Positions 1 to 39,110 of a stretch of DNA of 39,110 nucleotides are shown here, piece after piece. The translations under genes and the position numbers were made by a program. The notes below the pieces were generated by a model that was not told the origin of the DNA, did not search any database, and saw only the letters and a list, made by a program, of their open reading frames with translations. The stretch's first letter is position 1; every line of letters begins with the position of its first letter. This DNA is from Methylophaga sp. (GTDB lineage Bacteria > Pseudomonadota > Gammaproteobacteria > Nitrosococcales > Methylophagaceae): assembly GCA_026988435.1 (NCBI GenBank), contig JALSLH010000068.1, forward strand, positions 1 to 39,110. Reading direction: 5' to 3'.

Positions 1-3
1 TTA

Positions 4-121
4 TGCTTGGCGGCTATAGCGAGTTGGACCCACCTGATCCCATCCCGAACTCAGAAGTGAAACGACTTAGCGCCGATGGTAGTGTGGGAGTTCCCATGTG
101 AGAGTAGGTCACTGCCAGGCT
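4..121 (+). rRNA. 5S ribosomal RNA
   Basis: The sequence is a complete bacterial 5S rRNA: the 5' GCTTGGC (5-11) pairs with the 3' GCCAGGC (114-120), and the central CCCATCCCGAACTCAGAAGTG block is the universally conserved loop region. It is the last gene of an rRNA operon whose 16S and 23S genes lie outside the window to the left. A strong terminator follows immediately. Confidence 0.96.
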
Positions 122-134
122 TTTATACAAAAAT

Positions 135-168
135 AAGCTCAACCCTTTTGGGGTTGAGCTTTTTTTTA
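135..168 (+). terminator. Rho-independent terminator of the rRNA operon
   Basis: An 11-bp stem (AAGCTCAACCC / GGGTTGAGCTT) with a short T/G loop is followed by a run of eight T residues. Its position 14 bases after 5S makes it the rRNA operon terminator. The next 170 bases up to the AIPR gene hold only a short palindrome (CTCCA-GG-TGGAG, 281-292) and no clear promoter. Confidence 0.93.
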
Positions 169-337
169 TTCAAAGATTGGTACTGATTTTACCCGAGCAT
201 GGCAACAGCCCATTAAGGTAATTATGTTGAAGATTTTCTAAGACTGTGTAATAATGTGTTTGACCTTTGCATTTGTATGGCTCCAGGTGGAGTACATACA
301 CTAAGAATGAAAGGCATGATAATTTGAGGTATTAAAA

Positions 338-1528
338 ATGACTACATTAAGTCTAAAAGGTACTAGTGCGCCTAAAGCTACTGAAACAACTCTTTCTTAT
401 AATTCACTTCGTAATATTTCTAGCCCTGATGATTTCGTTTCGGGCAGAAAAGTTCTATGTGGACATATGTCAGCAAGAGACATATTAGATATTAATACAC
501 ATGAAAATGTTAGAGCATATCTACTTGATATTGAGGGAAAAAAGAAAGTTCCAACTGCTGTTCACCGAGCAATTAAAAATACTTTAGAAAATGATCCTGA
601 GAAATTTTCAGTATTAAATGGTGGTATTACAATAGTAGCTGAAAACTATTCTGTTAATGAAAAAACACGTGAACTGACTTTAGTCAATGCTAGCATTATC
701 AATGGTGCTCAAACCCAAGGCATCCTTCGAGACTATTTAGAATCACTTGCTAACCCTGAAGATTTTCCAGATGTTCATGTGACTTATGAACTTATAATTA
801 CAAGCGATGAAGCATTAATTGCGGAAGTTTCTATCGCTCGTAATTTTCAGAACGATGTTAAGCTTCTTTCTATTTCAGGAAAATTAGGAATTTTTGATGA
901 CTTGAAGATCTCCATTGAAAAAGGTCTAGACGGTAAACAATTACGGTTATCTGAATCGGATGCTCCTGATGAAACTATGGATACGGAAAAGTTACTACAA
1001 GTCATTACGGCTCTTATTCCAGAAATATTATGGACTGATCTCAAGCGCGGAGATTTATCAAATAAAGCATATGCTTATAACCAAAAAGCTAAATGTTTGA
1101 AGCAATTTACGGAACTGAAAAAGAATGTAGATCAAGAGCCTTCTAATGAACTTTACAGCGATGTGTACCAGTTTTTTATTGATATTGCACCTCAGGCATG
1201 GAAATTGTATCAAAAGTGGAAAATCCATCCACATTTTAAAGGCACAGGGATTAGGGCTATTCAAAGGGATGGTAAAGAGATAATTGATGTGCCAGATGGT
1301 ATTATCTTCCCAATACTTGCTGCTTTAGCACAGTTTATTGTAAAGGAAAATAATATTTGGATCTTAAAAACTCCTGATATATTTGAAGATCAAGATCTCA
1401 TTAATGCTGCAAAGTCTGCGTATAAAGATGTAGCAAACCATAAACCATATGTAATGGGGCGATCAAAAGCATCATATTCATCTTTAATACAATTGACTTC
1501 TATATATAACCGTTTAAGTAATAGCTAA
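338..1528 (+). CDS. AIPR-family abortive phage infection protein
   Basis: The 396-residue product carries the hallmark of the AIPR family (abortive infection phage resistance proteins): a 'VLNGGITIVAE' strand at about residues 93-103 followed by 'NASIINGAQTQGIL' at about 117-130. AIPR proteins are known as stand-alone abortive-infection genes or as parts of defence systems; their biochemistry is not settled. There is no signal peptide or membrane segment, so the protein should be cytosolic. The ATG has a GAGGT ribosome site seven bases upstream. The gene stands alone, just after the rRNA terminator and before a YoeB/YefM module, and it looks more AT-rich than the genes to the right, which fits acquisition by transfer. 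No partner nuclease, kinase or methylase gene is adjacent. Family assignment is fairly sure; the defence role is inferred from family. Confidence 0.82.
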   Translation: MTTLSLKGTSAPKATETTLSYNSLRNISSPDDFVSGRKVLCGHMSARDILDINTHENVRAYLLDIEGKKKVPTAVHRAIKNTLENDPEKFSVLNGGITIVAENYSVNEKTRELTLVNASIINGAQTQGILRDYLESLANPEDFPDVHVTYELIITSDEALIAEVSIARNFQNDVKLLSISGKLGIFDDLKISIEKGLDGKQLRLSESDAPDETMDTEKLLQVITALIPEILWTDLKRGDLSNKAYAYNQKAKCLKQFTELKKNVDQEPSNELYSDVYQFFIDIAPQAWKLYQKWKIHPHFKGTGIRAIQRDGKEIIDVPDGIIFPILAALAQFIVKENNIWILKTPDIFEDQDLINAAKSAYKDVANHKPYVMGRSKASYSSLIQLTSIYNRLSNS

Positions 1529-1548
1529 TAATTCGTAGGTGAAATATA

Positions 1549-1582
1549 AAGGTGGTGTGCCTTTTTGGAGGTACATCACCTT
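1549..1582. terminator. Convergent-gene hairpin between AIPR and yoeB
   Basis: AAGGTGGTGT (1549-1558) and ACATCACCTT (1573-1582) form a 10-bp stem with one G-T pair between the ends of two convergent genes. On the minus strand it is followed by TATATTT, so it may terminate the toxin-antitoxin transcript weakly; there is no proper T run on the plus strand. Confidence 0.4.
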
Positions 1583-1848
1583 CATCCATAATGCGTCCAA
1601 AGCCGAAGCACCCGAACCACATGCTCAACTTCATAAACCTCATAAACAAGTCGATGCTGAATATTAATCCTTCTGGAATAAGCCCCTGCTAAATCGCCAA
1701 TCAATTTTTCATAAGGTGGTGGATTTTGATAAGGATCATTTTCAATGATATCAAGAAGCAGTAGAGCTTTATTTTTTAATTTTGCAGAAGCCAGCTTTTT
1801 GGCATCTTTTTGAGCTTGTTTAGTATAAACCAGTTCCCATGTCACCAC
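1582..1848 (-). CDS. yoeB: YoeB/Txe-family mRNA interferase toxin
   Basis: This 88-residue protein matches the Txe/YoeB RelE-fold toxins in length and motifs: 'YTKQAQKDAKKL' near the N terminus, 'PPPYEKLIGDLAGAYSRRINIQHRLVYEV' in the middle and a C-terminal 'VLRLWTHYG', close to the family's usual ending (His-Tyr-x). The Glu in 'YEKL', the Arg of 'SRRIN' and the C-terminal His-Tyr correspond to catalytic residues in YoeB. Such toxins bind the ribosomal A site and cleave mRNA at translated codons. The start codon overlaps the last seven bases of the antitoxin gene, the usual arrangement for yefM-yoeB, so the two are translationally coupled and controlled by the upstream palindrome. Confidence 0.92.
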   Translation of the reverse strand: MVTWELVYTKQAQKDAKKLASAKLKNKALLLLDIIENDPYQNPPPYEKLIGDLAGAYSRRINIQHRLVYEVYEVEHVVRVLRLWTHYG

Positions 1849-2084
1849 TCAAGTTCCTTAGAACTTTCTGATAAATCTTCATTCATTCCATCTCGAATAG
1901 ACTCTCTCATACCAGGTATGGAGAGGAGATACATGGTTTCAGAAATTGCATTCCAATCTTCTTCAGAAACTAACACAGCGTTTGATCTTTTTCCGGTAAT
2001 GATAATGGGTTTATGTGTGCTTGCTGTTTCGTCTATTAGCGTATAAAGCTTTGATCGTGCTTCGGTTACATTAAATGTCGTCAT
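1842..2084 (-). CDS. yefM: YefM/Phd-family antitoxin
   Basis: This 80-residue protein starts 'MTTFNVTEARSKLYTLID' and has 'PIIITGKRSNAVLVSEEDWNAISETMYLL', the Phd/YefM DNA-binding fold signature. It should bind and neutralise the YoeB toxin through its disordered C-terminal part (about residues 55-80) and repress its own promoter with its N-terminal domain. The ATG is preceded by GAGG at eight bases. It is the first gene of the two-gene operon, as expected for this family. Confidence 0.92.
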   Translation of the reverse strand: MTTFNVTEARSKLYTLIDETASTHKPIIITGKRSNAVLVSEEDWNAISETMYLLSIPGMRESIRDGMNEDLSESSKELEW

Positions 2085-2104
2085 ATTGGTTACCTCGTCA
2101 GGAA

Positions 2105-2133
2105 ATAATACGGGATAACGTACGTAAAAACAA
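2105..2133 (-). promoter_or_regulatory. yefM-yoeB promoter with palindromic operator
   Basis: Reading the minus strand, a -35 box TTGTTT (2128-2133) and a -10 box TATTAT (2105-2110) are separated by exactly 17 bases. The spacer contains the 8-bp palindrome ACGTACGT (2118-2125), a good candidate for the autorepression site bound by the YefM-YoeB complex. The assignment to YefM is inferred from position. Confidence 0.6.
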
Positions 2134-2140
2134 GTTTAGA

Positions 2141-2500
2141 TTATCCGGCACAAGGATAAGCCATCTCCAGCTCCTTAAAAACAGTCTCAATAGCCTGATT
2201 AGCACTAATTAATTCATCGGTATGATTTTTATTCAAATATTCAATAAAGGTATTAGTTGTCATCAGCGGTGCATTACAAAACACTTCATTTGTACCTTCA
2301 ATTTCGCCAGATTGTATTTTTTTCTGATAATCAGCCAATCTAAATGCCATTTCTGAAATCCATGATAGTTGCTGCATTTGATTGGCGACATCAATTTGAA
2401 AATGCGCTTCGATATAGTCTTCTTCTGCATAGCTGTAAGCAGAAAATAATAAAGCGCTTAGCGCAATTAGACCAATGGTTATTTTGTTATTAAAGATCAT
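2141..2500 (-). CDS. Small secreted protein, paralogue of the gene upstream
   Basis: I do not recognise a family. The 119-residue product begins with a signal peptide (hydrophobic residues about 8-23, cleavage likely after SYA at about 25), so it should be periplasmic. The mature part shares the blocks 'DYQKKIQSGEIEG', 'NEVFC', 'YLNKNHTDELI' and the ending 'KELEMAYPCA' with the adjacent 113-residue protein, so the pair arose by tandem duplication. Two cysteines, in NEVFC and YPCA, are shared and could form a disulfide. It ends the long PTS/rpoN operon, 30 bases after its paralogue. Confidence 0.7.
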   Translation of the reverse strand: MIFNNKITIGLIALSALLFSAYSYAEEDYIEAHFQIDVANQMQQLSWISEMAFRLADYQKKIQSGEIEGTNEVFCNAPLMTTNTFIEYLNKNHTDELISANQAIETVFKELEMAYPCAG

Positions 2501-2530
2501 TGTCGGTCTCCAAAAAATTCTACTATAAGC

Positions 2531-2872
2531 TTATTCGGCACAAGGATATGCTGCTTCTAATTCTTTAAATATGGTCTTAAGGGCTTGATCATCTGTAATG
2601 AGCTCATCGGTATGGTTTTTGTTTAAATAACCTCGAATGAGATCTGAGTCGATGACGGGTACATCACAAAAAACTTCATTTTTACCCTGAATCTCGCCAG
2701 ATTGTAATTTTTGCTGGTAATCAGACAATTTATAGGCAACTTGGAAACACCATACTAAGGCTTCGTTTTCATCTTTTTCTTCAAGCTGAAATAAAACCTC
2801 TGGTAAAGAGTCTCTTGCAAAGGTGTGTAATGGAGCGACCATAATAAATAGTGCTAGTGTGAACATTTTCAT
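2531..2872 (-). CDS. Small secreted protein, first of a tandem pair
   Basis: No recognised family. This 113-residue protein has a short N-terminal signal peptide (about residues 1-19, ending TFA) and a mature domain with 'SDYQQKLQSGEIQG', 'NEVFC', 'YLNKNHTDELI' and 'KELEAAYPCAE', nearly the same as in the following gene. It has one additional cysteine ('VWCFQ', about 42) that the paralogue lacks. Its ATG overlaps the TAA of the upstream ptsI gene by one base (TAATG), so it is probably translated by reinitiation after Enzyme I. A role in sensing or envelope function linked to the PTS relay is possible but is only inferred from this coupling. Confidence 0.7.
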   Translation of the reverse strand: MKMFTLALFIMVAPLHTFARDSLPEVLFQLEEKDENEALVWCFQVAYKLSDYQQKLQSGEIQGKNEVFCDVPVIDSDLIRGYLNKNHTDELITDDQALKTIFKELEAAYPCAE

Positions 2873-4617
2873 TATGTATTAGTCTCGTTAATTTTCTCTA
2901 AAAATAGTTCAGCATCATTAGATTGAGCCATATCGAGTATCGATATTATATTATCGGGTAATTTATTGAGTTCTGTTTCATTAATGATCTGTTTAACTTC
3001 TAGTAGTGCGTTGGGATGCATGCTGAAATGTTGTAGGCCCATAGCCAGTAATAGTCGAGTAAATTTCGGGTCGCCAGCCATTTCGCCACACATTGAGACG
3101 GGGACATTATGTTTTCTGCCTGCTTCTATGGTCATATTTATCAGTTTTAATACGGCTGGGTGCAGTGGATCATAAAGGTAGTTCACTTGATCATCAATAC
3201 GATCGACAGCGAGCGTATATTGTATTAAATCATTGGTTCCAATTGATAAAAAGTCTACTTTTTGGGCAAACATTTCAGCGCAGATGGCACTAGCCGGGAT
3301 TTCTATCATGACGCCTGATTCAATATGACGATCGTATGCAAGTTCTTCTTTATCAAGTTCATCTTTGCACATGTCTAACATTCGCTGGGCTTGTGTAAGT
3401 TCTTGCATGCCAGAAATCATTGGAAACATGATTTTTATTTTTCCGAATGCCGAGGCGCGTAGAATTGCACGTAGTTGTGTACGGAACATAGCCGGATGGT
3501 TCAGGCATAGACGAATAGCACGTAAACCTAGTGCAGGATTAATGGCTGTTTGACTTTGATTACGACCACCATCCACTGTTTTATCTGCTCCTAGGTCAAA
3601 TGTTCTAATAGTGACAGCTTGGTTGTTCATGCCTTCAACTACATCACGGTAGGCGGCTAATTGTTCTTCCTCTTCTGGTGGTGATATGCGGTTCATATAG
3701 AGAAATTCTGTGCGATATAAACCAATACCATGAGCACCGGCATTGCTGATGAGATTGATGTCTTCAGATTGTTCAGCATTGGCGAGTAAGGTAATTGTTT
3801 TACCATCACGTGTTTGCGTGGGTTGAGATTTGTAGCGTCCTAGCTCGGCGATATGGGTGGCGAACGCTTCTCGACTATATTGATATTCTGCGATGGTTGC
3901 TTGACTGGCGTTGGCGATCAGAATGCCATTTTCACCATCAATAATAAGCAGTTCATTATCTTGAATATAACGTCGAACAGATTTCACACCGACGATAGCG
4001 GGAATGCCTAAACTACGGGCTAGAATAGTGGTGTGTGAGGTGGCTCCACCATGTTCAGTCACAAAGGCGGCAATGCCTTGATGTTGCATTAACATGGTAT
4101 CAGCGGGTGTGAGGTCTTCTGCAATAATGATGTGGCCTTTTAGCCTGCCATCAGGAATTTCATGGTCAGGCACATCTTCATCGGCTAAAAAACGGTGAAT
4201 GCGATCGACTACATGGTCAACATCATTGCGCCGAGTACGCAGATAGGGATCATCCATTTCGTTGAAGACATTGATGAGTGCATCGCGTTGTAATTGTAGC
4301 GCCCATTCAGCATTGCAACGACGCGTTCGAATCATATCAATAGGAACGGTAGTGAGTGATGAATCATTAAGCATTAATAAATGGGTATCAATGAAAGCTG
4401 CTACATCGGCAGGCGCATTGCCCGGAATGCTATCTCTAATAGTTCGGAGCTGTTCGCGAGCTTGTTCAGTGGCGTTGACTAGACGATCAACTTCTTGTTC
4501 TATACTGAAAGCAGGAATTAAATATTCACGAATATCAGGCTGGTTGTGAAACAGTATATGCGCGCGCCCGATAGCGATGCCACGCGATACGCCGATGCCT
4601 TGTAATTCGAGTGTCAC
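2872..4617 (-). CDS. ptsI: PTS Enzyme I (phosphoenolpyruvate-protein phosphotransferase)
   Basis: Enzyme I takes phosphate from phosphoenolpyruvate and passes it to HPr. The 581-residue length is typical for EI without an extra domain; the N-terminal GAF domain of the nitrogen-type PtsP is absent. The phosphorylated His is H185 in 'GGATSHTTILARS'. The C-terminal PEP-binding barrel shows 'GIGLYRTEFLYMNR' (about residue 300), 'FDLGADK', 'IGTNDLIQYTLAVDR' and the active-site Cys in 'PVSMCGEMAGD' near residue 500. The start overlaps ptsH by four bases (ATGA). It belongs to the rpoN-hpf-ptsN-hprK-EIIA-ptsH-ptsI operon, which contains no sugar permease, so the relay is probably regulatory. Confidence 0.95.
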   Translation of the reverse strand: MTLELQGIGVSRGIAIGRAHILFHNQPDIREYLIPAFSIEQEVDRLVNATEQAREQLRTIRDSIPGNAPADVAAFIDTHLLMLNDSSLTTVPIDMIRTRRCNAEWALQLQRDALINVFNEMDDPYLRTRRNDVDHVVDRIHRFLADEDVPDHEIPDGRLKGHIIIAEDLTPADTMLMQHQGIAAFVTEHGGATSHTTILARSLGIPAIVGVKSVRRYIQDNELLIIDGENGILIANASQATIAEYQYSREAFATHIAELGRYKSQPTQTRDGKTITLLANAEQSEDINLISNAGAHGIGLYRTEFLYMNRISPPEEEEQLAAYRDVVEGMNNQAVTIRTFDLGADKTVDGGRNQSQTAINPALGLRAIRLCLNHPAMFRTQLRAILRASAFGKIKIMFPMISGMQELTQAQRMLDMCKDELDKEELAYDRHIESGVMIEIPASAICAEMFAQKVDFLSIGTNDLIQYTLAVDRIDDQVNYLYDPLHPAVLKLINMTIEAGRKHNVPVSMCGEMAGDPKFTRLLLAMGLQHFSMHPNALLEVKQIINETELNKLPDNIISILDMAQSNDAELFLEKINETNT

Positions 4618-4883
4618 TCGCCTTCACCGAAATAATCATTGATGAGTGCTTCAATAGCTTCCAATACTTTATTTTCATCTATACCATCGGCAGTGATCAC
4701 AATTTCAGTATTTTTTGCAGCAGCGAGCATCATCATGCCCATTATGCTTTTACCATTCACGGTGCGACCATTTCGGCTGACTTTTATATCGGCTTCAAAT
4801 TCAGATGCCGTGGTGACAAATTTAGCTGCAGCTCGGGCATGCAAGCCCAAATTGTTGATAATGGTGATAGTGCGTTCAATCAT
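4614..4883 (-). CDS. ptsH: Phosphocarrier protein HPr
   Basis: HPr carries phosphate from Enzyme I to EIIA proteins. I chose the ATG at 4883 (89 residues) over a TTG at 4892: it gives an ATGA overlap with the upstream EIIA gene and puts the two key residues at their canonical numbers, the phosphohistidine at H15 ('NNLGLHARAA') and the regulatory serine at S46 ('GKSIMGMM'). Conservation of S46 with the surrounding motif matters here because an HPr kinase is encoded in the same operon. It overlaps ptsI by four bases at the other end. Cytosolic. Confidence 0.95.
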   Translation of the reverse strand: MIERTITIINNLGLHARAAAKFVTTASEFEADIKVSRNGRTVNGKSIMGMMMLAAAKNTEIVITADGIDENKVLEAIEALINDYFGEGE

Positions 4884-5284
4884 GTTGAGCAACCTGTCTG
4901 GTGGCAGCGAACCACACCTTCTTGCCCTCCACTGAGCGCTTTTTGTTCAAGATCATCTAGAGCTAGATTCGGATAATTTAATACGCGGATCAGCATAGGC
5001 AAGTTGAGGCCGGCTACGATACGTACATCATCACGATCAGAAACGACACATGCGATGTTGCTTGGTGTAGAGCCAAACATATCGGTCAAAATAAGAATAC
5101 CGTTGCCTTGGTCTAATTCGGTCAGTATTTGGTCTAATTTAACTTGAACGGTATCCGGTTGATCGTCGATTTCAATTGACAGCACTTTGGTGGGCAATGG
5201 GCAGCATGACAGCATTTGTCGAGCGGTATTGATTAGCTCTGTACCGATTTGATTATGGGAAACTAATAAGATGCCTACGGCCAT
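4880..5284 (-). CDS. PTS EIIA component, mannose/sorbose family (stand-alone)
   Basis: This 134-residue cytosolic protein is an isolated EIIA(Man) domain: 'GILLVSHNQIGTEL' at the N terminus holds the phosphorylated H10, and 'GILILTDMFGSTPSNIA' (about 62-78) is the second family signature. No IIB, IIC or IID(Man) gene is nearby, so sugar uptake is unlikely. In many proteobacteria such a protein is encoded with HPr and EI in the nitrogen PTS block and acts as a regulator. The same fold forms the N-terminal domain of DhaM, the phosphate donor of PTS-type dihydroxyacetone kinase, whose DhaK and DhaL partners are encoded at 27764-29972. That link is a hypothesis. Confidence 0.92.
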   Translation of the reverse strand: MAVGILLVSHNQIGTELINTARQMLSCCPLPTKVLSIEIDDQPDTVQVKLDQILTELDQGNGILILTDMFGSTPSNIACVVSDRDDVRIVAGLNLPMLIRVLNYPNLALDDLEQKALSGGQEGVVRCHQTGCST

Positions 5285-5306
5285 TGTGGTGCTCGGGATG
5301 ATTGGC

Positions 5307-5846
5307 TCATTGTAATGTTTCCATTTGTGCTTGTTGACGCTGTTTAAGTATCGTGACAGCGGTATTATGTTTGGTTTGCATCGATAGCCAAGTAGTTATT
5401 CGATTGCTTATCGTTGCAGGATTATTGAGATCTAAGCTAAGCATGGGGAATGATTGCTCACAGATTATATAGTGCTCTTGCTCAATAGATAATGAACTTG
5501 GGGAGGCAAGGTTCTTTTGTAGGCGAATAACGTAATCAAGTTGAATCTCGGTTTGCCATGCGGTTGAATCGAAGTGCTCGGATAGCGAGATAAGACCAAG
5601 TTCACGCGTGTGTAGAAGTCCTGCCAATATGGGCGGGCAGTGACCGAGTATTAATTGTTGATGGTTGGCTTTGAAATCGACATAGTCATCGGCAATTAGG
5701 CCATGCCCTTGGTGCAAAAAATCAAGGGCGAGACTACTTTTCCCGATGCCTGCTTCGCCGATAATAAATACACCGTAGCCGGAAATATTTAATAACACGC
5801 CATGATGACTTTCAGAAAGTTGTTTATGGCATGTATATTTTGTCAT
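5307..5846 (-). CDS. hprK: Short HPr kinase/phosphorylase (catalytic domain only)
   Basis: HprK phosphorylates or dephosphorylates HPr at Ser46. The 179-residue protein has the P-loop 'GEAGIGKSSLAL' (about 30-41), the 'DDYVDF' acidic motif (about 53-58) and 'LLHTRELGLISL' in the position of the HprK signature. Full-length HprK is about 310 residues; here the whole N-terminal domain is missing, as in alphaproteobacterial short forms, and the signature is somewhat divergent. It lies between ptsN (six bases upstream) and the EIIA(Man) gene. In related gammaproteobacterial operons rapZ usually sits directly after hprK; here there are only 22 bases before the next gene. Confidence 0.85.
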   Translation of the reverse strand: MTKYTCHKQLSESHHGVLLNISGYGVFIIGEAGIGKSSLALDFLHQGHGLIADDYVDFKANHQQLILGHCPPILAGLLHTRELGLISLSEHFDSTAWQTEIQLDYVIRLQKNLASPSSLSIEQEHYIICEQSFPMLSLDLNNPATISNRITTWLSMQTKHNTAVTILKQRQQAQMETLQ

Positions 5847-5852
5847 TTGAGA

Positions 5853-6317
5853 TCAGTCGTCATCGATCGCAAGTAATAAATCGAACATTTTATCGACATC
5901 GTCTGTTTCTCGTATTTTCTGGCAGATAGTCGGTTCGCGGAATGATGTGACTAAACTTGCTAAATGTTCAAGGTGGTTGTCACCATCATCTTCGGGCACT
6001 AATAGCGCAAAGATAATATCGACGCCTTTATTATCTGTGGCATCAAAATCAACAGGCCGATTGAGGGTGAGCATAGCGGCAATGGTATGTGTAATGCCAG
6101 GAACACGGGCGTGGGGTATAGCCACGCCCTTTCCTATTCCTGTACTGCCCAAGCGCTCTCGATCAAATAATGCATCAAATATGGCATCATCTGAAATAAG
6201 ATCTGTATTAGCGGCCAACAGATGGCTAATAGTCTCGATAACCCGTTTTTTGCTCGTAGCAGTGCTATCTTGGCATTGGATGTTATCGGAATTGACGAGT
6301 AGAGCAGCGATTAACAT
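5853..6317 (-). CDS. ptsN: Nitrogen PTS EIIA component (EIIA-Ntr)
   Basis: EIIA(Ntr) receives phosphate from HPr-type carriers and regulates potassium and nitrogen related processes. The 154-residue length is normal, and the phosphorylated histidine is H69 in 'GKGVAIPHARVPG'. The second half contains 'VDIIFALLVPEDDGDNHLEHLASL', typical of the mannitol/fructose/Ntr EIIA fold. It follows hpf by eight bases and precedes hprK by six, in the classical order rpoN-hpf-ptsN. No signal peptide; cytosolic. Confidence 0.95.
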   Translation of the reverse strand: MLIAALLVNSDNIQCQDSTATSKKRVIETISHLLAANTDLISDDAIFDALFDRERLGSTGIGKGVAIPHARVPGITHTIAAMLTLNRPVDFDATDNKGVDIIFALLVPEDDGDNHLEHLASLVTSFREPTICQKIRETDDVDKMFDLLLAIDDD

Positions 6318-6325
6318 GGTTTTCT

Positions 6326-6652
6326 TTAGCCTGCGTTGTGTTTCATATCGGCACCATCAGCTTGATGATGATTTTTAATTTTATCTTTATGTTTAATGAT
6401 CTGACGATCCAGTTTGGACACTAAATGTTCAATAGCGGTATACATATTTTCATTTTCATCAGAAGCAAATAAATCTGCACCACTTGCATGCACTGTCGCT
6501 TCAGCCTTTTGGCGTTGTTTTTCAACCGACAAAATGACATGAACGTTCGTCATATGGTCAAAATGGCGCGTTAGTTTTTCAAACTTGCTATTTACATGGT
6601 CACGAAGACTGTCAGTAATTTCAATATGTTGTCCACTTAAGTTTAATTGCAT
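6326..6652 (-). CDS. hpf: Ribosome hibernation promoting factor, short form
   Basis: A 108-residue sigma-54 modulation / S30AE family protein: 'MQLNLSGQHIEITDSLRDHVNSK' opening, 'VHVILSVEKQRQKAEATVHASGADLFASDE' in the middle and 'MYTAIEHLVSKLDRQIIKHKDKIK' at the end. It binds the small ribosomal subunit in stationary phase and inactivates ribosomes. The short length (no C-terminal dimerisation domain) matches gammaproteobacterial HPF. Located between rpoN (32 bases) and ptsN. Confidence 0.95.
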   Translation of the reverse strand: MQLNLSGQHIEITDSLRDHVNSKFEKLTRHFDHMTNVHVILSVEKQRQKAEATVHASGADLFASDENENMYTAIEHLVSKLDRQIIKHKDKIKNHHQADGADMKHNAG

Positions 6653-6684
6653 AGTGTTTAGCTCCTAGGTTAATGGAAACTGGT

Positions 6685-8172
6685 TTAGACCAGTCGCTTT
6701 CGTTCATTGGACGGTGGGATCATTAAGGTCTCACGATATTTTGCAATAGTTCTGCGCGCGACATTAATGCCTTGGTCACCGATAATATCAGCAATTTTGC
6801 TATCACTGAGGGGTTTTCTTGGATTTTCTGCGATCACTATTTTTTTGATAATTGCACGAATAGCGGTGGCAGAACATTCTCCTCCTGAATCAGTACCAAC
6901 ATGACTTGAAAAGAAATATTTCAGTTCGAAGATACCGCGAGGGGTGTGGATGTATTTTCTTGTAGTGACACGTGAAATAGTTGATTCATGCATTTCAACT
7001 TCTTCGGCAATATCGTGTAACACAAGTGGGCGCATGGCTTCATCGCCATGGTCCAAGAATTCTCTTTGTCGTTCGACAATAGCTGTTGATACTTTTAATA
7101 ATGTTTCGTTACGACTTTGTAGGCTTTTTAAAAACCAACGTGCCTCTTGTAGATTGTTTTTTAAGTAGACATTATCGGCGCTGTTATCAGCTCGCTTGAT
7201 CATTTGGGCATAATGATCAGCCACTTGCAATCGAGGTGCATTATCTGGGTTAAGCGATAATTGCCATCTACCATGTATTTTCTGAGTATAGACATCAGGC
7301 ACAATGTATTCAGTATTTTCTACTTGGATCTGACTGCCCGGCCGTGGATTGAGTAATTGAATCGTTCGAACAAGGTCGGTGAGTTGTTCTTCACTTATTT
7401 TGAGTGTACGTTTAATTTGTGCATAATCACGCTTGGCGAGCGTATCAAGATGATCTTCAATTAAAGTCGTTAATAGATCAATATTTTCTAAATCATTCGA
7501 TTCATATTGCTTAAGCTGAATTAATAAACACTCTCGTAAATCACGGGCAGCAACGCCAACAGGATCAAAATGTTGGATCCGATGTAATACCGCTTCAATT
7601 TCACCAAGCTCAATATTATCAGGATCATTTTCATCCAGCTCTAAATCTGAACCTAAGCTGTGTTGAATATCTTCTAGTGTTGTTTTTAGGTAGCCGTCAT
7701 CTTCAATTGAATCGATGATGATGGTTGCAATCGCACGTTCAGTGGCAGAAAAAGGTGTTAAACGAAGTTGCCATAACAAATGTTCTTGCAGTGAATCACT
7801 GCTACTGTCTTCATTATCGCGCTCGATGCCAGGCGTGCTTATTTGATTGGATGGCGCGGCTGGACCAGTAGGCTGTTCAAATGTATCTTCCCATTCACTG
7901 TCTGTAGGCAATTCAGCAGGAATGTCAGCATTTTCTATTTGGCTAGCATCAGGCGTTTCAGCAGCAATTTCTTGTTCTTCTGTTTTGTCTGTTGCGGCGT
8001 TGTCATTAAACTCAAAATCTTCCTCTACTTCGAGCAGAGGATTGGTTTCCATCACTTCTTGAATTTCAGCTTGTAGTTCGAGTGATGAAAGTTGCAACAA
8101 ACGTATAGCTTGCTGTAATTGTGGGGTCATCGATAGGCTTTGGCCTACGCGTAGCTGTAACGATGGTTTCAC
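6685..8172 (-). CDS. rpoN: RNA polymerase sigma-54 factor
   Basis: The 495-residue protein shows the three sigma-54 regions: Gln/Leu-rich region I (residues 1-46, '[23 protein letters not shown]'-like activator-interaction helix), an acidic region II rich in Glu/Asp (about 50-125), and region III with the core-binding part, the helix-turn-helix ('[20 protein letters not shown]') and the RpoN box '[10 protein letters not shown]' near residue 474. It directs transcription from -24/-12 promoters. First gene of the PTS operon; the usual upstream neighbour lptB is not present, the tungstate-type ABC ATPase being there instead. The 117-base upstream gap has no convincing -35 box, only a TATGAT-like sequence near 8208-8213. 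Confidence 0.96.
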
Positions 8173-8289
8173 TTGTGTTTCTGTTCGAGCAGTTTGATCA
8201 TGGCTCTATCATAGCGCAAATATCATGCCATTGACTATATTTTCATTATTATTTTTAAAAAATGGGATTTTTGGCACATATTTTAGAAT

Positions 8290-9279
8290 TTAAAATACTT
8301 TTGTAGCCGTTGATTTAAAGCTTAGATAAAGCGTGTCACCTAGGCTTAAACCTAGCTGTGATAACGATTCTTCACTGATAAGAACATGGAATATTTCACC
8401 GCAGTCTACGGTGAGTCTAATGGAATTAATTTCTTCAGCTATGAGGGTTAATCGACCATTAAAGCAATTGCGCATACTTGATTCTAAAGGCTGTTTAGAA
8501 ATAATAATTTCATTTGGGTCGATGGCAATATTATGGGCATTTCCACTATTAGAAATGGTATGAATTTGAAGTTTTCCGGTATCAAAAATATGGTCATGCA
8601 AGTGACCGTTGAAAAGATTAAGAAGGGGGCTGAAAGTGACTTTTCCATTGACAAGATTAACGCTGTAATCAGCTAAGGCAAGACCTTGCAGGCGATTATG
8701 CGTTGAGAATATTACGGTTTTATTGTGTTGGCTGAGTTGCTGAATAATGACTTCAAGCTGTTGGTAATGGTGTTGGTCTAAGTGTGAGAAAGGTTCATCA
8801 AAGAGCAAAATATCAGCTTGGTAGACAATGGCGCGGGCGATAGCGACACGCTTTAATTCGCCACCTGATAATGTTGAAGTTGATTGATCCGCTAGATGTT
8901 CTACATTAACTTGCTTGAGTGCTGCTTGGGCTAGGTCTTTGCGAAACTTCGGCTTAATACCTTGTAACTTCAGTGCAAGCATAATATTGTCAATTACCGA
9001 CCCTTTTAATAATAAAGGGTGCTGCGATACATAGCCTATCGATTGCCGTTGCTTTGTTGATAACGGAGATGAAGTTTGCTGCCCATTTAACAGAATTTCT
9101 CCTTTATCCGCTTGAGCTGTAAAGGCCAGCAAGTTAAGCAGGGTTGATTTTCCTGCACCATTATCACCGAGTAGGGCAATGCATTTATTTTGTGGCAACG
9201 ATAAATTGGCAATATCGAGCACACATCGTTTTTTGTAGTGAACTTTAATATTGTGTAATTGATATGCATCGGTAGTCAT
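8290..9279 (-). CDS. ABC transporter ATPase, tungstate/molybdate type
   Basis: A 329-residue ABC ATPase with Walker A 'GDNGAGKST', signature 'LSGGELKR', Walker B 'ILLFDEP' and the H-loop 'FSTHN'. The last 60 residues ('GRLTLIAEEINSIRLTVDCG...') look like a TOBE/Mop oxyanion-binding domain. Together with the TupB-like permease it fits the tungstate (TupABC) family. I chose ATG at 9279, which gives an ATGA overlap with the permease gene, over GTG at 9291. Tungstate or molybdate would feed metal-dependent formate dehydrogenase, a plausible need in a methylotroph. Molybdate specificity cannot be excluded from sequence. Confidence 0.82.
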   Translation of the reverse strand: MTTDAYQLHNIKVHYKKRCVLDIANLSLPQNKCIALLGDNGAGKSTLLNLLAFTAQADKGEILLNGQQTSSPLSTKQRQSIGYVSQHPLLLKGSVIDNIMLALKLQGIKPKFRKDLAQAALKQVNVEHLADQSTSTLSGGELKRVAIARAIVYQADILLFDEPFSHLDQHHYQQLEVIIQQLSQHNKTVIFSTHNRLQGLALADYSVNLVNGKVTFSPLLNLFNGHLHDHIFDTGKLQIHTISNSGNAHNIAIDPNEIIISKQPLESSMRNCFNGRLTLIAEEINSIRLTVDCGEIFHVLISEESLSQLGLSLGDTLYLSFKSTATKVF

Positions 9280-9959
9280 CGCTGTAACCACGATAAGATA
9301 AAGTTAACTAAAAAGGCGATAACTAACAATAATAAGCCTAGTGCTAGGCCCGTTTCAAATTCGCCTTTGCTTGTTTCAAGTGCAATAGCGGTGGTCATCG
9401 TGCGGGTGAAACCTTCAATATTGCCGCCAAGCATCATGGCGGCACCGACTTCGCCGATGGCTCGCCCAAAACCAGTAATAATAGCTGCAAGAATGGCAAA
9501 GCGCATTTGTTTAGCCACTTGAATAGCTAAGGAAATAGGTTTAGCACCCAAGCTCATTAATGTTGGCACTAGACGGGGATCAGCCGATGTTACCGCAGAA
9601 ATGGTTAAGTTGGTCATAATTGGAAAGATCAATAATGCTTCAGCAATAATGACGGCCGTTGGGGTGTAGAGTAGTTCAAAGTGGCCAAGCGGCCCTAAGC
9701 GACTAAATAAACCATATAACAATAGACCAATTACAACGGTTGGCATGGCCATTAATGTATTGAGAATATGCTGGATAAAGCGTTTGCCAATAAAAGAATT
9801 TAGCGCGATGGCAATTCCTGTAGGAATAGCGAGACAGCCAGCGATGAGTGCTGCAATCAGTGAAATTGAAACGGAGGTAAAGGCTATTTTATAAATGGCA
9901 GCATCAAAAGAAGTGATAAGCTGCAATGCACCCGCGAGTGAGTCTGAAAAATAGCTCAC
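9276..9959 (-). CDS. ABC transporter permease, TupB-like
   Basis: A 227-residue inner-membrane permease of the binding-protein-dependent type. Several hydrophobic segments (about 28-50, 65-85, 92-115, 145-165, 200-222) and the EAA-like loop 'LMSLGAKPISLAIQVAKQMRFAILAAIITGFGRAIGEVGA' are visible; this loop docks onto the ATPase and its 'GFGRAIGEVGAA' ending is typical of TupB/molybdate permeases. It is first in its operon and overlaps the ATPase by four bases. No substrate-binding protein gene precedes it: the upstream 114 bases contain only palindromic repeats before metF. Confidence 0.85.
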   Translation of the reverse strand: MSYFSDSLAGALQLITSFDAAIYKIAFTSVSISLIAALIAGCLAIPTGIAIALNSFIGKRFIQHILNTLMAMPTVVIGLLLYGLFSRLGPLGHFELLYTPTAVIIAEALLIFPIMTNLTISAVTSADPRLVPTLMSLGAKPISLAIQVAKQMRFAILAAIITGFGRAIGEVGAAMMLGGNIEGFTRTMTTAIALETSKGEFETGLALGLLLLVIAFLVNFILSWLQR

Positions 9960-9970
9960 ACGGTCTATTC

Positions 9971-10045
9971 GTCACTCCCGCATGCTGTTAGCGGGAGTCT
10001 AGTGAAGCAACTATAGATCCCCGATAAAAGATTTCGGGGATGATG
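9971..10045. repeat. Inverted pair of REP-like palindromes
   Basis: Two short palindromes face each other. The first (9971-10002) has stem ACTCCCGC/GCGGGAGT framed by GTC and CTAG; the second (10014-10045) has stem ATCCCCGA/TCGGGGAT framed by TAG and GATG. The same framed pattern recurs at 12331, 30019, 32225 and 32709. The pair fills the gap between metF and the transporter permease. Confidence 0.85.
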
Positions 10046-10073
10046 CGAATTTAATAATATTAATAATGAAGTA

Positions 10074-10925
10074 TTAATTGACAAGCCCTAAGCGCTGGCA
10101 AATAGTCAAAGTTGGATCAACTCGGTTCATGCTGTAGAAATGCAAACCAGGCACGCCAGCATCAATCAGCTTCTCAGTGAAGCCTGTTAGAAAATCTAAG
10201 GTAAAGGCTTGTAATGATTCAGTATCATCGTGGAAACCTTCAAGGCGCTTACGTAACCAGCGTGGGATTTCAGCGCCACAACCATCAGAAAAACGGGCTA
10301 ATTGCGAGAAATTATTGATCGGCATAATACCCGGAATAATCGGGATCTCAATGCCTGCTTTTTGGCAACGCTCAACAAAGTAAAGATAGGCATCCACATT
10401 ATAGAAATATTGCGTTAAGGCACTATCGGCACCCGCATCAACTTTGCGTTTGAAATTATCTAAATCAGCTTGCGCCGAATCAGCTTGAGGGTGTACCTCT
10501 GGATAGGCGGCGACTTCGATAGTGAAATGATCGCCTGTTTCTTTACGAATAAAGTCGATTAATTCATTAGCGTAGCGAAAATCACCAGGATCACGCATAC
10601 CAGAAGGCAAGTCGCCACGTAAAGCGACAATACGTTTGATATCGTTATCTTTAAATGTTTGTAAAAGACGTCGGATATTATCTTCAGTTGAACCGACACA
10701 CGATAAATGCGGTGCGGCATCAATACCTGTTGTTATACTTGCTTGTTGAATATCAATGACAGCATCAAGTGTATTATCTTGGGTGGAGCCACCGGCACCA
10801 AAAGTCACTGAATAGAATTCAGGTTTTAATGGTGCAAGTTTCTCACGCACATCACGCAAAATAGCGATCCCTTTATCTGATTTGGGCGGGAAAAATTCGC
10901 AGCTAATGGTGAGTTGTTTAGTCAT
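10074..10925 (-). CDS. metF: Methylenetetrahydrofolate reductase
   Basis: The 283-residue protein reduces 5,10-methylene-tetrahydrofolate to 5-methyl-tetrahydrofolate with FAD, supplying the methyl group for methionine synthesis. Motifs seen: 'SCEFFPPKSDKG' (N terminus, catalytic Glu in EFFPP), 'VTFGAGGSTQDNTLD', 'VALRGDLPSG', 'EVAAYPEVHPQA', 'ALTQYFYNVDAYL' and the C-terminal 'GLHFYSMNR'. Length is typical. It is third in the metK-ahcY-metF set, 69 bases after ahcY, with a perfect hairpin in the gap. Cytosolic. Confidence 0.96.
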   Translation of the reverse strand: MTKQLTISCEFFPPKSDKGIAILRDVREKLAPLKPEFYSVTFGAGGSTQDNTLDAVIDIQQASITTGIDAAPHLSCVGSTEDNIRRLLQTFKDNDIKRIVALRGDLPSGMRDPGDFRYANELIDFIRKETGDHFTIEVAAYPEVHPQADSAQADLDNFKRKVDAGADSALTQYFYNVDAYLYFVERCQKAGIEIPIIPGIMPINNFSQLARFSDGCGAEIPRWLRKRLEGFHDDTESLQAFTLDFLTGFTEKLIDAGVPGLHFYSMNRVDPTLTICQRLGLVN

Positions 10926-10950
10926 AGTATTTTCGATTTTTAATTTACTA

Positions 10951-10981
10951 TTAAGGGCTAACTATAGCAGTTAGCCCTTAA
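10951..10981 (-). terminator. Perfect hairpin between ahcY and metF
   Basis: TTAAGGGCTAACT (10951-10963) and AGTTAGCCCTTAA (10969-10981) make a perfect 13-bp stem with a five-base loop. The minus strand after it reads TAGTAAATT, so it lacks a clear T run. It may be a partial terminator or a processing/stability element separating ahcY from metF expression. Confidence 0.55.
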
Positions 10982-10994
10982 TATTTTAAGATGA

Positions 10995-12299
10995 TTAGTA
11001 ACGGTAATGATTTGGTTTGTACGGACCATTCTTATCCATACTCAAATAAGCGGCCTGTTCATCAGTCAGTTCAGTTAGGCTAGCACCAATTCTGCCTAAA
11101 TGTAGTCGCGCTACTTTCTCATCTAATTCTTTTGGCAATACATACACTTCATTTTTGTAGGTATCACTGTTTTCCCATAACTCAATTTGGGCCATCACTT
11201 GATTAGTGAATGAAGCTGACATTACAAAGCTAGGGTGGCCTGTTGCACAGCCTAAGTTTACTAAGCGACCTTCAGCTAGAATAGTAATACGCTTGCCGTC
11301 AGGGAAGATAACATGGTCAACTTGATCTTTAATATTAACCCACTCATATTGGCGTAATGACGCGATATCAATCTCGCTATCAAAGTGACCGATATTACAA
11401 ACAATCGCTTCATTTTGCATCGCTTTCATATGGTCGTGATTAATAACGTTTACATTACCCGTTGTGGTTACAAAAATATCACCTAATGCAGCTGCGTCAT
11501 CCATATTTACAACACGGTAACCTTCCATTGATGCTTGTAGCGCACAGATGGGATCAATTTCGGTCACCATAACTGTAGCGCCCATGCCTTTAAATGCTTG
11601 GGCACAGCCTTTACCTACATCGCCATAGCCTAAAACAACACAAATTTTACCGGCAATCATCACGTCAGTAGCTCGTTTGATGCCGTCTAATAATGATTCA
11701 CGACAACCGTAAAGATTATCGAATTTTGACTTGGTAACTGAGTCGTTCACGTTGATAGCAGGTACTTTCAGGCTGCCATCTTTCATCATTTCATATAAAC
11801 GATGCACGCCAGTTGTTGTTTCTTCTGATAACCCTTTAACGTCTGTTAGTAATTCAGGGTATTCGTCATGCATGATTTGGGTTAAATCACCGCCATCATC
11901 CAAAATTAAGTTTGGACGCCAGTTATCTGGGCCAAAGATTGTTTGTTTAATACACCAGATCGCTTCTTCGTTAGTTTCGCCCTTCCAAGCAAAAACAGGA
12001 ATACCTTGAACTGCAATAGCCGCTGCTGCTTGGTCTTGAGTTGAGAAGATATTACATGAAGACCAACGAACTTCAGCGCCTAAATCGATTAATGTTTCGA
12101 TTAATACCGCTGTTTGAATGGTCATATGTAGGCAACCGGCGATACGTGCGCCTGCTAATGGATTTTTACCTTTGTATTCTTCACGAATGGCCATTAAACC
12201 AGGCATTTCAGTTTCAGCAATTTTAATTTCTTTTGCGCCCCATTCAGCTAGGCTGATGTCAGCTACTTTGTAATCAGGTGTTAGGTTTTCAATTGTCAT
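10995..12299 (-). CDS. ahcY: Adenosylhomocysteinase (SAH hydrolase)
   Basis: The enzyme splits S-adenosylhomocysteine into homocysteine and adenosine using bound NAD. Motifs: '[14 protein letters not shown]', 'DDGGDLT', '[21 protein letters not shown]' and the NAD-binding '[11 protein letters not shown]'; the C terminus '[10 protein letters not shown]' is the family ending. I chose ATG at 12299 (434 residues): AAGGATAC lies just upstream and family members begin about here; an in-frame start 36 bases earlier exists. It lies between metK and metF and shares the leader riboswitch of metK if cotranscribed. Cytosolic. Confidence 0.96.
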
Positions 12300-12330
12300 T
12301 TTTTGTATCCTTAAAAGATAATGATTATCT

Positions 12331-12413
12331 GTCATTCCTAAAAAAGTGAGGAATCGACGATCACTGTTATAGTAAGCGGCTCGTAGATCCCCGATAAAAA
12401 CCTCGGGGATGAC
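12331..12413. repeat. Inverted pair of REP-like palindromes
   Basis: The first element (12331-12358) is degenerate: GTCATTCCT...AGGAATCGAC. The second (12384-12413) is TAGATCCCCGA...TCGGGGATGAC, nearly the same as the one at 10014. They face each other in the gap between metK and ahcY, inside the presumed operon. Confidence 0.8.
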
Positions 12414-12423
12414 AATGTGTTAT

Positions 12424-13584
12424 TTAGATGCCTGCAGCCTCGCGTAATGTATCGGCTAAATCAGTGCGTTCCCATGTGAACTCAGGTTCTTCACGACCAA
12501 AATGGCCATAAGCTGCGGTAGCTTGGTAAATAGGGCGGATCAGATCGAGCATTTTAACTAGACCGACAGGACGTAAATCAAAATGTTCACGTACTAAGGC
12601 TTCAAGTTTATTATCAGCAATTTTGCCTGTTCCAAATGTATCGATACTAATTGAGGTTGGATCTGCAACACCAATGGCGTAAGAAACTTGAATTTCACAG
12701 CGGTCAGCTAGACCTGCAGCAACAATGTTTTTAGCAACATAACGACCCGCATAGGCCGCACTGCGATCGACTTTTGATGGATCTTTACCTGAGAAGGCAC
12801 CGCCGCCATGACGAGCCATGCCGCCATAAGTATCAACAATGATTTTGCGACCCGTTAAACCGGCATCACCTACAGGCCCACCAATAATAAATTGGCCCGT
12901 TGGATTGATATGGAATTGTGTTTTTTTACTTATCCATTCTGCTGGCAGTGTTGGCGTAATAATTAATTCCATTACTGCTTCTTGCAAATCTTTTAATGAT
13001 ACTTCAGGGTTATGTTGTGTCGATAACACAACGGCATCAATGCCTACCGGTTTGCCATCTTCATAAATAAATGTGACTTGGCTTTTAGCATCGGGACGTA
13101 GCCAAGGTAATGTGCCATTTTTTCGTACTTGAGCTTGGCGTTTGACTAAGCGATGGGCGTAGGTGATTGGGGCGGGCATTAAAACATCGGTTTCATTGCT
13201 GGCATAACCAAACATTAAACCTTGATCACCGGCACCTTGCTCTTCAGGCGTTGAGCGATCAACACCTTGTGCAATATCAACAGATTGTTTGCCAATTAAT
13301 GACATAACGGCACAGGTTTCACCATCAAAGCCGACGTCGGAGCTGTTATAACCAATATCGGTAATGGTTTTACGTACAATATCTTCTAAATCGACCCAAG
13401 CAGAAGTTGTGATTTCTCCAGCAACAATTGCGGCACCTGTTTTGATCAATGTTTCACAAGCAACACGTGCATGGGGATCTTGGCGTAGAATTTCATCTAA
13501 AACCGCATCAGAGATCTGATCCGCGACTTTATCTGGATGGCCTTCTGAAACAGATTCAGAAGTAAAAATAAAATTATTACTCAT
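12424..13584 (-). CDS. metK: S-adenosylmethionine synthetase
   Basis: MetK makes S-adenosylmethionine from ATP and methionine. The 386-residue protein shows '[25 protein letters not shown]' near the N terminus (catalytic His in EGHPDK), '[10 protein letters not shown]', '[21 protein letters not shown]' and '[23 protein letters not shown]'. Start chosen at ATG 13584, with GAGGAGT seven bases upstream; a TTG two codons earlier is less likely. It leads the metK-ahcY-metF set and is preceded by an SAH riboswitch, so its expression should rise when SAH accumulates. Confidence 0.97.
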
Positions 13585-13644
13585 AATCAAACTCCTCTAT
13601 ATTCATATGAACAGGTAGATTTGTTGGCTTGAGAAGAGGCACAA

Positions 13645-13679
13645 CGTTCATTATTTCAGTTACCTGTTAATAATGAACG
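13645..13679 (-). promoter_or_regulatory. Leader hairpin competing with the SAH riboswitch pseudoknot
   Basis: CGTTCATTATT (13645-13655) and AATAATGAACG (13669-13679) form a perfect 11-bp stem, extended by an inner CAG-GTAA-CTG. The outer arm at 13675-13679 is also the pseudoknot strand of the aptamer (13675-13680), so the two structures exclude each other. No T run follows, so this is not a simple terminator. Reading on, CCTCT around 13634-13638 (minus strand) could pair with AGAGG of the metK ribosome site. Its role as the expression platform is inferred. Confidence 0.6.
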
Positions 13680-13742
13680 CGGTTAAATAGTTTAGATATG
13701 AATAAGCCTAGCAGGTTTCACCTGTCGCAGCGTTCCTTATTC
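13675..13742 (-). ncRNA. SAH riboswitch in the metK leader
   Basis: On the minus strand all elements of the S-adenosylhomocysteine riboswitch can be drawn: P1 GAATAAG (13736-13742) with CTTATTC (13700-13706); the conserved GGAACGCTGCGAC block after P1; P2 CAGGT/ACCTG (13712-13724); the conserved CTAGGCTT entering P1's 3' strand; and a pseudoknot GAACGC (13730-13735) with GCGTTC (13675-13680). This class activates SAH-recycling genes when SAH builds up, matching the metK-ahcY-metF genes downstream. The match is by eye; a covariance-model search would settle it. Confidence 0.85.
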
Positions 13743-13751
13743 AAGCATTGT

Positions 13752-13779
13752 ATTTTAATCTAAATAGAAAAAAATACAA
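13752..13779 (-). promoter_or_regulatory. Possible metK promoter
   Basis: TTGTAT (-35, 13774-13779) and TAAAAT (-10, 13752-13757) with a 16-base spacer lie just upstream of the riboswitch, placing the transcript start at the 5' edge of the aptamer. Confidence 0.4.
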
Positions 13780-13803
13780 GCTACTCGTTAGCATAATTTA
13801 TCG

Positions 13804-14928
13804 TTAATGGTTACAGATTAAGGCTGGATTTTCTTCAGCTGCGGTGACCATATTTTGTAAATGATTTAATACATCTATGCTGGCAGCTTCCATTACAGCA
13901 AGTGCAATATTGGCAGAGGCTAAATCATTATTATAATAAGCTTCCAGTGCTTTTTTACCCTCATCATGTACACGTTGATGCGGTGTGGCTACTTCTTGAT
14001 AGCCAGGCAATTGTGAAAAGCAGTCGATACCTTCGCCTTGGTAATACCATTTGCCCAAACGGCAATTTGTGTGGGTAGATAAGTCTGACGGCTGTTTTTC
14101 AGATAAGCCCATAAAGACGCGGTATATTTCATATTTCCACACAATATGGTCAAATTTGGATATTTCCACAAAACTTTGTAGTGCTGACGTGGTGATTACC
14201 TTTTCCATCTGTTGAGATAGATTCAGCATACTTTTTATATCCGTTACAGCTAGGTCTACACGCTCACCAAATTCGGCGGTATCTGTAGTGATATTTTGCA
14301 TTACTGAGCTGGCATTGGAAGTTTCAGTTTGGATCTGACCGACTAAATCTGAAATTTGCACACTGGCTTCACGTGCACGTGAGGCTAATGTGCGTACTTC
14401 ATCCGCTACCACGGCAAAACCTCGGCCATGTTCGCCTGCGCGGGCAGCTTCAATAGCGGCATTCAATGCTAGCAAGTTAGTTTGCTCCGAGATATTACTA
14501 ATAATATCAACAAAGCTACCAATTTGGTCGGCATTTTCTTGCAATGCGTTAACACGATCGGCAGACAGTAGTACTTGTTCAGTTATTGTTGTTAGACCAT
14601 TGGCAACCGTTTCTATATGGTTACCTGCTGAAATAGATATTTCTGCTCCTTCAACGGCTGAAGCACGTTCTTGTGCCAGCGAGCCTGCCATAGCTTCAAG
14701 GCTATCATGAAAACCGCCCATACTGCCGCCAAAGCTGTCAAGGTTAGTGAAAAGTGCGGTATCCTTTTTTTGTAGTGCTGAATGAGCTTCAAGTAGTTCA
14801 GATTCTAGCTGTGCCTTATCCTGTTCAAGGGAACGCAAGTTATTATTTAATTCACGAAAATCTTCATCGCGTTTATTTAATTGTTGCTGTAATTCAGCTA
14901 TTTTTTTGCCGTTGTTCCAGAATGCCAT
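13804..14928 (-). CDS. Cytoplasmic chemoreceptor with C-terminal zinc-binding (CZB) domain
   Basis: The 374-residue protein has no signal peptide or membrane segment. Residues about 5-60 are a charged coiled coil. The methyl-accepting signalling domain follows, with the hairpin tip '[33 protein letters not shown]', which docks CheA/CheW. The C terminus is a CZB domain: '[15 protein letters not shown]', '[13 protein letters not shown]' and '[10 protein letters not shown]' supply the three His and one Cys that bind zinc in this family. Soluble MCP-CZB receptors (TlpD-like) respond to oxidants or zinc. No other chemotaxis gene is nearby. A monocistronic gene. Confidence 0.9.
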
Positions 14929-14997
14929 TTTTCTTCCTTATGATTAATGATTAATTCTAAATAGCAATTAGCAATAAATACGCCAAAATGAGTTTTA

Positions 14998-15696
14998 TTA
15001 GAAGGAAAGTGTGTAACCGTTATCTTTTAACCACTGACGATGTATTTTATATTCCGGGTCAAAATGCGTGACTAAATTCCAAAAAGATTGGGAATGATTA
15101 TGATGGGTAAGGTGGCAAAGTTCATGAATAATGACATAGTCAACAATCACTTGCGGAGCTTGGATAAGTTGCCAATTGAGATTAATATCGCCTTTGCTTG
15201 AACAACTTCCCCAGCGGGCTTTGTAGCTTTTAACGGTAACTGAATGAGGGTGCAGATCGCATACTTCACTCAACCACTGCGTACGTGCCGTCAAATAGTC
15301 ATCAGCATACTTTTTATACCAAGTGAGAATAGCGGCACGAATTGCCGGTTTGGATAACTTTTTTAAGCGACCATAAAATACGATTGTTGAAGCTAACTTC
15401 TTCACGGTAGCGGCACAATCTTCTTCATGTAGGTGTAAAGTAAGCTCATCACCGAGCAATAAAAACAGTTCGCCGTCAATAAATTGTTTATCTACTATTA
15501 TTTGCTGAGATTGCTGAGCCAGTTTCTTTTGGATCCACTTAGTTTTTTGCAATATAAATTGTTTTGCAGTAGCAATTGAAAGTGACGGAGGAATATGTAC
15601 CGAAACGCCCTTAGCATCGACCTTTAATGCCATTGTTTTTCGGCGTTTACTTTTAATAATAGTGACGATAAATCCATCGCCTTGAATTGTTGTCAT
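14998..15696 (-). CDS. YgjP-like (DUF45) zinc metallopeptidase
   Basis: The protein contains the zinc motif 'IHELCHLTHHNHSQSFW' near its C terminus, that is HExxH plus a third His, with the family block 'YKARWGSCSSKGDINLNWQLI' before it. This is the YgjP/DUF45 (WLM-related, M48-like) peptidase family, whose substrates are not well known. I start at ATG 15696 (232 residues) because family members begin close to the 'VTIIKSKRRKTMALKVDAKG' strand; a GTG at 15762 would add 22 residues and overlaps less well with family length. Divergent from dusA, which starts within 90 bases. Confidence 0.85.
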   Translation of the reverse strand: MTTIQGDGFIVTIIKSKRRKTMALKVDAKGVSVHIPPSLSIATAKQFILQKTKWIQKKLAQQSQQIIVDKQFIDGELFLLLGDELTLHLHEEDCAATVKKLASTIVFYGRLKKLSKPAIRAAILTWYKKYADDYLTARTQWLSEVCDLHPHSVTVKSYKARWGSCSSKGDINLNWQLIQAPQVIVDYVIIHELCHLTHHNHSQSFWNLVTHFDPEYKIHRQWLKDNGYTLSF

Positions 15697-15783
15697 GATT
15701 CGCGCAATGCCATACCACAAAATAAAACAGTATTTTACGGGTTTATTTGAGAAAATAGCCACTTCATTATTTTTTTAACTATT

Positions 15784-16791
15784 ATGACTGAACCTTCTTT
15801 CACACTTAAACAAAAACATCGTCTATCCGTTGCCCCCATGCTAGATTGGACTAATCGTGATTTTCGTTATTTTTTGCGGTTAATTTCTAAGCATTGCGTG
15901 CTTTATACTGAAATGATTACCACGGGTGCATTAATTCATGGCCGGCAAGAACGCTTTTTGGGGCATGATGTCAGTGAGCAACCTTTGGCTTTGCAGTTGG
16001 GTGGAAGTGATCCTACTGATTTAGCAAAATGCGCTGTATTAGGAGAGCAGGCTGGTTACAATGAAATAAACCTTAATGTAGGCTGCCCCAGTGATCGCGT
16101 GCAAAATGGACGTTTTGGTGCCTGTTTAATGGCTGAGCCGAAACTGGTCGCAGAGTGTGTTGCGGCGATGTCTGCAAGGGTGTCCATTCCCGTTACGGTA
16201 AAAACGCGTTTAGGCATTGATAAGCTCGATAGTTATGATTTTTTAGCCGATTTTATTGCTCAAGTAGCCCATGCGGGTTGTGAGATCTTTATTTTGCATG
16301 CACGTAAGGCGTGGTTACAAGGTTTAAGCCCGAAAGAAAACCGCAATGTGCCGCCATTAGATTACGACCGTGTTTACAAAATCAAAAAAGATTTTCCACA
16401 GCTTCATATTGATATTAATGGTGGTATTCAGACTTTAGACCAAGCTAAATATCATTTAGGGATTGTTGATGGTGTAATGATGGGGCGTTCAATTTATCAT
16501 GATCCCTATTTATTGGCTCAGGCTGATGCCCAGCTTTATGCTGCTCATCATGCAGTGTTATCGCGCCATGATGTTATTCGAGAGATGCTACCTTATATTG
16601 AACAGCGAATGGTGCAAGGTTGCCCTATTAAATCGATAACTCGGCATTTGTTAGGGATATTTCAAGGACAGCCCGGAGCCCGTGCTTGGCGACGGCATTT
16701 GAGTGAAAATGCCCATTCAGAAGGCGCTGATATCAGAGTGTTAGAAAAAGCATTAAGCTTAGTTCCTGAGGCCAGTGCCTTTATTGAGTAG
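15784..16791 (+). CDS. dusA: tRNA-dihydrouridine(20/20a) synthase
   Basis: A 335-residue flavoenzyme that reduces uridines 20/20a in the tRNA D loop. It opens with '[21 protein letters not shown]' and '[14 protein letters not shown]', typical of DusA (not DusB/C). The catalytic cysteine is C101 in '[17 protein letters not shown]', and '[19 protein letters not shown]' followed by 'DINGGIQT' and '[16 protein letters not shown]' are FMN-binding parts. The 3' end overlaps the convergent ABC-2 permease gene by 33 bases. Confidence 0.95.
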
Positions 16792-17523
16792 ATAAAGTGC
16801 AAAACTACTCAGCGCGATAATACAGCTAATAATAATCGCAAAGGCTACTTCAACTTTAATATCAGATACACCTAACATGCCATAACGAAAGGCATTGACC
16901 ATATATAAAATAGGATTAAATAGTGATACATTTTGCCAGAATTCTGGCAGTAGGCTGATGGAATAAAAAACACCGCCAAGATAGGTGAGAGGTGTAAGAA
17001 TAAAGGTGGGGATAATCGCTATTTCATCAAAACTTTGAGCATACATAGCGTTGATAAAGCCACCTAGTGCAAACATTATGGCACTGAGTACGACCATACT
17101 GATCGTGATCCCTAAATGTTGAATTTCGATTGATGTAAAAAATAGTGAAACGATCGTGACGATTAGCCCTACGAATAAGCCTCGCGCGATACCGCCGGCT
17201 ACATAGCCTGCTAAAATAAGATAGTTAGGCACTGGTGCAACTAATAATTCTTCAATATGGCTTTGAAATTTTGCACTATAAAAAGATGAGGCAACATTGG
17301 CGTAAGCATTATTTATCACCGCCATCATAATAATACCGGGGGCGATATAATTCATATAATTAAAACCGCCCATTTCACCAATACGGCTACCGATAAGGTT
17401 GCCAAAAATGATGAAATATAGGGTCATGGTGATTGCTGGCGGCAATAATGTTTGTGGCCAAATACGCAGAAAACGACGCACTTCGCGAGTGAGCAAGGTG
17501 CGAAAGGCAATCCAGTTGTTCAT
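16759..17523 (-). CDS. ABC-2 type permease
   Basis: A 254-residue inner-membrane protein with six hydrophobic segments (about 26-45, 58-80, 110-135, 140-165, 172-195, 225-248) and '[31 protein letters not shown]', the conserved start of ABC-2 permeases of the YadH type. It pairs with the ATPase upstream, overlapping it by four bases (ATGA). Substrate unknown; YadGH-type transporters are predicted exporters. The gene's end overlaps dusA on the other strand. Confidence 0.92.
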
Positions 17524-18476
17524 GATGAAGCCTCTGATTTAGTTTCAGCAGAACCTAAGGTCGCCTCAGATTTTTCTACTAAAGATAAAAACAATTCTTC
17601 AAGACGATTAGCCTTGTTTTTCATGCTGGAGACTTCAATGTTTTGTCGGCTCAGAATGGCAAAGATAGCATTCAGATTTTCATTCTTACTAAGCTCCACC
17701 TCAAGCGTAGTATCGTCAATTTGTAAATAGTTAATATCACCTAAATCAATATCGCTTGGCAAAGGTGCTTTAAGGTCAAAAATAAAGGTCTGCTTATCGA
17801 GACGATTAAGTAGTGATTTCATATTGGTGTTTTCAATAATGCGACCACGATCGATAATGGCAATATTACGGCATAAATTCTCAGCTTCTTCTAAATAATG
17901 GGTAGTGAGAATAATAGTGGTGCCTTGCTCATTAATTTTCTGTAAAAATAGCCACATAGAGCGGCGCAGCTCAATATCAACGCCTGCAGTAGGTTCATCT
18001 AAGATCAGTAATTTTGGCCGATGAATTAATGCTCTAGCAATCATTAAGCGACGTTTCATGCCACCAGATAAGGCGCGGGCAGTGGAGTGACGTTTGTCCC
18101 ATAAACCTAATTGTTTTAATAGATCGTCTGCTCTGGGGCCCGCTTCTTTAGAGCGAATACCGTAGTATCCAGCTTGGGTGACAAGTATATGTTTGACTTG
18201 CTCAAAGCCATTAAAATTAAATTCTTGAGGAACCAAACCTAAATATGACTTCGCTTTTGCGGCGTGCTTATCAAGATCAACATCAAATATTTTAACACTA
18301 CCTGCTGTTTTAGTGACGAGGGATGTGACTACACCAATAGTAGTAGATTTTCCGGCTCCGTTGGGGCCGAGCAAAGCAAAAAAATCACCTTGTGTAACAT
18401 CAAGATCAACGTTAATAAGTGCTTCATGCCCATTTTTATAGGTCTTGGATAAGTTTTTAATTGAGAGTGCTTTCAC
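17520..18476 (-). CDS. ABC-2 type transporter ATPase
   Basis: A 318-residue ATPase of the YadG/CcmA type: Walker A 'GPNGAGKST', Q-loop 'LVPQEFNF', signature 'ALSGGMKRR', Walker B 'LLILDEPTAGVD', H-loop 'LTTHYLEEAE'. The C-terminal 90 residues are a poorly conserved regulatory extension found in this group. Forms an exporter with the overlapping permease gene. It is divergent from mutH, with about 40 bases between the starts. Confidence 0.93.
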   Translation of the reverse strand: MKALSIKNLSKTYKNGHEALINVDLDVTQGDFFALLGPNGAGKSTTIGVVTSLVTKTAGSVKIFDVDLDKHAAKAKSYLGLVPQEFNFNGFEQVKHILVTQAGYYGIRSKEAGPRADDLLKQLGLWDKRHSTARALSGGMKRRLMIARALIHRPKLLILDEPTAGVDIELRRSMWLFLQKINEQGTTIILTTHYLEEAENLCRNIAIIDRGRIIENTNMKSLLNRLDKQTFIFDLKAPLPSDIDLGDINYLQIDDTTLEVELSKNENLNAIFAILSRQNIEVSSMKNKANRLEELFLSLVEKSEATLGSAETKSEASS

Positions 18477-18517
18477 TGTGGTCTACGTAGATAACTTTAT
18501 TGCGTTATTATACATCG

Positions 18518-19198
18518 ATGAAACATAAGCAAGCTACATTACCACCACAATCACAACAAGAATTAATGGCACGCTGCCAGAAGATTGTTGGCAGAACAAT
18601 AGGTAGTGTAGCAGCAGATCTAGGCATCGCTACACCAGAAAACTTATTGCGGCATAAAGGCTGGGTTGGTAATTTATTAGAGAAGGCCTTGGGTGCTAAT
18701 GCGGGTAATTTAGCCGAACCTGATTTTATTGATTTAGGTATTGAAATGAAAACATTGCCGCTAAATGCACACGCTCAGCCGAAAGAATCAACCTATGTTT
18801 GCACGGTTTCTATGCAACAGTCAGGTGAGTTAACATGGCAAAAAAGCTGGGTTCGACGTAAATTATCACATGTTTTATGGGTTCCAATTGAAGCTGATAA
18901 CACGATTCCATTAGCAGAACGTTATATCGGTCAGGCATGGTTATGGCAGCCGAGTGATGAGCAAGAAGCCATTTTAGAACGTGATTGGAATGAATTAATG
19001 GATCGCATTGTTTTAGGTGGCCAAGCGGATATTAGCGCAAAAGAAGGTGAATATCTTCAAATTAGACCAAAAGCAGCAAATAGTCATGTTGTTTCGGCTG
19101 GAGTTTCAGCGAGTGGGGAAGCTGAATATATTAACCCTAAAGGCTTTTATTTAAGATCTGTATTCACTAAACAGTTATTGGAGCAACAATCACAATGA
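18518..19198 (+). CDS. mutH: DNA mismatch repair endonuclease MutH
   Basis: MutH nicks the unmethylated strand at hemimethylated GATC sites when activated by MutS-MutL. The 226-residue protein has 'GRTIGSVAADLGI', 'LLRHKGWVGNLLEKALGANAGNLAEPDF' and the catalytic 'DLGIEMKTLP' (Asp...Glu-x-Lys of the restriction-enzyme-like fold). The ATG at 18518 is preferred over a TTG at 18500; no clear ribosome site precedes either. Presence of MutH predicts Dam methylation in this organism, and agrees with the non-nicking type of MutL encoded at 33743-35380. Confidence 0.95.
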   Translation: MKHKQATLPPQSQQELMARCQKIVGRTIGSVAADLGIATPENLLRHKGWVGNLLEKALGANAGNLAEPDFIDLGIEMKTLPLNAHAQPKESTYVCTVSMQQSGELTWQKSWVRRKLSHVLWVPIEADNTIPLAERYIGQAWLWQPSDEQEAILERDWNELMDRIVLGGQADISAKEGEYLQIRPKAANSHVVSAGVSASGEAEYINPKGFYLRSVFTKQLLEQQSQ

Positions 19199-19248
19199 GT
19201 AGTTTGCTATTATTAACATTCAATTTATAAGGAAATAGCAGGAACAAA

Positions 19249-20538
19249 ATGCGTAAATTAAATGGATTAATTATTGATGGTGACGATAGCTTTCGAAGCA
19301 CTGCCCGAACGGTGTTGGAGCAAGCGGGTTTTACAGTTGAAGATGCGAGTTCGGGTCATGATGGTCTCGACAAGGCAAAACAACAACGCTTTACTCTTGT
19401 TTGCTGTGCTTACCAACTCCCTGATATTACAGGCAGTGATTTTTGTAGCAAAATAAGAGCGATGCCGGGCTATGACTTTTCATCTGTGTTGGTCTTTGCA
19501 GAAGAAGATAATGGCAGAATGCTTAAACAAGCGCTCCTTGCTGGCGCAACAGATATCTTTAGCAAAAATGATTTAGATGATTTAAGAGTGTATTTAGATC
19601 GTTTTGTTGAACGTGAGCAACGACAGCTCTCAGGCCGTGTACTATTTATTGAAGATTCACGTGTGCTGCAAGAAATCATTCTTGATTTGCTGACGGATAT
19701 GGGGCTCGATGTCGATGCTTATACGCACGGTGAAGAGGCATGGGAGGCATTTCAAACCAGTCACTATGATCTTGTGATTACCGATATTATGTTGGAAGGG
19801 GTAATGAGCGGTATTTCACTGGTGAGAAAAATTCGACGTTTGCAAGATGAGAATGGCGATATTCCTATTATTGCTACTTCTGGATTTGATAATTTATCAC
19901 GGAAAATTGAATTATTTCATCTGGGCGTTAATGATTATGTGGCAAAGCCCATTATAAGAGAAGAATTGCGCCAACGTGTTTTCAATCATATAACCAGTTA
20001 TCAAGCGATGATGGAATTACGATCTCAGCAAAAGTCGTTATATAGCTTAGCGATGCTAGATGAATTAACACAGCTTTTTAATCGTCATGCCTTACGGGAG
20101 TTTTCAGCAAAATATTTCAGTGAGGCCATTCGGTATAAACACACATTGTCGCTTGCCGTGATGGATGTAGACCATTTCAATAAGATTAACGAATCAGAAG
20201 GCTATTCTGTTGGTAATCAAGTGCTGGCAGAACTAGGGCCTTGGCTAAAACGTTTTATAAGAGATGCAGACATAGTGGCACGTTGGAGTGGTGAAGAATT
20301 TGTTTTTTTACTTGCGAACTGTGACAAGAACTCAGCAATCGTATTGATGGAACGTCTGCAAAAAAGGTTAGCTCAACTCAAGCCTGCAGGTATTGATATC
20401 ACGGTTAGTATTGGCATTGCAACAATGGATGTTGAGACGGAACATAATTTAAATAGTTTATTTGAACTTGCCGATGGCGCGAGGTATCAGGCCAAAATGG
20501 CGGGCAGGAATTGCGTTAAAGCATATGAAGGTGAATGA
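19249..20538 (+). CDS. REC-REC-GGDEF response regulator (diguanylate cyclase)
   Basis: A 429-residue cytosolic protein with two receiver domains and a GGDEF domain. The first receiver (about 3-120) is degenerate: alanine (A54, 'VCCAYQLPD') occupies the usual phospho-acceptor position. The second (about 130-250) is intact, with D179 ('DLVITDIM') and the Lys of 'VAKP'. The GGDEF domain (about 268-427) has the active-site variant SGEEF (347-351), and the inhibitory c-di-GMP site RxxD (RDAD, 338-341) exactly five residues upstream. It should make c-di-GMP when phosphorylated on D179. This PleD-like layout has no adjacent kinase gene. Confidence 0.92.
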   Translation: MRKLNGLIIDGDDSFRSTARTVLEQAGFTVEDASSGHDGLDKAKQQRFTLVCCAYQLPDITGSDFCSKIRAMPGYDFSSVLVFAEEDNGRMLKQALLAGATDIFSKNDLDDLRVYLDRFVEREQRQLSGRVLFIEDSRVLQEIILDLLTDMGLDVDAYTHGEEAWEAFQTSHYDLVITDIMLEGVMSGISLVRKIRRLQDENGDIPIIATSGFDNLSRKIELFHLGVNDYVAKPIIREELRQRVFNHITSYQAMMELRSQQKSLYSLAMLDELTQLFNRHALREFSAKYFSEAIRYKHTLSLAVMDVDHFNKINESEGYSVGNQVLAELGPWLKRFIRDADIVARWSGEEFVFLLANCDKNSAIVLMERLQKRLAQLKPAGIDITVSIGIATMDVETEHNLNSLFELADGARYQAKMAGRNCVKAYEGE

Positions 20539-20549
20539 TTATCCCGATT

Positions 20550-21485
20550 TTAGGATCGCCAAGCATACTGTTTAGAAAAAGCAATGCATTGCTGCTTGGT
20601 CAACATAAAAATGCCGTGACCGCCCCGTTCAAAATCTAGCCATAAAAAATCAATATCAGGCCATCTATTCATCGTGGCGTAATCGCTATTACCTACTTCG
20701 ACAAACAAGAGGCCGTTATTTGTCAGGTGTTCGGCGGCGTGAAGTACTATTTTTTCAACAAGTGCTAGACCATTGTCATCGGCTTCAAGTGCTGACACAG
20801 GTTCATGATCATATTCTGCTGGTAATGTCGCCATCTCTTCAGCACCTACATAAGGTGGATTGCTGACAATAAGATCGTATTTTTGACCTTTCAATGCGTG
20901 CCATAGATCAGACTGAATCGTTCTTACCTGCTCAGCTAAACCATGTTTTGTAATATTAATATTAGCCACATCAAGTGCATCTTGGCTAATATCAACAGCA
21001 TCGATCTGTGTATCAGGAAATGCAAAAGCACAAGCGATTGCAATGCAGCCGCCGCCGGTACACATATCAAGAATATTATTGATTGAATCGGGATTATTTA
21101 TCCAGGGAGAAAACTGCTCTTCAATAAGTTCAGCAAAAGGAGAGCGGGGGATTAATACACGTTCATCAACATAGAATGGCAAGCCTGCGAACCATGCTTC
21201 ATGTGTTAAATAAGGTACTGGCACACGTTCAATTATGCGACGATGAACTAGTTCAGCAATGACTTGTTTTTCTGTATGAGTTAGACGGGCATCGGCAAAT
21301 AGTTCAGGAAACTCGGTCACAGGCAAGTGAAGGCTATGCAGAATCAGCTGTAAAGCATCATTAAATGCATCGGCATTGCCATGACCATAGAATAAATCAG
21401 CACTATTAAATTGTGATGTTATCCAGCGAAGCACATCTCGTAATGTATGTAATTCATTGGTAATGGTACGCTCAATAGTAGTCAT
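20550..21485 (-). CDS. prmB: Ribosomal protein L3 glutamine methyltransferase
   Basis: A 311-residue N5-glutamine methyltransferase of the HemK/PrmB family: SAM-binding 'LDMCTGGGCIAIACAFAFP' and the catalytic 'VSNPPYVGAEEMATLPAEYDHEP'. The N-terminal 'LHTLRDVLRWITSQFNSADLFYGHG' and 'YVDERVLIPRSPFAELI' favour PrmB (modifies L3) over PrmC (modifies release factors). Its ATG follows the leuC stop codon with no spacing at all, so the two are translationally coupled. Confidence 0.93.
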   Translation of the reverse strand: MTTIERTITNELHTLRDVLRWITSQFNSADLFYGHGNADAFNDALQLILHSLHLPVTEFPELFADARLTHTEKQVIAELVHRRIIERVPVPYLTHEAWFAGLPFYVDERVLIPRSPFAELIEEQFSPWINNPDSINNILDMCTGGGCIAIACAFAFPDTQIDAVDISQDALDVANINITKHGLAEQVRTIQSDLWHALKGQKYDLIVSNPPYVGAEEMATLPAEYDHEPVSALEADDNGLALVEKIVLHAAEHLTNNGLLFVEVGNSDYATMNRWPDIDFLWLDFERGGHGIFMLTKQQCIAFSKQYAWRS

Positions 21486-22889
21486 TCAGCTTGAAATATC
21501 AACAAAGTGTCCTGCAATTGCGGCTGCGGCCGCCATCGCTGGGCTAACAAGGTGTGTACGGCCACCTAAACCTTGGCGACCTTCAAAATTGCGGTTTGAT
21601 GTTGAGGCACAATGCTCACCTGATTCTAGACGATCAGCATTCATAGCTAAACACATTGAGCAACCAGGATCACGCCACTCAAAACCAGCCTGTGTAAATA
21701 CTTTGTCTAAACCTTCTTGCTCCGCTTGCGCTTTAACTAAGCCTGAACCGGGGACAACTAATGCCTGCTTTAAACTGCTGGCAACAGTACCGCCTTTAAT
21801 TGCTGCGGCTGCTTGGCGTAAATCTTCGATGCGAGAATTCGTGCATGAGCCAATAAATACACGATCTAGTTGGATATCAGTTATCTTCTGGTTAGCACTT
21901 AATCCCATGTAGCGTAATGCTTTTGTAATTCCATCACGTTTTACCAAGTCAGATTCGTTAGCAGGGTTAGGAACCTTATCATTAACAGCCAAAACCATTT
22001 CGGGAGAGGTTCCCCAAGTGACCTGAGGTTTGATTTCTGCAGCGTTTAAGACAATAGTTTTATCAAAAACTGCACCATCATCACTATGTAAGTCTTGCCA
22101 AGCTGTTACGGCTTTATCCCAATCATTACCTTTAGGTGCAAAAGGGCGACCATGTAAATAATTTATGGTTGTGTCATCTACTGCGATAATACCTGCGCGA
22201 GCCCCTGCTTCAATAGTCATATTACACACGGTCATACGACCTTCCATACTTAATGCTTGGATGGCCTTACCGCCAAATTCGATGGTGTAACCTGTACCGC
22301 CTGCGGTGCCTAATTCACCAATAATGGCTAAGACAATATCTTTTGCACCGACGCCATCTCTAACTTGGCCATCGACACGCACCAACATATTGTTAGCTTT
22401 TTTCTGAATTAAACATTGAGTAACCATGACATGTTCAACTTCTGATGTGCCAATACCAAATGCTAAGGCACCAAATGCACCGTGGGTTGATGTATGTGAA
22501 TCACCACAAACAACGGTCATACCAGGCAATGTTGCGCCTTGCTCTGGTCCAACAACATGCACAATACCTTGGCGAACATCTGATAAATCAAACTCTGTTA
22601 CGCCAAAGTCTTTACAGTTTTTATCTAAAGTTTCAACTTGCAAACGCGAAACCGGATCAATAATGCCTTGCTCTCGGTTATTGGTCGGTACATTATGATC
22701 GGGTGTCGCTAAGATAGAGTCAAGGCGGTGAGGCTGGCGATTAGCGATACGCAAACCTTCGAATGCCTGAGGTGACGTAACTTCATGAACAAGCTGGCGA
22801 TCAATATACAGTAAGGTCGTACCATCATCGTCAGTGCGAACGATGTGTTGTTCCCATAATTTATCGTAAAGTGTTTTGGCTGTTGTCAT
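21486..22889 (-). CDS. leuC: 3-isopropylmalate dehydratase large subunit
   Basis: LeuC with LeuD isomerises 2- to 3-isopropylmalate in leucine biosynthesis via a [4Fe-4S] cluster. The 467-residue protein has the ligand cysteines in '[10 protein letters not shown]' and '[13 protein letters not shown]', plus '[21 protein letters not shown]'. leuD and leuB, the usual neighbours, do not follow; prmB does. Initiates at ATG 22889. Cytosolic. Confidence 0.96.
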
Positions 22890-22942
22890 GATTGTATTAT
22901 TTTTGTGATTCCAGAATTTATGTATTATATATCAAATAGATT

Positions 22943-23112
22943 AACCACAGAGACACAGAGCACACAGAGGTGAAATATAATTTAGTATTTTTGGTAAGAC
23001 TATCAAGCTATCTGCAATATTGTCACCCGTCAACAAGCTCAGCACTAACGGCATTTTATGTGGTTTCAATGATTATTGTTATGAAACTCAGTGTTCTCTG
23101 TGTCTCTGTGGT
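22943..23112. repeat. Inverted pair of ACCACAGAG-type repeats without a gene inside
   Basis: Direct copy AACCACAGAGACACAGAG... (22943-22970) and inverted copy ending ...CTCTGTGTCTCTGTGGT (23096-23112) flank about 125 bases with no coding potential. The arms match those around the GxxExxY gene at 28763-29336, so this may be a gene-less derivative of that element. It fills most of the 303-base gap between leuC and hxlB. Confidence 0.85.
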
Positions 23113-23135
23113 GAGGTTTAAAAATTAATTTCAGG

Positions 23136-23172
23136 CAAAAAAAAACGAGTAGCCTTACGACCACTCGTTTCT
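23136..23172 (-). terminator. Terminator of the hxlA-hxlB operon
   Basis: On the minus strand AAACGAGTGG pairs with CTACTCGTTT around a TCGTAAGG loop, followed by a run of T residues. It lies 20 bases beyond the hxlB stop codon. Confidence 0.88.
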
Positions 23173-23192
23173 TTATTTTTTCAGGAAAGTGA

Positions 23193-23726
23193 TTATTCCA
23201 TATTAGCGTGACGATGTCGCATTTCTTCTTCTTCAATGCCGCGCTCATGGATTAGATGAGACACCATTGCTTCTAAGAAAATTAACGTTGATAATTCAAA
23301 CATAGTTCCCATAGGCATGCCCTTTGTAGGAGCAAAACTATTGTCATTACCGATTTGAATTGTTTGGTCAGCTAAATCACCAATCGTAGAGCTAGATTTT
23401 GAACAAATCAAAACTACTTTAGCATCTTCAGATTTGGCTTTATTCGTAAATGACACAAGTTGAGTCGTTTCACCAGAACCCGAGATAACGATTAATAAAT
23501 CGCCCTTGCGGATACTTGGTGTGCTGATTTCACCTTGAACAAATACTTCATAACCACTGTGCATCAATCTCATCCCTAGGAAGTTACCCACCAGTTTTGA
23601 GCGACCTGCACCTGTAATAAAGATGCGCTTGGCATCATCACACATTGAAACTAAAGTAGCTTCGAGTGAATCATTAGTATCATCAAGGATATTAGTAATT
23701 TTATTTAAGAGTAGATCACGATGCAT
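23193..23726 (-). CDS. hxlB: 6-phospho-3-hexuloisomerase
   Basis: A 177-residue SIS-domain isomerase that converts hexulose 6-phosphate to fructose 6-phosphate, the second step of the RuMP pathway. Family motifs: 'FITGAGRSKLVGNFLGMRLMH', 'VISGSGETTQLV' and 'PMGTMFELSTLIFLEAMV', the last being characteristic of PHI. Length is typical. It starts 11 bases after hxlA, so both should be made from one transcript, ended by the terminator at 23136-23172. Confidence 0.95.
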   Translation of the reverse strand: MHRDLLLNKITNILDDTNDSLEATLVSMCDDAKRIFITGAGRSKLVGNFLGMRLMHSGYEVFVQGEISTPSIRKGDLLIVISGSGETTQLVSFTNKAKSEDAKVVLICSKSSSTIGDLADQTIQIGNDNSFAPTKGMPMGTMFELSTLIFLEAMVSHLIHERGIEEEEMRHRHANME

Positions 23727-23737
23727 TGTAATATTCC

Positions 23738-24373
23738 TTATGCTGCGTCAACTAAAGCGCGAAGCTCTTTAGCTGAGTCTGCTGGAGAGTCTGCACCATA
23801 GATAGCAGCACCAACAACAACGATTGCTGCACCAGCTTGAACTGTGCTTTGGATTGTATCTTTGTTGATACCACCAGCAACAGAAATTTTAACATCTAAG
23901 CCAAGACCAGCAATTAATGCTAAGTCAGCAAAAGGTGTTTGACCTGCAGCTTGTGCGTCAAGACCAGTGTGAACACCGATGATTTGCGCGCCGTTACCCG
24001 CTGCTTCTTTAGCAACTGCAGCTTTATCTTCAACACCGATTAAGTCAACTTGAGCTTCAGCATTATTTGCTTTAGCAGCATCGATAACGCCTTGGATTGT
24101 AGACATGTCAGCAGCACCTAAAACAGTAGTGATTTTACCACCCGCTTCGAAGAAAGGTGTTGATTCATAACCACCAGCATCCATAGTTTTAAGGTCAACT
24201 AAGATAGTTTTAGTTGGGTGTGCAGCAGTTAATGCTTTAACAAGTTTAATACCGTTATATTTGATACAAGGTGTACCGATTTCTAAGATATCAACATATG
24301 GTGCAACTGCTTCTGCTAATGCCATTGTTGCGTCGAAGTCTAGAGAATCTAGAGCCATTTGGATTTGAGCCAT
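23738..24373 (-). CDS. hxlA: 3-hexulose-6-phosphate synthase, copy 1
   Basis: HPS joins formaldehyde and ribulose 5-phosphate. The 211-residue TIM-barrel of the OMP decarboxylase superfamily has the catalytic set D60-x-K62-x-x-D65 ('VDLKTMDAG') and the phosphate-binding 'VAGGINKDTIQSTVQAGAAIVVVGAAIY'. AGGAG lies nine bases before the ATG. It is followed by hxlB. The promoter TTGACA-18-TATAGT upstream is close to consensus. It is very similar to the second copy at 26077-26718, particularly in the C-terminal half. Confidence 0.97.
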   Translation of the reverse strand: MAQIQMALDSLDFDATMALAEAVAPYVDILEIGTPCIKYNGIKLVKALTAAHPTKTILVDLKTMDAGGYESTPFFEAGGKITTVLGAADMSTIQGVIDAAKANNAEAQVDLIGVEDKAAVAKEAAGNGAQIIGVHTGLDAQAAGQTPFADLALIAGLGLDVKISVAGGINKDTIQSTVQAGAAIVVVGAAIYGADSPADSAKELRALVDAA

Positions 24374-24431
24374 GTTTACATACTCCTAAAGTAGTAGATT
24401 GATTTAGTACACGTTAATTACGCGACTAAGA

Positions 24432-24461
24432 ACTATAATTCAGAATCTAGGCTAATGTCAA
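24432..24461 (-). promoter_or_regulatory. Strong promoter of hxlA copy 1
   Basis: TTGACA (-35, 24456-24461) and TATAGT (-10, 24432-24437) with an 18-base spacer, about 60 bases before the hxlA start. The spacing is the same as for the second copy. Confidence 0.75.
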
Positions 24462-24479
24462 TTCATTAAACCTTTTCTG

Positions 24480-24513
24480 ATAAAACCAGCCCAATCATCA
24501 ATTGATTGGGCTG
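24480..24513 (-). terminator. Transaldolase terminator
   Basis: CAGCCCAATCA/TGATTGGGCTG is a perfect 11-bp stem (24487-24513); the minus strand continues GTTTTAT. It separates tal from the promoter of hxlA copy 1. Confidence 0.8.
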
Positions 24514-24546
24514 ACAAATTTTACTGCGCTTATTGTTACGGTGAAA

Positions 24547-25530
24547 TTAAGCTTCAATCTCAGCTAAACGATTCGCAAGTAATTCTTCAAGTACTTCTAA
24601 TGCTTTTGCAAAACCATCAATACCTTCAGCTAATTTTTCAGTAGCCATTGGGTCTGCGGCATGCATTTTCTCAAATGTTGCTTTGTCCATATTGATTTTT
24701 TCAATATCCATTGAAGCAGCATTAGCAGCATTTAATTTTTGAGGTAAATCACCTTCAGTTGATTGCAATTCATCAAGCAATGCAGGTGCAATTGTTAGCA
24801 AGTCAACACCAGCTAACTCAGTAATTTCACCTAAGTTACGGAAGCTTGCGCCCATTACTTCAGTGTTATAACCGAATTTTTTGTAGTAGTTGTAAATTTC
24901 AGTTACAGAAACAACACCTGGATCTTCTGCTGCAGGATATGAATCACGACCAGTGTCTTTTTTGTACCAGTCAAGAATACGGCCTACAAATGGAGAGATA
25001 AGTTGAATGCCATTTTCAGCACAAGCAATTGCTTGGTGCAAGCCAAATACTAAAGTAAGGTTTGTGTGAATACCTTCTTCTTCAAGTACTTTGGCAGCCA
25101 TAATGCCTTCCCAAGTTGCAGCAACTTTGATCAGAATACGATCACGAGACACACCCGCAGCTTCATATTGAGCAATCAAGTCACGACCCTTTGCGATAGT
25201 TGCATCAGTATCATAAGATAAACGCGCATCAACTTCTGTTGAAACACGTTGAGGAACGATTTCAAGAATTTTCAAACCAAATGATACGGCCAAACGATCA
25301 AATGCCAATGTAACAACTTCAGAAGCCGCCGCGCCTGCACCTGCAGTTTCTCGCGCACCTTTTAAGGTGTCGTCTACAATGCTTTGATATTCAGGCATTT
25401 GAGCCGCCGCCGTAATCAAAGATGGGTTGGTTGTTGCATCACGTGGAGTAAATTGTTGGATTGCACCGATGTTGCCTGTGTCAGCAACAACAACAGTCAT
25501 GCTTTTAAGTTGGTCAAGTAAATTTGCCAT
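24547..25530 (-). CDS. tal: Transaldolase
   Basis: A 327-residue TalA/TalB-type enzyme that transfers dihydroxyacetone units between sugar phosphates; in RuMP metabolism it regenerates ribulose 5-phosphate. The Schiff-base lysine is K135 in '[12 protein letters not shown]'; other motifs are 'DATTNPSLI', 'STEVDARLS', '[16 protein letters not shown]', '[13 protein letters not shown]' and 'VMGASFRN'. Own terminator downstream; a weak AAGG ribosome site lies 12 bases before ATG. Cytosolic. It lies between the repeat protein gene and hxlA copy 1. Confidence 0.97.
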
Positions 25531-25570
25531 GGTTCAATATGCCTTTGTGAATTATGAGATTAAAATGTAT

Positions 25571-25595
25571 GTAAATTCGGTTGAGGTGAATTTAC
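25571..25595 (-). terminator. Hairpin between the repeat-protein gene and tal
   Basis: GTAAATTC (25571-25578) and GAATTTAC (25588-25595) form a perfect 8-bp stem with a nine-base loop. On the minus strand it is followed by ATACATTTTAATC, so it could be a weak terminator for the small gene or an operator for tal. Confidence 0.45.
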
Positions 25596-25616
25596 CCAAA
25601 ATAATAGTTTCGCGAT

Positions 25617-25901
25617 TTAGCTGTTGGCGCGGATATATTGTTCAACGCTAGTCACTGGGTTAGCATTTGCTTGATTGCGAATATATGCTTCGACAGATGT
25701 AACGGGTTTCGAGTTTGCTTGAATATATGCTTCAACGCTTGTTGCATTAGATGATGTGTTGGCAGACTGGTTACGGATGTAACGCTCAACACTGGTTAAA
25801 CCATCATTATTTGATGAAGTATTACTAGATTGATCTGAATCAGATGAAAACAAACCGCCAAAAAAACTGCAGATTGAAGCAAAAAAACCTTGGTTGCTCA
25901 T
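25617..25901 (-). CDS. Small protein with four TSVExYI repeats, in the RuMP cluster
   Basis: I do not recognise a named family. The 94-residue protein has a hydrophobic, Phe-rich start (residues 5-19, 'GFFASICSFFGGLF'), a Ser/Asn/Asp-rich linker (20-35), then four copies of one motif: TSVERYIRNQ (36-45), TSVEAYIQAN (54-63), TSVEAYIRNQ (68-77) and TSVEQYIRAN (84-93), separated by 4-8 residues rich in Ser, Asn, Ala and Pro. Each motif could form a short helix. GAGG lies seven bases before ATG, and codon use looks normal, so it is very likely a real gene. It lies between hxlA copy 2 (whose terminator precedes it) and tal. Multivalent short motifs on flexible linkers suggest a binding or scaffolding role; the partner is unknown. 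The Phe-rich start might associate with membrane. Confidence 0.85.
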   Translation of the reverse strand: MSNQGFFASICSFFGGLFSSDSDQSSNTSSNNDGLTSVERYIRNQSANTSSNATSVEAYIQANSKPVTSVEAYIRNQANANPVTSVEQYIRANS

Positions 25902-25996
25902 GGTAATACCTCTATATTTATTAAAACTTAGCTCCTCAACTATATTGGTATCTTGAGAAAACTATTAGATTATTCGATTATGTTTTTGTTGGAAAT

Positions 25997-26039
25997 AGTA
26001 AAAAAACGAGCGACACCCAAAACTAGATGGCGCTCGTTT
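25997..26039 (-). terminator. Terminator of hxlA copy 2
   Basis: AAACGAGCG (26004-26012) and CGCTCGTTT (26031-26039) form a 9-bp stem followed on the minus strand by a T run. It makes hxlA copy 2 a single-gene transcript. Confidence 0.9.
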
Positions 26040-26076
26040 CTTTAAATTCTACTTTAGAGAAAACTCTAATAGAAGA

Positions 26077-26718
26077 TTATGCCGCATCAACTAATGCACG
26101 CAATTCTTTAGCTGAATCAGCTGGGGAATCTGCACCGTAGATTGCAGCACCAACAACAACAATTGTTGCGCCAGCTTGAACTGTGCTTTGGATTGTATCT
26201 TTGTTGATACCACCAGCAACTGAAATACGAACACCAAGGTTCAAATCAGCAATCAGTTTTAAGTCAGCAAAAGGTGTTTGGCCAGCTGCTTGTGCATCAA
26301 GACCTGTGTGAACACCAATGATTTGTGCGCCATTTGCAGCTGCTTCAGTTGCACATTTCGCTTTATCTTTTACGCTGATTAAATCGATTTGAGCTTCAGC
26401 ATTGTTAGCATTAGCTGCTTTGATTACGCCGCCCATTGTCGCTTTATCAGAAGCACCAAGAACAGTACAGATGTCACCACCTGCTTCATAGAAAGGTGTA
26501 GACTCATATTCACCAGCATCCATTGTTTTAAGGTCAACAAGGATTAATTTGTTAGGGAATTTAGCTTTTAATGCTGTAACAAGTTCTAGGCCGTTATATT
26601 TGATACAAGGTGTACCAATTTCTAAAATGTCAACATAAGGTGCTACTTGCTCTGCAAGTGCTACTGTTGCATCAAAATCTAGAGAATCTAGAGCCATTTG
26701 GATAAGTGCTTTTGCCAT
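26077..26718 (-). CDS. hxlA: 3-hexulose-6-phosphate synthase, copy 2
   Basis: Second HPS, 213 residues, with the same catalytic motif (D62-x-K64-x-x-D67, 'VDLKTMDAG') and a C-terminal half almost identical to copy 1; differences concentrate in the middle (for instance extra cysteines 'GDICTVLG' and 'KAKCATEAA'). It is transcribed alone from a near-consensus promoter overlapping a large palindrome and ends at a strong terminator. The leader AGGAGCATGTCAAC before ATG resembles that of copy 1 (AGGAGTATGTAAAC), so the duplication included the ribosome site. Two copies probably raise capacity or give separate control. Confidence 0.97.
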   Translation of the reverse strand: MAKALIQMALDSLDFDATVALAEQVAPYVDILEIGTPCIKYNGLELVTALKAKFPNKLILVDLKTMDAGEYESTPFYEAGGDICTVLGASDKATMGGVIKAANANNAEAQIDLISVKDKAKCATEAAANGAQIIGVHTGLDAQAAGQTPFADLKLIADLNLGVRISVAGGINKDTIQSTVQAGATIVVVGAAIYGADSPADSAKELRALVDAA

Positions 26719-26775
26719 GTTGACATGCTCCTAATAAAGGTTAGTTAAATAAATACGTTAAAAATACGCTGGTGG

Positions 26776-26823
26776 AATATAATCGATTTTAGACATAAAT
26801 GTCAATCTGACAATCTTTATGTC
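26776..26823 (-). promoter_or_regulatory. hxlA copy 2 promoter with nested palindromic operator
   Basis: TTGACA (-35, 26800-26805) and TATATT (-10, 26776-26781) with an 18-base spacer. The -35 box sits inside a nested inverted repeat at 26792-26823: outer arms GACATAAA/TTTATGTC, inner arms TGTCA/TGACA around GAT. This looks like a dimeric regulator site overlapping the promoter; the regulator is unknown. Copy 1 has the same promoter spacing but not this palindrome. Confidence 0.7.
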
Positions 26824-26924
26824 ATAGAAAAAGCACTGTTTTTAATAGCTGGACAGTCGTATTTGTTTTGTGACAAGATTAACGAAATAGTAATTTGCGC
26901 GTAGTGTGTAATCTGTGGGGTAGG

Positions 26925-27767
26925 ATGAATTTAGAAACAATAGATGGCTTTATTATCGATATGGATGGTGTGCTCTGGCATGGAAGTGATCCTATTGACG
27001 GTTTAGTTGCGTTTTTTTCTGTGCTAAGAGAGGTGGCGATACCATTTGTTTTGGCAACAAATAATGCCAGCCTAACGCAACAGCAATATATCGATAAATT
27101 AGCAACAATGGGCGTGACCGTTATTGCCGATGAGATTTTGACATCGAGCATGGCCACGGCAACTTATTTAGCCGAGCATCAGCCAGATGAGAAAAGACGT
27201 GTATTTGTCATTGGTGAAGATGGTTTGCGAGAACCATTGATTGCACAAGGATTCACATTAACGGATTTATATCAAGTAAACCAAGTTGATAAAGGGATTA
27301 CAGATCAAGGTGCCGATCTTGTTGTCAGTGGTTTAGACCGTAAACTCACATGGGATAAATTAGCAACAGCAACCCTAAATATAAGAGCCGGCGCAAAATT
27401 CTATGCGACTAATGCTGACACAACATTGCCTACTGAATTGGGCGAGGTGATGGGTAATGGTGGCACGATTGCAGCATTAGAAGCGGTAACAGGGGCAACA
27501 GCGATAAGCATAGGTAAACCCGAGCCGATCTTATACCAGCAAGCATTAACATTATTGGGTACAAAAGCGGAGAATACGGTCGCCATTGGCGATAGATTAA
27601 ATACTGATATTCTAGGCGCGGTAAATGCGGGAATGCGTAGTATTTTGGTGCTAACCGGTGTTTCTAGCGAACAAGACATCAAAGATGTTGATTATCAGCC
27701 CACTTGGATCATGGATGATATTCGAGCGATAACAAATAAATTAACAATATTTGGAGAATTAAAATGA
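26925..27767 (+). CDS. HAD-superfamily IIA phosphatase (NagD-like)
   Basis: A 280-residue phosphatase: motif I 'FIIDMDGVLW' with nucleophile D12 and D14, motif II 'LATNNAS', motif III/IV 'GKPEP' and 'AIGDRLNTDI'. The IIA cap type and length fit NagD, p-nitrophenyl phosphatase or phosphoglycolate phosphatase; the substrate cannot be fixed. I start at ATG 26925; a TTG 30 bases upstream is less likely. The stop overlaps dhaK by four bases (ATGA), so the two are coupled, which points to a sugar or triose phosphate substrate. It is divergent from hxlA copy 2. Confidence 0.9.
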   Translation: MNLETIDGFIIDMDGVLWHGSDPIDGLVAFFSVLREVAIPFVLATNNASLTQQQYIDKLATMGVTVIADEILTSSMATATYLAEHQPDEKRRVFVIGEDGLREPLIAQGFTLTDLYQVNQVDKGITDQGADLVVSGLDRKLTWDKLATATLNIRAGAKFYATNADTTLPTELGEVMGNGGTIAALEAVTGATAISIGKPEPILYQQALTLLGTKAENTVAIGDRLNTDILGAVNAGMRSILVLTGVSSEQDIKDVDYQPTWIMDDIRAITNKLTIFGELK

Positions 27768-28753
27768 AGAAGATGATAAACGGTGTTAAAAGTCTATTAG
27801 AAGAAAGCTTAAATGGCTTTGCTAAAGCACATAAAGATATTATTACTTTTAATCATCAACCTCATTTTATTAAAAGAAAACAGGCTAAACAGGCGGGCAA
27901 AGTTGCATTAGTTTCGGGTGGCGGTTCAGGGCACGAGCCTTTACACACAGGGCTGGTTGGTGAGGGCATGTTAGACGCTGCTTGTCCGGGACAAATTTTC
28001 ACATCACCCACGCCCGATCAAATGGTGGCGGCGGCAGAATCAGTAGAAAATGGCGGGGGTGTTTTATTTATCGTTAAGAATTATGCTGGCGATGTGATGA
28101 ACTTTGAGATTGCGGGTGAAATGTTAGATTGCCAGCATGAAACTATTTTAGTCAGTGATGATGTCTCGTTACCTAAAGATCATAGTACTGGTCGTCGTGG
28201 CGTTGCTGGTACTTTAATTGTAGAAAAAATTGTTGGCGCGGCGGCAGAGCAAGGCGCAAGTTTGGCAGAGTGTAAAGCATTGGGCGAACGTGTTAATAAT
28301 GCTACCGCCTCAATGGGGGTGGCATTAACAAGTTGCACAGTGCCGGCCTTGGGTAAGCCTACTTTTGATCTTGCAGAAGATGAAATGGAAATGGGGGTAG
28401 GGATCCACGGTGAACAGGGGCGAGCAACAATGAAGCAAGCCAGTGCCAGTGAAATCGTTGCACAGATTGCAGATGCAATTAATGATGATCTTAAACCCCA
28501 AACAGGGCAGAAAGTATTACTTCATATCAATGGCTTAGGTGCAACGCCTGCAATGGAACTGTATTTACTTTATGAATTAGCTGAGCAGTATTGGCAAGAA
28601 AAGGGTGTTGAAGTTGTACGCTCATTGGTCGGCAATTACACCACATCACTTGATATGGCGGGTGCATCTATTACGGTTACCTTACTGGACGATGAAATGA
28701 TTAGCTTGTGGGATGCACCGGTGCATACGGCTAATTTACGCTGGGGTAGTTGA
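27764..28753 (+). CDS. dhaK: Dihydroxyacetone kinase subunit DhaK
   Basis: The 329-residue subunit binds dihydroxyacetone covalently as a hemiaminal through H215 ('MGVGIHGEQGR'). Other motifs: 'LVSGGGSGHEPLHTGLVGEGMLDAACPGQIFTSPT' with the GSGHEP loop, and 'KNYAGDVMNFE'. It needs DhaL for phosphate transfer; in PTS-type enzymes DhaM re-phosphorylates the ADP on DhaL. It is coupled to the HAD phosphatase gene. dhaL, normally next, is 600 bases away on the other strand, past a GxxExxY gene with flanking repeats. Confidence 0.95.
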   Translation: MKKMINGVKSLLEESLNGFAKAHKDIITFNHQPHFIKRKQAKQAGKVALVSGGGSGHEPLHTGLVGEGMLDAACPGQIFTSPTPDQMVAAAESVENGGGVLFIVKNYAGDVMNFEIAGEMLDCQHETILVSDDVSLPKDHSTGRRGVAGTLIVEKIVGAAAEQGASLAECKALGERVNNATASMGVALTSCTVPALGKPTFDLAEDEMEMGVGIHGEQGRATMKQASASEIVAQIADAINDDLKPQTGQKVLLHINGLGATPAMELYLLYELAEQYWQEKGVEVVRSLVGNYTTSLDMAGASITVTLLDDEMISLWDAPVHTANLRWGS

Positions 28754-28762
28754 AAAGGAATT

Positions 28763-28790
28763 CACCACAGAGGCACGGAGGACACAGAGA
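28763..28790 (+). repeat. ACCACAGAGGCAC repeat, left copy
   Basis: CACCACAGAGGCACGGAGGA...AGAGA lies between dhaK and the GxxExxY gene. It is the same family as 22943, 23096 (inverted), 29202 and 29309 (inverted). It contains GGAGG (28777-28781) and AGAGA, the only purine-rich sites before the GxxExxY start, so the repeat may supply its ribosome site. Confidence 0.9.
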
Positions 28791-28796
28791 TACAAT

Positions 28797-29171
28797 ATGG
28801 AAGATAATATTTTAACAGGTGAAATTATCGGTGCGGCGATTGAGGTTCATCGACACCTGGGGCCAGGATTATTAGAATCTGCTTATGAGGAATGCATGAT
28901 GCATGAACTGAGGCACAGAAAGTTAAGCGTGAAGCGCCAGCTTGAACTGCCATTGATGTATAAAGGTCTTCAGCTCAATGCTAATTATCGGATAGATTTA
29001 TTAGTCAATGATCTAGTTATCATTGAATTAAAGTCTGTTCAGAGAATTGAAAATATACATAAGGCGCAATTACTAACGTATTTAAAATTAGCAAAATTAC
29101 GACACGGACTACTATTAAACTTTAACGTGCCAATAATGAAACAAGGTATTTGTAGGCTAGTAAATGGTTAG
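28797..29171 (+). CDS. GxxExxY-family protein (PD-(D/E)xK nuclease-like)
   Basis: The 124-residue protein has the family motif in 'HRHLGPGLLESAYEECMMHEL' (GLLESAY) and a likely nuclease-fold core: 'YRIDLLVNDLVIIELKSV' gives Asp followed by Glu-x-Lys. The family is widespread, is often bordered by exactly this repeat, and has no firm function. I start at ATG 28797; translation further upstream only reads through the repeat. Flanked by repeats on both sides, it looks like the cargo of a small mobile or gene-converted unit inserted between dhaK and dhaL. Confidence 0.9.
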   Translation: MEDNILTGEIIGAAIEVHRHLGPGLLESAYEECMMHELRHRKLSVKRQLELPLMYKGLQLNANYRIDLLVNDLVIIELKSVQRIENIHKAQLLTYLKLAKLRHGLLLNFNVPIMKQGICRLVNG

Positions 29172-29201
29172 CTTGAGGAATAAACTGCTTACATAAATTT
29201 T

Positions 29202-29336
29202 ACCACAGAGGCACGGAGGGCACAGAGATAGAAGTAAATGATTAATTTTTAACAATTGAAATTTGTTGACACTCTGAATGAAGACCATTCCAATGTTAAT
29301 TCAAAAAACTCTGTGACCTCTGTGTCTCTGTGGTGA
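29202..29336. repeat. Inverted pair of ACCACAGAGGCAC repeats, right side
   Basis: Direct copy ACCACAGAGGCACGGAGGGC... (29202-29228) and inverted copy ending CTGTGTCTCTGTGGTGAA (29309-29336) face each other across 80 bases with no gene. With the left copy at 28763 they bracket the GxxExxY gene. Confidence 0.9.
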
Positions 29337-29348
29337 ATAAAATAAATG

Positions 29349-29972
29349 TTAATGAGAGTCCAAAACATCAGCAATAGCACAAATCATCAATTGGCTAGTC
29401 CTCGCGCCAGCATCAATATGGCCAATTGCACGTTCACCTAAAAATGAGGCGCGGCCTTTGGTCGCGATCATGTCTTTGGTTGACTCCATTCCTACAATGG
29501 CGACGGCTTTTGCATTGTCGAGTGTTACGGCTAAGGGAGCATTACTCGCCGCATCAGCTTGCAAGCTATTGGCAACGGGAATAAGTGTATCCAACATGGT
29601 TTTTTCACCAAGATCGGCTTTGCCACGTTTTTTAACCGATTCGACACCTTGGGAAAATATTTCTGAGAATGCAGTTAGGTCTAATTCCTGCCCTTTTGCC
29701 GCTTTACCCATACTGACAAATAAAGTTCCAAACAGTGAGCCAGAAGCACCACCCATAGTAGACATTAATGTCATGCCTATTTTCATAAAAGCAGCAGACC
29801 AATTCATAGTAGTCAATTCTTCGCTAACATTGTTCAAGGCATCCAAACCGCGTTGCAAATTCACCACATGGTCACCATCACCGATAGCACGATCAAGCTC
29901 TGCCACTTCATCAGCATTAGCATTAATCGTGTTTTGAATAGCGGTAATAATATTAGGTAATGATGTTGTCAT
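29349..29972 (-). CDS. dhaL: Dihydroxyacetone kinase subunit DhaL
   Basis: The 207-residue ADP/ATP-binding subunit has the Mg-binding aspartates D27, D32 and D34 ('ELDRAIGDGDHVVNLQRG'), 'MGGASGSLFGTLF' for the nucleotide, and the C-terminal 'GRASFLGERAIGHIDAGARTS'. Length fits the separate DhaL of split kinases (about 210 residues). It is on the opposite strand to dhaK, convergent, with the repeat element between. AGGAG precedes its ATG. No dhaM is seen here. Whether it uses ATP directly or a PTS protein cannot be decided. Confidence 0.94.
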   Translation of the reverse strand: MTTSLPNIITAIQNTINANADEVAELDRAIGDGDHVVNLQRGLDALNNVSEELTTMNWSAAFMKIGMTLMSTMGGASGSLFGTLFVSMGKAAKGQELDLTAFSEIFSQGVESVKKRGKADLGEKTMLDTLIPVANSLQADAASNAPLAVTLDNAKAVAIVGMESTKDMIATKGRASFLGERAIGHIDAGARTSQLMICAIADVLDSH

Positions 29973-30018
29973 AGATACTCCTGCTTGTCATTAATTCAGC
30001 GGTTACTTCCCAAGCTCC

Positions 30019-30048
30019 GTCATTCCGGCAGGCTTGTAGCCGGAATCT
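30019..30048. repeat. REP-like palindrome overlapping the toxin gene end
   Basis: GTCATTCCGGC...GCCGGAATCT, a single member of the REP-like family. It covers the last codons and the stop codon of the MazF-like gene. Confidence 0.88.
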
Positions 30049-30400
30049 TGAGTTTAAATAAATCGTGCAGTGCTTTCACAATCTGCTTTTGATCGTTGGC
30101 ACAAAGTGAACCTGCTTTTCTAATAATTAATTGGTCATCTAATGTGAATAGTTTCATGCGAACTATTGATGCAGAAGGAAGGCCTGCAGAATCAAGATTG
30201 GTAATATCAGTATCGAGAGGCCAATCAGAATTTTGAGCACTGGTAATCATGGCAAGCACTGACTGCCCGACTTTCTGGTTAAAATTAGATTTGTTAGATA
30301 ATACTAGAGCAGGTCGTCGCTTGCTTGTTGTTTTATCGGTAAGAGGAAAAGGTACAACAACAACATCAAACAGTTCAAAGCTCACTATAGGCTTCCTCAT
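30020..30400 (-). CDS. MazF/PemK-like mRNA interferase toxin
   Basis: A 126-residue protein with 'FDVVVVPFPLTDKTTSKRRPALVLSN', the PemK/MazF core, and 'SASIVRMKLFTLDD', the second conserved block. Such toxins cut mRNA at short sequences. The last nine residues (KIPATSLPE) and the stop codon are read from a REP-like palindrome, so the native C terminus was replaced or extended. Start: ATG at 30400 overlaps the antitoxin by 26 bases; a GTG at 30385 with GAGGA six to eight bases upstream is also possible and may be the true start. Cotranscribed with the antitoxin. Confidence 0.85.
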   Translation of the reverse strand: MRKPIVSFELFDVVVVPFPLTDKTTSKRRPALVLSNKSNFNQKVGQSVLAMITSAQNSDWPLDTDITNLDSAGLPSASIVRMKLFTLDDQLIIRKAGSLCANDQKQIVKALHDLFKLKIPATSLPE

Positions 30401-30611
30401 CTTCAGCAGAAGCCCACTCAGTTAGTGTGCCTTGAAGGCTTTGTGCAAAAACAGTGTCAACTGATCGTGCTTTGCGAATATGTACATTGCTATCTTCTAT
30501 ATCAAAAGCAATAGTATCGCCTGCACCTAAATGAAGTAAGTTGCGAACAGGTTCGGGAACCGTAGTCTGATATTTGCTTGTTAATTTACTCACCGAAGTT
30601 GAAATCATCAT
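30375..30611 (-). CDS. MazE/AbrB-like antitoxin
   Basis: A 78-residue protein with a SpoVT/AbrB swapped-hairpin DNA-binding domain: 'VSKLTSKYQTTVPEPVRNLLHLGAGDTIAFDIED' (about 7-40), followed by an acidic tail that would bind the toxin. It overlaps the MazF-like gene. Repression of its own promoter through the GGTAAT repeats upstream is likely. Confidence 0.87.
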   Translation of the reverse strand: MMISTSVSKLTSKYQTTVPEPVRNLLHLGAGDTIAFDIEDSNVHIRKARSVDTVFAQSLQGTLTEWASAEDEEAYSEL

Positions 30612-30625
30612 TTTCTCTCTTTTTA

Positions 30626-30658
30626 GGTAATACTAGCATTACCCATTACCTGCGTCAA
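30626..30658 (-). promoter_or_regulatory. Antitoxin-toxin promoter with GGTAAT operator
   Basis: TTGACG (-35, 30653-30658) and TAGTAT (-10, 30630-30635) with a 17-base spacer. The palindrome GGTAAT-6-ATTACC (30626-30643) covers the -10 box, and a third half-site (30645-30650) lies in the spacer. This fits autorepression by an AbrB-type antitoxin. Confidence 0.7.
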
Positions 30659-30675
30659 ATGTATTATAGCAGGCA

Positions 30676-30710
30676 AAAAAAAGCCCCAACCGTGAGGCCG
30701 AGGCTTTTTA
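30676..30710 (-). terminator. Porin gene terminator
   Basis: On the minus strand AAAAAGCC...GGCTTTTTTTT forms a hairpin with a T run 55 bases beyond the porin stop codon. Its AAGCC/GGCTT arms also carry A/T tracts on the plus strand. Confidence 0.8.
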
Positions 30711-30763
30711 AATCTTCAAGCATCAAATCATACGATTTGAGACTTTAAGTTGTTCAGTATTCT

Positions 30764-31903
30764 TTAGAAGAATACGAAACCACCAATGCCGTAAATATCT
30801 TGGTCAAGACCAGTATTTAGATCATCTTCAACTTTAGTGTATTCAGCAACCAATTTTAGGTTAGCGTTTACATCATGATAAACACCAACAGTAATGCGGT
30901 CGATGGTGTCATCATTTGCATTACCTACACCATAAGCAGCAGTTCTTGCAGCGTTGCTACTGTCATCTTCTAATTTTGAATAGTTAGCTGATACTAAAGT
31001 AGAACCATTAAAGCGGTAACCAGCTTGAACAATATATTGAGACCATTCACGTTCAACTGTTGCACTAGATGAACCTTGAGCGTCTGAGTATTGAGCCATA
31101 AACTCAAAACCACCAAGAGCTAAAGTACCACCAACAGTCCATGCTTGAGAGTTATCTTTAAGATCGGCTGCATTACGTATTTTATCACCTTGATACATAG
31201 CACTTAACCATACTAAGTAGCTACCACCATCAAATGCGCCAGTGTAAGATAAGTCACCTTCATAACGTAAATCTTCAGAATCCACACCACCAGAAGTGAT
31301 TGAACCTGTAGGTTTACCAGAAAGTGAAGAAACAGCAACTGCGCTATCCATAACTGCTAAAGCAACTTTGAAACCGTTCATGTCGTTAGAAGTCCATTTA
31401 ACTTGTGAACGCCAAGAAGCGTAGTCATAACCAAGACCGATACCACCAAAAGTCGTTACACCGTTACCGCCTGTGCCGTAACCAATACCGAAAAGTGTTT
31501 GCTCAGTTAAGATATTGTGTGAACCGTAAAGACCTAATGCTTTACCCGCTAAGATTTGACCGAATGAACCGTCAACTGTAAAATAAACTTCACGTTGTTC
31601 AAAGCCAGCATAGCTGTTTGGGTTTGTACCAGGGCTGAAAGAGATATGTGCTGCGATATCAAGACCATTCATTGTTGGTGCTTTCATATCGAAGTTTAAG
31701 AATGCTGGTAATAGACCATCACGAACTTCATTGAAGTCATCAGCGCCACTATTATTATCGCTTGTGTGAACGATAAATTGGTTAACTAGTCCACTAACGC
31801 CTAATTCCCAGCCGTCGTTGCCTGCAACTGTTACTGCTTGTGCAGAAGTTGATGCTGCTGCAAATGCAACAAGACCAGCTAATACTTTTTTATTAAATGT
31901 CAT
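30764..31903 (-). CDS. Outer-membrane porin
   Basis: A 379-residue general porin of the Gram-negative type. It has a signal peptide (residues 1-23, ending SAQA), alternating beta strands throughout, Gly/Tyr/Ser-rich loops, and the C-terminal phenylalanine (GGFVFF) needed for outer-membrane insertion. 'LAGKALGLYGSHNILTEQTLFG' resembles the constriction-loop region. AAGG lies nine bases before ATG. It is single, with its own terminator, and has a long leader containing a TAACCG/CGGTTA hairpin (31951-31972). Substrate not predictable. Confidence 0.9.
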   Translation of the reverse strand: MTFNKKVLAGLVAFAAASTSAQAVTVAGNDGWELGVSGLVNQFIVHTSDNNSGADDFNEVRDGLLPAFLNFDMKAPTMNGLDIAAHISFSPGTNPNSYAGFEQREVYFTVDGSFGQILAGKALGLYGSHNILTEQTLFGIGYGTGGNGVTTFGGIGLGYDYASWRSQVKWTSNDMNGFKVALAVMDSAVAVSSLSGKPTGSITSGGVDSEDLRYEGDLSYTGAFDGGSYLVWLSAMYQGDKIRNAADLKDNSQAWTVGGTLALGGFEFMAQYSDAQGSSSATVEREWSQYIVQAGYRFNGSTLVSANYSKLEDDSSNAARTAAYGVGNANDDTIDRITVGVYHDVNANLKLVAEYTKVEDDLNTGLDQDIYGIGGFVFF

Positions 31904-32446
31904 TTCTGTATACCTTATATTTGTTAAACAGATTACTAAATATTCTCTCGTAACCGGAGTTAATCTCGGTTAAGAGGCTATTCTCCACGTTTTAGCCCGC
32001 TTTGCAACACATTTACAACAAAAAAAAGATATTTTTACAATATTTACTACTTCTGTGTGTTTTTTACCACAAAATAACTGTTTTGACTGAATTTATAACA
32101 CTTTGGGTGGATGTTTATAATTGAGATGGTATACCTGAAGAATAAATATTTTTGGCATTCCCACCTGTTGCACCTCCATCATCCTGCATGTTGAACTTCC
32201 GTCACCTCCGCATGTTGCACCTTCGTCATCCCCGCATGTTTTAAGCGGGGATCTACTTTCGAGGTATATAGATTCCGGCTACAAGCCTACCGGAATGACG
32301 AAGAAATAAAAGCTACCGAAACGAAGTAACCGAAGGGTAAATGACGATGCTTGTGTTTGCCGGAATGATGACTTTTGTGTTTTCCTCAAAAAGGAGGTGA
32401 TATTGTTATAATTTCTATTCAGATGAAAACGTTAATGGAACATACA
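31904..32446. other. Intergenic region: porin leader and repeats
   Basis: No gene is seen in these 540 bases. The first 100 bases are the porin leader, then about 100 bases are very AT-rich and probably hold the porin promoter. A REP cluster occupies 32155-32299. Degenerate half-repeats follow to about 32370, and AAGGAGGTGAT at 32391-32401 matches the complement of the 16S rRNA 3' end but precedes only a 16-codon reading frame (32423-32473). Confidence 0.7.
32155..32299. repeat. REP-like pair preceded by tandem half-repeats
   Basis: Palindromes at 32225-32255 (GTCATCCCCGC...GCGGGGATCTA) and 32269-32299 (TAGATTCCGGC...CCGGAATGAC) form an inverted pair. Before them, three decayed left halves with a period of about 24 bases (each like CGTCAYCYCCGCATGTTG) run from 32155 to 32224. 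Confidence 0.82.
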
Positions 32447-32480
32447 AAAAAGCCCCAACATTTAAAATGCTAGGGCTTTT
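32447..32480 (-). terminator. tRNA-Phe terminator
   Basis: On the minus strand AAAAGCCCTAGCATTTTAAATGTTGGGGCTTTTTT forms a long hairpin followed by T residues, right after the tRNA 3' end. Confidence 0.88.
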
Positions 32481-32487
32481 ATATAAA

Positions 32488-32563
32488 TGGTGGCTCGACC
32501 TGGAATCGAACCAGGGACACAGGGATTTTCAATCCCTTGCTCTACCGACTGAGCTATCGAGCC
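32488..32563 (-). tRNA. tRNA-Phe (anticodon GAA)
   Basis: 76 bases with encoded CCA. Acceptor GGCTCGA pairs with TCGAGCC; D arm GCTC...GAGC; anticodon stem GGGAT/ATCCC around loop TTGAAAA, giving anticodon GAA; T loop GTTCGATTC. The minus-strand gene has its own terminator. Confidence 0.97.
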
Positions 32564-32708
32564 ACACAAGGTCGCGTATTAAACCCTTAGCATCGTTCTG
32601 TGTCAAGTTAAAATTATTTATTTAATGTTATTTTTGTCGCATTGGTGTTTATGAAAGGTGGTGTATGCCCGTGTTCATTTAACATGCAGGCAACTATGAC
32701 TAGGCTTC

Positions 32709-32783
32709 GTCATCCCCGAGATCTTTTATCGGGGATCTATATAAATTAGGCGTAGATTCCCGCTTAAAGCATGCGGGAATGAC
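32709..32783. repeat. Inverted pair of REP-like palindromes
   Basis: GTCATCCCCGA...TCGGGGATCTA (32709-32739) and TAGATTCCCGC...GCGGGAATGAC (32753-32783), 13 bases apart. A decayed third half follows near 32790-32808. The rest of the gap from tRNA-Phe (32564) to 32870 has no gene. Confidence 0.88.
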
Positions 32784-32870
32784 GAGAGATTAAAGCATGC
32801 GGAAATGAAAAAAATTAAAGAAAGAGAAGATGACGGAAGATTGAATGGTCACGGGTATATGTCATTGTAA

Positions 32871-32945
32871 TCACGATTTATTGGCGACGATAAATGCTGC
32901 GCCAATAATGAGTGCGACAATAACAAGAAACAGAAGATCAAGCAT
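32871..32945 (-). CDS. Possible 24-residue membrane peptide
   Basis: An ATG two bases after the stop codon of the preceding gene opens a 24-codon frame: MLDLLFLVIV, then a continuous hydrophobic stretch to IVANKS and TGA. It would be a single membrane helix with a short charged tail. There is no strong ribosome site, so translation would depend on coupling. Not recognised; could be chance, but the frame is hydrophobic throughout and sits exactly where an operon gene would. Confidence 0.5.
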   Translation of the reverse strand: MLDLLFLVIVALIIGAAFIVANKS

Positions 32946-32947
32946 GG

Positions 32948-33718
32948 TTAGTCGGTTATTGCGAAGGTTTCAATTTCTTGGTTTCGTTGTTCCGAAAAAA
33001 ATTGATAGATCTTTTTAAGTTCATCTGGCGTAAAGTGGATGACGACTAATTGTTGCCCGGGGTGGATAATATTGGAATCGCGACCCATTTTGTGGGAGTT
33101 CAAGTTATAAATATAGCTACTATCTACTTTGTTGGCGAGTATGCTACCTAAAAAAGAGCTTAAGCCAGAAGGCAGCTTCTCGTCGGCATTGGCGGGGATG
33201 ACAGCCTGAAGCCTATCTTTATTTTGGCTGATGCCTTCGATTCGCAAGCCTTGGCGAAATTTATTGATTAAGCCTGTTTGGACAATGCCCCATAAACCCT
33301 GCACATCTTTATCGGTAACGCTGTGCACATAAAAAAGCGCATCATCGGCGATAGCATCATCTTGAACAATATCTTTGATAGCTAGTGCTTGTTTGTCGGT
33401 ATTAGGTAGTGTGATGATGCTGTCATGACGAACAAATTGATCATTATGCTTATCGACGGTTATGGGCTCTGTTGTTGCGATTGCTAATTGATTTACAAAG
33501 GCTTCGGCTTCTTGTTCTTTTTTTAGAAGATCGGTAGGTTCGGTAATGATGGTAAGCGGTGGTGGCGCATCAATGATTTCGATTGGTGGGTTAATATCGT
33601 GTTCGGTACTGCTACTTGGTTTAAGATCAGAAAATAAAATATAGCCAAACACAATTAAAACAAGCAGTGCCATAATGGCTGGAACAAGTGAAGGTTTTGC
33701 TGAAGCGACAACTGCCAT
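32948..33718 (-). CDS. Membrane-anchored periplasmic protein, LysM-like end
   Basis: No firm family. The 256-residue protein has one N-terminal membrane helix (about residues 11-30), a Pro/Ser/Glu-rich linker (32-75) and a periplasmic domain. 'VTDKDVQGLWGIVQTGL' and 'SNIIHPGQQLVVIHFT' resemble the two halves of a LysM-type fold, and a middle segment separates them, so a peptidoglycan-binding role is possible. It follows mutL by 24 bases at the end of the nnrD-tsaE-amiC-mutL operon, in the place where miaA-hfq lie in Escherichia coli. Confidence 0.7.
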   Translation of the reverse strand: MAVVASAKPSLVPAIMALLVLIVFGYILFSDLKPSSSTEHDINPPIEIIDAPPPLTIITEPTDLLKKEQEAEAFVNQLAIATTEPITVDKHNDQFVRHDSIITLPNTDKQALAIKDIVQDDAIADDALFYVHSVTDKDVQGLWGIVQTGLINKFRQGLRIEGISQNKDRLQAVIPANADEKLPSGLSSFLGSILANKVDSSYIYNLNSHKMGRDSNIIHPGQQLVVIHFTPDELKKIYQFFSEQRNQEIETFAITD

Positions 33719-33742
33719 TTGATTAACCTGGAAATTCTATAG

Positions 33743-35380
33743 TTAGGTTGAGAATAAGCTACTCAGGGTTCGTTGATCAAGTGCAATACACCATTTTTTT
33801 GTGATGGGCATCACGTTTAGCTGTTCTATCACGTGTTTTGCCTGATCGGTATTATTAATGGAGATCAGCGGTATATGTTGTTGTAGCAATGCGGTAAGGC
33901 ATTCTATATCGGCTTGTTCGTGGCTTAGTGCAGTAAAAATGGACGACATTAGTTTGTTTATATCACATTGCGCAAGCAAGCTAGGAATTGCCGTTACCAT
34001 TAATCCATTTTTGTGTTGTTGAAATTGAATGGCTAATTTATTTAGGGTTGAGGCATGCTGTTTTGCGGCATTAATCTGTTGTTTATCTGCACTCACGATA
34101 ATGGGCACCAAGATCGGGCGGCATCGTAAAGTATTATCTTTGATGGCATCGCATAATTGTTGACGTTGTAACTCTCGGTTGGCTTCTTGTAAATCTAGCA
34201 GATGTAGGCCCTGTGAATTTTGGCTGATGATATATCGCTGTTCCAAGAGGGTGAGTACCTGCCCCAAATGTTGGGGGGTATCTAAATTTAAGGAGAGACT
34301 CGAAAGCGACGACGGTTGTGAATGGTACGTTGGTAGCTGTTCAGCAATAGAATCATGCTCTGGTGTTTTTACGATGGCAATATTATCGGTGCTTGATAAT
34401 GTATCTTGAATCGCCGAGATAATTAAACCATGAATTAAACGGGCATTTCGGAAACGGACTTCATGCTTTGTAGGATGCACATTAATATCGACAGTATCGA
34501 GCGGGATTGTTAGATAGAGTACGTAAGCGGCTTGCCGACCTGCTGGAATATGCTCACCGTAGGCTTGGCGAATAGCATGATTAATCACCCGATCACGAAT
34601 AACGCGACCATTTATAAAGAAGTATTGAACATCAGTTTGTGCGCGATGGGATTCGGCTTTACCTAACCAGCCTGATAGCGCAATGTCCTCATAGGTCTGT
34701 TCAATGTAAAAACTATTATCGATAAAGCTTTTGCCGCAAATTTTGGCGACACGCTGTTGGCGCTCTTCAAACGTATTGGCAATCGCTAATTTTAATTTAC
34801 TTGAGTTTGCATATTTATAATGAAAGCCGACACTAAACTGACTTAGGGCTAATCTTTGAATTGTCGTTAGAATATGATGTTGTTCGGTTTTATTACTGCG
34901 AAGAAAATGGCGTCGAGCAGGCAGGTTAAAAAACAAATCGCGCACTTCGAAAGTGGTGCCATAAGGATGTGATGCAGGCGTGATTTCTGTGTCGCCATGG
35001 GTGATTTGATAGGCACAATCAGCATCTTTTTGGCGAGAAGTAAGTGTTAAATGAGAAATGGATGTAATACTTGGCAAAGCCTCACCACGAAAACCGAGGC
35101 TACTAATGTGGCTGAGCTGTTCGCTAGAATGAATTTTGCTGGTGGCATGGCGACTGAGCGCAATAATAAGATCGTCTGGATGAATGCCTTCGCCATTATC
35201 TTGAATGCGGATAAGCTGACTTCCAGCACCCTCAATATCAATATCAATTTGGCTAGCGAGTGCATCGAGACTGTTTTCGATAAGCTCTTTGACAACTGAA
35301 GCAGGGCGCTCAATAACTTCACCGGCAGCGATTTGATTGGCAAGATGGACTGGAAGAGCGTGAATGCGATTGCTGGTCAT
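33743..35380 (-). CDS. mutL: DNA mismatch repair protein MutL
   Basis: MutL couples MutS mismatch recognition to MutH and helicase. The N-terminal GHKL ATPase is complete: 'IAAGEVIERPASVVKELIENSLDA', 'IRIQDNGEGI', 'ALSRHATSKI', 'LGFRGEALPSI', and 'VHPTKHEVRF' at about residue 315. The 545-residue length is slightly short because of the linker. In the C-terminal domain the endonuclease motif DQHAxxExxxxE is absent: 'HLLDLQEANREL' stands there. This agrees with a MutH-dependent system, and mutH is at 18518. Two bases separate it from amiC. Confidence 0.96.
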   Translation of the reverse strand: MTSNRIHALPVHLANQIAAGEVIERPASVVKELIENSLDALASQIDIDIEGAGSQLIRIQDNGEGIHPDDLIIALSRHATSKIHSSEQLSHISSLGFRGEALPSITSISHLTLTSRQKDADCAYQITHGDTEITPASHPYGTTFEVRDLFFNLPARRHFLRSNKTEQHHILTTIQRLALSQFSVGFHYKYANSSKLKLAIANTFEERQQRVAKICGKSFIDNSFYIEQTYEDIALSGWLGKAESHRAQTDVQYFFINGRVIRDRVINHAIRQAYGEHIPAGRQAAYVLYLTIPLDTVDINVHPTKHEVRFRNARLIHGLIISAIQDTLSSTDNIAIVKTPEHDSIAEQLPTYHSQPSSLSSLSLNLDTPQHLGQVLTLLEQRYIISQNSQGLHLLDLQEANRELQRQQLCDAIKDNTLRCRPILVPIIVSADKQQINAAKQHASTLNKLAIQFQQHKNGLMVTAIPSLLAQCDINKLMSSIFTALSHEQADIECLTALLQQHIPLISINNTDQAKHVIEQLNVMPITKKWCIALDQRTLSSLFST

Positions 35381-35382
35381 AC

Positions 35383-36738
35383 TTATGGAATGAGCAATAC
35401 ATCACCGATTTTGAGTGTGGTGCTTGTTAACTCATTTTTCTTTTTTAATTGGCCTAGAGTGACTTGATAACGAAGAGCAATAGTGCTTAATGTATCGCCA
35501 CTACTGACAATATGTTGTTGTGGCATCTTGGTGCCCGGCAACGGGTTGCGTTGGAAGTAATGCCTAATGCCAGACATCATGGCTCGTGCCAGTTTATTTT
35601 GATGGCTGGCAGATTTAAGTTTACGCTCTTCATCAGCATTAGAAATAAAAGCAGTTTCAACAAGTACCGATGGGATATCAAGTGATTTTAATACCACAAA
35701 AGATGCATATTCGACTTGTTTTTTATGAACGTGACCGATACGTTTTAGACCCGACAAAACAGTGTTTGCGACTTCATTACTGGCTACTTGGCTCGCATCT
35801 CGTGATAAATCTAACAATACATAAGCAAGAGTGTCATCTTTATCTTCCAAGCTAATTCCACCGACAAGATCGGCTGCATTTTCTTTGTCGGCTAATAATT
35901 GTGCGGCTTCACTACTGGCGCCTCGTTGAGATAACACATAAACAGAAGCACCTTTGGCTTGTTTATTGCGAAAAGAGTCAGCATGGATTGAAATAAATAT
36001 ATCTGCTTTTTGTTTGTGGGCTCGATCTGTACGCTGACGAAGACTGATAAAGGTATCGTTAGAACGAACTAAATAGGCTCGCATTCCTTGTTCTTTATTG
36101 ACTAAATTTGCCAAGCGTTTTGCGATGGCTAACACCACATCTTTTTCTTTTGTGCCATTTCTACCTGTCGCGCCATGATCTTTACCACCATGGCCAGCAT
36201 CAATAGCGATAACAATATCGCGCTTTGGTTTTGGTTTTTCTTTAATTGCGATAACGGGTTTTGGTTTTTCAGGTTTGGGTTCAATCTTGGGTTTTGTTTG
36301 TGAAGCGGGAACCGGTGTAGGTTTAGCTTCAGTTTGCTGAACTTTGGGCTTAACTTGATTAGGGTCATTTAAATCAATCACTAGGCGATATGAATGTGTT
36401 TGATCTGAAGCTAATTTATGCGTTTCATATTTTATTTTAGTCGTTAGATCTAAAACCAAACGAAGTGTTTCATCTCTTTGTGCATGGCGAATATTTTTTA
36501 TAAGCTGACCTGAAAATTCGGGTAATGTGGTTGCTTTTGTCCATATGGTATTTCGTAGATCAATCACTAAACGATGTGGTTTATCTAAGGTAAATGTTTT
36601 ATACGTAGCCGATTTTGTGAGATCAATAACGAGTCGTGAACCTTCATCAGAACTTGATAAGCGTACACCCGTAACCGAAGCAGACCACGCAGTAAAACTA
36701 AAAGTAAGTAAAATCAGGCTCAGAAAAACACGGAGCAT
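35383..36738 (-). CDS. N-acetylmuramoyl-L-alanine amidase (AmiB/C type)
   Basis: The enzyme splits septal peptidoglycan for daughter cell separation. 451 residues: signal peptide (1-20, ending WSA), AMIN domain (about 22-125), a Pro/Lys-rich linker (about 130-175), Amidase_3 domain with zinc ligands in 'IAIDAGHGGKDHGA', 'SIHADSF' and the Glu of 'VLVETAFISN', and a C-terminal LysM domain ('HIVSSGDTLSTIALRYQV'). I start at ATG 36738, preceded by AGGAAAC, because an earlier in-frame start would place extra residues before the signal peptide and overlap tsaE. The LysM makes it AmiB-like. Confidence 0.94.
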   Translation of the reverse strand: MLRVFLSLILLTFSFTAWSASVTGVRLSSSDEGSRLVIDLTKSATYKTFTLDKPHRLVIDLRNTIWTKATTLPEFSGQLIKNIRHAQRDETLRLVLDLTTKIKYETHKLASDQTHSYRLVIDLNDPNQVKPKVQQTEAKPTPVPASQTKPKIEPKPEKPKPVIAIKEKPKPKRDIVIAIDAGHGGKDHGATGRNGTKEKDVVLAIAKRLANLVNKEQGMRAYLVRSNDTFISLRQRTDRAHKQKADIFISIHADSFRNKQAKGASVYVLSQRGASSEAAQLLADKENAADLVGGISLEDKDDTLAYVLLDLSRDASQVASNEVANTVLSGLKRIGHVHKKQVEYASFVVLKSLDIPSVLVETAFISNADEERKLKSASHQNKLARAMMSGIRHYFQRNPLPGTKMPQQHIVSSGDTLSTIALRYQVTLGQLKKKNELTSTTLKIGDVLLIP

Positions 36739-36758
36739 TTGTTGTTTCCTATGGTTTG

Positions 36759-37205
36759 TTAATCTAGTTTTGCACACAATATTTTGCCGGCATCAGAGCA
36801 AGCTACAACACTTATTTGTCTACCCTTTTCATCATATTGTAGTTTGATTATTATATCTGGCTTGGGCAAGTAATTTCCACCTTGTTGTGGCCATTCTATT
36901 AAACAAAGAGAATCGGAATTCATGTAATCATCCAGCCCAATATAATCAAGTTCTTCAGGGTCGACCAATCGATATAAATCAAAATGAAAAACAGATCGAT
37001 CTGTTAAATTATATTGCTCAACTAAAGTGTAAGTAGGGCTTTTGACCTTTCCATGGTGGCCAAGTTCACGTAATAGGCCTCGACATAAGGTTGTTTTTCC
37101 CGCGCCGAGTTCACCTTCTAAGTGAATAGTAAATTGTTGCTGAGGGCAAAACCTTGCAATGCGAGCACCAAGATCAAGCGTCGCCGCTTCGTCGGCTAGG
37201 TGCAT
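36759..37205 (-). CDS. tsaE: tRNA t6A synthesis ATPase TsaE
   Basis: A 148-residue P-loop protein needed, with TsaB, TsaC and TsaD, to make threonylcarbamoyladenosine at tRNA position 37. Walker A 'GELGAGKTT' (31-39), 'KSPTYTLVEQY' and 'FDLYRLVDPEELDYIGLDDY' are the family marks. It lies between nnrD (14 bases) and amiC in the conserved nnrD-tsaE-amiB-mutL order. Confidence 0.95.
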   Translation of the reverse strand: MHLADEAATLDLGARIARFCPQQQFTIHLEGELGAGKTTLCRGLLRELGHHGKVKSPTYTLVEQYNLTDRSVFHFDLYRLVDPEELDYIGLDDYMNSDSLCLIEWPQQGGNYLPKPDIIIKLQYDEKGRQISVVACSDAGKILCAKLD

Positions 37206-37219
37206 CTTCCACCCCTATA

Positions 37220-38707
37220 TTAATAAATAAGGTTGGCTAAATGCCTGAGATGAGGAATAAGGTCCATGGCTAACATGCCACGCTCACCATCTTTCTCAGC
37301 CGCTTTATCACCAGCCATACCATGCAGGGTTACACCTACACAGGCTGCGTCCATAAGAGGGAACCCTTGCGCCAATAGGCCGCCAATAACACCGGCAAGC
37401 ACATCGCCCATGCCACCACTCGCCATACCGGGGTTGCCCCATGCTGATAAACGGGTTGGCACTTCGCCATTATTAATTAGCGAGCATGAACCCTTGAGTA
37501 CAATAATACCGCCATAGCGTTTTTGCAATTCTTGCGCCGCCTTGAAACGATCTGCTTCAATTTCTGCAGAAGAGCAGCCTAATAATCGAGCTGCCTCACC
37601 CGGATGCGGCGTTAATACCCAATTATCATGGCGCTGCGGGTTCTTGCTTAATATATTTAAGGCGTCAGCATCAACGACCATAGGTAGGTTGGCGTCGATA
37701 GCGGCTTGAAATAAGCCTTCACCCCATTCAGTCTGGCCTAAACCAGGCCCTACAGTTAAGGCGTTGGCACGCTCAATTAACGGCGCTAAATCTTTAATAT
37801 CATCAACGCCATAACACATGAGCTCAGGTCGGGTAAGGTTGAGGGTATGACCATGATCAGCCCGAGTTGCAATACTTGTTAAGCCAGCACCAACACGAGC
37901 ACCGGCTTCAGCAGCCACGCGAGCAGCTCCTGGCATACCGTGATCACCACCGATAATAAGTAGATGGCCATATAAGCCTTTATGACCTGTACGCTGGCGA
38001 GGAGCAAGCAATTGAGCGGCATCATTTTCTAAACTGACACGACGTGCAATGGGTGTGAATTCTTTTAAGATAGCCGTTGGCACTTGTAGTGAATCAAAAC
38101 AAATTACGCCACTGTGATTAGGACCTTCACCTAAAAACAAACCTTTATTTAGACCAATAAAGTTAAGTGTGTTTGTTGCTTTAACAGCGATGTTTTGAGG
38201 GTTTCCTGTATCAGCGTGGAGGCCAGAAGGAATATCAATAGATAAAACAGGAGTACGCGTTATTTTATTTATTTCTTCAATAATTGTTTTGAAATCGCCC
38301 GTTACCTCACGGTTGAGACCTGTACCAAGGAGTGCATCGACTACAACATCGGTTGAGGGAAGAGTGCCCTCAAAACTTTGAATTTCCGAGCCTGTGGCTA
38401 AATATCCATCACGGGCAGCTGTTGTTTCGGGCCCGAGTGGATCGTCGCCTACTTGAATAACAGCTACGCGGTAACCATCAGCGATAGCCTGGTTTGCCAG
38501 CTCAAGACCATCGCCCCCATTTTTTCCTGTTCCACAGAGGATTAATATTCGCTCGGCTTGTGGCCAATGATTCCTTATCGTAGACAGTGCCGCTTTGCCG
38601 GCGCGAGACATTAATGTTGCGGTTGAAACATTGTGCTGCTCTATAACAAGTCGATCAATTTCAGAAATTTGCTCGGCTGAAAAAAGATCATGAGGTAAGT
38701 TAAGCAT
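37220..38707 (-). CDS. nnrD: Bifunctional NAD(P)H-hydrate epimerase / dehydratase
   Basis: The 495-residue YjeF protein repairs damaged NADH and NADPH hydrates. The N-terminal half (about 1-215) is the epimerase, with 'ILCGTGKNGGDGLELA' and 'VVDALLGTGL'. The C-terminal half (about 225-495) is the ADP-dependent dehydratase, a ribokinase-like fold with 'GHKGLYGHLLIIGGDHGMPGAA', 'VVDADALN', 'LTPHPGEAARLLG' and 'GNPGMASGGMGDVLAGVIGGLLAQG'. Leads the operon; divergent from queG with 41 bases between. Confidence 0.96.
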   Translation of the reverse strand: MLNLPHDLFSAEQISEIDRLVIEQHNVSTATLMSRAGKAALSTIRNHWPQAERILILCGTGKNGGDGLELANQAIADGYRVAVIQVGDDPLGPETTAARDGYLATGSEIQSFEGTLPSTDVVVDALLGTGLNREVTGDFKTIIEEINKITRTPVLSIDIPSGLHADTGNPQNIAVKATNTLNFIGLNKGLFLGEGPNHSGVICFDSLQVPTAILKEFTPIARRVSLENDAAQLLAPRQRTGHKGLYGHLLIIGGDHGMPGAARVAAEAGARVGAGLTSIATRADHGHTLNLTRPELMCYGVDDIKDLAPLIERANALTVGPGLGQTEWGEGLFQAAIDANLPMVVDADALNILSKNPQRHDNWVLTPHPGEAARLLGCSSAEIEADRFKAAQELQKRYGGIIVLKGSCSLINNGEVPTRLSAWGNPGMASGGMGDVLAGVIGGLLAQGFPLMDAACVGVTLHGMAGDKAAEKDGERGMLAMDLIPHLRHLANLIY

Positions 38708-38748
38708 AAATAATATCCTAAATTGTATTTACACATATAATAGCCTGC

Positions 38749-39110
38749 ATGAGTGAGATAAATACAGCATTGTCGGAAAATGAATTGTTAAATTTATTGC
38801 GCGGGTGGGCAAAAGACAATGGTTTTCAACAGCTTGGCGTTAGCGATATTGATTTGAGCAAAGCTGAAAAAGATTTAACACAGTGGTTAGTGAAGGGCTT
38901 TCATGGTGAAATGGCTTATATGGCACACCATGGCACCAAGCGCACACGACCAGAAGAACTTGTTTCTGGGACGGTAAGGGTCATTACTGTTCGAATGGAT
39001 TATTGGCCTGAACCCTCTGCAGAGCCTTGGTCTGTTATGGATAATGATCAACTAGGTTTTGTGTCTCGTTATGCCTTGGGGCGAGATTATCATAAGTTGA
39101 TGCGCAAGCG
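38749..39110 (+). CDS. queG: Epoxyqueuosine reductase, 5' part
   Basis: The frame is open to the end of the window (120 codons). 'LLRGWAKDNGFQQLGVSDIDLSKAE', 'GFHGEMAYM', 'KRTRPEELVSGTVRVITVRMDYWP' and 'SRYALGRDYHKLMRK' match the N terminus of QueG, the cobalamin and iron-sulfur enzyme of the last step of queuosine synthesis. The ATG at 38749 follows GCCTGC without a good ribosome site. The divergent queG / nnrD order is conserved in gammaproteobacteria. The iron-sulfur part lies outside the window. Confidence 0.94.
   Translation, partial: MSEINTALSENELLNLLRGWAKDNGFQQLGVSDIDLSKAEKDLTQWLVKGFHGEMAYMAHHGTKRTRPEELVSGTVRVITVRMDYWPEPSAEPWSVMDNDQLGFVSRYALGRDYHKLMRK

Follow-up and report, generated by a model that had tools for sequence, protein, structure and literature searches.

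A putative membrane-anchored docking protein with repeated short motifs encoded among RuMP genes of gammaproteobacterial methylotrophs

Results

A motif-array gene in the RuMP cluster of Methylophaga

The stretch of Methylophaga DNA analysed here (39,110 nucleotides, hereafter the window) encodes on its minus strand, in this order, 3-hexulose-6-phosphate synthase (HPS), the array protein gene SMALL, transaldolase, and then a second HPS with 6-phospho-3-hexuloisomerase (PHI) (Table 1). The SMALL product opens with a Phe-rich, hydrophobic segment and continues as a Ser/Asn-rich linker that carries four TSVExYI motifs. The original prediction, drawn from the sequence, had counted four such motifs, at residues 36, 54, 68 and 84, and had set the gene between HPS and transaldolase with a ribosome site of its own; the motifs lie at exactly these residues, the strand (minus) can now be added, and both the placement and the ribosome site were found. 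Only one of 300,000 residue shuffles of SMALL contained the motif, and in a single copy, against the four observed. The four copies vary at synonymous sites (ACC AGT GTT GAG, ACA AGC GTT GAA, ACA TCT GTC GAA and ACT AGC GTT GAA), so conservation acts on the protein.

Table 1 Features of the array gene and its neighbours in the window
Feature	Position in window	Strand	Basis or description
SMALL, array protein, 94 aa	25617..25901	-	hydrophobic N-terminus, Ser/Asn-rich linker, four TSVExYI motifs
Hydrophobic N-terminus MSNQGFFASICSFFGGLFSSD, conserved, putative membrane anchor	25839..25901	-	alignment; family consensus MSEKGLFASICxFFKGLFSS
Motif 1 TSVERYIRNQ, residues 36-45	25767..25796	-	
Motif 2 TSVEAYIQAN, residues 54-63	25713..25742	-	
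Motif 3 TSVEAYIRNQ, residues 68-77	25671..25700	-	
Motif 4 TSVEQYIRAN, residues 84-93	25623..25652	-	
Shine-Dalgarno AGAGG, 7 nt 5' of ATG	25909..25913	-	
HPS, copy directly upstream of SMALL	26077..26718	-	TIGR03128, 243.5 bits versus cut-off 200
Transaldolase, directly downstream of SMALL	24547..25530	-	TIGR00874, E 1.4e-141
Second HPS	23738..24373	-	OMPdecase/HUMPS family; TIGR03128 above cut-off
PHI	23193..23726	-	TIGR03127, 193.2 bits versus cut-off 160

No family was matched by SMALL above the curated cut-offs of Pfam (best 13.6 bits versus 27) or NCBIfam (best 12.5 bits versus 165) or in PHROGs, and neither a profile search of PDB sequences nor tblastn against 72,556 plasmid records returned a match. 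Three array proteins from Methylococcales (L102, L105 and L192) all stayed below the Pfam cut-off (best 21.8 bits versus 23) and had no NCBIfam match. A full-text literature search with four motif forms as strings found no paper, and no natural RuMP scaffold was apparent from the search listings. The part of the Methylococcus capsulatus genome paper that deals with its duplicated RuMP repeat describes it by its enzymes and mentions no array gene (PMC517821), and the fractionation given in a Methylophaga proteome paper covers soluble fractions, with the membrane fraction omitted (PMC6548844).

Elsewhere in the window, two adjoining minus-strand ORFs (30020-30611) resemble, by eye, an AbrB/MazE-type antitoxin and a MazF/PemK-type toxin. 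A plus-strand ORF (28713-29171) that by eye resembles a GxxExxY family protein adjoins a TTEARRTQR-type coding repeat, and an HHRDTENTE stretch akin to that repeat occurs in the ORF at 23066-23248.

Conservation within the Methylophaga family

SMALL was matched in 48 of 57 genomes of the window's family, which includes Methylophaga lonarensis (L172) and Methylophaga sp. OBS3 (L198), and in 35 of the 36 better ones. Three of the 48 matches (G024, G025 and G055) arise only through a long kinase-type frame, and the small protein is present in 45 of the 57 genomes. An alignment of 26 rows gives the N-terminal consensus of Table 1 followed by repeated TGVExYIRNQ; the motif consensus is T-[GS]-V-E-x-Y-I, TGVE being the prevailing form and the TSVE of the window protein a minority one. 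Copy number in the family ranges from 2 to 8 and spacing is mostly 16-17 residues. At all 43 relative loci, from 37 further genomes, SMALL lies directly upstream of transaldolase, and HPS adjoins it (HPS-PHI instead in G056).

Twelve family genomes have no clear small protein, and seven of these are also without HPS. One of the seven, G003, is 100% complete and has neither gene; the other six are 75-89% complete, and the contig is possibly missing. The remaining five contain HPS pieces, which lie at contig starts in G045 and G011 and at a contig end in G055 (judged from the length of the locus) and are fragments in G024 and G025.

Arrays are nearly confined to RuMP gammaproteobacteria

The finding is larger than first stated, extending to a set of motif proteins across gammaproteobacterial methylotrophs that include methane- and methanol-users. 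A draw of 370 genomes from the class was searched with a small-protein hidden Markov model (HMM) and with the HPS family TIGR03128. The HMM was positive in six genomes: that of the window, three from its family, and two more (G279 and G424) whose matches are multi-motif proteins inside RuMP clusters. HPS scored above cut-off in seven, the same six and G180, which encodes a diverged array protein within a duplicated RuMP cluster. Arrays are present in all seven HPS-bearing genomes of the draw. The HMM missed the G180 array, and so the HMM alone may miss diverged arrays elsewhere. One locus of G279 (L145) holds three tandem HPS-PHI-transketolase units, separated by two copies of an array gene (458 aa), the third unit being followed by a transmembrane-type array gene and transaldolase.

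A context-blind scan of 84,980 species with one DNA pattern, two motifs 15-24 residues apart, found 75 stretches, a lower bound because the pattern fixes ACCGG at the first motif and allows only CTN or ATN codons where that motif ends. A Methylococcales or Methylophaga taxon stands in 62 of the 75 titles, and four further stretches (L160, L182, L196 and L222) were assigned to the window's family. In seven of the other nine (L153, L156, L166, L197, L207, L217 and L221) the array has RuMP genes next to it; L158 and L153 come from one MAG, and L202 (Bacterium UASB270) was rejected as a DNA repeat that matches by chance. The HPS of L156, a Methyloversatilis MAG, groups with that of Methylocaldum (89/75), which makes a mis-binned contig or transfer likely.

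HPS, PHI, transaldolase or transketolase occur in 59 of the 75 stretches, and in these RuMP-bearing stretches the nearest RuMP gene is on the same strand as the array ORF for 83 of 83 ORFs. Sixteen stretches are without a RuMP gene (L158, L161, L163, L165, L184, L192, L201, L202, L204, L205, L208, L212, L215, L218, L219 and L225), some of them short, L208 being only 2.7 kb. They include the chance repeat L202 and one CheA-type kinase (L161); L205 and L212 adjoin a methanol dehydrogenase gene, and others adjoin unrelated genes. In L205 a Methylomonas transmembrane array gene (759-1352) is found upstream of a gene for PQQ methanol dehydrogenase (TIGR03075, E 2e-203), at a distance of 1.1 kb, and in L212 another (5922-6506) is accompanied by a PQQ methanol dehydrogenase that begins before the stretch ends. 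Array proteins distant from RuMP genes were also seen at L151:6478-7374, L192:2734-3519 and L215:7461-8000, the last cut by the end of its stretch; those of L151 and L192 have a C-terminal Cys/His-rich segment (CHATTSRGKRCRR... and CQASTLKGTQCKN..., respectively).

As far as these searches reach, the arrays as read from sequence are nearly confined to RuMP gammaproteobacteria, and they sit in RuMP operons in three families. Motif proteins occurring mainly where RuMP genes are absent had been named at the outset as an outcome that would overturn the idea; the result favours it, the arrays found being nearly restricted to RuMP methylotrophs and usually inside RuMP clusters. A link of the array proteins to the RuMP pathway is very likely.

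Which enzyme of the pathway is concerned is less clear from gene order. Within 1.3 kb of array ORFs and on the same strand, upstream occurrences number 56 for transketolase and 10 for HPS, and downstream occurrences 51 for transaldolase and 18 for HPS, so both transketolase and transaldolase are near arrays more often than HPS. Together with the invariable transaldolase neighbour of the window gene (43 of 43 loci), these counts favour a reading in which the motif docks transaldolase, transketolase, PHI, an aldolase or a cluster of several of these, with HPS a mere neighbour. HPS-PHI, however, directly follows the array in Methylococcus, Methylocaldum and Methylolobus (L155, L193 and L200), and we regard another client as possible but doubtful, given also the HPS anchors and the models described below.

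The number of independent associations is probably small. In an HPS tree from a sample of 76 rows, Methylococcales form one group and the Methylophaga family another, and the two together form one clade (100/98), with another RuMP family (f185) outside it in two groups. The array-bearing HPS lineages being a single clade, the co-occurrence draws on a small number of independent events, and perhaps on a single one after which the cluster was transferred. Methylococcales and the Methylophaga family nevertheless build the motif into proteins of differing architecture.

The motif also occurs in other proteins

A motif exclusive to the RuMP pathway was rejected: it is also present in the linker of a CheA-type kinase, and Methylomonas and relatives have some arrays that do not lie near RuMP genes. 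In the genomes read, the CheA-type hybrid kinase of the window's family, which we take to be of the ChpA/PilL type, carries 3-7 motif copies in its linker and, where whole, is 1,800-2,000 aa long; loci are L056 (G000:C87:40217), L032-L037, L060, L073-L075, L078, L095-L097 and L161. The L033 ORF contains Hpt in three stretches, HATPase_c, CheW and Response_reg; domains were searched in this frame, and the other kinase frames were assigned by likeness to it. The kinase linker of the window's own genome reads TGVARYI, SGVTRYI and TGVDRYL. Single copies were found in the C-terminal tail of RNase E in two genomes of the window's genus (TGVEKYI; L087 and L094) and in a phage-type protein (L086, phrog_916). 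Five other single matches (L058, L061, L084, L088 and L090) were set aside as probable chance.

These carriers suggest either that other proteins can take over the docking site or that it binds something other than a RuMP enzyme. Under the second option the motif would serve docking or localisation in general and be recognised by a non-RuMP protein, for example a polar or chemosensory organiser, with RuMP-linked proteins and the kinase both using it; the kinase linker, the RNase E and phage-type copies and the arrays away from RuMP genes all speak for it. It leaves unexplained, however, why arrays are placed in RuMP operons in three families and are nearly confined to RuMP bacteria, and the kinase is the array ORF in only one of the 75 scan stretches (L161). 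We consider such a signal unlikely.

Most array proteins have membrane-type N-termini

The scan loci encode 92 distinct array proteins, whose architecture was compared. In 36 of these a transmembrane segment (Kyte-Doolittle) precedes the array, with a mean of 3.1 Lys and Arg after the segment and 0.9 before it, which by the positive-inside rule places the arrays in the cytoplasm. A Y-P-x-D-F-x-P-like segment lies ahead of the membrane helix in 35 of the 36. This recurrent segment, read more fully as Y-P-x-x-D-F-x-P-x-V-x-Y-x-D (L102, L103, L150 and L153-L226, comprising the 35 transmembrane-type proteins and others), is a second repeated motif, presumed to lie on the periplasmic side. A hydrophobic or amphipathic N-terminus was assigned to 45 of the 92 by a loose residue count, a crude criterion; six classed as 'other' start, by eye, like signal-peptide proteins, and five fit no membrane class. 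Most array proteins thus look likely to be membrane-bound. For the window protein, tethering through the N-terminus, as originally proposed, gains strong indirect support from its relatives, but the hydrophobic moment of its own N-terminus is modest (0.22, compared with 0.33 and 0.45 in two relatives), and we accordingly grade membrane binding as likely rather than higher.

Motif residues are near-invariant while linkers vary

Residue frequencies within the motif were counted leave-one-out in 32 and 84 proteins, so that the search pattern does not force the result. Position 1 is Thr or Ser in 99-100%, Val is kept in 99% and Tyr in 98-99%, position 7 is aliphatic or Met in 98-100%, and position 5 is Lys or Arg in 97% in Methylococcales. 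Copy number runs from 2 to about 17, linkers vary widely, and Methylococcales arrays reach 17 copies with spacing mostly of 15-22 residues. Variation of this kind might be expected of a fast-evolving spacer or by-product gene that has no binding role and is held by operon structure, a reading to which we give almost no credence, as the motif residues stay near-invariant across lineages and the motif copies differ synonymously.

A second alternative is that each repeat is a short amphipathic helix that acts on the membrane itself, by binding or curving it, for instance when intracytoplasmic membranes are formed, and needs no partner protein. The hydrophobic moments of two example motifs (0.64 and 0.44), the helix predicted for each motif and the K/R-rich motifs of Methylococcales fit this idea. 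Membrane-binding helices, however, usually tolerate swaps among hydrophobic residues, and the 98-99% fixation of Val and Tyr argues against direct membrane binding; moreover, many array proteins already have a separate membrane segment, and the mean hydrophobicity of both example motifs is negative. The near-fixed Val, Tyr, Thr/Ser and Lys/Arg fit specific recognition better than generic amphipathicity, and direct membrane binding appears very unlikely.

Predicted structures of arrays and adjoining enzymes

AlphaFold2 was run on two read-through chains in natural letters, in which each enzyme is present as a single chain. In a Methylococcus array-HPS-PHI chain (nine rows), HPS and PHI fold well and five motifs form short helices (155-162, 172-179, 190-196, 210-216 and 230-238), with pLDDT below 50 over residues 1-291 and a block pLDDT of 28-43 over the motif stretch. 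In a chain of one window-family array with transaldolase (17 rows), the best model folds transaldolase well and the motifs are again helical, the last ones merging into one helix; residues 1-205 are almost wholly below pLDDT 50, the motif stretch is at 32-42, and two of the five models are poorly folded (mean pLDDT 41-44). Each motif is therewith predicted to be a short helix. No confident docking of a motif was seen on HPS or PHI in the first chain or on transaldolase in the second. Structure prediction with HPS, PHI and transaldolase, one of the checks originally suggested, thus returned helical motifs but no confident placement on single-chain enzymes, which counts against HPS as the client and likewise against transaldolase or PHI in that role.

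A RuMP family without arrays anchors HPS itself

The RuMP family f185 is probably Methylophilaceae, a placement that rests in part on one HPS copy of G714 that lies among histidine-synthesis genes (named by eye). HPS is present in 59 of 60 f185 genomes. Motif arrays were not found in 80 genomes of this family, where the pattern matches 52 times and its reversed control 49 times, no genome having more than three matches to the pattern.

HPS itself is often extended in f185. Among 95 distinct genes, drawn from all 59 HPS-positive genomes with some second copies left out, 34 match a pattern for a GGLFGWLKKLFS-like amphipathic C-terminal tail and 15 a pattern in which an Ala/Pro/Glu-rich tail comes after a transmembrane helix; 46 stay unmatched, one of which, in G825 (GGLFGWLKNLFS), is plainly tailed by eye. 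At least one HPS copy with a putative C-terminal anchor is encoded in 49 of the 59 genomes (48 by pattern and G825 by eye; loci L242-L313 and L320-L337). The ten whose HPS has no tail (G810, G812, G827, G829, G837, G839, G846, G847, G853 and G854) are all genomes of 1.3-1.4 Mb with a single HPS and, as they have neither anchored HPS nor arrays, the RuMP pathway can run with neither device. In the array-bearing lineages, 95 distinct HPS ORFs comprise 84 uncut and unfused, nine cut and two HPS-PHI fusions, and none of the 84 (three of them short fragments) has a C-terminal anchor.

The two arrangements appear complementary at the sequence level. Where arrays are missing, an anchor is mostly found on HPS, and where HPS has none, membrane-type array proteins are encoded beside it, with the small-genome group as the exception. 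This complementarity is the main ground for naming HPS as the client, and it bears against another enzyme in that role, HPS being the enzyme found with its own anchor (only HPS tails were compared). That HPS of Methylococcus capsulatus is particulate found no confirmation in a literature search and is not counted as evidence here.

Discussion

Our preferred reading, towards which we lean somewhat, is that SMALL is a membrane-anchored multivalent docking protein of the RuMP pathway with HPS as its likeliest client. Its parts differ in strength: membrane association of the array proteins is likely from their sequences, and the chance that the motif docks to HPS, suggested by complementarity with the anchored enzymes, is about even. 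A membrane-directed N-terminus (in the window protein, the FFASICSFFGGLFSS segment) would hold a disordered cytoplasmic tail at the membrane, and in Methylococcales this would be done by an N-terminus of similar kind or by a signal peptide combined with a transmembrane helix. The tail would carry 2 to about 17 short helix-forming motifs, [TS]-[GS]-V-x-[KR]-Y-[LI], and each copy would dock a single folded partner. Clustered at the inner face of the membrane, these sites would gather a RuMP enzyme, most likely HPS, at the point where formaldehyde enters from periplasmic methanol dehydrogenase, and concentrating the enzyme there would limit free formaldehyde.

A broader and more speculative version, which we hold to be rather improbable, is that a RuMP assembly formed by the arrays lies against the membrane and captures incoming formaldehyde, that the transmembrane protein of Methylococcales bridges periplasmic methanol oxidation and cytoplasmic HPS, and that the anchored HPS of Methylophilaceae is a one-protein version of the same device. 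In the bridge, the periplasmic Y-P-x-x-D-F-x-P-x-V-x-Y segment would meet the methanol-oxidising machinery while the cytoplasmic array collects HPS; two genes for such proteins in Methylomonas (L205 and L212) adjoin a methanol dehydrogenase gene.

How methylotrophs contain toxic formaldehyde between its periplasmic production and its cytoplasmic fixation is not settled, and if array proteins hold HPS at the membrane this question becomes directly testable. For engineered methanol-using strains, artificial scaffolds are under current study (PMC10771841); the docking protein proposed here, if real, would offer such strains a natural scaffold.

Array proteins share with multivalent scaffolds of the EPYC1 and CsoS2 kind the spaced copies of one motif on low-complexity linkers and the association with a client pathway, and these membrane-type multivalent proteins tied to RuMP may represent a possibly undescribed scaffold that holds the pathway at the membrane. 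EPYC1, the Rubisco linker of the algal pyrenoid, is likewise disordered, with spaced short helical motifs, and tied to a carbon-fixing enzyme. The array proteins differ from it in being bacterial, membrane-directed and associated with RuMP rather than Rubisco, and no sequence relation was seen, the profile search of PDB sequences being empty. CsoS2, the alpha-carboxysome scaffold, also has repeated short motifs and is encoded beside a fixation enzyme, whereas most arrays are on membrane-type proteins. The C-terminal scaffold of RNase E in the degradosome is a membrane-attached disordered tail whose short linear motifs recruit metabolic enzymes; it serves another pathway, and in the array proteins one and the same motif recurs, in up to about 17 copies. 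The anchored HPS of f185 would likewise be put at the membrane, by its GGLFGWLKKLFS tail or transmembrane helix, but there the anchor is part of HPS itself and motif arrays are absent.
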